From Methanobacteriota archaeon (GTDB lineage: Archaea > Halobacteriota > Methanomicrobia > Methanomicrobiales > Methanoculleaceae): 64,000 nucleotides of DNA. This document shows positions 1 through 64,000 of the stretch, piece after piece. The stretch lies in assembly GCA_016841955.1 (NCBI GenBank), contig JAENYE010000003.1:188497-252496 (forward strand), in the 5' to 3' direction. Within the stretch, counting starts at the first letter, position 1, and the number at the start of each line of letters is the position of its first letter. The notes under the pieces were generated by a model that worked only from the letters and a program-made list of their open reading frames with translations, ran no database searches and was not told where the DNA came from. Both the position numbers and the translations under genes were made by a program.

Positions 1-2465
1 AGGCTGTCCCCGTAGGCGACGATCACCCGCTGGAGCTGCGGGAGCGTTCCCCGCTCGGTGGCCTCGAGGTAGAGCGGCTCGACGTAGATGATGGAGTTCT
101 CGATCGGGATGACGAGCGTGTTGCCCCGCAGGACGTCCGACCCCGCCTGCGACCAGAGGGTGATCGCCTCCGAGATCTCCGGATTCTGATCGATCCTGGC
201 CTCGACCTGCATGGGGCCGTAGGTCAGCTCCTGCTTGGAGAACTGGAATACCACCAGCTCCCCGTAATTCGGCGCATCGGCCCGTGCCGCCATCCAGCCA
301 ATCATGTTCTCCTTGTTCCGGGGGGTGAAGGGGAGCATCAGGATGAACTCCTCCTCCGTCTCGCCCGGAAGCCGCAGGATGACGTAGTAGGGAACCATCT
401 GCTGCCGGGATCCCCGGTAGATCTCATCCGGGATCACCCAGGCGTCCTCTTTGTTGTAGAAGACCAGCGGGTCCTGCATGTGGTAGATGGCGTAGACGTT
501 GGCCTGGACATCGAAGATCCCCTGCGGGTAGCGTATATGTTCGCGGAGGCCTGCAGGCATCTCCTCGATCCCACGGAAGAGCCCGGGGAAGATATTTGCG
601 TAGGCTGCGACCAGCGGGTCGTCGGGATCGACGACGTAGTAGGTGACGTCGCCGTCGTAGGCGTCGACGACGACCTTGACGCTGTTCCGGATATAGTTCA
701 GCCGCTGGCCTACGCCGACTGTCGGCTCGGAGTAGGGGTACTGCGTGGTGGTCGTATACGCATCGATGATCCAGTAGATCTTCCCCCCGTCGACCACGAC
801 GTAGGGATCGGCGTCGTAGGAGAGGAAGGGCGCGATGGTCGCCGCCCGCTCGGCCGCGTTCCGGTAGAGGAGGATCCTGCTCTCCGGGGTGATCGAGCCC
901 GAGACCAGGAGCTCGACCGAGCCGAACCTGACCGCGTAGACCAGCCTCCGGAGCCAGTCCCCGAGCGGAACGCCGCCGGAGCCGTCGTAGGTCGCGTAGA
1001 CGTTCTGGTCGCCCGAGGGGTAGTCGAACTCGGCCGTGGTGGTCTCTGTCACCACGTAGTTCCCCGTCTCCTCGCCGTAGTAGATCGCGGGCTCCGCGAG
1101 GGTGAGGTTCGGAAACTGCGTTGCCGGCGGGATGTTCTGCAGGTAAAAGACCGGGAGCCCCTCGGAGGTCACCTGGTCGACGGGGTTCATCACCGCCCCG
1201 TAGCCGTGGGTGAAGATCAGGTGGCGGTTGACCCAGGTCTGCGCCTGCGGGGGGAGGAGCCCGACGTCCAGCTCCCGTGCCGAGACCAGCACCTCCTTGT
1301 ACTGGCCGTCGAGGGTGTAGCGGTCGACGTCGACGTCATAGAAGTCGTAGTAGGTCCTGAAGAGCTGCAGCTGCGAGTAGGTGGCCTGCAGCGGGCGCCA
1401 GTCCCAGAGCCTGATGTTCCGGATGGTGGCGTCGTTCTCCCGGATGTCTTCGGCGGTGAGGTTCAGCTCGACCGGGAAGAACCGCTCGTCCGCCTCGTCG
1501 AGGTCGTAGGCAGCTCGCGTCAGCCGGATATTGTAGCCGAGGTACTCCTCCTCGAGGTTGTACTCGTTCGGGGCCACCACCAGCCCCTGCACGGCGGCGG
1601 CGGCGACGAACCCGATGAAGGCGACGGCCGCAAACGCTGCGATGCCGTAGCCTATCACGTTGAGCCGCTTGAAGACCTCGTTGACCAGAAACCCGATCCC
1701 GACGACGAGCGCGAGGACCGCTAATATCGTCAGCACCGGAAGGGTGACGTTGACCGCCGTGTACCCGGCACCATAGACGGTCCCGGTCGTCGAGAAGAGG
1801 ATGCCGTACCGTGCCAGCCAGAGCCTGGCGGCGAGTGCTATGAATGTCAGGAAGAGGAGGACGGAGATGTGCGGGAGGAGCCGCCGGGCGTACTGCCGCC
1901 ACCCGAGCGGCTCGACGGTCACCGAGGGCTGCACCCCCGGTTCGAACTCGATCCCCAGCGCCCGGATCAGGAACGAGGCTGCGGCGAGCAGGGCCGAGAA
2001 GAGGAAGAGCCACAGCAGGAAATTTACGACGAGCGTGTAGAACGGGAGCGAGAAGACATAGAACCCGATATCCATGCCGAAGATCGGATCCTCCACACCG
2101 AACGGCGTTTGATTCAGGTAGAGAAGCACCGTCTCCCAGGCGCCCGCAAGCACGAGTCCCGCGATCAGCCCCCCTGCGGCCGCGACGAGCCCTGCAACGA
2201 GCGGCGGCTTCGGCTCCGCCGCAAAGACCCGCGCCGCGGTCCGGGCGGCATAGGCGGCATTCACGTACGAGAACCCGAAGAAGACCAGGAACCCCAACGT
2301 CCCTAGACCGACCCGTGCCACTAATACGGTCAGGTAGACCGACTCGTAGCCGACCGCTCCAAACCAGAACCAGTCGGCGAGAATCCCGATAGCGATGGCG
2401 ATGGCGACCACCACCGCCGCTGCGAGGATGAGGATCACGGTGCGGGATCGAGGCATCACTCCCAT
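1..2465 (-). CDS. UPF0182 family membrane protein (3' end cut by window edge)
   Basis: About 821 codons are visible and the C-terminus lies outside the window. The N-terminal third holds several hydrophobic helices, beginning with an Ala/Val/Ile-rich segment right after the start and then a W-F-W-F stretch typical of UPF0182 (COG1615). The rest is a large extracytoplasmic domain rich in Tyr and Asp. The function of the family is unknown; it is a membrane protein of roughly 900 residues in methanogens, actinobacteria and cyanobacteria. Two in-frame ATGs (2465 and 2456) could serve as start; I chose the upstream one. A long open frame on the opposite strand at 480-1724 is a GC-bias shadow. Confidence 0.85.
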   Translation of the reverse strand, partial: MGVMPRSRTVILILAAAVVVAIAIAIGILADWFWFGAVGYESVYLTVLVARVGLGTLGFLVFFGFSYVNAAYAARTAARVFAAEPKPPLVAGLVAAAGGLIAGLVLAGAWETVLLYLNQTPFGVEDPIFGMDIGFYVFSLPFYTLVVNFLLWLFLFSALLAAASFLIRALGIEFEPGVQPSVTVEPLGWRQYARRLLPHISVLLFLTFIALAARLWLARYGILFSTTGTVYGAGYTAVNVTLPVLTILAVLALVVGIGFLVNEVFKRLNVIGYGIAAFAAVAFIGFVAAAAVQGLVVAPNEYNLEEEYLGYNIRLTRAAYDLDEADERFFPVELNLTAEDIRENDATIRNIRLWDWRPLQATYSQLQLFRTYYDFYDVDVDRYTLDGQYKEVLVSARELDVGLLPPQAQTWVNRHLIFTHGYGAVMNPVDQVTSEGLPVFYLQNIPPATQFPNLTLAEPAIYYGEETGNYVVTETTTAEFDYPSGDQNVYATYDGSGGVPLGDWLRRLVYAVRFGSVELLVSGSITPESRILLYRNAAERAATIAPFLSYDADPYVVVDGGKIYWIIDAYTTTTQYPYSEPTVGVGQRLNYIRNSVKVVVDAYDGDVTYYVVDPDDPLVAAYANIFPGLFRGIEEMPAGLREHIRYPQGIFDVQANVYAIYHMQDPLVFYNKEDAWVIPDEIYRGSRQQMVPYYVILRLPGETEEEFILMLPFTPRNKENMIGWMAARADAPNYGELVVFQFSKQELTYGPMQVEARIDQNPEISEAITLWSQAGSDVLRGNTLVIPIENSIIYVEPLYLEATERGTLPQLQRVIVAYGDS

Positions 2466-2652
2466 GATGCCGACCATCGGTAAAAAGGCATTGGCGATCC
2501 TACTAAGATGCTCGACTTTTCAGCAGGCGGCTAATGTATTTTATTTCGCATGAAAGAAATTTAATACTCATCGGGATGATTGTCTCACTAATAAGTGCAT
2601 AATTGCCCGATCCTTTTAGCGACGAGAGTGTCTTGAATAAAAATGAGAGGAT

Positions 2653-4005
2653 TTATGCCCGCTCGAAATCATCCTCGAATCTTACAATATCATCCTCTCC
2701 CGTATACTCCCCGATCTGGACCTCGATCAGTTCGAGCGGCAGGAGGCCGGGGTTCGCGAGCCGGTGGACCGTTCCCGCCGGGACGAAGGTGGACTCGCCG
2801 TTCCGGAGGAGGGAGGTTTCATTGCCGATCGTCACCTCGGCACACCCTGTGACGACCACCCAGTGCTCGGAGCGGTGGTGGTGCATCTGGAGGGAGAGGC
2901 GACGGCTGGGGGGGACGGTGACCCGCTTGATCTTATAGGACCGCCCCTCCTCGAGGTTCGTGTAGGAGCCCCAGGGGCGGTGGACCTGCGTGTGGAAGAG
3001 GGCACGGGAGTCCCCCTTCTCGCGGAGGGCCTTTGCGATCTCACCCACACGCTGGGCCTCGTCCCGGGCGGCGACCAGGATCGCGTCCTTCGTCTCGACG
3101 ATGGCAAGGTCGCGAACGCCGACGGTGGCGATCAGGCGATCCGCAATGATCAGGTTCTCGGAAGAGTCGATCCCGATATGCTCGCCCCTGACCGCGTTGC
3201 CGCTCCCGCTCTTCGGGAGGGCGACATAAAGTGCGTCGAAGTTCCCCACGTCGCTCCAGTCGGATTCAAGCGGCACGACCGCCGCCCGCCGGGTCTTCTC
3301 CATGATGCCGTAGTCGATGGAGAGGGCTGGGGTTGCGTCGTATGCCTCCTCGAGGGGGTGCTCGAACGCCCGGGCCACCTCCGGTGCGCACGCCTCGCAC
3401 TCGGCGAGGAAGAGACCGGCATCAAAGCAGAACATGCCGGAGTTCCAGAAGTAGCCGTCGGCGACATACCTCCCGGCAGTCTCGAGATCGGGCTTCTCCA
3501 CGAAGGCGTCCACGAGCGAACCGTCCCCGAGAGGCTCGCCGGGGCGGATATAGCCGTAGCCGGTGTGGGGCGAGGTCGGACGCACCCCGAAGACCACAAG
3601 GTAGTCCCTTGCAAGCCGCTCCGCCTGGCGGAAAGCCTCCTGGAACGGCCCGGTTGCGGTGATCAGGTGGTCCGAGGGGAGAATCGCGACCGTATCGGGC
3701 CCGTCCTCCCGGGTGACCTCACGGACGCCATAGTAGATCGCCGGCAGTGTGTTCCTGCCCACCGGCTCCACGAGGACCCGGCAGTCACACCCGATGGCGG
3801 CGAGCTGGTCCCGGACCAGGAACCTGTGGTCCGTGTTGGTGACGATCACGATCTCATGCGGGGAAGAGAAGAGGAGCGACCTCTTCACGGTCTTCTGGAA
3901 GAGAGACTCGTCATCGATCAGCGGGATGAACTGTTTCGGGTAGTGTTCCCTTGAGAGCGGGAAGAGACGGGTACCGCTCCCGCCTGCGAGTATGAGCGTC
4001 TTCAT
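2653..4005 (-). CDS. manC: bifunctional mannose-1-phosphate guanylyltransferase / mannose-6-phosphate isomerase
   Basis: Makes GDP-mannose from mannose-1-phosphate and GTP; the C-terminal cupin is of the type that interconverts mannose-6-phosphate and fructose-6-phosphate. The 450-residue protein begins MKTLILAGGSGTRLFPLS, the nucleotidyltransferase signature. An F-V-E-K-P motif and N-S-G-M-F follow, and a type II phosphomannose isomerase cupin with HHHRSEHW lies near residues 378-385. The frame stays open upstream to 4461, but the family signature fixes the start at 4005. A TATA-like element (CCTTATGTTTTTATCC on the minus strand, 4061-4076) lies about 60 bases upstream. Likely supplies mannose for surface glycans. 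Confidence 0.93.
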   Translation of the reverse strand: MKTLILAGGSGTRLFPLSREHYPKQFIPLIDDESLFQKTVKRSLLFSSPHEIVIVTNTDHRFLVRDQLAAIGCDCRVLVEPVGRNTLPAIYYGVREVTREDGPDTVAILPSDHLITATGPFQEAFRQAERLARDYLVVFGVRPTSPHTGYGYIRPGEPLGDGSLVDAFVEKPDLETAGRYVADGYFWNSGMFCFDAGLFLAECEACAPEVARAFEHPLEEAYDATPALSIDYGIMEKTRRAAVVPLESDWSDVGNFDALYVALPKSGSGNAVRGEHIGIDSSENLIIADRLIATVGVRDLAIVETKDAILVAARDEAQRVGEIAKALREKGDSRALFHTQVHRPWGSYTNLEEGRSYKIKRVTVPPSRRLSLQMHHHRSEHWVVVTGCAEVTIGNETSLLRNGESTFVPAGTVHRLANPGLLPLELIEVQIGEYTGEDDIVRFEDDFERA

Positions 4006-4060
4006 GGGATCGACTCCGTGCCGGAGGGCACTCGATTGTACAACTCTATTGCGGTAAGGG

Positions 4061-4076
4061 GGATAAAAACATAAGG
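4061..4076 (-). promoter_or_regulatory. probable TATA-box promoter of manC
   Basis: AT-rich stretch TTATGTTTTTATCC on the minus strand inside GC-rich sequence, about 60 bases upstream of the manC ATG. This leaves a leader of roughly 35 bases. Called from composition and position only. Confidence 0.45.
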
Positions 4077-4283
4077 TTCTCCGGGTGGTTCGGGCGAACC
4101 CGGCGATCTCGCGGTGTTGACAGGCCGATCCGGGGCGGCCGGATAGGGGTGCATGCGGGACCGGAACGTAAAGCGACCTGTATCGCACCCCGGGGTGTAT
4201 CGACCCTCGGCCACAGGGAGGCCGGCCGACGTGGAGGCCTGCCGGCTGCTTCATCCGGTTCCCGAAAAAATGAGCATTGCTGC

Positions 4284-4727
4284 TCAAGCCCTGGTCATCG
4301 TCGAATTTCCGGGGTAGAGTGACCTGGCCTGCGGATCGAGGTCCTCTGCCACCGCAAGGACCCGTTCGGCCTCCTGGTAATTCCCAAGCCTGCCGAGCAC
4401 CATGCCGTAGGTAACCCAGGCGAAGATGCACGACCGGTCGATCGCGAGCGCCTGCCTGCACGCAAGCACCGCTTCCTGGGGGCGGTCGAGCAGGGTGAGG
4501 ATCACTGCCCGGTTGTTCCAGGCGTAGACATCATCGTTGTCGGAGAGTATCGCCGCACTGAACACAGCCAGCGCTTCCTCGTAACGGCCCTGCCTCTCAA
4601 GCGCCACACCCCTGTTGTTCAGGGTAGCCGAGTCATGCAGGTCCTCTACGATGACGTCGTTGTACGCCCGTGATGCATCCCTGTCATCACCCTTACGGGG
4701 TATCTCCGGTGTAACCAATCGGGGCAT
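4284..4727 (-). CDS. TPR-repeat protein
   Basis: A soluble protein of 147 residues made mostly of tetratricopeptide repeats: N-N-R-G-V-A-L-E-R-Q-G-R-Y-E-E-A-L, then A-W-N-N-R-A-V-I, and a third unit ending G-N-Y-Q-E-A-E-R-V. TPRs mediate protein-protein contacts; the partner is unknown. I place the start at 4727 because GAGGTG lies 8 bases upstream and a TATA-like TTATATA (minus strand, about 4765-4772) sits far enough away for the transcript to include it. An earlier in-frame start at 4745 would fall too near the predicted transcription start. It follows sugar-nucleotide genes but no functional link is visible. Confidence 0.8.
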   Translation of the reverse strand: MPRLVTPEIPRKGDDRDASRAYNDVIVEDLHDSATLNNRGVALERQGRYEEALAVFSAAILSDNDDVYAWNNRAVILTLLDRPQEAVLACRQALAIDRSCIFAWVTYGMVLGRLGNYQEAERVLAVAEDLDPQARSLYPGNSTMTRA

Positions 4728-4859
4728 ACGTCTTGCACCTCGCACTCCTTACTGCGGGGCGACGATATATAAGTTCCTGCACCCGTCACGCCCGGGAGCG
4801 GGGCGACCCGGGATCGGCCGGCAGGGTGCCCGGAGCGGGTCCCGGACCCGGGGAGCAGT

Positions 4860-5795
4860 TCACCTGCCGCCATCCCGGAACCACACTACCGTCTCGCGGA
4901 GCCCTTCATCAAGCGTGCAGCGGGGAGAAAACCCGAAGGCATCGTGGGCCCGGGATATGTCGGCGAGCGAGTCACGCACATCCCCCGACCGCGGCGGCTC
5001 ATAAACCGGCCTATGGTGTATGTCGGTGATCGCCGAGAGACTCCCGGCAAGTTGATTGAGGCTGAGCCTGCTTCCCCCGGCGATATTGAAGACGCCCGAG
5101 GCGTCGCTCTCCATCGCCTGGATGTTCGCCCGGACGACATCCGCAACGAAGATGAAGTCCCGGGTCTGCTCCCCGTCGCCGTAGATGATCGGCGGCTTTC
5201 CGTCGAGCAGCCGGGTGATGAACTTCGGGATCACCGCCGCATACTCGGAACTCGGGTCCTGCCGGGGGCCGAAGACGTTGAAGTAGCGGAGAAAGACCGT
5301 CCGGATACCGTAGAGATCGGCAAAAACCCTCCCGTAGTACTCGCCCGCGAGTTTCGAGACCGCATAGGGCGAGAGCGGTCTCGGCGCCATCGTCTCGCGT
5401 TTGGGGAAAATCGGGTCGTCGCCGTAGATCGCCGAGGTGGAAGCCGCCACGACCGCCGGAACGCCGCACTCCTTTGCGGCCCAGAGAACGTTCAGCGTTC
5501 CGGTCACGTTCACCTCGTTCGTCTCCAGGGGGTTTGCCACGGAACGGGGGACCGAGGCGACGGCCGCCTGGTGGAAGATACCGTCCGCCCCGGCACAGGC
5601 ATCGGTGAGCAGGGCGGGGTCGGTGACGCTCCCCTCGATGAACATCACCCGGGGGTGGCCGGCGAGATGCTCGATATTCTCACGCCGCCCGGCGGAAACG
5701 TCGTCGACGATCACGACTTCGTGGCCGTCGCGTGCCAGTCGCTCTGCAAGGTTGGACCCAATAAATCCCGCCCCACCCGTGACGATGTAACGCAT
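4860..5795 (-). CDS. NAD-dependent epimerase/dehydratase, UDP-glucose 4-epimerase-like
   Basis: Extended short-chain dehydrogenase of 311 residues, expected to interconvert nucleotide sugars. The Rossmann motif VTGGAGFIGSNLAERL is at residues 4-19. STSAIYG followed by S-P-Y-A-V-S-K supplies the Ser/Tyr/Lys catalytic set, and Y-F-N-V-F-G-P-R-Q is the usual family motif. The start at 5795 is fixed by MRYIVTGG; the frame upstream to 5930 has no family similarity. It lies near manC on the same strand, consistent with surface polysaccharide or N-glycan precursor synthesis. Exact substrate cannot be read from sequence. Confidence 0.9.
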   Translation of the reverse strand: MRYIVTGGAGFIGSNLAERLARDGHEVVIVDDVSAGRRENIEHLAGHPRVMFIEGSVTDPALLTDACAGADGIFHQAAVASVPRSVANPLETNEVNVTGTLNVLWAAKECGVPAVVAASTSAIYGDDPIFPKRETMAPRPLSPYAVSKLAGEYYGRVFADLYGIRTVFLRYFNVFGPRQDPSSEYAAVIPKFITRLLDGKPPIIYGDGEQTRDFIFVADVVRANIQAMESDASGVFNIAGGSRLSLNQLAGSLSAITDIHHRPVYEPPRSGDVRDSLADISRAHDAFGFSPRCTLDEGLRETVVWFRDGGR

Positions 5796-6047
5796 ACGGA
5801 TAGGATAGGCACTCCAGTGATTTGAGCGTTGCCTGAGGGGACAGGGCAGGCTGGGGATCAAGGCACAGGAACAGCATACCGGGCGGGCAGTCATACCATA
5901 GAATCCGGAGCAGGCCGCACTAGACAACAATGCCGGGAGGGACTCAGAAATGCCTCATCGCCAGCCCTGGAGCAAAATCCGGCACCGCCGGGGGCAGCAG
6001 GGGAGGGTGTGACCAGGGAGACCCCATCCGGTATAGCATCATGCAGT

Positions 6048-6995
6048 TTATTCGGTATCGTCCGATCGGCCCGATCGCTCCCCCCCGTTCCCGTTTGAAA
6101 GCGGGAAATACTGCTGGTAGACGCGTTTGCGCTCATCGATGTCGGTATGCAGGTAGATCTCGGTCGTCTTGATGGAGGAATGTCCCAGGTTCTCCTGCAC
6201 GACACGGAGGTTCTTCGACCGGCGGTAGAGCTCGCTCGCGTAGGAATGCCGGATTTTATGCGGCGTAATCCCGGCAGGGGCGTATCGCTTGAAGAGATGC
6301 TGGACGGTTCGCGGGGAGATATGGTTGCCCTGCTGGCCTGAAAAGAGCGGCCCCTCGATTGTATTGCCGATAAACCGGTTAATTCCTTCAAGCGTCTCTT
6401 CGTCGATGAAGACGGTCCGGATCTTGTCGCCTTTTCCCTTCACCCGCATCGTATGCTCCTCGAAATCGATATCCCCGACGTTTATCGCGCAAAGTTCCGA
6501 AACCCGGACGCCGGTGGCGTAGATAAGGCGAACGATCAACCGGTCCCGCTCGTTTTCGATGGTGTTGATCAGGCGGATCACCTGGCTGTGTTTGAGGTAT
6601 TTCAGTTCCTGATTCTTGATCCGGGGCCGCTCCACCCCGAGCATCGGGTCGGCGATCACGACCCCCTGCACGTAGAGGTACCGGTAAAACGAGGAGAGCG
6701 TCGATATCATCCGGTGGAGGGTCTTGGGCTTGTAGTCCTGCCTCTCCGAGAGATAGGAGAAGAAATCGGTGACGAGGGCCGCAGAGACGTTGACATCCGC
6801 ATCCAGCGAAGCGTTCTCGAATGCGGCGTCATCGAACGAGATCGCGTCCGGATCAGAATGCTGCCGGAGCCAGGCGTACCGGGCAAAACGCCGGACGGTC
6901 TGCACGTATTTTTCGATGGTCCGGGGCGAGTAGTTCCGCATTCGGAGGTAGCTGCTGAAGCGATCGAGCCATTCCGAGAAAGGGGCGTTTTCCAT
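6048..6995 (-). CDS. xerA: XerA-type tyrosine recombinase
   Basis: Site-specific recombinase of 315 residues. An N-terminal SAM-like core-binding domain (about 5-110) precedes a catalytic domain with the tyrosine-recombinase set: R164 (ATGVRVSEL), K188/K191 (KGKGDKIR), H246 and R249 (HKIRHSY), H272 (LGHSS) and nucleophile Y281. Length and layout match archaeal XerA, which resolves chromosome dimers at dif, better than virus-type integrases. ATG 6995 is chosen because it begins the conserved N-terminal helix. No phage or plasmid genes flank it. The 1.4 kb upstream has no clear gene and could hold a recombination site, but I could not identify a dif. Confidence 0.85.
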   Translation of the reverse strand: MENAPFSEWLDRFSSYLRMRNYSPRTIEKYVQTVRRFARYAWLRQHSDPDAISFDDAAFENASLDADVNVSAALVTDFFSYLSERQDYKPKTLHRMISTLSSFYRYLYVQGVVIADPMLGVERPRIKNQELKYLKHSQVIRLINTIENERDRLIVRLIYATGVRVSELCAINVGDIDFEEHTMRVKGKGDKIRTVFIDEETLEGINRFIGNTIEGPLFSGQQGNHISPRTVQHLFKRYAPAGITPHKIRHSYASELYRRSKNLRVVQENLGHSSIKTTEIYLHTDIDERKRVYQQYFPLSNGNGGERSGRSDDTE

Positions 6996-8451
6996 CGTAT
7001 AAATAATTGAATAACGGAGCATATCAAAATTGCGGTAAATGCCTATTCCCCGCAATAGATCATATACCCGGAGGACTCCTGCCAGGCCCAACCAAGGCTG
7101 CCAGCGATGATCGCAGGGCTCCACGCCAAAAAACCCGTTACAGGAGGGGGCATATCCCACCCGACCCACCCCCCGCGAGTACAGCGCCCGGAATCCATTG
7201 AAGCCACGATGCGAGCATTATGGGCACGATTTATCAAACTGAACCTGAAAATTGACTCTACCAAATCCATGACGTCAGGCAATTCCCCGATTGCCCGGCG
7301 AATCAGGGTCTGGCCCGCCCTTCGGAGGAAAAAGCAGAGAGACAGGCCAATTTCGTCCCGGACCCCAAAAAGGATATTTCCGGTGATGCAGGAGATATCG
7401 GCGTTAGGAGGTATGGGGCTGCCATCCCGGGTGGACGGGGACAGACCCTGTTGAATACGTCCTCTTCCGAGTATATGAACCCCTTACCGCGCGGGGAGAA
7501 AGTGAACGAGCCGGAAGCACCACCGGTGCCACGCGGCCTGCAGATCCCGCCCACATATAAAGGACTCACACAGATGGCTGCAGACGCCCGATCGGCCCCG
7601 CCAGCAACCATTCCCATAGGAAGACCTGTGATCCCTGCTCAAAAACGCGATATGGAGGTCCCGAATCTCGAACAACCCGCCCGGCAGGGCGTCACGGCCG
7701 CAGCAGGTGCCGGCGCACCAATCCTGTTAAAATGCTTCGCACAACCCCGAACCGGTGCAAGTGCGCCGGATCCCGCAGAAAAACCCATAAGAGACCATAC
7801 ACCCGCGCCCTCATCGACAGCAGGGCAACATCCCGGGGAAACTGCCAGCCGACCACATATGGCGCAACTTTACCCCGATAGGCTGGCGTTTGTGCCCCTT
7901 TCGAAAATCCGTCGCAATTCGACCTTAACCGGTACCGTGCTGCTTCGCACCCCGGTGAGGTCCAGCGCCCGCCCCCCCCGCATCGCCAGGCAAATGCGGC
8001 CCCTCGATATGCGATACCACCACAATATGTCCCGATAGGGGCAGAACCCGATCTAAAGACCCCGATACCCATCCAGAACACGGGAACAAAGAGGCAGGCA
8101 TAAACCACATGTTGCTATACATAACATGGGACACGAGGGCACCACAGGTCCCGCGGGGCCTGACCGCAACCGGACCCCGCGGCGCACCCCATCGCACCTT
8201 CGGGACTCCTGCTCGAAACCCATCGGGTTTCTCGCGCTCCGGCCCTTCGGCTCGTCGCGGCTCGAAGCCTGACGGCTTCTCAAATTCCGGGCTGTCCGTC
8301 GCATCCTACGGACGGTCGTCACTCGCACCTTCGGTGCTCGAACTCCGCTCCTGGCGGAGCATCGTTCCCTCAATCGCCATCCCGGCCGCCCGGGGCACCG
8401 TCGTTCAACCAGCCCTATTGAAATATCAAAACCAACAAGAGGATAGATGAA
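6996..8451. other. 1.4 kb region without a convincing gene
   Basis: No frame here has a recognisable protein signature, and the open frames present (for example 7451-8038 plus, 7303-7617 minus) have shadow-like compositions rich in Arg, Pro and Gly. The first part is lower in GC around 7000-7060. The last part (8190-8365) is a mini-hairpin array listed separately. I see no tRNA or other RNA gene I can name. Confidence 0.5.
8190..8365. repeat. tandem mini-hairpin array (family A), copy 1
   Basis: A run of adjacent short palindromes separated by TCG-like linkers: GAAACCCATCGGGTTTC (8215-8231), GAAGCCTGACGGCTTC (8264-8279), GCACCTTCGGTGC (8325-8337) and GCTCCTGGCGGAGC (8347-8360). The module GCACCTTCGGTGC also occurs at 48467-48479. 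It lies upstream of the gene at 8452. Confidence 0.75.
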
Positions 8452-8997
8452 ATGGAAGAGCCTGACAGCATCAAAGACCCAAACAAGTACCAGAAATTCA
8501 AGAAGGTGGATGGTGCCGCCTACCAGCGGGTCAACCAGTTCCTGCGCAAGCACACCCATATCACCGCCCGCGAGTGGGCGATCGCACGCCTCTGTGCAGA
8601 TTTCAAGACCACCAGCGGTTCGGAGATGACGTTCATCGGTGAAAACCTCCCTGAACTCTGTCCATTCATGGTCGACTCCTACACCCCGCAGGCAGTCAAC
8701 CAGGCGAGGAGCTCGTTCAAGAAGAAGGTGAAGAAGGCAGGAGCCACGTTCTTCTACGGGGCCATGTGCGGCTTTTTTACCGCAGAAGAACTCGATGAGA
8801 TCCTCTTCGAGGCGAGCGAGGTCGCCCGGTTCCTGCTGGAGGTGGAAGGGACGAGCCTGAACCTCGACGACGAGATCGACGTCGAGGACCGGATCACCGA
8901 GGTGATGCGGGGCGTAGCCGAGGCGGCGTCGGTCATCCTGAAGTCCAGGCCCGGCCAGGAGGAAGAGAGCCGGAACGAAGAAGAGGGGGACGCATGA
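8452..8997 (+). CDS. conserved archaeal protein of unknown function (DUF5806-like)
   Basis: Soluble, charged protein of 181 residues with an acidic, Glu-rich C-terminal tail (last 12 residues). The central part (about 60-130) contains conserved-looking helices with F-F-Y-G-A-M-C-G-F-F and E-E-L-D-E-I-L-F-E-A-S. I believe it matches a family found beside mobB in methanogens and haloarchaea, perhaps DUF5806, but I cannot confirm the number. Its stop overlaps the next start by four bases (ATGA), so it is translationally coupled to the MobB-MoaE gene; a role linked to molybdopterin or tungstopterin cofactor is possible but only contextual. Confidence 0.75.
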   Translation: MEEPDSIKDPNKYQKFKKVDGAAYQRVNQFLRKHTHITAREWAIARLCADFKTTSGSEMTFIGENLPELCPFMVDSYTPQAVNQARSSFKKKVKKAGATFFYGAMCGFFTAEELDEILFEASEVARFLLEVEGTSLNLDDEIDVEDRITEVMRGVAEAASVILKSRPGQEEESRNEEEGDA

Positions 8998-9749
8998 AGA
9001 TCGTTCAGGTTGTCGGCCGCTCAAACGCCGGGAAGACCACATTCATAAAGAACCTGATCGGAGCGCTCTCCACACGCGGGACCGTCGGAGCGGTCAAGCA
9101 TCTGGGGCACCACGGCTTTTTGCTCGAGCCCGGAAAAGACACCACCATATACCATGAATCGCATGCTGCTATATCCGGCGGCGTCGACGAAGAGAAGTCG
9201 GTCCTCGTCAGGCGCGAGAACGACCTCGACTCCACCCTGGAGATCCTCTGCAATGCCGGAGTCGAGTACGCCATACTCGAGGGGTTCAAGTCCCGGCCGT
9301 TCCCGAGGGTAGTGATAGGCGACCTAGAAAGCGAGAACGTTGTGCTCCGGGACCCCACCGTCGACGAGACGATCGCCGCACTTGCCCGGTTCGAGGATTA
9401 CTATACCATCGAAGGGTTGGTCCGGGAGTTGAGACGCGAGTGCGGCGTCTCGCATGCCGGGGCCGTCCTCACGTTCAACGGGCTCGTCAGGGAATGGACC
9501 GGCACCGAGCGGACCGAATATCTGGAGTTCGACGAGACCGTCGATGCCCTGACGGAGAGTATCCTGCAGGAGATGGAAGCGGTCCCCGGGATCATCGGTG
9601 CACGGTTCCACCACCGGAAAGGACGGCTCTATGCCGGAGAAGATATAACCTATCTTGCTATACTTGCAGAGCATAGGCAGGAGGCGTTCGCCGCCGCCAG
9701 CAATGCTATCGATCGGCTGAAGCAGGAATTACACGACGTGGAGAAGTGA
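8994..9749 (+). CDS. MobB-MoaE fusion protein (molybdopterin cofactor biosynthesis)
   Basis: Residues 1 to about 125 are a MobB-type GTPase with P-loop GRSNAGKTT (8-16), implicated in the guanine-dinucleotide form of the cofactor. Residues from about 148 are MoaE-like: AGAVLTFNGLVRE, then HRKGRLYAGEDITYLAI and EHRQEAFAAASNAIDRLK, the large-subunit pattern of molybdopterin synthase, which inserts the dithiolene sulphurs. The MoaE part ends early: the usual P-[IF]-W-K-[KR]-E ending is absent. The first catalytic lysine appears as K243; the only other C-terminal lysine is the last residue, K251, spaced 8 rather than 7 away. Start ATG at 8994 overlaps the preceding stop. Confidence 0.88.
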   Translation: MKIVQVVGRSNAGKTTFIKNLIGALSTRGTVGAVKHLGHHGFLLEPGKDTTIYHESHAAISGGVDEEKSVLVRRENDLDSTLEILCNAGVEYAILEGFKSRPFPRVVIGDLESENVVLRDPTVDETIAALARFEDYYTIEGLVRELRRECGVSHAGAVLTFNGLVREWTGTERTEYLEFDETVDALTESILQEMEAVPGIIGARFHHRKGRLYAGEDITYLAILAEHRQEAFAAASNAIDRLKQELHDVEK

Positions 9750-9754
9750 CAGAG

Positions 9755-11125
9755 ATGCGAAACGGCAAACGGATGTTTGGAACGAACGGCGTGCGGGGCG
9801 TGATCGGAGAGATGATGACACCCGGTCTCGTCCTCAAGATCGGCGCCGCGCTCGGATCGATGAGGAAGGGCACCATCGCGGTCGGCAGGGACACACGGAC
9901 GTCCGGCGAAGCCCTCACCCACGCCCTCAAGGCCGGGCTCCTGATGACCGGGTGCGACGTGGTTGACGTGGGCATCCTCCCCACGCCGGCCCTGCAGTAT
10001 ATCATAAAGACCAACCGGTTTGCCGGCGGCGCGATGATCACCGCATCCCATAACCCGCCCGAGTACAACGGCGTGAAGATCATCGAGGCCGACGGCACCG
10101 AGATGTCCGACGACGAGATCATCCGGCTCGAGGACCGGTTCTTTGCAGGTGTGTTCGACGCTGCCCCCTGGGACGGCGTCGGCACGGAGACCGCCGCACC
10201 CGACCGGATCGAGGAGTACATCGAGGCCGTCGTGAGCTACTTCCCGGCGGGCATCGGCGAGGGCATGACCGTCGTCGTCGATCCGGGTTCCGGCCCCGCG
10301 GCGCTCACGACCCCGTGCATCCTCTCAAGGATGGGCTGCCGGGTCCATACCATCAACGCCCGGCTCGACGGCACCTTCCCGGGCCGGATGCCCGAGCCGA
10401 CCCCCGAAGGGCTGCAGCCCCTCTCGGAGATGGTCATCGCCACGGGTGCGGACTTCGGGGTGGCACATGACGGCGATGCCGACCGGGCGGTCTTCGTCGA
10501 TACCAAAGGACGCTATATAGAAGAGAACTACGAGTTCGGCCTGGTCGAGGACTACGTCTGCGGCAGGAACAGCGGCGGGCTCGTCGTCACCCCGGTCGCC
10601 ACATCCCGGCTGATCCGGGATATCGCAGAGAAACACGGCTGCACCGTCGACTATACCCCCGTAGGGAGCATCTATGTCGCAAGGAGGATGATCGAACTGA
10701 TAGGCGAGGGAAAGAAAGTCTCCTTCGGGGGGGAAGGAAACGGCGGCCTGATCTATCCCGACCACCAGTTCTGCCGGGACGGGGGCATGACCGCCGCCAT
10801 GATGGTGGCGGTTCTCGCAAGCCATAACGGCAGAAAACTTTCGGATATCCTCGACGAACTCCCTGCATACCACCTGGTCAAGGAGAAACACCACACTGGT
10901 GACCCGCCCGCGCTGGTCCGCGCCGTCGAAGAGGCATTCTCGGGAGAGACCGTCGAAAAGATCGACGGCATCAAGATCGCCAGGGACGACGTCTGGGCTC
11001 TTGTGCGGGCATCGGGCACGGAACCGATGATCAGAATCATGATCGAGGCAAAGGATCCGGGCGTCGCGGATGCCATGTACCGGGAGATCATGCAGGTTGT
11101 GACGGACGGAACGTCCGGAGCATGA
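9755..11125 (+). CDS. glmM: phosphoglucosamine mutase-type phosphohexomutase
   Basis: Alpha-D-phosphohexomutase of 456 residues, likely converting glucosamine-6-phosphate to glucosamine-1-phosphate for UDP-GlcNAc. It shows MFGTNGVRG at 7-15, the phosphoserine loop TASHNPP (S98), the metal loop DGDADR, the sugar-binding loop GEGNGG and the phosphate-binding RASGTEP near the C-terminus. Phosphomannomutase or phosphoglucomutase activity is equally compatible; the FGTNGVRG start favours GlmM-like archaeal enzymes. I use ATG 9755 because GGAG sits 11 bases before it; GTG at 9746 is in frame but has no room for a ribosome site. The preceding stop (9747-9749) lies just before this ATG. Confidence 0.87.
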   Translation: MRNGKRMFGTNGVRGVIGEMMTPGLVLKIGAALGSMRKGTIAVGRDTRTSGEALTHALKAGLLMTGCDVVDVGILPTPALQYIIKTNRFAGGAMITASHNPPEYNGVKIIEADGTEMSDDEIIRLEDRFFAGVFDAAPWDGVGTETAAPDRIEEYIEAVVSYFPAGIGEGMTVVVDPGSGPAALTTPCILSRMGCRVHTINARLDGTFPGRMPEPTPEGLQPLSEMVIATGADFGVAHDGDADRAVFVDTKGRYIEENYEFGLVEDYVCGRNSGGLVVTPVATSRLIRDIAEKHGCTVDYTPVGSIYVARRMIELIGEGKKVSFGGEGNGGLIYPDHQFCRDGGMTAAMMVAVLASHNGRKLSDILDELPAYHLVKEKHHTGDPPALVRAVEEAFSGETVEKIDGIKIARDDVWALVRASGTEPMIRIMIEAKDPGVADAMYREIMQVVTDGTSGA

Positions 11126-11200
11126 GAAAACGCGAAGCGTTTTCGAGTGCGACGCTCCTATAGGAACGGAGCAGGAGCACTGCAGGTGCAGGTGGTCAGG
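11126..11200. repeat. tandem mini-hairpin array (family A), copy 2
   Basis: Begins at the first base after the glmM stop codon with the perfect palindromic stem GAAAACGCGAAGCGTTTTC (11126-11144). It continues with GCTCC...GGAGC (11154-11172) and GCACTGCAGGTGC (11177-11189). The first module with its flank is the reverse complement of a segment at about 33120-33147. Position suggests it forms the 3' end of the glmM transcript. Confidence 0.75.
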
Positions 11201-11357
11201 CAGGCATGATCGCATCATCCCTCACAACGGGATCGACCCTTCATGAGACATTCGACTCGGAGTGCTCCAGAGGACTCCTATCGTCCACCATATCCTCAAT
11301 ATTTTCGGGGATCTCTCTGAATTCTACTGAAAAACATTCTTGTGAGAGGGGGGCAAT

Positions 11358-11368
11358 CTATATATCTG
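11358..11368 (+). promoter_or_regulatory. probable TATA box for the 1188-residue gene
   Basis: CTATATATC lies about 50 bases upstream of the ATG at 11416, in an AT-richer stretch. A GGGAGAG ribosome site lies between it and the start. Confidence 0.5.
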
Positions 11369-11415
11369 ATCATGGATATGCATGATGCAGTACCCACGGG
11401 AGAGCGCTGATCAAA

Positions 11416-14400
11416 ATGGATGGAAAATTACAGATGAAACAGAAGATAAACTCCGCTATCTCTTCTGGCGATCTGCGTGAGCTTGAAAAGGTAGTTTCAG
11501 ACATATCGGAGACCCAGACGCGGAAGGAGAAGAAATCACTCTACGAGCAGATGAACGCCGCCCTGGTTGAAGCGGCGTTCGGCGAAGGCCAGCCCGAACT
11601 CTTAAGCCAGCTCGTCGAACCGACCAAAGAAGAGATATTCGCCCTCGCCAGGCGTGCTGCCGTCAGATATAGTGAGAACAAGGATGAAGCATGGTTCTAC
11701 GCAATATTTACCCTGGTCGACAAACTCGACCGTAAGAGCCACCAGTCCGATATCCTCGCCGGGATCTCCCGTGATCTGGTCCAGGCCGGGGTCGATACCG
11801 GGGACATCCACTATATCGAGAAAGGAGGAGAAGCCTTCGATAAGATCAGCATCCGTAAATACCGCTCAGCAATCCTCTCCGAGATCATCCCGCTCTTCAT
11901 CCGGTACGGTCAAAAACACCAAAACATCGATATCATGCAGTATGCTCTCCAGATGCTCCCCGAGATCGGCGACATATCAAGACAATCGCAACTCCATGCC
12001 GACGTGGCCCGGGCGATCGCCGGTTCCGGCATCGAGTCAGGTGACATCAACCTTGTGATCAGCGGGCTTTCGAGCGCTACCGAGATCAACCAGAAGATCC
12101 GGCGCACCAACTCGATCGCCGACATCGTGGATGCCACCTGGAAATCCTCGTTGAAGAAGGAGATCTCCGACGTCGAGCATATCATAGACTCCCTCCCGGA
12201 TATCCCCGAAGAGCGGCTCACCGAAGTCCTCGCAACCCTGACCGAGCAACTCCTCGACCGCCAGCGGGACAAGAAGCAGATATACACCAAACTGCTCAGG
12301 ATCGACGACGAAAAGGCGTGGGCAGGACAGACCCTCGTCCTTGAACTCCTGAAGAAGGCAGAGCGGAGCGGAGAACGCTGGTTCCTCGAGAAGGCGTTCG
12401 AGTTCAATGCCCGGGGCGTGGGGGAGACCCAGCTCCCCATCGAGGAGATTGTCCTCTCCGGGATTGCAGTCGTCGAGAAGAGCGGCAACCCGACCATCCT
12501 CCTCGACATCACACCACTGATCGACGAGTCCTGCGACGCAGCGAAGGCGGCCCAGCTCTACCGGCAGATCACCGACGCGCTCTCCCGGATGGGCGACTTC
12601 TACCACGCGATCGAGGTCATGAAGAAGGCCAGCGCCAGTACGCAGAGGATCAACGCCCAATTTTTCGATACCAGTGTCCGCCTGATCAAGGAGGGGGTCC
12701 GGCGCGACGAGATCAAACTCGTCCGTGAGAATATCCTCGCCACACTGGATACCGATATTGCCGACTCGCTGGTACACCAGGCGGTGACCGACTTCTGCAA
12801 GGAGTACGACTTTGACGAAGTCATCAGGCACATACCGGCCATAAAGGAACTTGCGGGGTCGCACCACGCACAGGACCCCCTGCTCCTCGAGTGCAACACC
12901 ATCCTGATCGACCGGGGGTTCGTCCGCCAGAAAGACCCGTCGGCTCTCGTGGACCTGGTGAGCCAGATCGGAGAGCAGGCCCTCCGCGAACAGGCAATCT
13001 CGACCATCGCCGTCGAGATGGCACGGATCGGCGTCGCCCGGAAAGATCGGGATCTCCTCCGGCATGCGACCGGACTCACCTGCGAGATCATGGACCAGCG
13101 GGCACGGGCCGAGGCGATGGGGGGCATCGTGGATCAGGCGGCCGTGCTCGCCGTCGAGGACGGCGACCTCGACCTGCTCCACGGGATGCGGGTCCTCTCC
13201 ACATCCCTGCTGGAGCGGGACTACTGCCTCTTTGCGATGGGCAAGGTTATCCACGGCCTGATCATGTACGGGATCGAGCAGCTCTCGCTCCGGGCGCTGG
13301 ATGAGGCGGGCCAGATCCTCAACCAGATCAGCGACCCGTCCCTGCAGCGGCAGCTGGCCGACCCCCTCATCGAGGGCTACGTCCGGGTCGGGAGCCTGCA
13401 GGCGGCAGACCAGCTCTCCCGGGGGAAGGCCCAGATCTTCGAAGGCATGATGGAGCCGTTCGAGATCGCGCTTGCCCTCCTCCAGACCAGCACCCCGCAC
13501 GAGGAGATCTCGATCAAGATAGCAAGCTACGTCGACATCATGCTCGAGTACACGCAGGTCTATGCAAGCCCGATCTTCGCGGTCCCCATGACGCTCTTCT
13601 CCCTGGAGATCGAGGGGGATTACGAGCGGACCGCCATGATCCAGAGGATCCTCACCTTCTTCACCAGCTACACGAAAGAGTTCGACTCGGCCGATCCCTA
13701 TGAAGTGACGGCCTACCTGCTCGAGGGGATCGAGGGAGGAGCGGCGGCACAGCCGGTCCTCGAGTTGATGTACCGCCTCTTCGAGCACACCGGCGACGTC
13801 TATGCGCGCTACTCCGGGATGTACCGGATCGTGAGCGCCTACTCGGTCCTCGGCAACGAAGACCGGGCCGAGACGATCATCCGGAGGCTCCATGAGACCA
13901 TCGGCACCATCTCCGATCCGTCCGTCCGTGCGATCATGCTCTCCGACCTCGCCGGACTCATGGCCGGGATCGACCACAGCGCAGCCAGAGGCTACCTTGC
14001 CGAGGCGCAGGGGACGCTTGAGTTCGTGGGGCAGGAACGGGAGGCATTCGTCAGGAAGAACCTGATCTACGCCGCAAGAAGCCTCAGCACCGTAAGCAAG
14101 CAGGAGAAGGACGTCGACTGGGCGATTGAGCAGGTCGGCAGGATCGAGGACCCGGTCGAGTACGTGGATGCCCTGGCAGCGGTCTTCGACATGGTCAGCG
14201 AGCCTGCACAGAGAAAGGAGATCCTCTCGGCCATGTGCCATACCGTCGTGAGCATCCCCTCTCCCTACATCCGGCTCTCGATGCTCTTTGACGTGGCGCA
14301 GTTCGCCGAGACCTATGGAGATGAAGAGGAGATCGACGAACTGCTGGACGGCATGGAGAGAACCGCCGGCTACGTCCAGATCCCGTTCATCACCGCCATG

Positions 14401-14982
14401 ACGCAGCAGCGGATGGCCCAGATGCTCTTCTCGTTCTACCGGGCGAGCGGGAAGCCGGCCGCCCAGCAGCGGGCTGCCGATATCGTCTCCACAATCGACG
14501 ACGACAGGATCCGGTACAGCCTGATGGTCCAGCTCGAGCAGGCCGTGCCACAGTCATGGAAGAACACGGTCTACGGCAGGATCCTGGATTGCCGGGACAA
14601 GATCCGGAGCGGCGATTATACCACAAAGGACATGGTCACGCTTGATAGGGCGATACGGACGGCACCTGACCGGGCAAAGCGGGCGACTTACTACACCGAA
14701 CTCTACCTCATCGCCAGAAACGCAGGGCAGCACGAGGTCGCGGATAGGATGCTGCTCTGCGCGCTCGAAGAGGCGCGGATCATCAGGCCACTCTCGCGGC
14801 GGGCTTTTGTGCTCGGCGATATGGCGTGCCGGATCTACGCAGAGCGCTACGAAGACCGCTCAAGGGAGGTCCTCGACATGGCCGTGAGCGAGGCCCTCAA
14901 CATCCGCGATTCGACGATCCGGGACGAAGTATACGACGAACTGGATATGTCCCTGCGGATCATCCAGGAGCACTGGCTGTGA
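11416..14982 (+). CDS. large helical-repeat protein of unknown function
   Basis: A soluble, predicted all-helical protein of 1188 residues with no signal peptide or membrane segment. It contains internal repeats: residues 125-144 (GVDTGDIHYIEKGGEAFDKI) align without gaps to 205-224 (GIESGDINLVISGLSSATEI), exactly 80 residues apart. Further units near the middle keep a G-x(3,4)-[GK]-D-x-D-L-L core. This resembles HEAT, ARM or TPR-like scaffolds but I cannot assign a known family. The C-terminus overlaps the acylphosphatase start (GTGA), so the two are co-translated. The minus-strand open frame at 12037-14241 is a shadow. Confidence 0.85.
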   Translation: MDGKLQMKQKINSAISSGDLRELEKVVSDISETQTRKEKKSLYEQMNAALVEAAFGEGQPELLSQLVEPTKEEIFALARRAAVRYSENKDEAWFYAIFTLVDKLDRKSHQSDILAGISRDLVQAGVDTGDIHYIEKGGEAFDKISIRKYRSAILSEIIPLFIRYGQKHQNIDIMQYALQMLPEIGDISRQSQLHADVARAIAGSGIESGDINLVISGLSSATEINQKIRRTNSIADIVDATWKSSLKKEISDVEHIIDSLPDIPEERLTEVLATLTEQLLDRQRDKKQIYTKLLRIDDEKAWAGQTLVLELLKKAERSGERWFLEKAFEFNARGVGETQLPIEEIVLSGIAVVEKSGNPTILLDITPLIDESCDAAKAAQLYRQITDALSRMGDFYHAIEVMKKASASTQRINAQFFDTSVRLIKEGVRRDEIKLVRENILATLDTDIADSLVHQAVTDFCKEYDFDEVIRHIPAIKELAGSHHAQDPLLLECNTILIDRGFVRQKDPSALVDLVSQIGEQALREQAISTIAVEMARIGVARKDRDLLRHATGLTCEIMDQRARAEAMGGIVDQAAVLAVEDGDLDLLHGMRVLSTSLLERDYCLFAMGKVIHGLIMYGIEQLSLRALDEAGQILNQISDPSLQRQLADPLIEGYVRVGSLQAADQLSRGKAQIFEGMMEPFEIALALLQTSTPHEEISIKIASYVDIMLEYTQVYASPIFAVPMTLFSLEIEGDYERTAMIQRILTFFTSYTKEFDSADPYEVTAYLLEGIEGGAAAQPVLELMYRLFEHTGDVYARYSGMYRIVSAYSVLGNEDRAETIIRRLHETIGTISDPSVRAIMLSDLAGLMAGIDHSAARGYLAEAQGTLEFVGQEREAFVRKNLIYAARSLSTVSKQEKDVDWAIEQVGRIEDPVEYVDALAAVFDMVSEPAQRKEILSAMCHTVVSIPSPYIRLSMLFDVAQFAETYGDEEEIDELLDGMERTAGYVQIPFITAMTQQRMAQMLFSFYRASGKPAAQQRAADIVSTIDDDRIRYSLMVQLEQAVPQSWKNTVYGRILDCRDKIRSGDYTTKDMVTLDRAIRTAPDRAKRATYYTELYLIARNAGQHEVADRMLLCALEEARIIRPLSRRAFVLGDMACRIYAERYEDRSREVLDMAVSEALNIRDSTIRDEVYDELDMSLRIIQEHWL

Positions 14983-15266
14983 AGACGATCGAGATCAGGA
15001 TAGCAGGACGGGTGCAGGGCGTCGGGTTTCGGGCATGCATCAAAAGGATCGCCACCAACCTCGGCGTCGGCGGCGAGGCGATGAACCTCCCTGACGGGAG
15101 GGTGCTCATCACCGCAACCGCCGAACCCGTCATCCTCGACAAGTTCGTCTCCATGCTTTATGGGTGCCCCCGGGTCGTCATCAGGGACCTTACCCAGCAG
15201 GAGATCCCTCCTGCCGCCTACCCCGAGTTCACCATCCAGCGGGGCAGTTACCAGTACAGCACGTGA
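14979..15266 (+). CDS. acyP: acylphosphatase
   Basis: Small enzyme of 95 residues hydrolysing acyl phosphates. The phosphate-binding loop GRVQGVGFR with its catalytic Arg is at residues 10-18, and the catalytic Asn is in M-N-L-P-D-G-R-V. It starts at GTG 14979, overlapping the preceding stop by four bases, with GGAG about 8 bases upstream inside the preceding gene. The usual second-strand motif G-W-V-R-N is replaced by G-E-A-M-N. Its last 19 bases overlap the 3' end of the convergent Cas1-like gene. Confidence 0.93.
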   Translation: MKTIEIRIAGRVQGVGFRACIKRIATNLGVGGEAMNLPDGRVLITATAEPVILDKFVSMLYGCPRVVIRDLTQQEIPPAAYPEFTIQRGSYQYST

Positions 15267-16183
15267 AATTCGGCGTTCGCAAGGAGCGCATCCCGCAGGA
15301 TGCGTACCTGGGCATCGATACGGGACTGGTCGATTGAATCGCGGAGCGCCGCGACCAGCCGGGCCGAGAGGTTCCCATCAAGGTAGCACCTCTTTTCACC
15401 GCATTCGTAATCCCCGTCCAGGACTTCGTCCCGGGCAAACCGGATGACGGCACGATCCACCATCACCGCTTTCTGCGGTTCGATGAGGTCGTGGACGAAG
15501 CTTCCGGCCCCCTCGTGAAGCATGCCGAGGTCGGGGTCGAGGTGGGCACCGACCAGTGCGACGCAACAGTTGCCATAAAGCATCGCGTATCCGAGCGAGA
15601 ACATGGCGTTGACGGGATCGAGGTAAGGGCGGCTCGTCCTGCGCCGGAACCCGAGTTCCGGCGGGAGTGCGCGGGAGAGGATCTCGTAGTACATATCGGC
15701 GGTCAGGCGGGAGAGTCTCCGCAGTTCTTCCATGGTTACCGAGACCGCGAGTTCCTCCCTGGCCTGGTAGAGGAAATCAAGTTCTCCGGCGTAGAAGATA
15801 TCCTGTCCGGCGCGGTCGTAGAGTTCCTCGAGGAGGAGGAGCCTCGACTGAAGGCCGGCCGTCGCGAGCGGCTGTGCGAACCGGTGGGGGGCGGCCCGTT
15901 CCTGGGCGAGGCGCACCGCCTCGTTCGGCCGGTAGCCGTAGGGATAGAGGTACCCGACGGGCGTGCCGTCGATATCAAAGAAGGTGATGGCAGCGCCGGC
16001 TTTGAGGAGGTTTGTCACCGCCGAGGTGTGCAGGGTATGGCCGCCGACGACCAGGAGGTGCTTCACCGCCTGGAGGGGATAACGCCGGGTATCGCTCCCG
16101 TGCGCGATGATCAGTTCCCGTGTCGTCGCCTTGATGTGCCCCCCGTAGCCGAAGACGGGAAGCCAGGGTTCCGTCGCTGTCAT
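15248..16183 (-). CDS. stand-alone Cas1-like protein
   Basis: Cas1-family protein of 311 residues with no CRISPR array or other cas gene in the window. The N-terminal beta domain (about 1-75) is followed by the helical domain. The family signature R-P-Y-L-D-P-V-N-A-M-F-S-L-G-Y-A-M-L-Y is at 185-203, and DPDLGMLHEG (216-225) supplies the metal-binding His223. H-D-L-I-E (231-235) supplies the acidic ligands. The catalytic Glu normally seven residues before the conserved Y-[YW] pair appears to be Ser158. Solo Cas1 homologues are known in Methanomicrobia, and casposon Cas1 is one group, but no DNA polymerase B or terminal repeats are seen here. ATG 16183 begins the recognisable domain; the frame is open to 16267. 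Confidence 0.85.
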   Translation of the reverse strand: MTATEPWLPVFGYGGHIKATTRELIIAHGSDTRRYPLQAVKHLLVVGGHTLHTSAVTNLLKAGAAITFFDIDGTPVGYLYPYGYRPNEAVRLAQERAAPHRFAQPLATAGLQSRLLLLEELYDRAGQDIFYAGELDFLYQAREELAVSVTMEELRRLSRLTADMYYEILSRALPPELGFRRRTSRPYLDPVNAMFSLGYAMLYGNCCVALVGAHLDPDLGMLHEGAGSFVHDLIEPQKAVMVDRAVIRFARDEVLDGDYECGEKRCYLDGNLSARLVAALRDSIDQSRIDAQVRILRDALLANAEFHVLYW

Positions 16184-16629
16184 CCAATCACTCTGGAAAA
16201 GAATATTGGGCGGTTTTTGGTGATTAATGCATCGAACCGCCGGGATACAAAGAGAACGCACCGTCACCGGCAGGCAGGGGGTTCGACCGGCCGAGCGCCT
16301 ACGCCGTCACCATTTCCGCAAACGCGGCCTGTCCTGATGATGCGCGGATGCTTGTGGACATTATTCCGGACGCGTTCCGCGAAGAGGGGGCCGGATGGCC
16401 AGTCCCGGTGGGAGGGGGACCGAAGGCTGCCACGGCGTACCATGCCACGCATTGACAAACCTTTTCCGCACCGGCCACCCACATAAACGTAGAGTATGCC
16501 CGGCGGTGCGGCTCTGGCAGGTCATCGGACGACCACCGGGAGTACCGCAACCGGATAACGGATGCCGGGCAGTATGCGGCCGGGGATGGTGGACACTCTC
16601 TCCGGCCGGCGAAACACCGATGGGATACT
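16184..16629. other. 446-base intergenic region
   Basis: Lies between divergently transcribed cas1-like and paaK genes. An AT-richer patch at 16190-16240 probably holds the cas1-like promoter, and ACATAAACG near 16479 is a possible promoter element for the paaK pair. I see no repeats resembling a CRISPR array and no credible small gene. Confidence 0.4.
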
Positions 16630-17919
16630 ATGTTCTGGAACAGAGCGATGGAGACGATCCGGCCTGGTGAACTCGCGGATCTTCAACTGGAGCGGCTGAA
16701 ATGGTCGCTGCATCAGGCACTGAAAGTAGGGCTATACCAGAGAAAGTTTAAGGAAGCGGGCGTCTCGCCGGACGAGATCAGGACGCTCGACGACGTGGAA
16801 AAACTCCCCTTTACCTACAAAAAGGAACTCCGGGCCGGATACCCGTTCGGCCTCTTTGCGACCCCCTTGAAAGAGATCGTCCGGATCCACACCACCTCCG
16901 GCACCACCGGTAAGCCGACCGTCGTCGGCTACACCCGGCAGGACCTGGAGAACTGGTCGGAGCTGATCGCGCGAAACATGACGATGATCGGCCTTGGAGA
17001 GGATGATATCTTTCAGAACGCGGTCAACTACGGCCTCTTCACCGGAGGACTCGGGTTCCACTACGGCGCCGAGAAGATCGGGATGACCGTGATCCCGAGC
17101 GCAACGGGCAACACCCGCCGCCAGATCGAGATGATCGAGGACTTCGGGGTAACCGTCATCCACTGCACGCCAAGCTACGCGCTACACCTCGCCGAGGTGG
17201 CCGAATCGATGGGAAAAACGCTGGACACCCTCAAGACCGGGATATTCGGGGCCGAACCCTGGTCGGAGAGCATGCGCACGGAACTCGAACGGCGTCTCGG
17301 CGTGAAGGCCTACGACAGTTACGGGCTCTCGGAGATGTACGGCCCCGGGGTGGCGTTCGAGTGCCCGGAGAGGAACGGGCTCCACATCTGGCACGACTGC
17401 TACCTTGTAGAGATCATCGACCCCGAGACGGGGGAGAGGCTCGCTCCCGGAGAGCGCGGCGAACTCGTCATCACGCCGCTCGTCAAGGAGGCCCTGCCGC
17501 TCGTCCGCTACCGCACCGGCGACGTGACACGGCTGATGGATGGCGAATGCGCCTGCGGGCGCGGGCTGAAGATTGAGCGGATCACGGGCCGCAGCGACGA
17601 TATGCTGGTCATCCGGGGGATCAACGTATTCCCGTCGCAGATCGAGCACGTGCTGCGCGCCCTCCCGGAGGTCGGGGAGCAGTTCATCGTATATATCGAT
17701 CGCGTCAAACATCTTGATGAAATGACCATCGAAGTGGAGATGAGCAGAGCGGGGTTCTCCGGAGAACTGCAGGACCTTGCCCGTATGCAGAAGAAAATTA
17801 CCGGCGAACTCCATAACACGCTCGGGCTCCGGACCGCGGTGAAACTGGTGGAACCGGGGTCGCTGCCCCGGTTCGAGGGGAAGGCGAAACGCGTCACCGA
17901 CCGGCGGGGAGCGATCTGA
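16630..17919 (+). CDS. phenylacetate-CoA ligase (PaaK) family protein, first copy
   Basis: AMP-forming acyl/aryl-CoA ligase of 429 residues. The ATP-binding loop TTSGTTGKPTVVGYT is near 89-103, Y-G-L-F-T-G-G-L-G-F-H-Y-G-A-E follows, D-S-Y-G-L-S-E-M-Y-G-P-G is the adenylate motif and Y-R-T-G-D precedes the C-terminal lid. C-A-C-G-R-G is a family Cys motif. In methanogens these enzymes sit beside indolepyruvate oxidoreductase and an ACT protein, where they are thought to activate or form arylacetyl-CoA in aromatic amino-acid metabolism. Here only the second ligase and the ACT protein follow. The stop overlaps the next start (TGATG). Confidence 0.92.
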   Translation: MFWNRAMETIRPGELADLQLERLKWSLHQALKVGLYQRKFKEAGVSPDEIRTLDDVEKLPFTYKKELRAGYPFGLFATPLKEIVRIHTTSGTTGKPTVVGYTRQDLENWSELIARNMTMIGLGEDDIFQNAVNYGLFTGGLGFHYGAEKIGMTVIPSATGNTRRQIEMIEDFGVTVIHCTPSYALHLAEVAESMGKTLDTLKTGIFGAEPWSESMRTELERRLGVKAYDSYGLSEMYGPGVAFECPERNGLHIWHDCYLVEIIDPETGERLAPGERGELVITPLVKEALPLVRYRTGDVTRLMDGECACGRGLKIERITGRSDDMLVIRGINVFPSQIEHVLRALPEVGEQFIVYIDRVKHLDEMTIEVEMSRAGFSGELQDLARMQKKITGELHNTLGLRTAVKLVEPGSLPRFEGKAKRVTDRRGAI

Positions 17920-19220
17920 TGGCGCCCTGGAACCCGCGCATGGAGGAGATGCCGCCCGAAGAGTTGCGGCGGCTCCAGTTCAAGCTCGTAAAATCCCTGG
18001 TATACCGGCTCTACAGCTTTAACGACTTCTACCGGCGCCGGATGAAGGAGCAGGAGGTTCACCCCGACGACATCAGGACGCTTGAGGATGTCGCGAAACT
18101 CCCGTTCATGTACAAGAGGGACCTGCGGGACGGCTACCCGGACAGGATCTTCTCCGCCGAGCAGAACGAACTGGTCAGGTACCATGTCTCCTCCGGGACG
18201 ACGGGGAAACCGACGGTCGTGGGGTATACGGAGCGCGATATCGAGAACTGGAGCGAGTCCCTGGCACGGGGGTTCTCCTCCTGCGGCCTCGCCCGGGGGG
18301 ACGTGATCCAGGTGAGTTACGGTTACGGCCTCTTCACCGGTGGCCTCGGCGCCCACTACGGCGCCGAGCGTGTCGGCGCAACCGTCCTCCCTACAAGCGT
18401 CGGGAACACCGAGCGACAGGTCGAGCTCATGCAGGACCTCCACGTCACCGCCATCGCCTGCACCCCCTCCTACCTCCTCCACATGGGGGAGGTGGCGGAG
18501 AAGATGGGCGTCTCGATCAAGAACGATACCGACCTTCGCATGGGCTTCCTCGGTGCCGAACCCTGGTCGGAGCAGATGCGGACCCGGATGGAGGACTGGC
18601 TCGGGATCCGCGCCTACGACATCTACGGGACAAGCGAGCTCTCCGGGCCGATGTTCACCGAGTGCACCGAGCAGCAGGGGATCCACGTCTGGGGCGACCT
18701 CGCGCTCGTGGAGATCGTGGACCCCGCGACCGGCGAAGTGCTCCAGCCCGGGGAACAGGGCGAGCTGACCATCACCATGCTGCAGAAAGAGGCCCTCCCC
18801 ATGGTCCGGTACAGGATAGGGGACCTCACCGCCGTCGAGGAGGGGGCCTGCGCCTGTGGCCGGACCCATCCGCGCATCGGGCGGATCCGTGGAAGGGTGG
18901 ACGACATGCTGATTATCCGGGGTATCAACGTCTTCCCGTCGCAGGTGGAGCATGCGCTGCTTGAGATCCCGGAGGTCGGCAGGCACTTCCAGATCGTCGT
19001 CGACCGGAAAGGCGCGCTCGATTCCATGCTTGTGCGGGTGGAGGTGAGCGAGGAGGCGTTCTCCGACAAGATCACCGATCTCATGGTGATCAAGAGGGCG
19101 GTGGAGCACCGCCTGCGGGGTTCGCTGAACGTGAGCGTGGACGTCGAACTGGTCGAACCGGGCTCTCTGCCGCGGTTTGAAGGCAAGTCGAAGAAGGTTG
19201 TTGACAGGAGGTCATTGTAA
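17919..19220 (+). CDS. phenylacetate-CoA ligase (PaaK) family protein, second copy
   Basis: Paralogue of the preceding gene (433 residues) with the same landmarks: S-S-G-T-T-G-K-P-T-V-V-G-Y-T, Y-G-L-F-T-G-G-L-G-A-H-Y-G-A-E, Y-G-T-S-E-L-S-G-P and a Y-R-I-G-D motif. Both end R-F-E-G-K-[AS]-K-[RK]-V-x-D-R-R, showing tandem duplication followed by divergence. Its start shares a base with the previous stop, and its stop (TAA) shares a base with the ATG of the ACT gene, so the three are translated as a unit. Substrate not determinable from sequence. Confidence 0.92.
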   Translation: MAPWNPRMEEMPPEELRRLQFKLVKSLVYRLYSFNDFYRRRMKEQEVHPDDIRTLEDVAKLPFMYKRDLRDGYPDRIFSAEQNELVRYHVSSGTTGKPTVVGYTERDIENWSESLARGFSSCGLARGDVIQVSYGYGLFTGGLGAHYGAERVGATVLPTSVGNTERQVELMQDLHVTAIACTPSYLLHMGEVAEKMGVSIKNDTDLRMGFLGAEPWSEQMRTRMEDWLGIRAYDIYGTSELSGPMFTECTEQQGIHVWGDLALVEIVDPATGEVLQPGEQGELTITMLQKEALPMVRYRIGDLTAVEEGACACGRTHPRIGRIRGRVDDMLIIRGINVFPSQVEHALLEIPEVGRHFQIVVDRKGALDSMLVRVEVSEEAFSDKITDLMVIKRAVEHRLRGSLNVSVDVELVEPGSLPRFEGKSKKVVDRRSL

Positions 19221-19651
19221 TGGAGAAGTCGTATATCGTCAAACAGATCTCGATCTTTTCGGAGAATCGCCCGGGGCGCCTCGCGGCGATCGCCGGTGCG
19301 TTGCGGGATGCGGGAATCAACATATTTGCGTTCAGTATCGCCGAGGCGGACGGGTTCGGGGTAGTCCGCGCGCTCGTCGACCGGCCTGACGATGCCCACC
19401 GGACGCTGACCGATCTCGGGTTCCGCGTCTCGTTCACCGATGTCATCGGCGTGAAGATGCGTGATGAGCCCGGCGGCCTCTCGGATATCGCGTCGATCCT
19501 CGGGGATGCCGGGATCAACATCGAGTATGCCTATGCCTACTCAGGCAAGGACGGGGCGGTCCTGATCCTGCGCGTGGACCAGGTCGAGGACGCCATCCGC
19601 CAGATCCTCGGCCGCGGCGGAGAACTCCTCAAGGCATCCCTCTCGCGATAA
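19220..19651 (+). CDS. tandem ACT-domain protein
   Basis: Protein of 143 residues made of two ACT folds: residues 5-70 (Q-I-S-I-F-S-E-N-R-P-G-R-L-A-A-I) and 74-135 (G-V-K-M-R-D-E-P-G-G-L-S-D-I). Each keeps the P-G-x-L ligand-binding turn and the D-A-G-I-N-I strand. ACT domains bind amino acids allosterically. Coupling to the two PaaK ligases suggests it senses an aromatic or branched amino acid for that pathway, which is inference from context. Confidence 0.9.
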   Translation: MEKSYIVKQISIFSENRPGRLAAIAGALRDAGINIFAFSIAEADGFGVVRALVDRPDDAHRTLTDLGFRVSFTDVIGVKMRDEPGGLSDIASILGDAGINIEYAYAYSGKDGAVLILRVDQVEDAIRQILGRGGELLKASLSR

Positions 19652-19658
19652 CCCCGGG

Positions 19659-20036
19659 TCAGACCGGAGCCCGGGGCTCTCCCGGGTCCTCGTGCTCTCC
19701 GGCCTCGTCTTTGCGGAACATGTGAACCCTTCCCGTGACGCGCCGGATCGGGAGGACAAAAGCCAGGCCCATCCCCGGTTGGTCCAGTTCTGCGGCGGCG
19801 ACGATCGCCTCAAGCACCGCATCGGTTCGGGCGGCGGCGACGACCGTCAGGATGATCTCTTTCTCGGGCTCAATGGCGATCCCGAGAAGGGTCTTTACCT
19901 CATGAATACCGGTCCCGCGGCCGAGAAGGATGGTCCCTCCCTCGGCCCCGGCGCCGCGGGCCGCCGTAAGCACCGGCTCGGACCAGCCCCGTTTTACAAT
20001 CGTGACAATCAGTTCGTTATCGTACCCGTTACTCAC
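19659..20036 (-). CDS. PII-like signalling protein linked to DUF1538
   Basis: A 125-residue member of the GlnB/PII-like superfamily: I-V-T-I-V-K-R-G-W-S at the first strand, G-G-T-I-L-L-G-R-G in place of a classical T-loop start, and E-K-E-I-I-L-T-V-V in the central strand. It lacks the K-G-x-x-x-x-[FY]-R-G T-loop seen in the two GlnK proteins of this window, so it is not a standard nitrogen sensor. The start overlaps the upstream DUF1538 stop by four bases. It probably regulates the two membrane proteins encoded with it. Confidence 0.8.
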   Translation of the reverse strand: MSNGYDNELIVTIVKRGWSEPVLTAARGAGAEGGTILLGRGTGIHEVKTLLGIAIEPEKEIILTVVAAARTDAVLEAIVAAAELDQPGMGLAFVLPIRRVTGRVHMFRKDEAGEHEDPGEPRAPV

Positions 20037-20755
20037 GTATCTTCACCTCGTGTTCTCCGGTAGAGGATGCCGAGCATCAGCACCGAGAGGATGGGTGCAA
20101 GCGCTATCAGCGCGATCAGCCCGAAACCGTCCACGACGGGGTTGCGGCCCTCGATCCCCGCCGCAACCCCGACGGCAAGGGAGAGGAGGAAGGTGACCGC
20201 CATCGGGCCGGTGGCGACACCTCCTGAGTCGAACGCTACCCCGACAAACTCTCCGTCCGAGAAGTTGAGCAGGATGATGGCAAGGAGATAGCCGGGGATG
20301 AGGAAGTACAGCAGCGGGATCCCGTAGACGAGGCGGGCCATCCCGAGTGCTACGGAGACGGCGACACCAAGGGAGAGGCTGTAGAGGATCAGGGATTCCC
20401 CGATGGAACCGCCCGACGACTCCTCGACCTGATAACAGAGAATCCGGACGGCAGGCTCCGCGTAGGTGGCAAGAAATCCCAGGAAAAATCCGAATGGAAT
20501 CAGCAGCCACTGCTGGTCGAATGTAGCGACGGCCTCCCCGATCTCCCGGCCCGCCGGGAGGAACGCGACATTGACGCCCTGGAGAAGGAGGACCATGCCG
20601 AGGAACGCAAACAGGATGCCTCTGACCAGGTTCACGATGTAGACCCGGGGGAGTTTCAGGTAGAAGAACTGGAACACCAGGAAGAAGGCCAGCAGGGGGA
20701 GGAGCGCCAGTGAGACCTCGATGATGATCCTGTCCACGCCGTCGAGGAGCGCCAT
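20033..20755 (-). CDS. DUF1538 membrane protein, second of pair
   Basis: Hydrophobic protein of 240 residues with about six to seven transmembrane segments. It carries the DUF1538 landmarks A-E-P-A-V-R-I-L and V-A-F-D-S-G-G-V-A-T-G-P-M-A-V, and G-F-G-L-I-A-L near the C-terminus. DUF1538 pairs have been reported as two-subunit Na+(Li+,K+)/H+ antiporters (UmpAB in Halomonas); I recall this from memory. It lies five bases after its paralogue and overlaps the PII-like gene, so the three form an operon read 21453 to 19659. Confidence 0.87.
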   Translation of the reverse strand: MALLDGVDRIIIEVSLALLPLLAFFLVFQFFYLKLPRVYIVNLVRGILFAFLGMVLLLQGVNVAFLPAGREIGEAVATFDQQWLLIPFGFFLGFLATYAEPAVRILCYQVEESSGGSIGESLILYSLSLGVAVSVALGMARLVYGIPLLYFLIPGYLLAIILLNFSDGEFVGVAFDSGGVATGPMAVTFLLSLAVGVAAGIEGRNPVVDGFGLIALIALAPILSVLMLGILYRRTRGEDT

Positions 20756-20760
20756 CGCGA

Positions 20761-21453
20761 TCAGGAGTAAATCACCCCCATCACCATGACGCCGAGGATG
20801 GGCCCGATCGAAGCGAGGCCGATCAGCCCGAAGCCGTCCGTGAGGGCCGAACGCCCGGCAAGAACCTTACTGACACCGGCCCCGAGCGCCAGGATGACCG
20901 GGACCGTCAGCGGTCCGGTCGTCACGCCACCTGCATCGAACGCGACGGCAAGGAAATCCGGGGGAGTAAAAAGTGCAAGGAGGAGGACGGCTCCGTATCC
21001 GGCTGCAAAGAGATAGGCGATCGGGACGCCGAAGATGATCCGGAGGACGGCCACGACGGCAAAGAACCCGACACCGACACCGATAACGATGATCAGGGGT
21101 TCCTGCGTGATGCCGCCTCCGGAGACGATATCGACCATGCCTGAAAGGACACGGACGTCGGGTTCCGCCACGGTGGCAAAGAACCCGAAGAGGAACACTC
21201 CGAGGACGACCAGAGCGAGCGAGCCCCGGGCGGGGAGTTCGGACCCTATAGCCTCGCCGATGGGGAGGAGACCGGATTTTACGCCGGAGAGAAAGAGCGC
21301 GATCCCGAGAACGACCATACCGCTGCCGAGCAGGAACTGGAGGACGGCAGATGGCGGGGATCCGAGGACGCCGATCTCCAGGGCGACAATGACGAGGATG
21401 ATGGGGAGGACTGCCCGAAGAACATCGAAGATCGTTTCTCTGATATGCTGCAT
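20761..21453 (-). CDS. DUF1538 membrane protein, first of pair
   Basis: Paralogue of the following gene (230 residues), with the same A-E-P-D-V-R-V-L and A-F-D-A-G-G-V-T-T-G-P-L-T-V motifs and the G-F-G-L-I-G-L ending. First gene of a three-gene unit with a second DUF1538 and a PII-like protein. The paired architecture suggests a two-subunit transporter whose activity is set by the PII-like partner. Start ATG 21453 (M-Q-H-I-R-E-T) precedes the first hydrophobic helix by about a dozen residues. Confidence 0.87.
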   Translation of the reverse strand: MQHIRETIFDVLRAVLPIILVIVALEIGVLGSPPSAVLQFLLGSGMVVLGIALFLSGVKSGLLPIGEAIGSELPARGSLALVVLGVFLFGFFATVAEPDVRVLSGMVDIVSGGGITQEPLIIVIGVGVGFFAVVAVLRIIFGVPIAYLFAAGYGAVLLLALFTPPDFLAVAFDAGGVTTGPLTVPVILALGAGVSKVLAGRSALTDGFGLIGLASIGPILGVMVMGVIYS

Positions 21454-21528
21454 CCGGATACGCTCCTCCCCGGATGCCGGGGATCAGTTACTCTGTCGCA
21501 AACGCAGATAAAGACAGGTGCCCGCCGG

Positions 21529-22818
21529 TCAGTGCCGTTTCTCCCATTTCAGGAGTTCCGAGACCTCCGAGAGCGTTCGACCGCGCCGGATCTCCTCGCG
21601 GAGCCGTTCTTCGGTCTTTTTGACCTCCGTCGCCCGGCGTGCGACCTCGTAGGCCCGCTCCCGGGGGACCACCACGACACCGCTCTCGTCGGCGACAATC
21701 CAGTCTCCCGGCCGCACCTCCTGTCCGCAGCAGACGATCTCGGTGTTGATCTCCCCAAGACCCTTGGGCTCCCCGGCGTTCGGGACGGTCGCCGTAGCGA
21801 AGACCGGAAACCCCATCTCCCGGATATCGTCCACATCCCGGGCCGCTCCGTCGATCACGACGCCCGCGACCCCCCGGTTCCGGGCGGAATGCGTGGCAAG
21901 TTCCCCCCAGGGCGCGATGTCACTCCTCCCGTCGTTGCTGATGACGAGGACGTCTCCCGGCCCGGCAACGTCAATCGCCTCGACGGGTTTTGCCCAGTCT
22001 CCGGCGACGGTCCGGACCGTCACCGCCGGGCCGACCGCCTTGACCCGGCCGCAGAGGGAAACAATGCCTGTCATCGCCCCTTTCCGGTGCATGGCGTCGG
22101 TGACGTTCGGTGCGGAGACCGCCTCGAAGAGGCGGCGGGTGATGGCGTTCGGGCTCTCCTCCTCCCGCGGCCGGACTTCCGGCCGGTCGATAGCGTCCCT
22201 GACCCGCCGTGCCGCCCCGGTCACGTCGGCGGCCTTGACGATGTTGCCCCCAACAATGACGATCGAAGCCCCGGCGGCGACCGCCTCGGATGCGGTCTCT
22301 GCGTCGAGCCCACCCGCGACGGCGATCGGGATGCCTACCTCCCCGGCAAGGCGGCGGAGGAGGTCGAGCGAAGACCTGCCGATCATCTGCTGGTCGATGC
22401 CTACGTGGGCGTTGATGTAGTCGATGCCGAGCGCCGCAAGTTCCCGCGACCGGGAGACGGGGTCGCCGACGTTGATGAGGTCGGCCATGATGCGGACGCC
22501 GTACTTGCGGCCCGAGCGAACCGCCTCGGCGATCACGGCATCATCGGCATCGGCGAGGATGCAGACGATGCCGGCACCGGACTTCGCCGCCATCTCCACC
22601 TCGACTGCCCCGGTGTCGGCGATTTTCATGTCCGCCACGATCTCGTGCCCGGGGAAGCGTTCCCGGAGCATCCGCACGGCCTGCATCCCCTCGCTCTTGA
22701 TCAGGGGCGTCCCGGCCTCAATCCAGTCCGCACCGCCACGGACCGCCTCATCTGCGATCTCAACCGCACGATCGAGCTCGAGGAGATCGAGCGCCACCTG
22801 GAGAGTAGGCGTTGCCAT
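21529..22818 (-). CDS. 3-hexulose-6-phosphate synthase / RraA-like fusion
   Basis: Residues 1 to about 210 are a TIM-barrel [21 protein letters not shown] with the catalytic Asp/Lys/Asp, and A-V-A-G-G-L. HPS works with PHI in the reverse ribulose-monophosphate route that makes ribulose-5-phosphate and formaldehyde from fructose-6-phosphate in archaea lacking the pentose-phosphate pathway. Residues from about 222 to 400 are an RraA/HMG-aldolase-like domain ([18 protein letters not shown]). This fused form is widespread in methanogens and the second domain's role is unclear. The PHI partner is at 56354-56971. The start codon lies inside a palindrome. Confidence 0.93.
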
Positions 22819-22835
22819 ACAGTACAGTATGGCAA
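22812..22835. promoter_or_regulatory. 24-base palindrome over the start codon of the HPS/RraA gene
   Basis: TTGCCATAC (22812-22820) and GTATGGCAA (22827-22835) are perfect inverted repeats around a 6-base spacer. The minus-strand ATG (22818-22816) lies inside the first arm. A TATA-like ATAAATATAATCC (minus strand, 22837-22849) is immediately upstream, which places the transcription start near the palindrome and implies a nearly leaderless message. Typical position for a repressor operator. Confidence 0.7.
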
Positions 22836-22979
22836 GGATTATATTTATGGGGTGCCGGGCTGGGGAAACTTATATGCCATGAGATGCTCGAAGTGACCGG
22901 CGCCTACGCCTGCCCGTATCATGCCCCGGGAAAGGGCGGGAAACAGGCGGCCGTATCGGCGGCACGGATGTGATGATGG

Positions 22980-23942
22980 ATGGTCGAAATTGGCTATAAG
23001 CTGGCCTGCGAGGAGCACGGCCCTCTTGACCTGGTCTGCAACGCCCGCCTGGCGGAGGATGCCGGCTTTGCGTTTGCCATGATATCGGATCACTACCACC
23101 CCTGGACGACCCGGCAGGGGCAGAGCCCGTTCGTCTGGAGCGTGATCGGCGGCATCTCCCAGGCGACGGCGGACCTCCGGCTGGTGACGGGTGTCACCTG
23201 CCCGACGATACGGATACACCCCGGCATCATCGCCCAGGCTGCGGCAACCGCCGCCGTGATGATGCCGGGACGGTTTGTCCTGGGCCTCGGGTCGGGCGAG
23301 AACCTTAACGAGCACATTTTCGGTGACCGCTGGCCCCCGGCGCCGGTACGGATAGAGATGCTCGAGGAGGCGGTGGAGGTGATCAGGCTGCTCTGGAAGG
23401 GCGGCATGCAGGACTACTACGGTTCCTTCTACACCCTGGAGAACGCGCAGGTCTTCTCGCTCCCGGAAAAACTCCCCCCGATTTATATCGCGTCCGAAGG
23501 CCCGATCAGCGCTTCCATGGCCGCGCGGGCCGGTGACGGGTTCATCAACCCGGGCAGCAACGCGGAGGAGAACCTCATCATCTTCCGGGACTCCGGGGGC
23601 GGCGATAAACCGGCATACGTCGAGACTTCGGTCTGCTGGGCGGAGACCGAGGAAGTTGGGCAGGCGACCGCCTACGAGCAATGGCCCACCGCAGCAAACA
23701 AAGGGGAACTCAACAGGCTTCTTCCCACACCGACACACTGCGAGCAGGTGGCGAAGATGGTGACACCGGAGGATGTGGCGAAGCACGTAGTCTGCGGTCC
23801 GGACCCGGAGGCGCATATTAAAAAGATCGAAGAGGGGATCCGAATGGGATTCGATCACATTGTTATTCACCAGATCGGGCATCAGCAGCAGGACTTCATG
23901 GAGTTCTATAGAGACGAAATTCTACCGGGTTTCATGGACTGA
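22980..23942 (+). CDS. F420-dependent LLM-class oxidoreductase, FGD-like
   Basis: Bacterial-luciferase-fold enzyme of 320 residues that uses coenzyme F420. S-D-H-Y-H-P-W (36-42) matches the active-site His/Trp segment of F420-dependent glucose-6-phosphate and alcohol dehydrogenases, and G-S-G-E-N-L-N-E-H supplies the active-site Glu. G-Q-S-P-F-V-W-S-V is also characteristic. Despite the family name, methanogens are not known to oxidise glucose-6-phosphate this way; a secondary alcohol or other hydride donor is as likely. ATG 22980 gives the standard N-terminal strand. It is divergent from the HPS/RraA gene. Confidence 0.88.
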   Translation: MVEIGYKLACEEHGPLDLVCNARLAEDAGFAFAMISDHYHPWTTRQGQSPFVWSVIGGISQATADLRLVTGVTCPTIRIHPGIIAQAAATAAVMMPGRFVLGLGSGENLNEHIFGDRWPPAPVRIEMLEEAVEVIRLLWKGGMQDYYGSFYTLENAQVFSLPEKLPPIYIASEGPISASMAARAGDGFINPGSNAEENLIIFRDSGGGDKPAYVETSVCWAETEEVGQATAYEQWPTAANKGELNRLLPTPTHCEQVAKMVTPEDVAKHVVCGPDPEAHIKKIEEGIRMGFDHIVIHQIGHQQQDFMEFYRDEILPGFMD

Positions 23943-24240
23943 TGGGAGCCTTGAAGATACGCACACGACAATAAGAGTTGAGAGCGGCCTCGTTTCCGGG
24001 TGCAGGAGGGGCTTGAGAATACCCCGGCTGGCGAAAGAGATCCGCCTCTTGGATACGCACTCACCGACCGCTTTCACTCCCGGATCGCCGGGCAGGGAGC
24101 GCAAAATCGAGGCCGCTGCGCCTCGCGACCGCAGTGCAGCCCTGCTGCGAACCGATCAGAAGGATGAGGTTCGCGCCGCCCTTGTAAAAAGCATCAGGTT
24201 GCTGTCGACCCCACGAAGACCCGGGGCGGGAAAAAGAGGG

Positions 24241-25786
<1,546 letters not shown>

Positions 25787-26212
25787 GCTCCTTCCTCCTG
25801 ATGACAGATGGCATCCGCTACCGGCTTTGCTGTGCCTTTTTCGGGACATCTCGAACTCTTCACAAATCGGGACGAGACAAACGGCCTTGTCTCTTCACCC
25901 GGCTGGTGATCGCACAAGATGTCTCTACTGGACCTCGAACGGACGGCTCTCCTGTGCGACAGTATACGGGGACGCTATACCGCCATCTGTTAGAAGGAAG
26001 TTGCCTTCCACATGATTTAAGCATTTCTAATACTCAGACTCGCTCGTCGAGGGTGAAAAAGACTTGAGGGCGCTGGCAGCTCCAAAAGGCAGGGAGTAAA
26101 GGCCCCTGTCCGCACCAGGCGGCACGCCTGAGAGAGTGCGGGGCGGCCCACCTGCGGCGCCGGCTCGCATCAGATCAGGAGCGGAGTCTGTTGGGAGGTA
26201 AGGAGGAGAGGA
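25787..26212. other. intergenic region between the two amt-glnK operons
   Basis: Holds the amt copy 1 promoter and operator at about 25996-26035 on the side of the upstream glnK, plus about 200 bases of leader with no credible gene. The part near 26068-26200 contains no structure I can assign. Confidence 0.45.
25996..26009. promoter_or_regulatory. NrpR-type nitrogen operator upstream of amt copy 1
   Basis: GGAAGTTGCCTTCC fits the NrpR consensus GGAA-N6-TTCC described for methanogen nitrogen genes. On the minus strand it lies just downstream of a TATA-like GCTTAAATC (about 26016-26024), where a bound repressor would block transcription start. The same 14 bases recur upstream of amt copy 2. 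Confidence 0.8.
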
Positions 26213-26551
26213 TTATTGGTCGACCAGATCGATCTCATCGGTCCGCACCTTGCACATGGTCTCGATGGGCATCACGAAGATCCGGCCATCCCCGAATTTT
26301 CCGGTCCGCCCATTCTCCCGGATGATCCGGATGACCTCATCCACCTCTGCACTCCTGACCACCATTTCGATCTTCATCTTGGGGATGAGATCGACCGGCA
26401 CCGTCTTGCCCCTGAACTGGAGCGAGATCCCCTTCTGTGCCCCACGTCCCCGCACTTCGCTGATAGTCATACCATAGATACCGCTTGCCTCAAGGGCCAA
26501 CTTTACCGAATCAAACATCTCAGGCCTGATAATTGCCGTAACCATCTTCAT
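26213..26551 (-). CDS. glnK: PII nitrogen regulatory protein GlnK, copy 2
   Basis: Second GlnK of 112 residues, same length and layout as copy 1 (about two-thirds identical by eye). It has R-G-R-G-A-Q-K-G-I, then L-Q-F-R-G-K-T-V-P-V-D, with Val at the position of the uridylylated tyrosine, and G-D-G-R-I-F-V-M-P. ATG 26551 is preferred over GTG 26560 because GAGGTGAT lies directly before it and the length then equals copy 1. It follows amt copy 2 after 10 bases. Confidence 0.95.
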   Translation of the reverse strand: MKMVTAIIRPEMFDSVKLALEASGIYGMTISEVRGRGAQKGISLQFRGKTVPVDLIPKMKIEMVVRSAEVDEVIRIIRENGRTGKFGDGRIFVMPIETMCKVRTDEIDLVDQ

Positions 26552-26561
26552 GCCAATCACC

Positions 26562-27755
26562 TCACATCAGGGTCGATTCTCCATGCTGGGCGATATCCAG
26601 CCCGACATACTCTTCTTCCTCGCTCACCCGGAGCCCCAGTGCCGCGTCGACGACTTTGGCGAGCACGAAGGTCACGACGAAGGCATAGAGAACGACGATA
26701 GACGCATCAGCCAGCTGGATGACGAACTGACCGGGGTTTCCATAGAGCAGGCCGTCGACACCGCCGACTGCCGCAACCGCAAAGACACCGGTCGCCAGAG
26801 CGCCCCAGAAACCACCGACGCCGTGGATTGCCCAGGCGTCCAGGCTCTCATCCAGGCCCTTCCGCATCCGGAAGAGCAGGGCCCCGTAGCAGATGATGCC
26901 CGCGACCGCACCGATCGCAATTGAAGCCATTGGGTCGACGAACCCGGCCGCCGGAGTGATGGCGACAAGTCCGGCGATGGCACCGCTGATCATGCCGAGC
27001 GAGCTCGGCTTGCCGCGGACCCAGGAGGCGAATAGCCAGGCGAGAGCCCCTGCGGCCGCGGCGATCATGGTCACCACGAAGGCGTTGGCTGCCAGGCCGT
27101 TGGCCGCCAGCGCGCTGCCGGCATTGAACCCGAACCACCCGAACCACAGGAGCGCTCCTCCGAGCAAGGTCATCGGGATGTTGTGGGCCTCCATGCTGTA
27201 AGAGCCGAATCCGACGCGCTTGCCGATGACGAGCGCGAGTGCGAGCGCCGAGAATCCGGAACTGATATGGACGACCGTCCCACCCGCGAAGTCGAGGGCT
27301 CCAAGCTGTGCTGCCCAGCCCCCGCCCCACGCCCAGTGGGCGAGCGGATCGTACACCAGCGTCGTCCAGAGCAGGCCGAAGATGATGAACGAACTCAGCT
27401 TCACCCGTTCGGCGACCGCCGACGTGACGATGGCCAGAGTCAGCCCGGCAAAGACCAGCTGGAAGACCATGAAGAGCAGGTCCGGGATGCCGTCGCCGTC
27501 CATGCCGACGCCATGCAGGAAGACGTACTCGAGGTTTCCTATCAGCCCGCCGATATCAGACCCGAAGGCCAGGCTGTAACCGAAGATCACCCACTGGAGG
27601 GTGACGACGGCAAATGCAATGAACGCCAGCGCGATCATGGAGATGAAGTTCTTTCGTCGCACGAGCCCGCCGTAGAAGAGCCCAACTCCCGGCGTCATCA
27701 GCATAACCAGTGCTGTACAGATAAGGATAAACGCCGTAGCGCCGGTATCAATCAT
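26562..27755 (-). CDS. amt: ammonium transporter Amt, copy 2
   Basis: Paralogue of the other Amt (397 residues) with long identical tracts, for example around both pore histidines, and the same ending V-G-L-D-I-[AS]-Q-H-G-E-S. The main differences lie near residues 60-85 and 340-370. It is the first gene of the second amt-glnK operon and carries its own NrpR-type operator at 27804-27817. The pair arose by duplication of the whole operon including the control region. Confidence 0.96.
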
Positions 27756-27803
27756 GCCCCGGCCTCCGGCTCACCCGCAAGTTGTTCTCGCCATTCATCG
27801 GAA

Positions 27804-27817
27804 GGAAGTTGCCTTCC
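27804..27817. promoter_or_regulatory. NrpR-type nitrogen operator upstream of amt copy 2
   Basis: GGAAGTTGCCTTCC, a GGAA-N6-TTCC site, lies 3 to 17 bases downstream of a minus-strand TATA element (GTTTATAAG, about 27821-27829). It is identical in sequence to the site upstream of the other amt. The divergent gene at 27901 starts 84 bases away and could share the control region. Confidence 0.82.
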
Positions 27818-27900
27818 TACGCTTATAAACATTTCCAAATGCAACGTACACAGGGGGAGGACTGATACATCCTGCGATCAAAGATCATCTGCGTGGTGCA

Positions 27901-28458
27901 ATGAGCCCGGGGAAAGACGAGACGAATACCCGCCGGGTCTGCGCCCGCCTGCGGTCGGCAAAGACCCGGGCGGAACTTGCAGATATCCTCTACCGCGAGG
28001 TCTCGGGCTACTCGCTCTTCGACCTCCAGGCGATGCGGGGAAGGGTGGAGCAGGACCTCCGGTCCGTCCCCGCCGGGTACCGGCGGCGTCTCTATCCCCG
28101 GGTGATGGAGCAGATCTTTGAGACGCACCATGCCCTCGTCTCCGCCGTCCGCCGGGGCGGCCAGGACATACAGGACGAGCCGCTCCCGGAGGAATTCCAG
28201 GAATTCTCTCGAATGGTCGAGAGGACGTGCATTGCCGGAAATGAGGAGGAGCAGCACCTCGAACTCCTCTACTTCCTCCTTGCCGCCTTCAATCTCTTCG
28301 TCCTCGACCGCCCCGCCCACCCGGTGGGCACGCCGTTTCCCGGCGGGCTCGAGGTCGAGGTCAGGGACGGGGAGTACCTCTGCCCGGTCAGGGAGAAGGC
28401 CGATGATGTCGATAACGCCCTCTGTCCATACTGCCCGGCAAAGCAGAGCGACATATAA
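27901..28458 (+). CDS. DUF2115 (UPF0305) family protein
   Basis: Protein of 185 residues matching a family seen mainly in methanogens. The C-terminal Cys motif C-P-V-R-E-K-A-D-D-V-D-N-A-L-C-P-Y-C-P-A is the family signature, with three cysteines that could bind a metal. The rest is helical and charged. Function unknown. It is divergent from amt copy 2 and may be co-regulated through the shared intergenic operator, which is inference from spacing only. Confidence 0.88.
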   Translation: MSPGKDETNTRRVCARLRSAKTRAELADILYREVSGYSLFDLQAMRGRVEQDLRSVPAGYRRRLYPRVMEQIFETHHALVSAVRRGGQDIQDEPLPEEFQEFSRMVERTCIAGNEEEQHLELLYFLLAAFNLFVLDRPAHPVGTPFPGGLEVEVRDGEYLCPVREKADDVDNALCPYCPAKQSDI

Positions 28459-28651
28459 GAGGGGCCGGATCGGGGACCCGGGAGCGTGGGGCGAGACAGA
28501 GAAGGGCCCGGGCGTTAAAAATAAAAAAGGGCTCTGTTGAAACCCCGTTCTGATCTTCATCCTTACCCTGATGAGGCTGGTGCCGGACCAGGCTTGTCCC
28601 TGGGACGACCTTTTTCTCGGGCATGTCCTCATGCAGTGGACCGTGGTGGCT

Positions 28652-28796
28652 ATCGCCATTGGGGGTGGGGCTGACGGGGAGGGGGCCTCCCCCTCCCCTG
28701 TCTCCACCTCGCTACGAGCCACACATCTCATCAGCCCCACCCCACCCGCGCTTCGCGCTCCTCCCCCGCCCCAGGGGCGGGGGCAGTCATGGCGAT
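28652..28796. repeat. nested inverted repeats with three GC-rich hairpins
   Basis: ATCGCCAT (28652-28659) pairs with ATGGCGAT (28789-28796) at the ends. Inside, GTGGGGCTGA (28665-28674) pairs with TCAGCCCCAC (28731-28740), GGGGAGGGGG (28676-28685) with CCCCCTCCCC (28689-28698), and CCCCCGCCCC (28763-28772) with GGGGCGGGGG (28774-28783). It occupies most of the gap between two convergent genes. It could be a non-autonomous element or a bidirectional terminator. Confidence 0.65.
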
Positions 28797-28907
28797 ACCC
28801 GGTGGAAAGCCGTGCCCCGGAGCACCTACCCCCGATTGCGGCCATCTGGAGCAAGCAAGTGGGGTTTCAACAAAGCCAAAAAAAAGATACCTTTGCGGTC
28901 TGTCCGC

Positions 28908-29438
28908 CTACACTTCTTCTTCATAACGCTCGAAGAACGTGACCTCGTCGACGATCTTCTTCTTCGCGATCTGGATCTCCTCGGGGTATCCCGCGGGCAC
29001 GAGGGATACAAGCGTGTATTCGCCCGGAACGTTGAGGAGTTTCCGGACATCCTCGGCATAATCCTTCTTCTCTCCCGCGACCCAGCAGGACCCGACCCCC
29101 CATGCCTGGAGCGCGAGGAGGAGTTGCATCGTCGCTGCACAGCAGTCTTCGAGGTAATACTTCGCATCCCTCTTCCCGAAGACGGCGAAACAGGTGGGCG
29201 CATCGGCGATGAACCTGGCGTTCTCGGCCAGGTCCGCGATCGCCCGCAACGTATCGCGGTTCTGGATGGCCCCAAAGAGCCAGGGCTGCTCGTTTCTCGC
29301 AGTCGGGGCAAGGCGCGCGCAGTCAAGGGCGTCTTTGACGATCTTAGCCTCGACGGGGCTGTCCTTGTACTTCCGCACGCTGTGCCTGCTCCGTATCACG
29401 GTGACACCGAGATTCACCGTTCCACCAATCGGACTCAT
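28908..29438 (-). CDS. nitroreductase family protein
   Basis: FMN-binding fold of 176 residues: I-R-S-R-H-S-V-R-K-Y near the N-terminus binds flavin phosphate, and A-P-T-A-R-N-E-Q-P-W and G-S-C-W-V-A follow. The family reduces nitro groups, quinones or flavins with NAD(P)H; the true substrate is unknown. GTG at 29417 with a GGTGGA before it is an alternative start seven residues in. A TATA-like AAGGTATTTAGG lies near 29465-29476 on the minus strand. Confidence 0.86.
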   Translation of the reverse strand: MSPIGGTVNLGVTVIRSRHSVRKYKDSPVEAKIVKDALDCARLAPTARNEQPWLFGAIQNRDTLRAIADLAENARFIADAPTCFAVFGKRDAKYYLEDCCAATMQLLLALQAWGVGSCWVAGEKKDYAEDVRKLLNVPGEYTLVSLVPAGYPEEIQIAKKKIVDEVTFFERYEEEV

Positions 29439-29514
29439 GCAACGATGATGGGCACTCCAGGCCTAAATACCTTGGGGAAACAGAGGTGTGAATGCCCCCG
29501 ACAGGGATGCGGGC

Positions 29515-30711
29515 CTAGAAGAGGCCCTGTATCATCTGCAGCATGTTCGAGAAGCCGTCGACGATGACCACGGCCGGATCGATCCCGAGGACCGGGAAGA
29601 TGAATATGAAGTAGGCGACTGTCCCGAGCGTGCTCCCGACGTTCGCGAGAGCTGCAACCAGCACAACCCGGAAGAGCGGGATCTTCCGCATCTCCGAGAA
29701 GGTCTCCGCCTCGATGATCTGCCGCAACTCACCGGCGGCGGGCTTGCGGATCTTCGCCTCGACGATGGCCGCAAACCATCCCGCCGCAAGCAGCGGGTTG
29801 AGGGACGTCATCCAGGAGACGGCAAACGCCGTGACGGCCGAGAGAGGGTGCCCGCCGGCGAGCAGCGTGAATGCGGCGCTTAAGACACCGTTGACTAGGA
29901 CCCAGTAAAGGAGGGCGGTCAGCAGGACGTCGAACCCCAAACCCGAGAAGGCTATGGCGGCGATCAGGAGGAGGAAGAGGACGGTGACGGCCGCCCCGAG
30001 GATCTTCGCCCACGGCAGGCCCTTCACCCCGGCGGTCAGGGCCGGGAGCGGCGGCAGCGTCTCCGGTGCGTCGAGGTAGCGCTGCACCCCCCGGATGTGT
30101 CCGGCACCGACGACCGCCAGCACCCGCTCGTACCGGCTCCCGAGCATCAGGATCTGGTGAGCAAGATATGCATCCCGTTCGTCGATCAGGGCCTGAGCAC
30201 CCTGGGGAGAGAACTTCCGGAACTCCTCCATCGCGGCACTCACCACGTCCTGGTTCGTGAACTCGTCAACGTCAATCTCCTGGCCCTCGACACTCACGAG
30301 CGAGTAGATCAGGGCCCCGATGAGCTTGATCTTCTCCCAGATCCCCATCATGCCCCAGAACCGGGCAAGCGTGATCCGGATATCCCGGTCGATGAGCGCC
30401 ACGGGCTTCTGGTGTGCTTCAGCCTCCTCGATGGCGACCAGCATCTCGGCACCGGGTTTCACGCCGGTCTCGGCGCCGATCCGCTGCTGGATGTAGGTGA
30501 GCACCCACTGGACGAGGAGCCTGCCGAAGTTCCCGCTTTTCAGGATCTCAGTGACCGAGGGCTCGGCCGCCTCCTCTGTGAGCGATATGAACCGGCCCTG
30601 GTCGAGTTCGACGCCGACGATGTCAGGCTGGAACTCCTCGATCGCGGACCGGACTTCCTCAACGCTCTTCTGCGAGACATGGGCCGTCCCGACGAGACGA
30701 ATCTCAGTCAT
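29515..30711 (-). CDS. TraB family membrane protein
   Basis: Protein of 398 residues. The TraB/PrgY domain occupies about 1-225, with the G-T-A-H-V-S motif (8-13), G-V-E-L-D-Q-G-R and V-V-G-A-G-H-I-R-G near 215-223. The C-terminal part has about four transmembrane helices (roughly 240-265, 270-300, 310-330, 360-385). The fold is related to haem-binding and metalloprotease-like proteins; PrgY in enterococci lowers pheromone activity. The role in archaea is unknown. Its start overlaps the YkgJ stop by eight bases. Confidence 0.9.
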   Translation of the reverse strand: MTEIRLVGTAHVSQKSVEEVRSAIEEFQPDIVGVELDQGRFISLTEEAAEPSVTEILKSGNFGRLLVQWVLTYIQQRIGAETGVKPGAEMLVAIEEAEAHQKPVALIDRDIRITLARFWGMMGIWEKIKLIGALIYSLVSVEGQEIDVDEFTNQDVVSAAMEEFRKFSPQGAQALIDERDAYLAHQILMLGSRYERVLAVVGAGHIRGVQRYLDAPETLPPLPALTAGVKGLPWAKILGAAVTVLFLLLIAAIAFSGLGFDVLLTALLYWVLVNGVLSAAFTLLAGGHPLSAVTAFAVSWMTSLNPLLAAGWFAAIVEAKIRKPAAGELRQIIEAETFSEMRKIPLFRVVLVAALANVGSTLGTVAYFIFIFPVLGIDPAVVIVDGFSNMLQMIQGLF

Positions 30712-31246
30712 GGAGCACCTTCACGCCTTCGCTGTCGATCACGACGCGTTTTCCCGGCGGCACCGTCGCTCTCCGGTAGACGGCGCGGATGCCGGCCTCC
30801 TCTGCCGCCTCGGCGGCCTGCCGGCCGAGGAGTTCTGCTGCCGCAGCATGCGCGCAACGGCGGGAGAGGGGCGTGCCGAGGCCGGGACATTCCGAGACCA
30901 GCAGATCGTCGTCCGCCAGCATAAACGGGTAGGTGCGGCAGATCCAGGGACGGTGAGCGTAGACGGAGCACCGCCCGTCCCGGAGGAATATGCAGGCATC
31001 AACCGTCCGCCTGATGCACCAGGCAAGGGTGTACTCCCCGCCGCTCCCGGCGCTGATGAAATCAGGATAGGGCTCGGCAACCTCGTCCCAGGCCATCCCG
31101 GTAGCCGTCATGATTGCCCGGACCTCGGCAGGGCTCACGATCACGAGGTTTGAGTCCTCCGCAACCCGCCGGCAGCAGGCACCGCACTCCCGGCAGCGGA
31201 ACCCGAAAGACCCGACCCGGCTCGCAACGTCGTCTACTCCGAGCAT
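30704..31246 (-). CDS. YkgJ-type cysteine cluster protein
   Basis: Protein of 180 residues with the metal-binding Cys cluster C-R-E-C-G-A-C-C (18-25), then A-W-C-I-R-R, C-I-F-L-R-D-G-R-C-S-V-Y and R-P-W-I-C-R-T-Y-P-F. The family binds zinc or iron-sulphur and its enzymatic role is not established. It overlaps guaAA at its start (13 bases) and the TraB-family gene at its end, so all three are co-translated. Confidence 0.88.
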   Translation of the reverse strand: MLGVDDVASRVGSFGFRCRECGACCRRVAEDSNLVIVSPAEVRAIMTATGMAWDEVAEPYPDFISAGSGGEYTLAWCIRRTVDACIFLRDGRCSVYAHRPWICRTYPFMLADDDLLVSECPGLGTPLSRRCAHAAAAELLGRQAAEAAEEAGIRAVYRRATVPPGKRVVIDSEGVKVLHD

Positions 31247-31788
31247 ATCCTGTCAAAATTCTCAAAGAGAAGCCGCCCGTTAACGGTATGGCTGACCTCC
31301 GGGTGCCACTGGATGCCGTAGAGGCGCTCATCGGGAGATGCCATCGCCTCCACACCGCAGATGGCCGACTCTGCAAGCCGGACAAATCCTTCCGGAACCA
31401 CCGAGACCTCATCCGCATGCGACGCCCATACCCGCATCCGGTCAGGGTAGCCCTGGAGGAGGGCGTTCCGTTCGAGGATTTCAACCTCGACCGCACCGAA
31501 CCCCCCGCTCGCACCCCGACGGATCGCGCCGCCGCGGGCCGTCGCTATGATGTGCAGTCCAAGACAGATGCCGAGGACAGGGAGGCCGAGGTCAAGGTAT
31601 GCGGGAGCGACCCCGGCGCGGTCGAGGGTCGGGCCGCCGCCGAGAATGATGCCCCGGCAGCCCCGGGCGACCTCGGCCGGCGGCGTAACGTTCGGGATCA
31701 TCGTGGTCTCGATATCCATATCACGGAGCGTCCTCAAGATCAGGTGGTTGAACTGTCCGTAATTGTTGACCACATAAAGTGGAAGCAT
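31234..31788 (-). CDS. guaAA: GMP synthase subunit A (glutamine amidotransferase)
   Basis: Class I glutaminase of 184 residues that supplies ammonia to the separate archaeal GMP synthase subunit B, converting XMP to GMP. The nucleophile Cys is in V-L-G-I-C-L-G-L-H, and the His/Glu pair is in G-I-Q-W-H-P-E-V-S. The N-terminus L-Y-V-V-N-N-Y-G-Q-F-N-H is diagnostic of GuaAA. The ATP-pyrophosphatase subunit is not in the window. Presumed promoter lies in the short AT-rich gap before 31826. Confidence 0.95.
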   Translation of the reverse strand: MLPLYVVNNYGQFNHLILRTLRDMDIETTMIPNVTPPAEVARGCRGIILGGGPTLDRAGVAPAYLDLGLPVLGICLGLHIIATARGGAIRRGASGGFGAVEVEILERNALLQGYPDRMRVWASHADEVSVVPEGFVRLAESAICGVEAMASPDERLYGIQWHPEVSHTVNGRLLFENFDRICSE

Positions 31789-31825
31789 TGTTTATAGGTT
31801 GGTGTAAAAAGGTATAGTCCTTCCC

Positions 31826-32842
31826 TCAGGCATACTTCCTGACGAAATCAAAGACTTTCCGGGTGATCTCCTCCGGCTCGTGGCCCATCAGGTAGGCGAG
31901 CGTCAGGGCCCCGCCGGCGCCCATCCCTTCTTTGACCTCGCCGATGCAGTAGCGGGCGAGCCCGACGTGCCCGATGCCGGCGAAGTTCGGATCGACGAAG
32001 TACGCGGTGGTGCCGACGTCGGCGACCGACCGGGCGAACCCGGCCGAGGGGTCGTCCCTGACGTAGACCGTCGTCGCGAGATGCGGCACCCTCCTCCCGA
32101 GCGCCTTTAAGGTAGCCGCCACGGCAAGCATCTGGGTCCCGCCGGCGAAGAGGATGTCGCCGGAATAAGCGCTCGCGATCCCTGCCGCCACCGGCATCAT
32201 GGGATCGCCCGCTGCGCGGAGGATATCCAGAGGCTCTCTCGCGCCCGTCTCATCTATCCGGGCGAGCACATCCCTGCAGACGGCATCCTTCAGGCCCATC
32301 GGGTTCTCGACGAAGGCACTGCTGACCGAGGCATCGTAGCCGAGCGCCCGGAGGACGCAGAGGGCGGTGGTCGTCCCGCCGGGAACGCACTCCCCGAGCA
32401 TCAGGAAGTCGCTGTACTGTGCAAGAAGCCTGCCGACCGCTTCCCCCCGCTCAAAGAGGAGCGCCGCCTGCGGTACCGCGTCCCCCTTCCTCGGGTCGCC
32501 CCCGGGGTTCCCGTAGACGTCCAGGCAGGGGACGGTGGGAGTATGGGCAAGCCCCGCATTGATGAGGACGGGAGCAAGGCCGGTCAGTTCCACCATGGAC
32601 CGGGTGATGGTCGCCGGCGTCGGGCACCCGGTGGGCGTGTTCGGCCGGGCCGGCACGCTCGTGATCGCGCCGGTCGTAACGAGCTCCGCATCCAGGACTG
32701 GCGTGAGCAGGGTCTTTTCCGGGGTCGGCCCGGCGCCCGATATGCCGGGGACGGTGGAGAGCATGGTATTGCCGAGGACCAGCGCCATCATCGGACGCTC
32801 GGGTCTGATCAGTGGGTCTTGTGAGAGGAACGGGTGAGACAT
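31826..32842 (-). CDS. cobT: nicotinate-nucleotide:benzimidazole phosphoribosyltransferase, archaeal type
   Basis: A 338-residue member of the UPF0284/archaeal CobT family. It activates the lower-ligand base of cobamides by transferring ribose phosphate from nicotinate mononucleotide. G-A-G-P-T-P-E-K, P-N-T-P-T-G-C-P-T-P and G-E-C-V-P-G-G-T-T-T-A are family blocks, with F-A-G-G-T-Q-M-L-A-V later. Methanogens commonly use 5-hydroxybenzimidazole rather than dimethylbenzimidazole. It stands divergent to cobZ-cobS, which complete the same nucleotide loop. Confidence 0.9.
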   Translation of the reverse strand: MSHPFLSQDPLIRPERPMMALVLGNTMLSTVPGISGAGPTPEKTLLTPVLDAELVTTGAITSVPARPNTPTGCPTPATITRSMVELTGLAPVLINAGLAHTPTVPCLDVYGNPGGDPRKGDAVPQAALLFERGEAVGRLLAQYSDFLMLGECVPGGTTTALCVLRALGYDASVSSAFVENPMGLKDAVCRDVLARIDETGAREPLDILRAAGDPMMPVAAGIASAYSGDILFAGGTQMLAVAATLKALGRRVPHLATTVYVRDDPSAGFARSVADVGTTAYFVDPNFAGIGHVGLARYCIGEVKEGMGAGGALTLAYLMGHEPEEITRKVFDFVRKYA

Positions 32843-32999
32843 CGGGTACAGGGTAGGTGCTGCGGGATAGAAGATGTTGCTGTCGGGGGCCAGAACGGGG
32901 TGAGTTCGCAGCCCGCGCTCTTCGAGCGCTCGAACTCCAGAGATCCCTGCAAAAGCGTGATCTCATGCGAAGGCACAGTGAGAGAGATGGTGCTCAATC

Positions 33000-33067
33000 T
33001 CACGCGAAGCCGCGAAGTCGGTGTGAGTATTGATAGTTTCCTTCGCGTTCTTCGCGGCTTCGCGTGA
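33000..33067. repeat. GCGAAG-type inverted repeat (family B), copy 1
   Basis: TCACGCGAAGCCGCGAA (33000-33016) is perfectly inverted as TTCGCGGCTTCGCGTGA (33051-33067), a 17-base stem with a 34-base loop. Related elements occur at 39281-39331 and 60352-60432. It lies between the divergent cobT and cobZ genes. Confidence 0.8.
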
Positions 33068-33080
33068 GCCTATGCCACGT

Positions 33081-33168
33081 CGCACCTGACGGTGCTTGAG
33101 CTCCAGTCCTACGAACGGTCGCACTCGAAAACGCTTCGCGTTTTCTCGAACTCCGGCCCTTCGGCCCG
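33081..33168. repeat. tandem mini-hairpin array (family A), copy 3
   Basis: Modules GCACCTGACGGTGC (33082-33095), GAAAACGCTTCGCGTTTTC (33127-33145) and GGCCCTTCGGCCC (33155-33167). The second module with its flank matches, in reverse orientation, the array directly after glmM at 11126. Confidence 0.75.
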
Positions 33169-33216
33169 TCGTTAAATACAAACTCCAAAATACCTCCCGG
33201 CCCCAATAGTTGAACA

Positions 33217-33660
33217 ATGTTCGAGATAGAGCGCAGGCTGGAAGAGAAGGGCATCGCAAGGAGAGACATTGTCGCCTCCGCGATGGAACTCTACGTCCCC
33301 CACGGGATCGGGGCGGACAAGGCCGCGAGCAGGCTGGATGAGAAGATCGGGAAGGCCCTCATGGACCCCAACGTATCGTCGCTCCTCCTCGGCGCCGTCC
33401 TGCTCGAGGACGAACTCTACCTGAAGCGGAAGAACTCCGAGATCGCCGACGACCCGGTCTTCCTCCTCTCCGACGAGATCATCGGGATGGCCATCGCCGA
33501 GGTGATCGGGGGGACCTACGCACGGTTCGAGTTCACCCGTTACGACCAGAAGAAGCCGGGGATCCTGAGTAAACTCGGGCCGTTCCTCGACGACGCCGTC
33601 GCCGGGCTGATCGCGGGCTGCACGTCGCGTCTCTACAGCGAGTCGATGGGATCGATGTGA
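33217..33660 (+). CDS. cobZ: alpha-ribazole phosphatase, archaeal CobZ type
   Basis: Protein of 147 residues related to the PgpA-like fold, matching CobZ, which in Methanosarcina replaces the bacterial CobC phosphatase and dephosphorylates the nucleotide-loop precursor. Conserved-looking blocks are L-E-E-K-G-I-A-R-R-D-I, H-G-I-G-A-D-K-A and F-L-D-D-A-V-A-G-L. Its stop overlaps the GTG start of cobS. With cobT opposite, the identification is well supported by context. Confidence 0.85.
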   Translation: MFEIERRLEEKGIARRDIVASAMELYVPHGIGADKAASRLDEKIGKALMDPNVSSLLLGAVLLEDELYLKRKNSEIADDPVFLLSDEIIGMAIAEVIGGTYARFEFTRYDQKKPGILSKLGPFLDDAVAGLIAGCTSRLYSESMGSM

Positions 33661-34367
33661 AGTCCGTCATTGCTCTCCTGCAGTTCTGCACCTCGCTCCC
33701 CCTCGGGAGACCGGTCGACTTCGAGCACCTCGCCCGCCGCTCCTACCTCTACCCGCTCGCCGGGTACGTCGTCGGCGGGATAGCGGCCGGCATCGCCTGC
33801 TGGATAGCATCCCCCGTGGTGGGTGCGGCCGTCGCCCTCGCGACGGTGCTCGTTCTCTCCGGGTGCAACCACTTCGACGGCCTGCTGGACTTCGGTGACG
33901 GGCTCATGGCCCACGGGAGCCGGGAGAAGCGGATCGCGGCCATGACCGACCGGACCACCGGGGCCGGCGCCGTCGCGGCGGGCATCATCGTCACGCTCCT
34001 CGCATTTGCCGGGCTCCAGAGCACCGCGCACCTCCCGGCGGCCATCCTCACCGCCGAGGTCTGCGCGAAGGTCGCGATGTCCTGGCTCACCACGCTCGGC
34101 GTGCCGTTCCGGGAGGGGATCCACTCCTACCTTCACGGGTTTGCAAAACCGTGGTTCCTCGCCCCAGCAACCCTGCTCGCGCTGCCTCTCTTCCTGCTGC
34201 CGGTGCCCCGGGTGAGTATCGCGCTCGCCCTCACGGCCACGGCGGTCATCGTCGCACTGATGCTGCTCCTCTCCCGGCGGCTCTTCGGCGGCGTCAACGG
34301 CGACGTCGTCGGCGCCGCAAACGAGATCGTCCGGGCGGGGGTCATCCTCCTCCTTGCCCTCCTTTAA
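33657..34367 (+). CDS. cobS: cobalamin-5'-phosphate synthase (adenosylcobinamide-GDP ribazoletransferase)
   Basis: Integral membrane enzyme of 236 residues joining adenosylcobinamide-GDP to alpha-ribazole(-phosphate). The N-terminal F-C-T-S-L-P-L-G-R is the usual R-x-P-variant motif. N-H-F-D-G-L-L-D-F-G-D-G-L and D-R-T-T-G-A-G-A form the CDP-alcohol-transferase-like active site. About six hydrophobic helices. It starts at GTG 33657, overlapping the cobZ stop (GTGA). Confidence 0.93.
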   Translation: MKSVIALLQFCTSLPLGRPVDFEHLARRSYLYPLAGYVVGGIAAGIACWIASPVVGAAVALATVLVLSGCNHFDGLLDFGDGLMAHGSREKRIAAMTDRTTGAGAVAAGIIVTLLAFAGLQSTAHLPAAILTAEVCAKVAMSWLTTLGVPFREGIHSYLHGFAKPWFLAPATLLALPLFLLPVPRVSIALALTATAVIVALMLLLSRRLFGGVNGDVVGAANEIVRAGVILLLALL

Positions 34368-34404
34368 TCACCTTTTTTATCCCGGCGGCCGCTACTACTG
34401 TAGA

Positions 34405-35283
34405 ATGATACAAGATCATACCCTCTACTCCCGGGGAGGGATCATCACCGAGCGGAACGCAGACTACGCGACGATACGGCTGCGAGTTCCGGCAGGGGTT
34501 CTCTCCGCGGCCCAGGTCAAGCAGCTGGCGAAGATCAGCGAGAAGTACGGGGACGGCTCACTCCACCTCACCATGCGCCAGGCGGTGGAGATCCCGCACG
34601 TAAACCCAGAGAACCTCAAGAAAATTGCCAAGGCCCTCGAGAAGAACGGGACACCTATAGGGGCGGAGCAGAACGAAGTCGTCAACATCATGGCCTGCCC
34701 GGGCACGGAACGGTGTAAGTACGCCAACTGCGAGACGATCGACCTCGCCCGGAAGGTCGACGAACGGGTCTTCGGGAAGGAACTCCCGATACGGCTCCGC
34801 ATCGCCATATCCGGCTGCACCTACATGTGCAACAGCCCGCTCTTGAACGACATCGGGATCATCGGCAGGATCAGGCCGCTGCGCATTCCGGGACTCTGCA
34901 CGGGGTGCGGTACCTGCGTGGAGTACTGCAAACAGTGTGCCATCGCGCTGAAGAACGGTGCATCGATCCTCGACGAGAGCAAATGCGTCCAGTGCGGCAT
35001 CTGCATCCACTCATGCCCCTATAATCTCCTGAAATCCGAGTATGCCCACTACCAGATCACGGTCGGCGGCCGTCGCGGAGCCTCTCCCGCCGCAGGAAGG
35101 GAAATCGTCACCGTCGAGACCGAAGAGGAGGTCGTCGAGGTTGTCGACCGCATCGTCTACTGGGTCTACCGCAACGCCTGGAGCGGCCGGCCTCTCGCCG
35201 ACCAGATGGACGAGATCGGGTATGACAAGTTCGCGGAGGGGATCCGAAAAGAGTTCGGGCCGAAAGTACCGGTGGCGGAGTAG
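34405..35283 (+). CDS. dissimilatory-sulfite-reductase-like protein with ferredoxin domain
   Basis: Single-gene Dsr-like protein of 292 residues. The nitrite/sulfite reductase half-domain binds a 4Fe-4S cluster coupled to sirohaem through C98, C104, C138 and C142 (C-x5-C and C-x3-C). An inserted ferredoxin domain with two cluster motifs follows (C165/168/171/175 and C194/197/200/204). This is the small Dsr-LP type common in methanogens; its physiological substrate is unresolved, and it is not Fsr, which carries an F420H2-oxidising domain. M-I-Q-D-H-T at 34405 is the start; an upstream frame to 34354 covers the TATA-rich CTTTTTTATC promoter area. Confidence 0.9.
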   Translation: MIQDHTLYSRGGIITERNADYATIRLRVPAGVLSAAQVKQLAKISEKYGDGSLHLTMRQAVEIPHVNPENLKKIAKALEKNGTPIGAEQNEVVNIMACPGTERCKYANCETIDLARKVDERVFGKELPIRLRIAISGCTYMCNSPLLNDIGIIGRIRPLRIPGLCTGCGTCVEYCKQCAIALKNGASILDESKCVQCGICIHSCPYNLLKSEYAHYQITVGGRRGASPAAGREIVTVETEEEVVEVVDRIVYWVYRNAWSGRPLADQMDEIGYDKFAEGIRKEFGPKVPVAE

Positions 35284-35362
35284 TAAAGATAAAACTCCGG
35301 TACACCGGTGGTGGGGGCGGCCACAGGCCGATAGCCGCCCCCTGCAGAACCAGCACCGCCAT

Positions 35363-35665
35363 CTAGCGACGGTACATTGAAGAGAACCCTTCGCCAGCGT
35401 CGTCCTCGCACTCGATGGCGGTGCCGTCCCGGACGAGGGTGTTGAACATGACGGCGGCGTTCAGCAAATTCTCGTCCTGGTTTGCGCCCTGCCGGATACC
35501 GGAGAGAGCCTGCCGCTGGGGTGTCGGGATCGTCCGCCTGCCCACCCGGACACCCGCACAGTGCCTGCAGTAACCACAGTGGGAGTGGACCGACACCTCA
35601 CGATCTGCGCATGCTACCGTCACCCGGTCCTTCGTATCATCGCGGTGAAACTCAAGTATCTTCAT
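35363..35665 (-). CDS. small cysteine-containing hypothetical protein
   Basis: Hundred-residue soluble protein that I do not recognise. The centre has H-S-H-C-G-Y-C-R-H-C (27-36), a C-x2-C-x2-C cluster that could bind zinc or an iron-sulphur cluster; two more Cys are at 19 and 86. Amino-acid composition is balanced, unlike the Arg/Pro-rich shadows elsewhere, which favours a real gene. No ribosome site is evident before the ATG. It faces the Dsr-like gene convergently and is divergent from EF-1alpha. Confidence 0.55.
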   Translation of the reverse strand: MKILEFHRDDTKDRVTVACADREVSVHSHCGYCRHCAGVRVGRRTIPTPQRQALSGIRQGANQDENLLNAAVMFNTLVRDGTAIECEDDAGEGFSSMYRR

Positions 35666-35755
35666 GGTACGAGGAACGTAGATTTCCGGAGAATAAGATT
35701 CTGTCGATTACCCGGGGCATTTAGGGAATGCACGCTATTGGCGCGCATAGAAATG

Positions 35756-35785
35756 CTTTATATGGAGGACGTCATACGTATAAGT
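35756..35785 (+). promoter_or_regulatory. promoter of the EF-1alpha/S10 operon
   Basis: TTTATAT (35757-35763) and a second TATA-like element CGTATAAGTT (35777-35785) lie 59-87 bases before the EF-1alpha ATG, in a region of lower GC. Either gives an untranslated leader of about 40-60 bases, ending in a GTGGAGGAT ribosome site. Confidence 0.6.
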
Positions 35786-35843
35786 TACTCGCATAAGCAG
35801 GCTGTTCGAGCTGACAGGCCTATTTGAGTGGAGGATACTATCT

Positions 35844-37121
35844 ATGGCAGTTGAAAAGCCCCACATGAATTTAGCAGTAATCGGACACATCGACCACGGG
35901 AAGTCTACCACCGTGGGTCGGTTGCTCTTTGAGACCGGAGCCGTAGCGCCCCACATCATCGAGTCGTACAGGAAGGAGGCCGAATCCAAGGGTAAGGGCT
36001 CGTTCGAGTTCGCCTGGGTTATGGACAGCCTCAAGGAAGAGCGTGAGCGTGGTATCACCATCGATATCGCCCACAAGCGGTTCGACACCGACAAGTTCTA
36101 CTTTACCGTCGTGGACTGCCCCGGTCACCGCGACTTCGTCAAGAACATGATCACGGGCGCATCCCAGGCAGACGCCGCGCTGCTGGTCGTCGCCGCACCT
36201 GACGGCGTGATGGAGCAGACCAAGGAGCACGTCTTCCTGTCCCGTACGCTCGGCATCAACCAGCTGATCATCGGCATCAACAAGATGGATGCCGCCAAGT
36301 ACGACGAGAAGCGCTACAACGAGGTCAAGGAACAGCTCTCCCAGCTGCTCAAGATGGTCGGCTACAAGCCCGACGACATCAGCTTCATCCCGATGAGCGC
36401 GTTCGTTGGGGACAACATCACCAAGCTCAGTGAGAACACCCCCTGGTACAAGGGACCAACGGTACTCGCTGCACTCAACGCTCTCACCGAGCCCGAGAAG
36501 CCCACAACCCTGCCCATGCGTCTCCCCATCCAGGACGTCTACTCCATCTCCGGTATCGGGACCGTGCCTGTGGGTCGTGTCGAGACCGGTGTGATGAAGA
36601 AGGGAATGAAGGTCAGCTTCATGCCCGCGAACAAAGAGGGTGAGATCAAGTCCATCGAGATGCACCACGAAGAGATCCCGCAGGCGCTCCCGGGCGACAA
36701 CGTCGGGTTCAACGTCCGTGGTATCGGCAAGGGCGACATCCGCCGCGGTGACGTCTGCGGTCCCGCCGACGTGCCCCCGACCGTTGCAGAAGAGTTCATC
36801 GCGCAGGTCGTCGTGCTCCACCACCCCAGCGCTCTGACCGTCGGTTACACCCCGGTCTTCCACTGCCACACAGCCCAGATCGCATGCTCCTTCGTCGAGC
36901 TCCAGAAGAAGCTCGACCCCCGTACCGGTCAGGTTAAGGAAGAGAACCCCACGTTCCTCAAGACCGGCGATGCCGCTATCGTCAAGATCAGGCCAACCCA
37001 GCCCATGGTCATCGAGAAGGTCAAAGAGATCCCGCAGCTCGGACGGTTCGCTGTCCGTGATATGGGATCCACCATTGCGGCAGGCGTGTGCATGGACATC
37101 ACGCCCAAGCAGATGAGATAA
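35844..37121 (+). CDS. tuf: translation elongation factor 1-alpha (aEF1A)
   Basis: GTPase of 425 residues that brings aminoacyl-tRNA to the ribosome. G1 loop is [10 protein letters not shown] (14-23), R-G-I-T-I-D is the switch I region, D-C-P-G-H-R-D-F is switch II and N-K-M-D is the specificity loop. Domains 2 and 3 follow, with V-P-V-G-R-V-E-T-G in domain 2. Full length for the archaeal family. Rich in preferred codons, as expected of a highly expressed gene. Followed 31 bases later by S10, the usual archaeal order. Confidence 0.99.
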
Positions 37122-37152
37122 GAAGGTACCTATAATTTTTTGGTGGTTAAAC

Positions 37153-37461
37153 ATGCAGAAAGCCAGAATACGTCTTTCCGGAACCGACTTCGAGAAACTC
37201 GAGATGGTCTGTGACAGGATCAAAGAGATAGCAGAGCGTACCGGCGTCAATCTGGCAGGTCCGATCCCGCTGCCCACGAAGAAACTCGTGGTGCCCACCA
37301 GGAAGAGCCCTGACGGCGAAGGTACCGCAACCTGGGATCGCTGGCAGATGCGGGTGCACAAGAGACTCATCGACATCGATGCCGACGAGCGTGCACTGCG
37401 CCAGCTGATGCGCATTCAGGTTCCAAAAGACATCGGCATTGAGATTGTGCTGGAGAGTTGA
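37153..37461 (+). CDS. rpsJ: 30S ribosomal protein S10
   Basis: Ribosomal protein uS10 of 102 residues, full length. A-R-I-R-L-S-G-T-D at the N-terminus, G-P-I-P-L-P-T-K, and H-K-R-L-I-D-I are family blocks. It lies downstream of EF-1alpha as in most archaeal str operons; the S12, S7 and EF-2 genes that usually precede are not in this window. The short gap upstream contains a run of T (TATAATTTTTT, about 37131-37141), which could mark a terminator or an internal promoter. Confidence 0.98.
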
Positions 37462-37473
37462 GGTGAGTGCGGC

Positions 37474-39153
37474 GTGAAGGCCGCCGTGTTCGCGGCACGG
37501 GGCCGCGAACGACTCGCATTCGAGGGGCTTTTTCTCCTCATACTTCTGGTCACAATTGCCCTCCGTTTTTACGCCCTCGACTTAAAGTTATTTCACCACG
37601 ACGAAGCAATTCATGCGTGGTTCTCGTACAAACTCCTGACCGAGGGAACCTACACCTACGACCCCATGTACCACGGGCCGTTCCTCTACTACGTGACGGC
37701 CGGAATCTTCTCGCTCCTCGGCGACTCCGATCTCGTGGGCAGGCTCATCCCGGCGCTGCTCGGCACCCTGCTCGTCCCGCTGCTCTACCCGATCTACCAA
37801 CTCGGCTATCTCAACAAAAAGCAGACCCTTGTAGCGGCGCTCTTCCTCGCGGTGTCCCCGAACATGGTCTACTTCTCGCGGTTTCTGCGGAACGACATAT
37901 TCATCGCCTTCTTCACGATGGTGCTCCTCGTCGCCCTCCTCTACTACTTCGAGCGGCACAAGATGCAGTACGCGCTCATCGCCGGGGCGGCGATCGGTTT
38001 AGGGATGTCTGCGAAGGAGAACATGCCGATCATCGTCCTGATCTTCGGGGCGTACCTCCTCTACCTGGTCTGGACGAGGAAGGTTCGGCTCCCGGCCCGC
38101 TGGATCCGGGACCTCGCGCTCGGGGCCCTCGTCACAATCGGGATCATGGCGATCCTCTACTCTTCGTTCGGCGCACACCCCGAGGTGCTCATGGACGGGT
38201 GGCTCCGGGCTATCGAGCACTGGACTTCGATGCACCAGGCACAGCGCCTCGGGGGGCCGCCGTACTTCTACATCCTGCTCTTCCTCCTCTACGAGGTGCC
38301 GATCCTGATCCTCGCCGTGGTCGGGACCCTGCAGTTCGTCGACATCCCCGGCATCGTCTCCCGCTGGAGGAAGGGGAAGATGGATCACGTGGAGAGCCCC
38401 AGGGGAGTAGAAGGGGCTGAAGGAGATGAAGAGGAGAGGGCGGCGGTTGCAGCCGCCCCCATAGGAACGGCGCAGGGCTGGAAAGACCGGCTCCGTGAGA
38501 TCCTTTCGGGTACCGGAGAGGTCCGGCCGATCGACCGGCAGAAGGAGTTTGCACGGTTTGCCATCTTCTGGCTGCTTCTCTCGCTTGTGGCCTACGCCTA
38601 CATCGGCGAGAAGGTGCCGTGGCTGATCCTCCACCAGCTCCTGCCCATGATCTTCGTCGCGGTCTATCTGATGACCACGAAGAAGGCGGCCATCGCTGTC
38701 GTGGCAAGTATCTTCCTGGTCGCCATGACGTTCCACGTGGTTTTCACCCCGGCAGACATCAACGAACCCATCGTGCAGGTGCAGAACTCCGAAGACCTGC
38801 GGGAGGTCTTCGCGAAGATCGATGCCGCGGACAAGGTGGCGGTCGCGACCGACTCCTACTGGCCGCTGCCCTGGTACTACCGGGGCGACCGCGCCTCAAA
38901 ACTCGCCTACTACAGCCAGAAGGTGAGCGAACCGACAATATACGGGGGAAATTTCGACCTCGTGATCACCCACGACGGCGATACCTACCCGACCCTGGAG
39001 GGCTACGTGAAGGAGACGAGCCGGCTGAACTACTGGTTCTCGTACGAGGAGAACAAAGAGAGGCTGCTCGAGTACTACTTCCTGCGGGACGGGGAGATGG
39101 GAAGCAGAAACCTCGAGGTCTTCTCGAGGGTTCCCACGGGGACGACCACCTGA
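37474..39153 (+). CDS. Agl23-type multi-spanning membrane protein (flippase-associated, TIGR03663-like)
   Basis: Protein of 559 residues with about ten or more transmembrane helices. Near the N-terminus, L-F-H-H-D-E-A-I-H (acidic loop after helix 1) and Y-D-P-M-Y-H-G-P-F-L-Y-Y match the GT-C-like Agl23 family, tied to archaeal N-glycan lipid flipping or polyprenol-sugar transfer. A charged cytoplasmic loop at about 305-340 splits the protein. Starts at GTG 37474 with TTGAGGTGAG before it, 12 bases after rpsJ. It sits about 3 kb from other glycosylation-type genes. Confidence 0.83.
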   Translation: MKAAVFAARGRERLAFEGLFLLILLVTIALRFYALDLKLFHHDEAIHAWFSYKLLTEGTYTYDPMYHGPFLYYVTAGIFSLLGDSDLVGRLIPALLGTLLVPLLYPIYQLGYLNKKQTLVAALFLAVSPNMVYFSRFLRNDIFIAFFTMVLLVALLYYFERHKMQYALIAGAAIGLGMSAKENMPIIVLIFGAYLLYLVWTRKVRLPARWIRDLALGALVTIGIMAILYSSFGAHPEVLMDGWLRAIEHWTSMHQAQRLGGPPYFYILLFLLYEVPILILAVVGTLQFVDIPGIVSRWRKGKMDHVESPRGVEGAEGDEEERAAVAAAPIGTAQGWKDRLREILSGTGEVRPIDRQKEFARFAIFWLLLSLVAYAYIGEKVPWLILHQLLPMIFVAVYLMTTKKAAIAVVASIFLVAMTFHVVFTPADINEPIVQVQNSEDLREVFAKIDAADKVAVATDSYWPLPWYYRGDRASKLAYYSQKVSEPTIYGGNFDLVITHDGDTYPTLEGYVKETSRLNYWFSYEENKERLLEYYFLRDGEMGSRNLEVFSRVPTGTTT

Positions 39154-39644
39154 TACTCGCGAGGCCGCCAGCAGCCCGGGAGGTTGCACCGGCATCACTG
39201 ACGGTGCAAGTCCCAACCACCTAAGTGTAGATTTCAGGTGTGCCCTCACCCTGCTGATGCCCTCCACTCTTCTTCATGGTTCGCGTGAGAATTCGTCACC
39301 ATCCAGAGACGGGTAAGTCACGCTCACGCGAAGGCGCGAAGTTCGTGTGGCTATAGGCAACCTATTTCCAGGACCTGCGGTCTTCGGGTGGGGTGATAGG
39401 GGGTGCAATTGACCGCAGGACAGAAACTCGAGTAACCAGGAGTGCAGATTGCGAGCGAGTTTGATTACCAAAGGTGCGAGAGAGGTGCGATACAGGGCTG
39501 GCCCTCCAGAAAGACTTCAGGATGACCTCAACAACAATCGAGCGCGCGCCAGAAGTCAACCAGAATATGCAGGCATCCTCCGGGAGACGCTGGTGAAAGA
39601 TTTGGAACCAGGGGTGGTGTGAAAAAGAGGGACTTCCCCGGGTG
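39154..39644. other. 491-base intergenic region with repeats
   Basis: Lies between two convergent genes. TTGCACCG (39184-39191) and CGGTGCAA (39202-39209) form an 8-base stem just after the Agl23-like stop, possibly a terminator or a solitary family A module. A family B repeat follows at 39281-39331. The remainder to 39644 has no credible gene. Confidence 0.55.
39281..39331. repeat. GCGAAG-type inverted repeat (family B), degenerate copy
   Basis: TCGCGTGAG (39281-39289) is inverted as CTCACGCGA (39323-39331), followed by AGGCGCGAAG. Shorter and more degenerate than the copies near 33000 and 60350, but with the same core words. Confidence 0.6.
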
Positions 39645-40730
39645 TTATCCGAGTTCGTCCCAGCCGGTCTTCTTCCGGTAGAAAACAACGCCCACGACAA
39701 TGAGGACAAGGACGACCCCGACACCGATGTAGAGGAGGAGGTCCCCGCCGAGGTTAAATCCCTCGCCGATCCTCTCCTTCAGGGCATTCGCATCGGCCAG
39801 GGCCTCGTTTGCCTTACTCAGGCCGTCAGCCGCCTTCGAGCGCGCCAGCTGATAGTTCTCGGCATTCAGGTTATCCTGTGCCTGGGAGTAGAACTGGACG
39901 GCGCTCTCGCGCTTGGTCATGATGGCGACCACCTGCGGGTCGCTGTTCATGGAGCGGTTCTCGACGAAGTAGGTGATCATCCCGTCGAGGGACTCGATTG
40001 CCGCGCCGGTATCGGCGACCGCCTTCTCGGTCCATGCCTTATCAAGGAGCGAAATTGCCTCGTCTATATCCTTCTTGGCGGTGGCAACGTAACTCGACGC
40101 CTGTGCCGGACCTGCCGACGCGGCGCTGGTGAGCGCCTGGCTGGCGGCGTTGTACTTGGCCTGGGCAGCGGTGACATCCACGCCCTGTGCGGCCTTGTCG
40201 TCAATGTCGGCCTTCAGGTCCTTGAGGCGCTGCTGCTGGGCGGAGAGAGAACCCTCGACCTGAGCCGCGTTCACGACATCGCGGCTCACGGAGTAGGTGT
40301 CCTTCACATCCTCACCGCGCAGGTGCTCGATCTTGGTCACCAGAACCTTCGAGCTCGTGCTGGAGGGGACGATGCCGCGCAACTGCGCGTCCAGTTCGAC
40401 ATCTTCATCACCATAGTCGATCTCGAACTCCGTCAGGGTCGGGTAGAATCCGGTCTTTTTGGTCGTATAGATGGCAACCCCGTCGCGGTAGACAATGAAG
40501 TCCCAAACGGGGTTCTGCAGTCCGGTGCTGAACTCGAACGTCTCGTCGTTCCCGCCGTCGGTGGTCATATCGTAGGTAAGCACGTAACGAGCGGTCACCT
40601 GCTGACCGGGTTCGAGAGCGCCGCTCGCGGGGTTGACGGTCTCGGTCTTGATGTCGAACGCCGATGCCACCTGCACGACACAGACCAGTGCCAGCAGGAG
40701 AACGATCCATCTGCTGATGTTTGCCTTCAT
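39645..40730 (-). CDS. secreted, membrane-anchored coiled-coil protein beside the CetZ gene
   Basis: Protein of 361 residues that I cannot assign to a named family. It has a signal peptide (W-I-V-L-L-L-A-L-V-C-V-V-Q, cleavage near A-S-A-F), an extracytoplasmic beta-like domain (about 25-165), a long helical, Ala/Lys/Gln-rich coiled-coil part (about 165-320), and a C-terminal transmembrane helix (about 330-350) ending in a short K-K-T-G-W-D-E-L-G tail. The start lies 9 bases after the stop of the tubulin-like gene, so the two share a transcript. This makes a membrane anchor or envelope link for the filament plausible. Confidence 0.8.
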   Translation of the reverse strand: MKANISRWIVLLLALVCVVQVASAFDIKTETVNPASGALEPGQQVTARYVLTYDMTTDGGNDETFEFSTGLQNPVWDFIVYRDGVAIYTTKKTGFYPTLTEFEIDYGDEDVELDAQLRGIVPSSTSSKVLVTKIEHLRGEDVKDTYSVSRDVVNAAQVEGSLSAQQQRLKDLKADIDDKAAQGVDVTAAQAKYNAASQALTSAASAGPAQASSYVATAKKDIDEAISLLDKAWTEKAVADTGAAIESLDGMITYFVENRSMNSDPQVVAIMTKRESAVQFYSQAQDNLNAENYQLARSKAADGLSKANEALADANALKERIGEGFNLGGDLLLYIGVGVVLVLIVVGVVFYRKKTGWDELG

Positions 40731-40739
40731 AACGTCCCC

Positions 40740-41906
40740 TCACTCGAACAGCGGCTCTATGCCGTCATCGAACATGTTCGAACGCTTTTCCTTCGATTTA
40801 AGGACATCTTCCTTTGTGGACTTTGCAATCTCGAGAAGATCGGTGATCCGGGGAGCGTTCCCGATCGTCGCAAGAACCACCACCGCAGCAATGTAATCGC
40901 TCTGCACCGGGTAATCCCCGCCACGCACCTCGACGCCGGCGATGTTCTCTTCCACCCAGCTCTTCGACTTCTCCACGCCCTTGCGGTCCATCTCCTCCGG
41001 CGGCCCCGCGAGGAGGACAAGCCCCCGCTCCGCCGTCGAGTAGTCGCACGGCAGGGTGAGGCGCCCGAGCATGGCACGCCTGACGAGAGCAATGATCTTC
41101 GCCGACTTGTCCTCCCCGGTCAGCACTTCCTCGGTCTTCTCCTTCTTCCGCATCAGGCCGGAGAGAAGCCCCTGATTCTGCTTCGTGCGCGGACTGACCT
41201 TCTCGCTGATGGCGTATCCGACGGTGCTGATGCCGCCGCCGCGCAGGGTGTTGATGACCTCGCTCGAGTCCACGACCATCTCGCCGACGCCCGCCTTGCC
41301 GACCTCGCCTGCACGGAAGAGCACGCCGAACCGGCGGACGATCTCGTCATTCAGCCGGCTATAGGCATCTTTGACGCTCTCTCCTTCATTCTTCCAGGCA
41401 CTGTTATCAAAAATGAAGGTGTTATCCGCCTCGTTCACCAGGGTGCTCAGGGAACGGGCTGCGTTGTACGAATAGAGCCGGCCCTCCTCAGGGGCAGGCA
41501 GGATGCCGATCGCGTAGACCGGTTCCCGGTAGATGCGCTTCAAGTGCCGGGCCAGGACCGGCGAACCCCCGGAACCTGTTCCGCCGCCGAGACCGGCGAT
41601 GATGACGAAGGCATCGACATCGTGCGTGCCCCTCGAGTCGATGGCATTGATGATGCTGTCAATCTCATCGGCGGTCACCCGCGCCCCGGTTACGTTATCG
41701 GTCCCGACACCGTGGCCTTTGACCACAGTCTGACCGATAAGAAGCCGGTCCTTCAACTCGATGCTTTTAAGCCCCATCAGGTCAGTGCGCGCCGTGTTTA
41801 CTGCGATTCCCCTGAAACTCTGGGCCTGCATCCGTTTGTCCTGTTCGACGAACATATCGACAATTTTGCCCCCAGCCTGACCGAATCCTATGAAGAAGAC
41901 CCTCAT
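40740..41906 (-). CDS. CetZ/FtsZ-like tubulin superfamily GTPase
   Basis: Cytoskeletal GTPase of 388 residues. G-F-G-Q-A-G-G-K-I (7-15) is the first nucleotide loop and G-L-G-G-G-T-G-S-G-G (105-114) is the tubulin signature. N-T-A-R-T-D-L and G-I-L-P-A-P-E-E-G follow. The second domain has an unusual T7-loop region (C-D-Y-S-T-A-E-R-G) and a charged insert near 240-262. CetZ proteins control cell shape in haloarchaea; this more distant homologue has a secreted partner instead of a division cluster. A minus-strand TATA-like GATATAATTAATTAG lies at 41931-41945. Confidence 0.88.
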   Translation of the reverse strand: MRVFFIGFGQAGGKIVDMFVEQDKRMQAQSFRGIAVNTARTDLMGLKSIELKDRLLIGQTVVKGHGVGTDNVTGARVTADEIDSIINAIDSRGTHDVDAFVIIAGLGGGTGSGGSPVLARHLKRIYREPVYAIGILPAPEEGRLYSYNAARSLSTLVNEADNTFIFDNSAWKNEGESVKDAYSRLNDEIVRRFGVLFRAGEVGKAGVGEMVVDSSEVINTLRGGGISTVGYAISEKVSPRTKQNQGLLSGLMRKKEKTEEVLTGEDKSAKIIALVRRAMLGRLTLPCDYSTAERGLVLLAGPPEEMDRKGVEKSKSWVEENIAGVEVRGGDYPVQSDYIAAVVVLATIGNAPRITDLLEIAKSTKEDVLKSKEKRSNMFDDGIEPLFE

Positions 41907-41930
41907 TCAGCTTCACACCCTCATATTGAC

Positions 41931-42000
41931 TAATTAATTATATCGACGCTTATGTATAAAGACGTTGTATACATTATAACCCAAAAGTGTTCTTATAATT
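41931..42000. promoter_or_regulatory. divergent AT-rich promoter region
   Basis: Roughly 70 bases of AT-rich sequence between the divergent CetZ-like and FAD-oxidoreductase genes. Candidate TATA boxes are at 41931-41945 (minus), 41950-41959 and 41992-41999 (plus). The latter two differ in whether the plus-strand message would be leaderless. Confidence 0.5.
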
Positions 42001-42020
42001 TTCAGACATAGTGGTGAACG

Positions 42021-43253
42021 ATGAAGGTCTGCATTGTGGGGGGAGGTCTATCCGGCCTGGTCTCGGCGCTCGAACTTGCCGGAGCACACCAGGTAGATCT
42101 CTTCGAGCGAAGGCCCGTTCCGGGCGGCTGCCTCGGTTCGTACCAGATCGGCGATTACTGGATCGAGGAATACTATCACCATTGTTTTGCCGGCGATACC
42201 AGCCTGCTCAACCTCTTTGATACATTGCAGGTGACCGATCGGCTGGAATGGCTCAAGGGCACCACCGGCTACTACGTCGACGGGACCATCCACCCGCTCA
42301 CCACCCCGACCGAGATCCTGCGCTACCCCCACCTCACGCTCATCGAGAAGGCCCGCCTCGGCCTGCTGACCCTGCGCTCCCGGCGGCTCGACGCGGCGGC
42401 ACTCGACGGGATCACCGCGAAGGACTTCATCCTCGACAACCTCGGCCCCGGCATCTACGCCTCGTTCTTCGAACCGCTCTTAAAGAGCAAGTTCGGAGAC
42501 CGCGCTGGCGAAGTCTCCGCAGCATGGCTCATATCCCGTATCGCCATCCGGTCGGACCGGGGCGCCGGGGGCGAGCGCCTGGGCTACCTGAAAGGGGGAT
42601 TCCGGCACTTCATCGCGCGGCTCGAGGAAGAGGCGGCTAGACGGGGCGCCTCGATCATGCCGGACTCTCCCGTCGAGGAGATCCGGCGGGAGGGCAGCGG
42701 CTGGCTCGTCAACGGGAAGACTTACGACCGTGTCGTATCGACGCTCCCCCCGCAGGTGACCGCCGACCTTGCCCATATCGATATCGCCCCGGTGCCCTAC
42801 CAGGGCGCCGCCTGCATGACCCTCGCGCTCGACCGGGACGTGACCGACGGCATATACTGGCTGAACATGAAGGATGCGGCCCCCTACGGTGCAGTGGTCT
42901 CGCACACCAACTTCACCCCGCTTGAGTGGTACGGCGAGCATCTCGTCTACCTCGCGTCGTACTTCACCGGCCGGCTCCCGGAGGGGTTCGAGCAGTCGAT
43001 GCTCAGCGATTTCTGCAGGCGGTTTTGTGTCGGCGAAGACGAGGTGCACTGGCACCGGCTCGCCGTCGACCCGTATGCGGGCCCGGTCTACACGACCGGG
43101 CTCCGGAATCGCCTGCCCGCCTACGAAGAGCACGGGCTCTTCCTCGCCGGGATGTTCAGCCCGCCGAACTACCCGGAACGGAGCATGAACGGTTCGGTCG
43201 TCGCCGGGCAGGAAGTGGCGAAACGGGTTCTCGCGAGGTTTCCGGATGCGTGA
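42021..43253 (+). CDS. NAD(P)/FAD-dependent oxidoreductase, amine-oxidase/protoporphyrinogen-oxidase-like
   Basis: Flavoprotein of 410 residues. V-G-G-G-L-S-G-L binds FAD ADP and E-R-R-P-V-P-G-G follows (31-38). G-Y-L-K-G-G-F-R-H-F is the substrate-side loop, and the C-terminal G-L-F-L-A-G-M-F-S-P-P-N-Y-P-E-R-S-M-N-G completes the FAD site. Related enzymes include carotenoid/phytoene desaturases, UDP-galactopyranose mutase-like proteins and polyprenol reductases. Because it overlaps GT2, UPF0104 and YYY genes, action on a polyprenol or a sugar nucleotide is plausible. ATG follows GGTGA by five bases. Confidence 0.85.
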   Translation: MKVCIVGGGLSGLVSALELAGAHQVDLFERRPVPGGCLGSYQIGDYWIEEYYHHCFAGDTSLLNLFDTLQVTDRLEWLKGTTGYYVDGTIHPLTTPTEILRYPHLTLIEKARLGLLTLRSRRLDAAALDGITAKDFILDNLGPGIYASFFEPLLKSKFGDRAGEVSAAWLISRIAIRSDRGAGGERLGYLKGGFRHFIARLEEEAARRGASIMPDSPVEEIRREGSGWLVNGKTYDRVVSTLPPQVTADLAHIDIAPVPYQGAACMTLALDRDVTDGIYWLNMKDAAPYGAVVSHTNFTPLEWYGEHLVYLASYFTGRLPEGFEQSMLSDFCRRFCVGEDEVHWHRLAVDPYAGPVYTTGLRNRLPAYEEHGLFLAGMFSPPNYPERSMNGSVVAGQEVAKRVLARFPDA

Positions 43254-43965
43254 GATCGAGGTGAGCGCCGTCCTGCCGGTCTACAACGACCTTGCGGCGC
43301 TCAAGACCGCCATACCGCGGTCACTTGAGACACTCGAGGCGATCGCGCCCGGGAGGTTCGAACTGATCGTCGCCGAGGACGGGAGCACCGACGGGAGCAC
43401 CGAATTCGTCAGGGGCTACGAGGCCAAAGACCCCCGGGTCCGCCTGCTGCATAGCGACGAGCGGCTCGGGCGGGGCCGGGCACTCAACCGCGCGTTTGCC
43501 GGGGCAGAGGGATCGATCGTCTGCTACTACGATGTCGACCTCGCCACCGACATGCAACACCTCGCCGAACTGGTTGGGGCCGTCCGGGACGGCTGTGATG
43601 TCGCAACAGGCTCCCGCCTTCTCCCCGAAAGCGTTATCGTCCGTAGCGGCGGGCGGGAGATCGCGAGCCGCGGCTACAACACCCTGGTAAGGACGATCCT
43701 CAAAAGCTCGCTTTACGACCACCAGTGCGGGTTCAAGGCGTTCCGGCGTGACCGCCTTCTCGACCTGCTCCCGTCTGTGACCGCAGACCACTGGTTCTGG
43801 GACACCGAGGTGCTGGTGCGGGCACAGAAGAACGGCTACCGGATACGGGAGTTCCCCGTGCGATGGCGGCAGGGCGAGGGGACAACCGTGCGTAGAGGCG
43901 ACGTAGTTGAGATGGGATCGGCAATCGTGCATCTCTGGTGGCGGCTCCATGTGGAAAAAGGCTAG
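43246..43965 (+). CDS. family 2 glycosyltransferase, dolichyl-phosphate sugar synthase-like
   Basis: GT2 enzyme of 239 residues: A-V-L-P-V-Y-N-D, V-A-E-D-G-S-T-D-G-S and Y-Y-D-V-D-L-A-T (acidic metal site), then the G-F-K-A-F-R-R loop and D-x-W-F-W-D-T-E motif characteristic of dolichyl-phosphate glucose/mannose synthases. Likely transfers a sugar from a nucleotide donor to polyprenyl phosphate at the membrane. Start overlaps the oxidoreductase stop by eight bases, and its end overlaps the start of the UPF0104 gene by 17 bases. Confidence 0.92.
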   Translation: MREIEVSAVLPVYNDLAALKTAIPRSLETLEAIAPGRFELIVAEDGSTDGSTEFVRGYEAKDPRVRLLHSDERLGRGRALNRAFAGAEGSIVCYYDVDLATDMQHLAELVGAVRDGCDVATGSRLLPESVIVRSGGREIASRGYNTLVRTILKSSLYDHQCGFKAFRRDRLLDLLPSVTADHWFWDTEVLVRAQKNGYRIREFPVRWRQGEGTTVRRGDVVEMGSAIVHLWWRLHVEKG

Positions 43966-44929
43966 CGCGGTCGTCATCCCCACCCTGATCGCGGTCGGGA
44001 TCGTCGCCTACATGCTCTATCGCGTATGGGACGACCTCCTGCTGACGCTCGAGCATGCCGTGATACCCTTCCTCTTTGCCGCCGTCGGGATCTGCGTTGT
44101 TGCCTGGATCCTCCGGGGGTACCGGTACCAGTTCATCCTGCAGGGGCTTGACATCAGAAAGAACCTCTGGTTCGCGACCGCCTGCATCTTTATCTCCCAG
44201 ACGGCAAACCTCATCGTTCCCGCACGCCTCGGTGACTTTGTGCGGATGCTCATCCTGAAGCACGAGGACGACGCCACCTACTCGCAGGGGTTCTCGTCCC
44301 TGGTCATCGAGCGCGTCTTCGACATCCTGATGATCGCGGTGCTCGGTGCCTTCGCGCTCCCGTTCGTCCTCGCGGTCCTCGACGTCCCCGACTGGTTCAT
44401 CACGGTCATCATCGTCCCCCTCGCCGCAGGCGGCATCTTCTTCGCCGTGCTCCTCTGGTCGGGCAGGATGGAGTCCGAGAACCGGATCGTCGTTGCCGTC
44501 CAGAGGATGCTCGATGAAGTGAAGCGGGCCTCCCTCAACCCCCGGGCCCTCGTTACGCTCAGCGGCTCATCGCTCGTCATATGGCTCGTCGACGTGCTGG
44601 TCTGCTACGCAGTCGTCCTGATGTTCCAGGAGCCGGTCCCGTTCGGCATCGTCGTCCTCGCGATCGTCATCGGCAACCTCGTCAAGGCGGTCCCGATCAC
44701 CCCGGGAGGGGTGGGCACCTACGAACTGGCACTCGCGCTGACCTTCGGGCTCGCGGGAACGCCGGCGGTCACGGCAACGCTGATCGCGGTCATCGACCAC
44801 CTGATCAAGAACCTGGTCACGCTCATCGGGGGCGTCGGGTCGATCTACTACTTCGGCGACTGGTCGATGGACCTCTTAAAGAAGGCCTTTTCCAGGGAGA
44901 TCGAGAAGGAGGATACGTTTGGCGGTTGA
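43949..44929 (+). CDS. UPF0104 / lysylphosphatidylglycerol-synthase-like membrane protein
   Basis: Integral membrane protein of 326 residues with about eight helices. I-V-P-A-R-L-G-D-F-V-R-M is the family motif and A-V-P-I-T-P-G-G-V-G-T-Y-E-L a second. In haloarchaeal AglD an N-terminal GT2 domain is fused to this type of membrane domain; here the two are separate, overlapping genes, consistent with a complex that makes or moves a lipid-linked sugar. ATG 43949 lies inside the GT2 gene. Confidence 0.88.
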   Translation: MWKKASAVVIPTLIAVGIVAYMLYRVWDDLLLTLEHAVIPFLFAAVGICVVAWILRGYRYQFILQGLDIRKNLWFATACIFISQTANLIVPARLGDFVRMLILKHEDDATYSQGFSSLVIERVFDILMIAVLGAFALPFVLAVLDVPDWFITVIIVPLAAGGIFFAVLLWSGRMESENRIVVAVQRMLDEVKRASLNPRALVTLSGSSLVIWLVDVLVCYAVVLMFQEPVPFGIVVLAIVIGNLVKAVPITPGGVGTYELALALTFGLAGTPAVTATLIAVIDHLIKNLVTLIGGVGSIYYFGDWSMDLLKKAFSREIEKEDTFGG

Positions 44930-46919
44930 ATTCATCGTTCCCGTACTCCTCTGGCTTGCGGTCGTCAAGGTGCTCCACCTCGGCACCTGGCCGGCGCTCA
45001 ACCGCACCCTCGGCAACCTCTCGGCCGCCGCCGCATACCCGGCTTCGGTTCTCCTCTTCACGCTCGCGTCATGGTACTGCGGTCTTTCGGGCCTTCCGAT
45101 CTCGCTCGCCCTCCTGCCCTTCGTTGGCGCGATCGTCTATATGGGGTCGCGGCGGTTCTACACGAGGGAGCGGTTGCAGTCCGCGCTCTCCTGGGATCTC
45201 GCCTTCCTGGTCCCCTTCCTCTTCATGCTCGAGGTGCGCTGGATCAACCCGACCATCTCCTACGCCGAGAAGTTCATGGACCACGCCATCCTCGCGTCGA
45301 TCATGCGGCAACCAATCGTCCCGCCGCTCGACCCCTGGTACGCAGGGGGGACGCTGGACGTCTACTACTACCTCGGCTACTGGATGAACGGGGTGCTCGG
45401 GCTCGTATCCGGCGTGCCTTCGGCGGTCACGTTCAACCTCGCCCTCCCGACCGTGCTCGGCCTTGCCGTCGTCTCGCTCTATGCCCTCGGGCATCTCCTC
45501 CTCGATCGCTACCGGTGGCTCCCGGTGCTTGCGCTCTTCATTCCGAACCCCTCCGCAATCTACCACATCCTGATCGGGAATACCTGGTTCGACGTCCTCT
45601 GGGGGAGCACACGGACGATCGTGAACACCATCAACGAGTATCCGATCTTTTCGATGCTCTGGGGCGACGTGCACCCGCACGTCATGAGTTTCTTCAACCA
45701 GGGGTTCCTGCTCTTTCTCCTGGTCTTTGCCTACATGCGGTGGGGGACCCTCTCCATGCGGGGGCGGGCAATCCTCTGCGGGCTTGCCGCTCTCTCCCTC
45801 GGGTCCATGCCCGGGTTCAACTCCTGGGACGTGCTGGTTTATGCTCCGGTCACGCTGGTCTTCGGCCTCCTGGTCTGGCAGCGCTACGGTAACCTTGCGT
45901 GGGACAGAGAGAAGTCCTGGATGATGCTTGCGGCAGTGCCGCCGCTCGCGATCATAACGTATCTCCCGTTTTACCTGCAGCTCAACAGCCCCGGTATCGG
46001 GGGGATCGGGATCGTCCCGACACCCTCCGAACCGGTGGAGTTCCTGCTGGTCCACGGGTTCTTCCTCGCGGTGCTGGTCGCCTATTGCGCCCCCGATATC
46101 AGGAAGCGCCCCTACCTCCTGCTCGCCGCGGTTCCGTTCGTGCTCGCCGGCTACCCGGCCGCAGCCATCGCCGCCGTCCCGCTGGCCTACCTCCTTGCCC
46201 GCCGCCGGTTCTCGGCCACCGACACGCTTGCCATTCTCGGGCTCGTGATCATCCTCGCTACCGAACTCATCTACCTCGTGGACAACATGGGGGAGACCTA
46301 CTTCCGGATGAACACGGTCTTCAAGTTCTACCTTCCGGCGTGGTTCCTGATGGGGACGGCAAGCCTCGCCGTCATCGGGGAGTGGCTCCGGAGCGCCGGA
46401 ATCGGCCGGCGCATGCCTGCCGGGACAGGCAAGGTGTTGCCGGCGCTGGCCGCCGTAATTCTCCTCGCCGCACCCTTCGCGATCAACGTCGACTTCGGCT
46501 ACGGGAGCCACACCCTCGACGGGGCGGCATACCTCGAAGGCTCGCACCCGGGGGACGCGGCGGCGATCGCGTTCCTCCGGAACCTCCCGGGCGACCACAT
46601 CATCGTCGAGGCGGAGGACGGAGACTACACCTACTACTCAAGGGTATCGTCGTTCACCGGAATCCCGGCCGTCATCGGGATGCCGTTCCACGAGTACATG
46701 TGGCGGGGGGACGAGGGACGCATAAGCGAGCGGAGCGCCGACGTGCAGGCGATCTATGAGCAGCCGACGCGGACCGCCGACCTTGCGCGGGCGTACAACG
46801 CCACCATACTGTACGTGGGTGCCGAAGAGCGCGATCACTATACCGTCTCGATCCCGACGGAGGAACTCGAACTCATCTACGATGCTCTGGGAGTCCGGAT
46901 CTACCGGATCCCCGCATAA
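44919..46919 (+). CDS. DUF2298 (YYY domain) multi-spanning membrane protein
   Basis: Membrane protein of 666 residues with about 14 helices. The signature W-Y-A-G-G-T-L-D-V-Y-Y-Y-L-G-Y-W near residue 140 is the archaeal/Chloroflexi YYY motif, and D-V-H-P-H-V-M-S follows. Acidic residues in early loops (R-W-I-N-P, Y-A-E-K-F) resemble GT-C glycosyltransferases. Genomically linked to the TIGR03663/Agl23 family, whose member lies at 37474. It begins at TTG 44919 with AAGGAGGAT six bases before it, overlapping the UPF0104 stop, so the unusual start is well supported. Confidence 0.88.
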   Translation: MAVEFIVPVLLWLAVVKVLHLGTWPALNRTLGNLSAAAAYPASVLLFTLASWYCGLSGLPISLALLPFVGAIVYMGSRRFYTRERLQSALSWDLAFLVPFLFMLEVRWINPTISYAEKFMDHAILASIMRQPIVPPLDPWYAGGTLDVYYYLGYWMNGVLGLVSGVPSAVTFNLALPTVLGLAVVSLYALGHLLLDRYRWLPVLALFIPNPSAIYHILIGNTWFDVLWGSTRTIVNTINEYPIFSMLWGDVHPHVMSFFNQGFLLFLLVFAYMRWGTLSMRGRAILCGLAALSLGSMPGFNSWDVLVYAPVTLVFGLLVWQRYGNLAWDREKSWMMLAAVPPLAIITYLPFYLQLNSPGIGGIGIVPTPSEPVEFLLVHGFFLAVLVAYCAPDIRKRPYLLLAAVPFVLAGYPAAAIAAVPLAYLLARRRFSATDTLAILGLVIILATELIYLVDNMGETYFRMNTVFKFYLPAWFLMGTASLAVIGEWLRSAGIGRRMPAGTGKVLPALAAVILLAAPFAINVDFGYGSHTLDGAAYLEGSHPGDAAAIAFLRNLPGDHIIVEAEDGDYTYYSRVSSFTGIPAVIGMPFHEYMWRGDEGRISERSADVQAIYEQPTRTADLARAYNATILYVGAEERDHYTVSIPTEELELIYDALGVRIYRIPA

Positions 46920-46996
46920 ACCATCAGTGGCCACGTTCATGCGGGCAGGCGGGAAAATAGCGGAACTGCACCCCGCAAAGCGGGGCAGAATGACAA

Positions 46997-47007
46997 ACCT
47001 TTATCAC
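46997..47007 (+). promoter_or_regulatory. probable TATA box for the L7Ae ribosomal operon
   Basis: ACCTTTATCAC lies about 95 bases before the L7Ae start. The downstream leader contains a further AT-rich stretch TTATTGACATAATAC (47013-47027), so the exact start of transcription is uncertain. Confidence 0.4.
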
Positions 47008-47101
47008 TCCTCTTATTGACATAATACAGCGCATTCGATCAGCTACGCTACTGATGAATGATGACGGAGCAGCAGAGGGCTGCCCCCGAAAGAGGTGAGT
47101 T

Positions 47102-47470
47102 ATGGCAAAGGCATATGTAAAATTCGAGATTCCGGAAGAGATCCAGAATAAGGCCCTTGAGGCTCTTGAGATTGCAAGAGATACCGGTAAGGTGAAGAAA
47201 GGGTCCAACGAGGCAACGAAAGCAGTCGAGCGGAACATCGCCCAGCTGGTTCTCATCGGTTCGGACGTTGAGCCTGAAGAAATTGTGATGCATCTGCCGC
47301 CGCTCTGCGAGGAGAAGCAGATTCCTTTCGTCTACATCACGAAGCAGAACGACATCGGTTCTGCGAGCGGCCTTGAGGTCGGCTCGGCAGCCGCCGCGAT
47401 CGTCAAGTCCGGCAAGGCAAAGGACCTCGTCGAAGAGATAGCAAAGCAGATTGCTGCACTGAGAGAGTGA
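47102..47470 (+). CDS. rpl7ae: 50S ribosomal protein L7Ae
   Basis: Kink-turn RNA-binding protein of 122 residues, part of the large subunit and of archaeal C/D and H/ACA guide RNPs and RNase [20 protein letters not shown] and L-C-E-E-K-Q-I-P-F are family blocks. GAGGTGAG precedes the ATG closely. First gene of a four-gene translation cluster with S28e, L24e and Ndk. Confidence 0.98.
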
Positions 47471-47480
47471 GGGGTAAGTC

Positions 47481-47690
47481 ATGGCAAACGACGGAACGCC
47501 CGCAGAAGTTATCGAGATCATCGGCATGACCGGTATGCATGGCGAAGCCCAGCAAGTGAAGTGCCGGGTTCTCGATGGCCCGAACAAGGGGCGGATCATC
47601 ACCCGCAACACCGTGGGCCCTATCAGGGAGGGGGACATCCTCTCGCTTCTCGAGACCGAACGTGAGGCCAAGAAACTCTCGAGGCGGTAA
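47481..47690 (+). CDS. rps28e: 30S ribosomal protein S28e
   Basis: Ribosomal protein of 69 residues, ending with the diagnostic [14 protein letters not shown]. The core [11 protein letters not shown] and V-K-C-R-V-L-D-G are intact. Ten bases after L7Ae and two bases before L24e. Confidence 0.98.
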
Positions 47691-47692
47691 CC

Positions 47693-47884
47693 ATGGTCGA
47701 TAAGTACGTCTGCAGTTTCTGCGGAGAGACCCTGGAGCCCGGCACCGGCAAGATGTTCGTCAAGAAGGACGGGACCATCTACTACTTCTGCAGCACCAAG
47801 TGCCAGAACAACTACAGGCTCGGCCGGGTGCCGCGCCGTGTCGAGTGGACCGCGGCCGGGCGGAAGGCCCGCGGCAAAGAGTGA
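47693..47884 (+). CDS. rpl24e: 50S ribosomal protein L24e
   Basis: Zinc-finger ribosomal protein of 63 residues. [13 protein letters not shown] at 7-19 and C-S-T-K-C-Q-N-N at 32-39 give the four Cys ligands. Its stop overlaps GTG 47881, an alternative ndk start, as in many archaeal genomes. Confidence 0.98.
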
Positions 47885-47889
47885 TCGGC

Positions 47890-48339
47890 ATGGACCGCAC
47901 CTTTGTGATGGTCAAGCCCGACGGCGTCCAGCGCGGGCTCGTCGGGGAGATCGTCTCCCGGTTCGAAGCGAAGGGACTCAAACTCGCAGGGGCGAAACTC
48001 GAGATCCTCCCCGAGGAACGGGTCGTCGAGCAGTACCGGGAACACCTGGAGAAGCCCTTCTTCCCGGGTCTCGCGGCCTACATCATGAGCGGCCCCTGTT
48101 TCCTCATGGCCTGGGAAGGCAAGGGTGCTGTCGCGGTCGTCCGCAGGATGGTCGGCGCCACAAACCCTGCGGAGGCTGCCCCGGGCTCCATCCGCGGCGA
48201 CTTCGCGCTCGACATCGGGCGGAACGTGATCCACGCGTCCGACTCCCCCGAGAGCGCCGCCCGCGAGCTCGGCATCCACTTCGCGTCCGGCGAGCAGGTC
48301 GACTACTCCCGGATCGACGAACCCGTTCTCTACGAGTGA
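47890..48339 (+). CDS. ndk: nucleoside diphosphate kinase
   Basis: Enzyme of 149 residues transferring phosphate between nucleoside di- and triphosphates through a phosphohistidine in [23 protein letters not shown] is the N-terminal signature. ATG 47890 is preferred; GTG 47881 in frame would add three residues and overlap the L24e stop. In many archaea infB follows; here the gene is followed by a mini-hairpin array and marC. Confidence 0.97.
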
Positions 48340-48424
48340 ACAGTAGCGGAAAAACCGCTTACACTTTTTTAAAGCCTTTGACCGTACAGCAGCGCCTGGC
48401 ACACTCCGGACGTGCCGTCCGTCG

Positions 48425-48515
48425 CCGCTCGAAAACACTGTGGGTTTTCTCATGCTCCGTTCCTTCGCACCTTCGGTGCTCACGCTCCGGTTCTAACGAA
48501 CCGTCGCGCTTCGGA
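48425..48515. repeat. tandem mini-hairpin array (family A), copy 4
   Basis: Modules GAAAACACTGTGGGTTTTC (48431-48449), GCACCTTCGGTGC (48467-48479) and GGTTCTAACGAACC (48489-48502). It lies between ndk and marC, both on the plus strand, about 90 bases after ndk. Confidence 0.75.
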
Positions 48516-48569
48516 ACGTCGCACAAACCACAAGTGCTAATATCGGACCTGCCGCATACCTGATCACGA

Positions 48570-49223
48570 ATGGCGGACCTCCTGAGTTTTGCGCTGCTGA
48601 GTTTCTCTTCGATCATCATCGTAGTGAACCCGCTCGCGGCCACCCTGATCTTCGTCTCCCTCACCGGCACGATGGACCAGACAGCAAAACTCAGGGTCGC
48701 ACGTGAAGCAACCCGGTTCGCCCTGATCATCCTGCTGATATTCACCGTCGCAGGCGGCTGGATCCTGCAACTCTTCGGCATCTCCATCGAGGCCTTCCGT
48801 ATCGCCGGCGGCCTCCTCCTCTTCGGCATAGGCATGGACATGGTCTATGCAAAGACTTCCCGGACGAAGATGACCGCTACCGAGAAGTACGAAGGGCAGG
48901 ACGCGGACGACATCGCCGTCATGCCGCTGGCAATCCCGATGATCACGGGGCCCGGCGCCATCACCTCAGCTATCGTGCTGATGAACGAGGCGATAGGCAT
49001 GAGCGTCGTCGCGATTGCCGTCGTGCCGCTCGCCGCTGTTGCGGCCATCGGGATCACCTACGCCATGATGCAGCGTTCCGACGTTATCGTCCGGCGCATC
49101 GGCCAGCGGGAGTACCGCGCCGTCAACCGGCTGATGGGTATGCTCCTCATCGCGATTGCGGTCCAGTTCATCCTCATCGGCATCAGAACCGCGTTTCCCA
49201 TACTCACCGGAGGTTCAGCATGA
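48570..49223 (+). CDS. MarC family membrane protein
   Basis: Integral membrane protein of 217 residues with six helices. N-P-L-A-A-T-L-I-F-V near the N-terminus and M-P-L-A-I-P-M-I-T-G-P-G-A-I in the second half are the two MarC/SnatA half-repeat motifs. SnatA homologues are reported as neutral amino-acid transporters; E. coli MarC has no proven antibiotic role. Its stop overlaps the next start (ATGA), placing it at the head of a three-gene unit. Confidence 0.92.
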   Translation: MADLLSFALLSFSSIIIVVNPLAATLIFVSLTGTMDQTAKLRVAREATRFALIILLIFTVAGGWILQLFGISIEAFRIAGGLLLFGIGMDMVYAKTSRTKMTATEKYEGQDADDIAVMPLAIPMITGPGAITSAIVLMNEAIGMSVVAIAVVPLAAVAAIGITYAMMQRSDVIVRRIGQREYRAVNRLMGMLLIAIAVQFILIGIRTAFPILTGGSA

Positions 49224-49423
49224 CACACAACCTTACGCTTCCCGGAGCGGCCCTGATCAGCATCTGCATCATTGCAGGCGGGATCCTGATCGGGGCGCAG
49301 ACGTTCGCAGTCGTTATCCCGTTCGCCCCGTACGTCATGGTGGCACTCGCCGTCCTCGTCGTTCTCGGCGCCGCAATGCTCGTTCTCTCCTGCAGGAGCC
49401 GGGACACAAGCCCGTCCCGATGA
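49220..49423 (+). CDS. small two-helix membrane protein
   Basis: A 67-residue protein with two hydrophobic segments (about 10-31 and 37-56) and a short polar C-terminus. It matches no family I know. Support for a real gene comes from ATGA overlaps with both marC upstream and the nitrilase-family gene downstream, which make it part of a tightly packed operon. Confidence 0.65.
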   Translation: MTHNLTLPGAALISICIIAGGILIGAQTFAVVIPFAPYVMVALAVLVVLGAAMLVLSCRSRDTSPSR

Positions 49424-50220
49424 TGACGAAGATAGCGCTTGCCCAGGTTGCCGGCGGCCGGGACAGCCCGGCCGGGATGCTCGATGCGGCCGGCCGGATG
49501 GCTGAGGAGGCCGCAGCAGCCGAGGCGTCGCTCATCTGTTTTCCCGAGCAGTTCGTGACCGGATGGTCCCCGGAGATCCCCCCGGGATCCGGCGAGCCCC
49601 TGGACGGCCCGCTCACTGCCGCATTCGGCCGAATAGCGCAAAGAAGCGGCATCGCGGTCGCAGGATCGATCGTCGAGGCGGGAGAGGGACGCCTTCCTAA
49701 AAACACCGTCGTGGTGCTCGATGCAGGCGGTGAACTCCTCGCCGCCTATGCAAAGATTCATCTCTTCTCCCCCGACGGGGAGGACCGTGCCTACACTGCG
49801 GGTGACCGGATCGCCACGTTTGCCGTCGACGGGACGACGTTCGGGCTTGCCGTCTGCTACGACCTCCGGTTCCCGGAGCTCTTCCGCATCTACGCGCTCG
49901 CGGGGGTGGAGTGCGTGCTGGTGCCGGCCGCATGGCCCTGCTGCCGGCTGAGCCACTGGGAGACCCTGCTCCCCGCACGGGCTCTCGAGAACCGGTACTA
50001 CGTGGCCGGGGTCAACACGGCCGGCGGGCCGGGCGGGGTCTACTGCGGAGGGTCGCTCGCCGCCGACCCTGACGGCACCGTCATCGGCCGGTGCGGGGCC
50101 GGCGAAGAAGTCCTCTCCGTCGAAGTCGACACGGCGGCGGTTCATGAGGGCCAATCAAGGCTCCCTTCACTTTCGGACCGCAGAAGTGACCTTTATCACA
50201 GACTGCTCTCTAAATTGTAG
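49420..50220 (+). CDS. carbon-nitrogen hydrolase (nitrilase superfamily)
   Basis: Amidase-type enzyme of 266 residues. The Glu-Lys-Cys triad is in F-P-E-Q, Y-A-K-I-H-L-F and V-C-Y-D-L-R-F-P-E. The last block is typical of omega-amidase/Nit1-2-like members that hydrolyse small amides such as 2-oxoglutaramate or deaminated metabolites; substrate not assignable here. ATG 49420 overlaps the previous stop. The frame stays open upstream, but that part is out of frame with the real membrane protein gene. Confidence 0.92.
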   Translation: MMTKIALAQVAGGRDSPAGMLDAAGRMAEEAAAAEASLICFPEQFVTGWSPEIPPGSGEPLDGPLTAAFGRIAQRSGIAVAGSIVEAGEGRLPKNTVVVLDAGGELLAAYAKIHLFSPDGEDRAYTAGDRIATFAVDGTTFGLAVCYDLRFPELFRIYALAGVECVLVPAAWPCCRLSHWETLLPARALENRYYVAGVNTAGGPGGVYCGGSLAADPDGTVIGRCGAGEEVLSVEVDTAAVHEGQSRLPSLSDRRSDLYHRLLSKL

Positions 50221-50229
50221 AGATATCCC

Positions 50230-50976
50230 ATGCGGGGTGACCAGCACGTATCACTCAGTCTCGCCACGGCAGGGCTCCTTATCGCTCCCTCTCTCCCCGT
50301 CCTCGACCCGGTCCTGATCGCCGTCCTCCTCTTCGGCGTCTTCGTCGGATCGCTTGCGCCGGACGCGGATGCCGTCGACGCGGCGATATTCAACGGCCGG
50401 ATCGGCGGGGCGAAAGGGAAGAGAGGACAGGTCGTAAACGGCCTTGCAGTGGTGCTTCCAATCTTCGGCTATACCATCAGGTACCTCATCTACTACCCGC
50501 TCTCCCTCGTATTCATGCTGCTTCTCCGGAAGAGCTACCGGCACCGGCACCGCGGGCTGCTCCACTCGTTCGCGGGTGTCGGGCTGACCTCCCTGGTCCT
50601 CTCCGGCTACCTGGCGCTCATCCTCACCTGGCTCGGCGGACCTCTCGCGCTCCTCCCGATCTACGGGTGCGCATTCTTTGCAGGATGCGTCCTCCACCTC
50701 ATGGAGGACACCTGCACCCCGGCCGGCGTCGCCTGGCTCTACCCCTTCTCCCGGCGGCGGATGGCAGGCCGCGTCAAGACGCAGGGGAGCTTTGAGGTGC
50801 GTCCGACAGCCTTCGCCATCGTGCTCGCGGCAGCGGCGGCCGGGATGCTCGTCGCACCGTTCGTGACCGGCGCCTCCCCGGAGGAACTCTGGTACCTTGC
50901 GCTCGTCGGCACTCCCGTCCTCTGGCTGCTCTTCATGCTCGTCTCCCGCGTCAGGCGCGAGCGGCAGGACCAGTGA
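50230..50976 (+). CDS. YdjM-like (DUF457) membrane-bound metal-dependent hydrolase
   Basis: Membrane protein of 248 residues with about five helices. The family pattern is visible as H-V-S-L-S-L-A-T-A-G, S-L-A-P-D-A-D-A-V-D, H-R-H-R-G-L-L-H-S and C-V-L-H-L-M-E-D, whose His and Asp residues would bind metal. Physiological substrate unknown; bacterial YdjM is SOS-induced. It begins 9 bases after the nitrilase stop. Confidence 0.87.
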   Translation: MRGDQHVSLSLATAGLLIAPSLPVLDPVLIAVLLFGVFVGSLAPDADAVDAAIFNGRIGGAKGKRGQVVNGLAVVLPIFGYTIRYLIYYPLSLVFMLLLRKSYRHRHRGLLHSFAGVGLTSLVLSGYLALILTWLGGPLALLPIYGCAFFAGCVLHLMEDTCTPAGVAWLYPFSRRRMAGRVKTQGSFEVRPTAFAIVLAAAAAGMLVAPFVTGASPEELWYLALVGTPVLWLLFMLVSRVRRERQDQ

Positions 50977-51037
50977 AGCGATCGGTCCCGATCCCCGATA
51001 CCATATCTATACGTATCCGGGCGATCAACGATTTTCT

Positions 51038-52243
51038 ATGTACCGTCTCGTCTGCGTTCATTGTGGTGCAACCTACACACCGGACCAGATCATCTATACG
51101 TGCGACCGCTGCGGACACCTGCTGACCGTCGATTACGACCTGGACGGCATCGACGTCTCCCGGGACGAATGGGACCGGCGCCCCCTCTCGGTCTGGCGCT
51201 ACCGCGAGGTCCTCCCGGTCCGGGGCGAACCGATCTCCCTCCAGGAAGGGGGCACCCCGCTCTACCACTTAAAGAACATCGGCAGGGAACTGGGTCTTTC
51301 CGAACTCTACGCCAAACACGAGGGGATGAACCCGACCGGCTCGTTCAAGGACCGCGGCATGACCGTGGGCGTCAGCATGGCCCGCGAACTCGGGATGACG
51401 ACCGTCGCCTGCGCGAGCACCGGGAACACCTCCGCAAGCCTCGCTGCCTACGCCGCGAAGGGCGGCATCCCCTGCGTCGTCCTCCTGCCTGCGGGAAAGG
51501 TAGCCCTCGGCAAGGTCGCGCAGGCGCTGATGCACGGTGCGCGGGTCATCTCCATCCGCGGCAACTTCGATAAAGCGCTCGAGATGGTACACGAGCTCTG
51601 CATCAGCCAGGGCCTCTATCTCCTAAATTCGGTCAACCCCTACCGCCTGGAGGGGCAGAAGACGATCGGGTTCGAGGCGATCGACCAGCTCGGCGGCGAG
51701 GTGCCCGACCGGATGGTCCTCCCCGTCGGAAACGCGGGCAACATCTCCGCGGTCTACAAAGGGCTCCGGGAGCTCGAGGCCCTCGGGTTCATCGACCGAC
51801 TGCCGATGATGACCGGCATCCAGGCGGCCGGCTCACAGCCGGTGGTGAGGGCGATAGAGCAGAACCTCGACGTGCTGGTCCCGGAGTCCGCGCCCGAGAC
51901 CGTTGCGACCGCGATAAGGATCGGCGCCCCGGTGAACGCAGAGAAGGCGCTCGTCGCCATCCGCGCGACCGGCGGGACAGCGGCGGCCGTGACCGACGAG
52001 GAGATCCTTGCCATGCAGCGGGATCTCGCGAGAAAAGAGGGAATCGGGGTCGAGCCCGCCTCGGCGGCCTCGGTCGCCGGAATACGGAAACTTGCCGAAC
52101 TCGGCCTGATCGATAAAGATGAGCGGATCGTCTGCGTGGTGACCGGTCATCTCTTAAAAGATCCCGAAACAGTGGTACGACAATGCGAGCCTCCCCTCGA
52201 GATCGACGCGGACCTGCACTCGTTGCTCTCTGCCTTGCGCTGA
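51038..52243 (+). CDS. thrC: threonine synthase
   Basis: PLP enzyme of 401 residues converting O-phosphohomoserine to threonine. An N-terminal zinc ribbon (C6, C9, C22, C25) precedes the fold. The PLP lysine is K104 in N-P-T-G-S-F-K-D-R-G, and V-G-N-A-G-N-I-S is the phosphate-binding loop. ATG 51038 follows AT-rich sequence (ACGATTTTCT) rather than a clear ribosome site, so the message may have a very short leader. Its 3' end overlaps the next gene by 61 bases. Confidence 0.95.
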   Translation: MYRLVCVHCGATYTPDQIIYTCDRCGHLLTVDYDLDGIDVSRDEWDRRPLSVWRYREVLPVRGEPISLQEGGTPLYHLKNIGRELGLSELYAKHEGMNPTGSFKDRGMTVGVSMARELGMTTVACASTGNTSASLAAYAAKGGIPCVVLLPAGKVALGKVAQALMHGARVISIRGNFDKALEMVHELCISQGLYLLNSVNPYRLEGQKTIGFEAIDQLGGEVPDRMVLPVGNAGNISAVYKGLRELEALGFIDRLPMMTGIQAAGSQPVVRAIEQNLDVLVPESAPETVATAIRIGAPVNAEKALVAIRATGGTAAAVTDEEILAMQRDLARKEGIGVEPASAASVAGIRKLAELGLIDKDERIVCVVTGHLLKDPETVVRQCEPPLEIDADLHSLLSALR

Positions 52244-52797
52244 TACTGATCTGCGCCCCGGCGGCGGCCGAAGAGGCCGTCATCCGGGTGCTCCCCGGCG
52301 GCACCGCCTACGAGGCATCGGTCCAGGTCACGGGGAGCGAGCACGCCTTCTGGACCCCGGGGCTGATGGGGGAGCGGGTCCCGCTCCAGGTCGAGGACCT
52401 CAAGGTGCTCGGTTCTTCGGGCCCGGTCGAGTACCGGGAGACAGGAAGGGGCGTCATCGCCTTCCCGGAGGGGAACTACACAATCACCTACCGGGCCCCC
52501 GTGAGAGACAACCACCTTGTCGCAGCCTTCGATACGCCGTATGCCGTAACCGTCGCTCTCCCCGAGGGTGTTGACGTCAGAAACCCGCTCATCGGCATGG
52601 TCAGCCCCGGCGGGGCCGTCTCGTCCGGGCCGAACGGGACCACGGAGATCGCCTGGGACCGGACGGCAGTCGTGGAGGTCCGCTTCTACACCCCGGATCG
52701 CGAGATCCTGCTTACCACGTTCGGCACCATCTGGCTGGCGATCGCGCTCGTCCTGATCCTCCCCCTCCTTATCTCGCGGAGGAGGGGCGGCGAATGA
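52183..52797 (+). CDS. secreted, membrane-anchored protein (DUF5803-like)
   Basis: Protein of 204 residues: signal peptide (hydrophobic A-L-V-A-L-C-L-A-L-I-L-I-C-A-P near 12-26), a beta-rich outer domain with Y-R-E-T-G-R-G-V-I-A-F-P-E-G-N-Y, and a C-terminal transmembrane helix ending in R-R-R. I think this is DUF5803, common in haloarchaea and methanogens, but I am not certain. No start codon lies between ATG 52183 and the signal peptide, so the 61-base overlap with thrC is probably real. It overlaps the LysE-type gene by four bases. Confidence 0.78.
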   Translation: MRASPRDRRGPALVALCLALILICAPAAAEEAVIRVLPGGTAYEASVQVTGSEHAFWTPGLMGERVPLQVEDLKVLGSSGPVEYRETGRGVIAFPEGNYTITYRAPVRDNHLVAAFDTPYAVTVALPEGVDVRNPLIGMVSPGGAVSSGPNGTTEIAWDRTAVVEVRFYTPDREILLTTFGTIWLAIALVLILPLLISRRRGGE

Positions 52798-53370
52798 TCG
52801 AAATCATCGCCGCATCCTTCCTGATCGGGTTCTCCGGGGCCGCCTCGCCCGGGCCCATGACCGCCTCGGTCCTCGGCCTCGGGTCACGGCAACCCGGGCG
52901 GTTCGTCGCGGGGCTGATAGCGGGGCACGGCATCCCCGAAGCCGTCATGGTCGCAGCCATAGCCTGCGGTGTGCGCGACATCCCGTACATCAACATCGTC
53001 GCCCTCCTCGGATCGGGTGTCCTGATCGCGCTCGGCATCGGGCAGTTTCTCCACGCGGGAGACGCCGTCGTCGTGAACGAGGAGACCAGGATGCCGGTAG
53101 CCTTCGGGGCGGCCTGCACGCTCGGCAACCCTTACTGGTGGGTCTGGTGGCTCACCTTCGGCGTCGGATTCCTCGCACTCCACCCGTCGTTTGCCGAATT
53201 CTACGTCGGGCACATCGGTGCGGACATCGTCTGGCTCGGGCTCCCTGGCCTTTGCGGTCTCACGCGGGGCGAACGTTCTCGGCCCCCATTACAAAAAAGT
53301 GGTGCAGGCGAGCGGACTCGCCATGGTTCTCTTCGGGCTGTACTTTATTCTGACGATTCTTTCTTCTTGA
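52794..53370 (+). pseudogene. LysE/RhtB-type amino-acid exporter with a one-base frameshift
   Basis: The first 149 residues are a LysE-type exporter: G-F-S-G-A-A-S-P-G-P-M (motif of helix 1) and N-P-Y-W-W-V-W-W in the centre. After W-L-G at about 53240 the frame turns into non-family sequence. Removing one C at about 53241 restores S-L-A-F-A-V-S-R-G-A-N-V-L-G-P, a final hydrophobic helix and a stop at 53368-53370, giving a normal length of 191 residues. A real mutation, a sequencing error or phase variation cannot be separated. The repaired end overlaps the convergent porB by 26 bases. Confidence 0.82.
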
Positions 53371-54253
53371 TGTCGATGCCGAACCGCTCCGCGTTGGCAT
53401 CGGCGACCGCCTGGATATTCGCGATCACATCGTCCCGCCGGGCGGGCTTGAAGAGGTGCCGGAAGCGCTTCTGCTTCGCGAGGTACTCCTCGACGGGTTT
53501 GCGCCTCACCTTCTTCGCCTTCTCCACCCGGCCGTCGACCATCTCGTAGTTCACCCAGAGGCCGGTCTCGATGGCGAGTTTGGCCATGGAGAGCGTCTCG
53601 CCGGACTCAAAGCCCCACCCCGTGCAGCAGGGGGTGTGCACCTGGATGTAGCAGGGTCCGGGGGTGTTGATGGCCCGCTCGACCTTCTGCACGAAGTCGT
53701 TCGGGTAGGCGATCGAGGCGGTCGCGACGTACGGCGCACCGTGGGCAGCGAGGATCCCGGGCATGTCCTTCTTCGGGTGCAGGTTGCCGAGCGAGCACGA
53801 CCCCGCCGGGCTCGTCGTGGTGCTCGCGCCGTAGGGCGTCGCGCCCGACCGCTGGATGCCCGTGTTCATGTAGGCCTCGTTGTCGTAGCAGATGTAGGTG
53901 ATGTCGTGGCCCCGCTCGAAGGCGCCGCTGATGCAGAGCACCCCGATATCGAACGTAGCCCCGTCGCCGCAGACGCAGAGGACCTTCTCGCTGCGTCCCT
54001 GCTTCTTCAGCGACGCCTCGATGCCGGAAGCAACCGCCGCAGCGTTCTCGAAGAGCGAGTGGATCCAGGGAACTCCCCACGCGGTCTCCGGATAGGGCGT
54101 GGAGAAGACCTCCATGCACCCTGTCGAGGCGACCAGGATCGCGTTCTTTCCGGTCGCCTTGAGGAGGAGCCGGGCCGCAAGCGCCGGGCCGCATCCACCG
54201 CATGCCCGGTGTCCGGCCGAGAAGAGCTCGCATCCCTGTTCTACCTCAGCCAT
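53345..54253 (-). CDS. porB: pyruvate:ferredoxin oxidoreductase beta subunit
   Basis: Thiamine-diphosphate subunit of 302 residues. The N-terminal H-R-A-C-G-G-C-G-P carries two cluster Cys and S-T-G-C the third. [10 protein letters not shown] through [10 protein letters not shown] is the ThDP/Mg site, and a later C-C-T-G-W holds the fourth Cys. In methanogens the enzyme makes pyruvate from acetyl-CoA and CO2 for biosynthesis. Last gene of porGDAB; its ATG directly follows the porA stop. Confidence 0.97.
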
Positions 54254-55408
54254 TCAGAGCACCTCCGTCCGTAATCCATAGAACATATCTCCTTTCCCCT
54301 TCTCGGCGAGGTCGACGACCGCGGCGATATCCCTCTTTCTCACGTCGCGCCCGCCGAGAGCGATGATATAGTCGTATACGGCCGCACCGGAACCGTAGAG
54401 CGCCGATTTCACCTCGGTGCCGACCGCCCCGCCGTTGCCGAGCGAGATGTTCTTGTCGAGCACCGCCACCGTCGAGACGCCTTTGAGTGCATCCACGATC
54501 TCCGGGGCAGGGAACGGCCGGTAGGTCCGGATCTTCAAAAGCCCGACCTTCCGTCCGTGCTCGCGCATCTCGTCGATGGCGTCCTTTGCGGTGCCGCAGA
54601 TGGAGCCCATGGCAACGAGCGCGGTATCGGCGTCCTCGAGGCGGTAACCCTCGACGAGTGCGGAGTAGTCCCTGCCGAACTGTTCGCCGAACTCGCGCCC
54701 GGCTCTCGCGAACGCATCTTTGGCGCGGTACAGTGCCCGGTCGATCTCGTACCGGAACTCCGTGTAGTACTCGGGCGTCGCATACATCCCAAAACTCAGT
54801 GGATTTGCGGCGTCCAACCGCTGGTACGGCGTAAAGGCTGGCAGGTAGGCATCCACCTCCTCCTGGGAGGGGAGGGCGACCGGTTCGTAGGTGTGCGAGA
54901 GGATGAACCCGTCGAAACAGACGAACGCCGGGAGGAGGATGTCGTGGTCTTCGCAGACCCTGTAAGCGATCATATGAAGATCGGCAGCCTCCTGGTTGTC
55001 CTCCGCGTAGAACTGCAGCCACCCGGAGTCACGCAGGGATATCGAGTCCTGTTGATCGTTCCAGATCGAGAGCGGCGCACCGAGAGAGCGGTTCGCGATC
55101 GTCATCACGATCGGCTGGCGCATCCCCGCCGCGTTGAAGCAGACCTCAAACATCAGGGCGAGGCCCTGGGACGTCGTTGCCGAATAGACCCGGGAACCTG
55201 CCGCACTCGCACCGAGGCATGCGGAGAGGGCCGAGAACTCGCTCTCGACCGTGATGTACTCGGCATCGATCTCACAGTTCGCCACCATCTGGGCAAGGTC
55301 TTCGACGATGTGCGTCTGCGGCGTGATGGGATAGGCTGCGATCACCTGCGGGCGGCAGCGTTTTACGATCTCGGCCACTGCATGCGACCCTTCCATAAAC
55401 TCCAGCAT
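54254..55408 (-). CDS. porA: pyruvate:ferredoxin oxidoreductase alpha subunit
   Basis: Subunit of 384 residues. A-A-Y-P-I-T-P-Q-T-H-I-V-E near the N-terminus is the substrate-facing pyrimidine-binding motif, and T-S-Q-G-L-A-L-M-F-E follows. D-K-N-I-S-L-G-N-G-G lies in the C-terminal domain. M-L-E-F-M-E-G at 55408 shares a base with the porD stop. The frame continues open upstream only because of GC bias. Confidence 0.97.
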   Translation of the reverse strand: MLEFMEGSHAVAEIVKRCRPQVIAAYPITPQTHIVEDLAQMVANCEIDAEYITVESEFSALSACLGASAAGSRVYSATTSQGLALMFEVCFNAAGMRQPIVMTIANRSLGAPLSIWNDQQDSISLRDSGWLQFYAEDNQEAADLHMIAYRVCEDHDILLPAFVCFDGFILSHTYEPVALPSQEEVDAYLPAFTPYQRLDAANPLSFGMYATPEYYTEFRYEIDRALYRAKDAFARAGREFGEQFGRDYSALVEGYRLEDADTALVAMGSICGTAKDAIDEMREHGRKVGLLKIRTYRPFPAPEIVDALKGVSTVAVLDKNISLGNGGAVGTEVKSALYGSGAAVYDYIIALGGRDVRKRDIAAVVDLAEKGKGDMFYGLRTEVL

Positions 55409-55668
55409 TATTTCTCCTCCTTCTCCATCCGGATGCCTTTCTTCGGGCAGATCTCCACGCAGATGCCGCAGCCCTTGCAGTAGTCGAGATCGGGCTCGAA
55501 CGTGCCCTCCTCCGTCTCGCGGACGCACCCTTCCGGACATACCATGGCGCACATGCCGCATTTCGTGCATTTTTCAGGCTCAAAAACCGGTTTGAAGACA
55601 CGCCAGGCGCCGGTCTTATTCTCGAGAGCCCTGCCCGGAGCCGCGGCGCAGCCGACCCGCAGCGCCAT
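55408..55668 (-). CDS. porD: pyruvate:ferredoxin oxidoreductase delta subunit (ferredoxin)
   Basis: An 86-residue 2x[4Fe-4S] ferredoxin: C-T-K-C-G-M-C-A-M-V-C-P and C-K-G-C-G-I-C-V-E-I-C-P. It passes electrons between the ThDP centre and external ferredoxin. The ATG overlaps the porG stop region (both at 55668), and its stop overlaps the porA start, so the order porG-porD-porA-porB is one translational unit. Confidence 0.98.
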   Translation of the reverse strand: MALRVGCAAAPGRALENKTGAWRVFKPVFEPEKCTKCGMCAMVCPEGCVRETEEGTFEPDLDYCKGCGICVEICPKKGIRMEKEEK

Positions 55669-56213
55669 TATGCGGCACCTCCGATCTGGTTGTACGCGCG
55701 CTCTGCTGCCTTGACGTTCTTATCGGCCATGCTTCCGGAGAACCGGTTGCGCAGTGCATGCTCCAGCGGTTCCAGCTTGATCTCGCCGGTGGCTGCGGCG
55801 AAAGCACCCATCAGGGTCGTATTGGTGATGGGCACACCAAGTTCTTCGAGTGCGATGGTGGTCGCATCGATGGCGTAGACCTTCACGCCCTTCGGAACCC
55901 GGGCATCGAAGTCGGGCTTCTCGGTGTTGACGATGGCGATGCCACCTGCTTCCATGCCCATAAAGACATCCACATCCCCAATCAGGGTCGGGTCCTGCAC
56001 GATGATATAATCCGGTTCGTATATCTGGCTGCGCAGCCGGATCTTTTCGTCGCTGAAGCGGACGAACGCCTGAACCGGGGCCCCTCGCCGCTCCACGCCG
56101 AAGGCCGGGAATGCCTGGGCATACACGCCGCCCTCAAATGCTGCGAAAGCAATGAGTTCTGCGGCGGTCACGGAACCCTGGCCCCCCCTGCCATGAATGC
56201 GTAACTCTCTCAA
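55668..56213 (-). CDS. porG: pyruvate:ferredoxin oxidoreductase gamma subunit
   Basis: Subunit of 181 residues beginning M-R-E-L-R-I-H-G-R-G-G-Q-G, the gamma-subunit signature, followed by A-Q-A-F-P-A-F-G-V-E-R-R-G-A-P-V. First gene of the operon. A minus-strand TATA-like element (TATTTATATT, about 56245-56255) lies about 35 bases upstream, giving a short leader. Confidence 0.97.
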   Translation of the reverse strand: MRELRIHGRGGQGSVTAAELIAFAAFEGGVYAQAFPAFGVERRGAPVQAFVRFSDEKIRLRSQIYEPDYIIVQDPTLIGDVDVFMGMEAGGIAIVNTEKPDFDARVPKGVKVYAIDATTIALEELGVPITNTTLMGAFAAATGEIKLEPLEHALRNRFSGSMADKNVKAAERAYNQIGGAA

Positions 56214-56244
56214 ACAAAAACCCCCTTTAAATCTTAATGATTAA

Positions 56245-56256
56245 TAATATAAATAC
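56245..56256 (-). promoter_or_regulatory. probable TATA box of porGDAB
   Basis: GTATTTATATT on the minus strand, within a 30-base AT-rich segment, 32-43 bases before the porG start. Confidence 0.5.
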
Positions 56257-56353
56257 TCCGGCACCCAACAGGACCCACCGGAGTCACGGGTGTGCCGGAA
56301 CACCTGTTGCCCGCGAGACAACTTAATTTTTGCCGGTGCCGGGTTGCCCCCGC

Positions 56354-56971
56354 CTACTGGACGTTCGCAAGCCGGCTCCTGAGCTCCTCGGGGGTGCAGT
56401 GCCGCACCTCCATCAGGGCGGAGACGACCGCGTCGGAGAAGACCAGCGCCGCGGTCTCAAAAAGTGTCCCGAGAGGGGCGAAAGACCCGGAAATCGACCG
56501 GTACTGCCCGGTGAGCTGACGGATCTCAAAGTCGCGCGGGAGATCCGTATCCTTGAGCCGGTCGTTCCCGATCTCGACGATGCAGTCGGCCATGCGCCCG
56601 ATATGTGAGTCGGATGTCGATGTAATGAGACAGATCTTCCCCCCGATCTCCCTGGCGGTTTCGCACGCGTCCACGACGGACTGGGTCTCTCCCGAACCCG
56701 AGAACGCGACAAGCACGTCTTCCGGCCCGAACGCGGGCGTGATCGTCTCGCCGATGACGTAACTCTCAAACCCCAGATGCATCAGCCGCTGGGCAAACGC
56801 TCGCGCGACGAGGCCCGATCGCCCGGCGCCGGCCAGATAGATCCGCTTTGCGCCGAGGATCTCATCGAGAAACTGGCCCGCACTCTCCTGGTCCATGGCG
56901 CGTGCCGTCTCTTCGAGACGCGACGTCATCAGGAGCATGAGATCGGCGATACTGGGGCAGTCCGACTGCAT
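56354..56971 (-). CDS. hxlB: 6-phospho-3-hexuloisomerase
   Basis: SIS-domain isomerase of 205 residues that interconverts hexulose-6-phosphate and fructose-6-phosphate, the partner step to the HPS domain at 21529-22818. I-Y-L-A-G-A-G-R-S-G-L-V (about 44-55), A-F-S-G-S-G-E-T and the C-terminal G-T-L-F-E are family blocks. The first ATG in the frame (56995) is rejected in favour of 56971, which has GGAGG about 9 bases before it. Confidence 0.9.
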   Translation of the reverse strand: MQSDCPSIADLMLLMTSRLEETARAMDQESAGQFLDEILGAKRIYLAGAGRSGLVARAFAQRLMHLGFESYVIGETITPAFGPEDVLVAFSGSGETQSVVDACETAREIGGKICLITSTSDSHIGRMADCIVEIGNDRLKDTDLPRDFEIRQLTGQYRSISGSFAPLGTLFETAALVFSDAVVSALMEVRHCTPEELRSRLANVQ

Positions 56972-57071
56972 GTTTCCGGTCCCTCCTCGTTTCAATTCAC
57001 TATACTACCCGCCACCACATAAAAGAGTACGAAACCGGAAGGCCGATTCCTCCGGTTTGCCCGGGTGGAGG

Positions 57072-57944
57072 CTACCGCTCCACCGCGAGCCCGAGGATCC
57101 CGGTTGCTCCCGAGAAGACATCGCGGGCGATCCGGGCAAGCCCCCGGGCGGCGCACCACTCGTCGTAGACGTCGACCTTCCGGGTGAGGAGCGCCTCCAC
57201 CCCCGGTGCGATGGCAGGCGCCATGGAACCGGCGAGGGCGACCTTCGCGCCGGGGTTTATCAGCAGCATCGCGGCGCATTCCATCGCGGCAAACATGGCC
57301 ATCGTCTCCACCCTGAGTTCAGGAGGCACCGTATAGTTCAGACCCGCATGGAGGAAGGCGTCGTTCGCCGTGGACTCGCCCCGGTCGATCCGGCGGATGG
57401 CATCCACATCGAGAGCGCCGTGCCGGGTACCGGGCGCGAAGACACAGGCGTCGAACGCGCCGGTGATCCGGCCGCCGGTCACGAGGAGGGTGACGGTGTT
57501 CGAGCTCGCGTCGCAGACCACGACATCGTTCCCGAGGTCGTGTACGACCTCATACAGGATCCCGATCTTCTCGGGGCTCGCCTGGTGGGAGTAGGCCTTG
57601 AACCGCGGATCGGTCGGGGATCCGCGGTGCAGCCCGGGGATCACGACGGCGGGTAGATCGCTCTCTCTAATCTCGTCGTAGACCCGGGTGCCGCCGCCGA
57701 TGTGCTTGCCGGCACCCTCCCGGGAGATGACGCCGCGGTTTTCGACCTTCTCTATATCGGTTACGGCCGAGATGCCGTCGCCCATCGAGTAGCAGACGGC
57801 AATACCCTCGATCTCGTCGAGAGGGGAGAGACGGGCAAGATCGCCGGCCGAGAAGTGCCTGGCCTCTTCGCGGGAGATCTTGAATTCCGCTTCACCTGTG
57901 GAGAAGCGCATCGCGGTGGTGCCGTGGTCGATGCCGATGAACAT
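57072..57944 (-). CDS. methanogenesis marker protein 12
   Basis: A 290-residue member of the ASKHA (sugar-kinase/actin-like) fold limited largely to methanogens. The first phosphate loop is G-I-D-H-G-T-T-A-M-R-F, D-A-S-S-N-T-V-T is the second phosphate motif and A-L-A-G-S-M-A-P the adenosine motif. Function unknown; its distribution tracks methanogenesis. The ending L-G-L-A-V-E-R is in frame with no nearby alternatives. Confidence 0.9.
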   Translation of the reverse strand: MFIGIDHGTTAMRFSTGEAEFKISREEARHFSAGDLARLSPLDEIEGIAVCYSMGDGISAVTDIEKVENRGVISREGAGKHIGGGTRVYDEIRESDLPAVVIPGLHRGSPTDPRFKAYSHQASPEKIGILYEVVHDLGNDVVVCDASSNTVTLLVTGGRITGAFDACVFAPGTRHGALDVDAIRRIDRGESTANDAFLHAGLNYTVPPELRVETMAMFAAMECAAMLLINPGAKVALAGSMAPAIAPGVEALLTRKVDVYDEWCAARGLARIARDVFSGATGILGLAVER

Positions 57945-58010
57945 GATATATCTCGTTGCACCTTCGGGAGGAAGTAAGTTTTCGGATCGCCCCGTGGAAA
58001 GAGGCGGGAA

Positions 58011-58883
58011 TCAGGGCAGCATGGCCTGATAGCGCCTCTTCGCGTATTCCACCGCGCCGACGACGACGAGACCGGCAAGGAAGAAGACCCAGCCGCCCGT
58101 CACCATGTCCCCGGCAGCGGCTCCCTTCTCCCAGAGCATCCTCGCCGAGCCGAGCATCAGCCCGGTGAGCAGGGCGAGCATCGTCCCGTGGTAGGTCGCG
58201 AGGAGGTACTTGAGAGCTCTCGTGAAGAGGAGAAGCCCTGCAACACCGCCGGCCGCATAGGCGAGGATTTCGGGGAGAGAGAGGGTCCGGAGCGCCGCAA
58301 GCATGAACTCGTACTGGTTGAGAACGAGGGTTATGTAGGCTCCCGAGATCCCGGGGAGAACCATGGCACAGAGCGCCGCCATCCCGGTGAGGAAGAGGAC
58401 CGGCAAAGAGTGGCCGAAGTCGAAGTGCCCGAGGCCTCCGAGGAGGTAACCGGCGCCGGTTCCGGCCGCGAGGTAGGCGAGGGTGGCCGCGCCGGGGGAG
58501 CGGATCTCGAGGAATATAACGGCTGCAGAGGCGAGGATAAGGCCGAGGAAGAAGGAATAGGTCTCTACAGCGTGGTTGGCGAGGAGAGACAGGATCACCC
58601 CGGACATCAGAATGAAGGCGGTGCCGATCCCGGCAATGAGAACCACGAGGAACGGAAGGTCGATCTTTTCGAGGTCTGCCCGGAGGGACCCGAAGTCGCC
58701 CTTAACGAGGTCTTTTGCCGAGGCAGGGTCGACACTGCCGATGGCTCCGACCAGCCGCTCATAGATCCCGGTGATGAGGGCAATCGTCCCCCCCGAGACG
58801 CCGGGGACGATGTCACAGGCTCCCATCATCAGGCCGCGCAGGTAGATCCCGGCGTGTTCCCGCAGATCCGGGCGCAGGCTCAT
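58011..58883 (-). CDS. DUF368 membrane protein (polyprenyl-phosphate translocase family)
   Basis: Membrane protein of 290 residues with about eight helices. The two half-repeats each carry the family motif: D-I-V-P-G-V-S-G-G-T near residue 24 and V-L-P-G-I-S-G-A-Y near the middle. Bacterial DUF368 proteins have recently been shown to recycle undecaprenyl phosphate across the membrane. In an archaeon the counterpart would be dolichyl phosphate, fitting the glycosylation-type genes in this window. ATG 58883 chosen because the upstream frame lacks family sequence. Confidence 0.88.
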   Translation of the reverse strand: MSLRPDLREHAGIYLRGLMMGACDIVPGVSGGTIALITGIYERLVGAIGSVDPASAKDLVKGDFGSLRADLEKIDLPFLVVLIAGIGTAFILMSGVILSLLANHAVETYSFFLGLILASAAVIFLEIRSPGAATLAYLAAGTGAGYLLGGLGHFDFGHSLPVLFLTGMAALCAMVLPGISGAYITLVLNQYEFMLAALRTLSLPEILAYAAGGVAGLLLFTRALKYLLATYHGTMLALLTGLMLGSARMLWEKGAAAGDMVTGGWVFFLAGLVVVGAVEYAKRRYQAMLP

Positions 58884-59335
58884 GGCCCGGCTCCGTGGCA
58901 GGCATCGGTGAACCCTGGAATCCGGATCTGCAGACGGGTTATATCGTCCCCGGACAGGGCAAGCGCCTGCGCGGGTCCAGGGGATTCCTGCAGGTAGACG
59001 GTGATCGGTGCGGCAGCGGGGACCGGAGACCGGCCGGCTCTGCCATGGATGCATGCCTCACTCAATTGGACAACTCCTTGTGATCTATCATAAATAGGGG
59101 GCAATAGTGTAAAATATGCCCCGATGGAAACTATCGGATCGTGGAATGAACCATATGCAGGCATTAACCTTTCCCCATGCCGCCGCATCGTCGCTCTCCC
59201 GGGGACAACAGAGGAACAACTCCGACGAAGACTCGTGGCGGGCCGTCCCGAACTCTCCCTCTCGTGCCGGATGAGGGGGCTTTTCCCTGCTTCCACCCAT
59301 AAGTAAATCCTATAGCGTGAGAGGGACATTACTCT
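58884..59335. other. 452-base divergent intergenic region
   Basis: Between divergent DUF368 and epimerase genes. TATCATAAATAG (about 59086-59097) and CATAAGTAAATCC (59298-59310) are candidate promoters. GGGGCA (59098-59103) and TGCCCC (59117-59122) form a 6-base inverted repeat with an AT-rich spacer. No credible gene. Confidence 0.45.
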
Positions 59336-60268
59336 ATGATGTTCTGTATCGTAACGGGCGGTGCCGGTTTCATCGGTTCGCACGTCGTCGATGCCCTGGC
59401 CGCGGCGGGAGACGACGTCCTGGTCATCGATGACTGCAGTGCGGGCACCGAGAGGAACCTCGCACACCACGCGGCGGGCGGGCAGGTCGCCTTCATCAGG
59501 CATAACCTGCTCGATGACGGCTGGCAGATGCACCTGAAGGAGGCCGACCGGGTCTACCACATTGCTGCAGACCCCGATGTCCGGCAGAGCGCCGTGACCC
59601 CGGACTCCCAGATCAGGAACAATGTCGTCGCCACGCACCGGGTGCTCGAGGCGATGCGGGCGCACGCTGTGCCCGAACTCGTCTTCACATCGACCTCGAC
59701 CGTCTACGGCGATGCCGCCGTCATCCCGACGCCGGAGACCTATACCCCGCTCGAACCGATATCCGTCTACGGTGCAACGAAACTTGCCTGCGAGGCGCTC
59801 ATATCGTCGTACTGCCACTCGTTCGGTATGACGTCCTGGGTCTACCGGTTTGCAAACATCATCGGTGAGAGGAGCGGACACGGCGTCATCCCCGACTTCA
59901 TCCGGAAACTCCGGCAAAACCCGCAGGAACTCGAGATCCTCGGCGACGGCAGGCAGACAAAGTCGTACCTGGAGGTCGGGGAGTGCGTCCGCGCCGTGCA
60001 GTTCGGGATCGAGCACTCCCGCGACCCGGTGAACACCTTCAACATCGGCTCCGAAGACTGGATCGACGTCGTCACGATCGCCGACATCGTCGCGGAAGAG
60101 ATGGATCTCTCCGGCGTCCGCTACCGGTTCACCGGCGGCGCACGCGGCTGGGTCGGCGACGTGCCGAGGATGCAGCTCTCGGTCGGGAAACTCAAGGGTC
60201 TCGGCTGGCGGTGCCGGACCACCTCGGAAGAGAGCGTGCGCACGGCGGTCCGCGCCATGCTCGGGTAA
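59336..60268 (+). CDS. NAD-dependent epimerase/dehydratase, nucleotide-sugar type
   Basis: Extended SDR of 310 residues. V-T-G-G-A-G-F-I-G-S-H-V is the NAD loop, and T-S-T-S-T-V-Y-G with S-V-Y-G-A-T-K gives the Ser/Tyr/Lys triad. It resembles GalE and related sugar epimerases and is clearly diverged from the one at 4860-5795. ATG 59336 or 59339 are both possible. Followed by a family B repeat. Substrate unknown. Confidence 0.9.
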   Translation: MMFCIVTGGAGFIGSHVVDALAAAGDDVLVIDDCSAGTERNLAHHAAGGQVAFIRHNLLDDGWQMHLKEADRVYHIAADPDVRQSAVTPDSQIRNNVVATHRVLEAMRAHAVPELVFTSTSTVYGDAAVIPTPETYTPLEPISVYGATKLACEALISSYCHSFGMTSWVYRFANIIGERSGHGVIPDFIRKLRQNPQELEILGDGRQTKSYLEVGECVRAVQFGIEHSRDPVNTFNIGSEDWIDVVTIADIVAEEMDLSGVRYRFTGGARGWVGDVPRMQLSVGKLKGLGWRCRTTSEESVRTAVRAMLG

Positions 60269-60351
60269 GGACGCACATCCAGGGAATTGCAGCCGGGTCG
60301 GTGTTTCGGGCGCTGTTGGACCACTGCACTTAAAATTTCACGCAACGTCGC

Positions 60352-60432
60352 CTCACGCGAAGAACGCGAAGCCGCGAAGACTATGAGCGCTACCCAAACC
60401 CTCCTTTCGCGTCCTTCGCGGCTTCGCGTGAG
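60352..60432. repeat. GCGAAG-type inverted repeat (family B), copy 3
   Basis: CTCACGCGAAG (60352-60362) is inverted as CTTCGCGTGAG (60422-60432), with inner repeated words CGCGAAGC and GCTTCGCG on each side. The right arm contains the same 17-base word, TTCGCGGCTTCGCGTGA, found at 33051-33067. Confidence 0.8.
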
Positions 60433-60505
60433 ATGGCAGTCCCCCACGTACCAGGACCAACAAAATAGGTGAAACAGTTCACTATCGGGACTCACAAGGA
60501 TTCAC

Positions 60506-61660
60506 ATGAAGTACGTCATCATTCTCGGAGACGGCATGGCGGACGAGCCGCTTGCCGAACTGGGGGGCAGGACACCCCTCGAGTACGCAGAGATACCGAA
60601 TATGGACAGGATCGCACGGGAAGGTCGGTGCGGGATGCTCCGGACCGTGCCGGACGGGTTTGAGCCGGGGAGCGACATCGCGAACCTCTCCATCCTGGGC
60701 TACGACCCCCGCACCTCCTATACCGGAAGGGGACCGCTCGAAGCAGCCAGCATGGGAGTCGCCCTCCGGGACGGGGAGATGGCTTACCGGTGCAACCTAG
60801 TCACGGTCCGGGACGGGGTGATGGAGGACTTCAACGCCGGGCACATCTCCAGCGCCGAGGGTGCCGAACTCCTCCGCGACCTGGACGCTGCGCTCGGCAG
60901 GGTCCGGGTCTACCCGGGGATCAGCTACCGGAACCTGATGGTCGTTCCCGGGGCGCGCGGCGCCGTCACCACCCCGCCCCACGACATCGTCGGCCAGCCG
61001 GTCGCGGAGTTCCTCCCGCGCGGAGACGACGCCGACATCCTCCTCGACTGCATGGAGCGGTCCCGGGAGGTCTTTGCCGACCACCCGGTCAACCTGCGCC
61101 GCCTGCAGGAGGGTAAGACCCCGGCAACCGAAATCTGGCCATGGAGCGGCGGGAGGAAGCCGTCGCTTACACCCTTCCGCGAGAAGTACGGCCTCTCCGG
61201 CGGAGTGATCTCCGCAGTCGACCTCCTGAGCGGCATCGCCCGCCTTGCCGGGATGGAGGTGATCCGCGTCCCGGGCGCCACCGGGTTCCTGGACACCGAT
61301 TACGAGGCGAAGGCGCGGTATGCGGTCGACGCCCTCGACCGTCTCGACTTCGTCTACATGCACGTCGAGGCTCCCGACGAGGCCGGGCACATGGGGAGCG
61401 TGGAGGAGAAGGTGCGGGCGATCGAGCGGCTCGACAAGGCGATCGGGATCGTCCTGGACCGGCCGGACACGACCGTCGCGGTCCTCCCCGACCACCCGAC
61501 GCCGATACGGCTCAAGACCCACACCGCGGACCCGATACCGTTTGCGGTGCTCGGGAAAGGAAGGGACGACGTTCGGGCATTTTCCGAGCGCGAGGCGGCA
61601 GAGGGGTCGTTCGGGCTCATGCAGGCACCCGACCTCCTCTCCCTGCTCTTTTCACGGTGA
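60506..61660 (+). CDS. apgM: cofactor-independent phosphoglycerate mutase, archaeal type
   Basis: Alkaline-phosphatase-superfamily enzyme of 384 residues interconverting 3- and 2-phosphoglycerate. D9 in L-G-D-G-M-A-D and the nucleophile S62 in I-A-N-L-S-I-L-G-Y are visible. H-V-E-A-P-D-E-A-G-H-M-G and L-P-D-H-P-T-P-I supply the remaining metal ligands. ATG 60506 gives the standard N-terminus M-K-Y-V-I-I-L-G. No overlap with neighbours. Confidence 0.95.
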   Translation: MKYVIILGDGMADEPLAELGGRTPLEYAEIPNMDRIAREGRCGMLRTVPDGFEPGSDIANLSILGYDPRTSYTGRGPLEAASMGVALRDGEMAYRCNLVTVRDGVMEDFNAGHISSAEGAELLRDLDAALGRVRVYPGISYRNLMVVPGARGAVTTPPHDIVGQPVAEFLPRGDDADILLDCMERSREVFADHPVNLRRLQEGKTPATEIWPWSGGRKPSLTPFREKYGLSGGVISAVDLLSGIARLAGMEVIRVPGATGFLDTDYEAKARYAVDALDRLDFVYMHVEAPDEAGHMGSVEEKVRAIERLDKAIGIVLDRPDTTVAVLPDHPTPIRLKTHTADPIPFAVLGKGRDDVRAFSEREAAEGSFGLMQAPDLLSLLFSR

Positions 61661-61732
61661 ACCGGGCTGGAACGGGGCGGAATTTCCCGGCACCACCTTT
61701 TTGTAGTCTCCGTACACATCACCTATTCAGGT

Positions 61733-63280
61733 ATGGAACCCCTGACGGCAGACAGGATCGTCGAGAAGATACGGGAGATCGAGCAGGGCGTAGGAAAGCT
61801 CTCCCCGATGCAGAAGGTCCTCATCGGGACCGACGGATCGGTGACCAACCTGCTTGAGATGGCTACGGGCCATCCCGTCACCATCACCACCCGCGTTCAG
61901 GACGTTATCGGCGCCGACCCCGGGACCGCGGCGGCACTTGATATCGAGCCGGGCGACGAGGTCAACTACCGTGTGGTGGAGTTGAAGGATAGCGTAACGG
62001 GGGAAGTCCTCATCCATGCGGTCTCCTGCACCCCGCTCCGGCGGCTCGCGCCGGAGTTCAGGCAGGACCTCATGCGGGCGGATATCCCGATAGGCAGGAT
62101 CCTCTGCCGCCACCGGATAGAGTCGCGCCGGGAGATCACCGATGCCCGCGTCATCCGCGCCGGTACGGACCTGGCCCGGACGTTCAACGTCCACCGGTGC
62201 GAACCGATGCTCTCCCGGAAATACCGGATCATCCACCACGAGGAGCCGCTGATCGCCATCGAGGAGGTCTTCCCCTGCACGGCGTTTGCGGACGAGATCA
62301 GGGTGCTGGTCGATGCCCCGTCACGGATCCACATAACCCTGCTCGATATGAACGGCGCCTCGGGCAGGGTGGACGGCGGGGTCGGGGTCACCCTCGACGA
62401 GCCCGGGTGCGTCCTGGATGCGCGGAAAGGTACGGGGATCGAGGTGCGCGGCGGCGACGAGGAAGCCCGCCGCAGGGTTGCCGAAGCGGCCCGCGTGGTG
62501 ACGGAAGGGCTCGGACTGCCGGGAGGTGCGGAGATCGCCCTCCATACCACCGCACGGCAGCATGCCGGGCTCGGGAGCGGGACGCAGATTGCGCTCGCCA
62601 CGGCCGCCGCCCTCTGCCGGCTCTACGACCGGGACGTCCGGGTATCCGACCTTGCGAGGGTCGTCGGCCGCGGCGGGACCTCCGGCATCGGCACGGCGGC
62701 GTTCGAGCAGGGCGGGTTCATCCTGGACGGCGGACACCGGTTCGGAACTCCCGGGGCCAAACAGGATTTCCGTCCGTCGGCGGCATCGAGGGGCATCACG
62801 CCGCCGCCGGTTCTCGCCCGGCACAGTTTCCCGGATGACTGGCGCATCCTGCTTGTGACGCCGAACACCGGTGCTGGGGCGCACGGGGAAGGAGAGGTCG
62901 ATATCTTCCGCACGCACTGCCCGGTGCCGCTCGATGAGGTGCGGGAGCTCTGCCACGAGGTGCTCATGCGGATGATCCCGGGCCTTGTCGAGCACGACCT
63001 CGACCTCTTCGGCTCGGCGATCAATAGGACACAAGCCCTCGGGTTCAAGAAGGTCGAGGTGGCCATGCAGCACCCGGTCGTTCCCTCGCTCCTCGAGGCG
63101 ACGGTGCAGGCCGGCGCCGCCGGTGCGGGCCTGAGTTCGTTCGGGCCGACGGTCTACGCCGTCGGGGATTCCGGGATGGCGGATGTGGCCCGGGCGGCGA
63201 CGGAGATCCTGGGTGACCGGGAAGGGTCGGTGCTCCTGACGCAGGCGAGGAACTGCGGGGCGATCGTGCGGACAGAGTGA
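61733..63280 (+). CDS. chorismate-lyase-like / beta-ribofuranosylaminobenzene 5'-phosphate synthase fusion
   Basis: Two enzymes in 515 residues. Residues 1 to about 185 resemble the DUF98/chorismate pyruvate-lyase fold (I-G-T-D-G-S-V-T near 31-38; I-P-I-G-R-I-L near 118-124). Residues from about 190 are RFAP synthase, a GHMP-kinase relative that couples PRPP to a para-substituted benzoate at the start of methanopterin synthesis; H-A-G-L-G-S-G-T-Q (277-285) is its phosphate loop. Methanogen RFAP synthase is reported to use 4-hydroxybenzoate, the product of a chorismate lyase, so the fusion joins consecutive steps. Confidence 0.88.
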   Translation: MEPLTADRIVEKIREIEQGVGKLSPMQKVLIGTDGSVTNLLEMATGHPVTITTRVQDVIGADPGTAAALDIEPGDEVNYRVVELKDSVTGEVLIHAVSCTPLRRLAPEFRQDLMRADIPIGRILCRHRIESRREITDARVIRAGTDLARTFNVHRCEPMLSRKYRIIHHEEPLIAIEEVFPCTAFADEIRVLVDAPSRIHITLLDMNGASGRVDGGVGVTLDEPGCVLDARKGTGIEVRGGDEEARRRVAEAARVVTEGLGLPGGAEIALHTTARQHAGLGSGTQIALATAAALCRLYDRDVRVSDLARVVGRGGTSGIGTAAFEQGGFILDGGHRFGTPGAKQDFRPSAASRGITPPPVLARHSFPDDWRILLVTPNTGAGAHGEGEVDIFRTHCPVPLDEVRELCHEVLMRMIPGLVEHDLDLFGSAINRTQALGFKKVEVAMQHPVVPSLLEATVQAGAAGAGLSSFGPTVYAVGDSGMADVARAATEILGDREGSVLLTQARNCGAIVRTE

Positions 63281-63593
63281 CGCCTCGCCCGGCCGCATTT
63301 CATAAGAACAGGTCAAGTATCCAGCATTTCCAGCCCTGGCGGCAGGAACAGGCTTCGTTTTGACACTGTAGAACCTGCTACATTCCGCCCCCGATATATT
63401 TTAATAGTTTTATAATACTGCAGGCATGGATGCTCGCCAGCACTGCTGATCCCCGATCCGCAGGCAGGAGCCACACCGGGATTTGTTTGAGGCAAAGACC
63501 GGCCGGTTTCTGCAATCCAACCAGAGCACCCGCATCAATCCGGGGAATGCCCTGAAGTACCTCGTAGAGGGATCTAAAAAATCGAGGGATGAG
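63281..63593. other. 313-base intergenic region
   Basis: Contains an AT-rich patch GATATATTTTAATAG (about 63392-63406) followed by TTTTATAATAC that looks like the promoter of the downstream glycosyltransferase, implying a leader of roughly 150 bases. I see no gene or repeat in the rest. Confidence 0.45.
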
Positions 63594-64000
63594 ATGGTGT
63601 TATCTGGTGTTTCAGTCGTTATCCCTCTCTACAACAAAGGTCCCTACATCGCCCGTGCCTTAAACTCGGTCCTCGCCCAGACCGTCCGGGACTTCGAGGT
63701 GATCGTGGTGGACGACGGTTCCACCGACGACGGGGCGGAGGTCGTCAGGGGGTTTGCCGACCCCCGGATCCGGCTGATCCGGCAGGAGAACCGGGGGGTG
63801 TCGGCGGCGAGAAACAGGGGGATTGAGGCGGCCCGGGGGGAACTGGTTGCGTTCCTGGATGCTGACGATGAATGGATGCCGGGGCATCTTGAAGCCCTGT
63901 TGAGACTGCGGGACAAGTACCCTCGCGCCGGGGCATACGGGACAGCCTACCTTTTAAAAGAGAAGGATTCGGCGCCCCAGGGCCCACGATTCAGTGCCGA
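63594..64000 (+). CDS. family 2 glycosyltransferase (3' end cut by window edge)
   Basis: The first 135 codons of a GT2 enzyme are visible. S-V-V-I-P-L-Y-N-K-G-P-Y-I-A-R-A at the N-terminus, V-V-D-D-G-S-T-D-D-G binding the nucleotide, and F-L-D-A-D-D-E-W-M-P containing the metal-binding D-x-D are all present. GAGGGATGAG lies directly before the ATG; GTG 63597 is an alternative. The acceptor-specific part is outside the window. Confidence 0.9.
   Translation, partial: MVLSGVSVVIPLYNKGPYIARALNSVLAQTVRDFEVIVVDDGSTDDGAEVVRGFADPRIRLIRQENRGVSAARNRGIEAARGELVAFLDADDEWMPGHLEALLRLRDKYPRAGAYGTAYLLKEKDSAPQGPRFSA

Follow-up and report, generated by a model that had tools for sequence, protein, structure and literature searches.

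The gene of interest encodes a MobB-MoaE fusion whose MoaE half stops short of the C-terminal P-x-W-K-[KR]-E block, and the question raised by this locus is whether such a protein can still act as a MoaE and, if so, with which sulfur source. The gene lies in a 64,000-nucleotide stretch of methanogen DNA (hereafter, the window). On balance, we favor the view that the short fusion is an active MoaE that relies on one lysine and can dispense with MoaD, with sulfide as the probable sulfur source. A survey of the open-licence literature returned no description of a MoaD-less or short-tailed MobB-MoaE, which is not proof of its absence from print.

A MobB-MoaE fusion with a short ending

As the initial annotation had proposed, a GTPase (MobB) domain and a MoaE domain were found in one frame, both matching above the Pfam cut-offs (Table 1). 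Reading of the frame to its stop confirmed that the P-x-W-K-[KR]-E block is absent and that K243 is kept. The protein ends in AIDRLKQELHDVEK, in which K243 closes the motif AIDRLK and K251 the motif QELHDVEK before the stop, and a glutamate stands at K243+7, i.e., the second lysine (E. coli K126) is missing. The P-loop residues G8, G13, K14, and T15 were invariant in the A1 set. Against the MobB-MoaE model NF011061 (PRK14493), the protein scored 185.7 bits, under the curated cut-off of 215, and covered profile positions 1-254 of 274; it thus has the MobB-then-MoaE order of that model without its full C-terminal ending. An AlphaFold model of the fusion was confident (mean pLDDT of 90.1) except for the last three residues (pLDDT below 50), and the top PDB neighbors of this model in a Foldseek search were MobB and MoaE structures. 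In the predicted model, a single helix spans residues 228-247, and K243 and H247, both at its end, would be expected to face the same side.

Table 1. Features of the short MobB-MoaE fusion in the window and of the tandem copies in related genomes.
Feature	Coordinates	Strand	Basis
MobB-MoaE fusion with short C-terminus	8994..9749	+	single open frame, 251 aa
MobB domain, residues 3-115	9000..9338	+	PF03205, 65.9 bits vs cut-off 26.6
P-loop GRSNAGKT, residues 8-15, intact	9015..9038	+	sequence
MoaE domain, residues 150-245	9441..9728	+	PF02391, 71 bits vs gathering cut-off 23.4
R166	9489..9491	+	R in 50/54 non-redundant short forms
K243 (E. coli K119, Haloferax K240)	9720..9722	+	K in 49/54 short forms
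H247 (K243+4), clade-specific histidine	9732..9734	+	H in 48/54 short forms
K251, last residue, unconserved	9744..9746	+	K at offset +8 in 25/54 short forms
Tandem MobB-MoaE copies, complementary domain decay	L169 3087-3824 and 5434-6117	+	also L170

The short fusions form a clade of their own

The distribution of the short ending was examined in 41 fusion loci, comprising the window's own locus (L002) and 40 from relatives sampled at a weak MoaE match. Fusion ORFs were accepted at more than 200 bits, which yielded one in 40 of the 41 loci (L055 had no match over 200 bits), and the P-x-W-K-[KR]-E block was missing from all 40 extracted ORFs. In a tree of 91 MoaE domains, the 37 short forms made up one group (support 100/99), apart from the canonical MoaE proteins and the long fusions. 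A search with NF011061 across 146 Halobacteriota genomes gave a fusion over the cut-off in 63, and all 63 matches reached profile position 272-274. Among the matches listed in that search, the intact fusions of Methanomicrobiales ended at position 253-255 and scored under the cut-off. Thirty sequences of the long, haloarchaeal type carried the full ending, in the form P-[ILV]-[FW]-K-[KRH]-E. These results dismissed the idea, raised in the initial annotation, that all archaeal proteins of this kind share the short ending. Judged from sequence, the window fusion belongs to a clade that is specific to Methanomicrobiales and consists of MobB-MoaE fusions with an apparently re-cut MoaE half.

Two rows that had been entered as short, L072 and L073, fell outside the short clade in the tree and belong to a third, different MoaE-like family. 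This protein (L072 834-1250, + strand, and L073; one family, genomes G049 and G054) ends in VKEEKIVRKQPLLAA, without the tryptophan, and the gene beside it (L072 230-640) is presumably an IscU-like scaffold, as far as can be told from reading its sequence.

Residue conservation was counted over 54 non-redundant short forms, including a few degenerate ones, together with 23 long-fusion rows and 42 canonical rows. The counts leave out L072 and L073, any row that exceeded 90% identity to one already retained, and matches that stopped short of profile position 240 (cut at contig ends or with the MoaE half lost). In addition to the residues of Table 1, the short forms kept F161 as phenylalanine in 50 cases and R228 as arginine in 49, and 45 had a histidine at the equivalent of E. 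coli H103. The corresponding sites of the E. coli protein are F34, R39 (R166 in the fusion), H103, and R104. Canonical MoaE (PF02391), including the copy in the window genome, shares with the short fusion the MoaE fold and the K119-, R39-, and R104-equivalents. It differs in standing alone beside MoaD and E1 genes and in having K at +7 and W at +6 in 42/42 rows and P at +4 in 39/42, a position at which the long fusions also had P (23/23) and the short forms had H.

Possible dependence of the fusion on MoaD

The strongest of the alternatives, although in our judgment an unlikely one, is that the fusion is the ordinary large subunit of a MoaD-dependent MPT synthase. In that case K243 would be enough, the second lysine would be dispensable in archaea, the loss of the tail would be neutral, and the MoaD-less genomes described below would use an unrecognised carrier. 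This alternative agrees with the data on the Haloferax volcanii MobB-MoaE given in PMC4443979, where K240R fails complementation and K247R and K248R behave like wild type. That protein (NF011061/PRK14493 type) resembles the short fusion in having both domains in the same order and an essential lysine, K240, corresponding to K243; it differs in possessing both K247 and K248 and in using SAMP1, and the short forms make up a separate clade. Against neutral trimming stands the lysine at K243+7, the K126 position, which was kept in 65/65 canonical and long rows, so its loss is not neutral there; it occurred in just 4/54 short forms.

The gene content of the window genome also fits dependence on MoaD. 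The search for a second, complete MoaE that the initial annotation had suggested was successful, revealing one at G000:C6:123925-124248 (locus L001) in the gene row E1 - MoaD - MoaE - YcaO, and this finding ruled out the window fusion as the sole MoaE of its own genome. Two Ubl genes over the cut-off and one E1 gene were found in this genome. Across 61 genomes (its own and 60 relatives), a MoaE match was present in 59, many of them with both forms. The gene context of the two forms speaks against the alternative: among 30 canonical moaE loci, 28 had MoaD, 26 had E1, and 21 had YcaO, while none of the three was found in the 41 fusion loci, within the locus stretches examined. In the window genome, the YcaO gene (L001 215-1833, - strand, on G000:C6) runs into the final part of the canonical moaE. 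The occurrence of YcaO in the 21 canonical loci hints that these genes share an operon for a sulfur carrier, which might serve to form thioamides.

The survey was extended to 106 Methanomicrobiales genomes with a completeness of 95% or more, and every one of them contained a MoaE-family gene. The short fusion was the only MoaE in seven of them (G004, G006, G052, G059, G078, G081, and G082). A further candidate, G085, with a single weak PF02391 match, was rejected, as the match was a cut canonical MoaE beside MoaD, and it was not counted. MoaD/ThiS (PF02597) and E1/ThiF (PF00899, E<=1e-10) were each found in 101/106 genomes. The five without MoaD/ThiS, even at E<=10, were exactly the five without E1 at E<=1e-10 (G004, G006, G052, G081, and G082), all within the fusion-only set. 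When the E1 search was relaxed to E<=0.01, the only match among the five was one of 17 bits in G004, and the same match was present in G003 and G024. A thiocarboxylation route is thus not visible in these five genomes, which counts against dependence on MoaD. K243 and H247 were retained in the fusions of all five, and so was MoaC (12/12 genomes examined). Because G082 is a single contig of 2,843,290 bases, the absence of MoaD and E1 there is hardly an assembly gap. The five genomes are spread over three genera; therefore, the losses of MoaD and E1 are probably three rather than five in number. The other two fusion-only genomes, G059 and G078, have E1 and Ubl, as the MoaD-dependent alternative would predict; in these two, MoaD may therefore still serve the fusion, and they offer no evidence for MoaD independence. 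Overall, MoaD was absent from 5/44 genomes with an intact short fusion and present in that of the window. A non-homologous sulfur carrier in the five MoaD-less genomes is possible.

Integrity of the MoaE half

Less probable still is a dead or regulatory MoaE, with MobB as the working half and a MoaE half that only binds the cofactor, another MoaE, or the partner of MobB. The complete second MoaE of the window genome is in keeping with this explanation, as is the wider distribution of the MoaE half. The fusion profile was matched to position 247 or beyond in 47/106 genomes, in its MobB part only or with a degenerate remainder in 56, and not at all in three; three of the 47 (G024, G043, and G047) had a full-length match with the catalytic residues lost and were counted as degenerate. 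The MoaE half was degenerate or absent in 62/106 genomes, each with a canonical MoaE, indicating that the short MoaE can be lost where the canonical one exists. An intact short fusion was present in 7/7 genomes without canonical MoaE and 37/99 with it (Fisher p 0.0016, with kinship ignored; counts compiled by hand from three profile and sequence surveys of the 106 genomes). Since 37 genomes combine an intact fusion with a canonical MoaE, the fusion is not simply a replacement. The same surveys bear on the proposal in the initial annotation that another subunit completes the enzyme: the window genome does hold a complete MoaE that might serve, while seven of the 106 near-complete genomes have no other MoaE, so such completion is not generally required. 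The status of sole MoaE in these seven also weighs against a dead MoaE half, and so does the retention of the catalytic residues in about 90% of the short forms.

The selection acting on the two halves was examined in G081 and G082, in each of which the fusion is present twice, with about 2 kb between the copies, and no MoaD, E1, or other MoaE was found. In G082, the copies adjoin mcrB and a GXGXG-motif protein, which on reading its sequence resembles FwdC. Copy A of G082 has lost the P-loop (GDSHPENN) and gives no PF03205 match, but its MoaE is still matched and ends in DRLKAELHNKK; in copy B, MobB is matched and MoaE no longer is. Between G081 and G082, dN/dS was 0.32 for MobB and 0.030 for MoaE in copy A, and 0.036 for MobB and 0.42 for the MoaE remnant in copy B, values that come from one genome pair with unequal dS between segments (0.19 vs 0.71 in copy A). 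Because of this inequality, dN is the safer contrast between the halves; it was 0.062 (MobB) vs 0.021 (MoaE) in copy A and 0.013 vs 0.048 in copy B. Amino-acid changes numbered 15/120 (MobB) vs 6/121 (MoaE) in copy A (p 0.042) and 3/128 (MobB) vs 10/93 (MoaE remnant) in copy B (p 0.017). This reciprocal decay indicated that MobB and MoaE are each selected on their own. The MoaE half was also constrained in the window's own lineage (dN/dS of 0.044 and 0.105 for two pairs). Over the nine pairs other than G081/G082, its dN/dS lay between 0.044 and 0.346, and the high values of close pairs (0.30 for G006/G004 and 0.35 for G003/G015) rested on very few changes. The regulatory role considered in the initial annotation is conceivable yet disfavored, given that K243, R166, R228, and F161 are kept and that MoaE is under strong purifying selection where MobB decays.

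The terminal lysine and the end of the frame

A third alternative, which we consider very improbable, is that the terminal lysine K251 stands in for K126 from a shifted position. A lysine at K243+8 did occur in 25/54 short forms, distant genera among them. It was missing from the other 29, many of which end before that position, and H247 was far better conserved; the low pLDDT of the last three residues in the model also argues against this reading. The initial annotation had described K251 as one position out of register, which holds with respect to E. coli K126 at +7; however, +8 is also normally a lysine, the second of WKKE, in 38/42 canonical and 21/23 long-fusion rows. Its premise that both lysines matter applies to the E. 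coli enzyme in vitro, in which K126A is nearly 60-fold slower, as quoted in PMC4443979, which also names K119 and K126, but not to the Haloferax fusion in vivo. Since the second lysine is dispensable in Haloferax, the premise is a bacterial one, and no substitute lysine is needed in the fusion. Finally, a sequencing error or frameshift just before 9749 that conceals a normal ending can be set aside, as no P-x-W-K-[KR]-E block was found in the other two frames over 9601-9902, the following gene opens at the stop or directly behind it, and all 40 relatives also lack the block.

A possible carrier-free route to molybdopterin

In the short fusion, K243 and the substrate-side residues are retained in the MoaE half, from which the P-x-W-K-K-E block and the tail are missing and in which a conserved histidine follows K243 by one helical turn. 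If this fusion is an active MoaE of the kind that we favor, it would convert cyclic pyranopterin monophosphate (cPMP) to MPT through K243 alone, perhaps aided by H247, and would require neither the thiocarboxylate of MoaD nor the E1 that activates MoaD. Sulfide, in which the methanogen cell is rich, or some other small donor would supply the sulfur. In the window genome, the fusion would work beside the normal MoaD-MoaE-E1 system, and in the five related genomes it would be what remains. Presumably, the lost block lies on the MoaD side, and its loss would fit a release from MoaD. The enzymatic activity, the MoaD independence, the sulfide donor, and any role of H247 are what we infer for the short fusion. 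We put forward only tentatively a more specific version, in which the protein is a carrier-free MPT synthase that needs neither MoaD nor E1 to make MPT straight from sulfide and in which H247 has taken the place of the MoaD-side block. In this version, reciprocal decay would have left one of the tandem copies with the function of MobB and the other with that of MoaE.

A comparable state has been described for Thermococcus kodakarensis, in which mutants without the Ubls had normal MPT in sulfur medium (PMC11323500). Like the proposed state of the five genomes, this is MPT production that does not involve Ubl carriers, under an ample supply of sulfur; in that source, however, they are laboratory mutants, whereas the five Methanomicrobiales are natural genomes without Ubl, E1, or canonical MoaE. 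Alternatively, any MoaE may be capable of MoaD-independent MPT synthesis inside a sulfidic cell, in which case the short tail would have no bearing on it. Three other methanogens, Methanococcus jannaschii, M. aeolicus, and Methanopyrus kandleri, are reported to lack Ubl proteins (PMC2948915); they resemble the five genomes in this respect but belong to other orders. In our control panel, M. jannaschii had a PF02391 match and no PF02597 match at E<=0.01.

The related species with and without MoaD and E1, which have in common a MoaE variant with a single catalytic lysine, amount to natural knock-outs and bear on how Ubl-less methanogens put sulfur into molybdopterin. If the fusion does not require MoaD, the thiocarboxylated carrier of the textbooks would not be a general requirement, and one protein would suffice to test a sulfide route that is simpler and may be older. 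The G081 and G082 copies show clearly how complementary decay can divide a fused protein in two.

Neighboring genes in the window

The gene following the fusion belongs to the phosphoglucomutase/phosphomannomutase family and starts at or just past the fusion stop. Further downstream, positions 11416-14982 (+ strand) hold a 1188-aa ORF of repetitive appearance with no Pfam match above the cut-off. A gene of the tyrosine recombinase/phage-integrase family is located at 6048-7169 (- strand), and a DUF5806 gene at 8452-8997 (+ strand) lies directly upstream of the fusion and overlaps its start.
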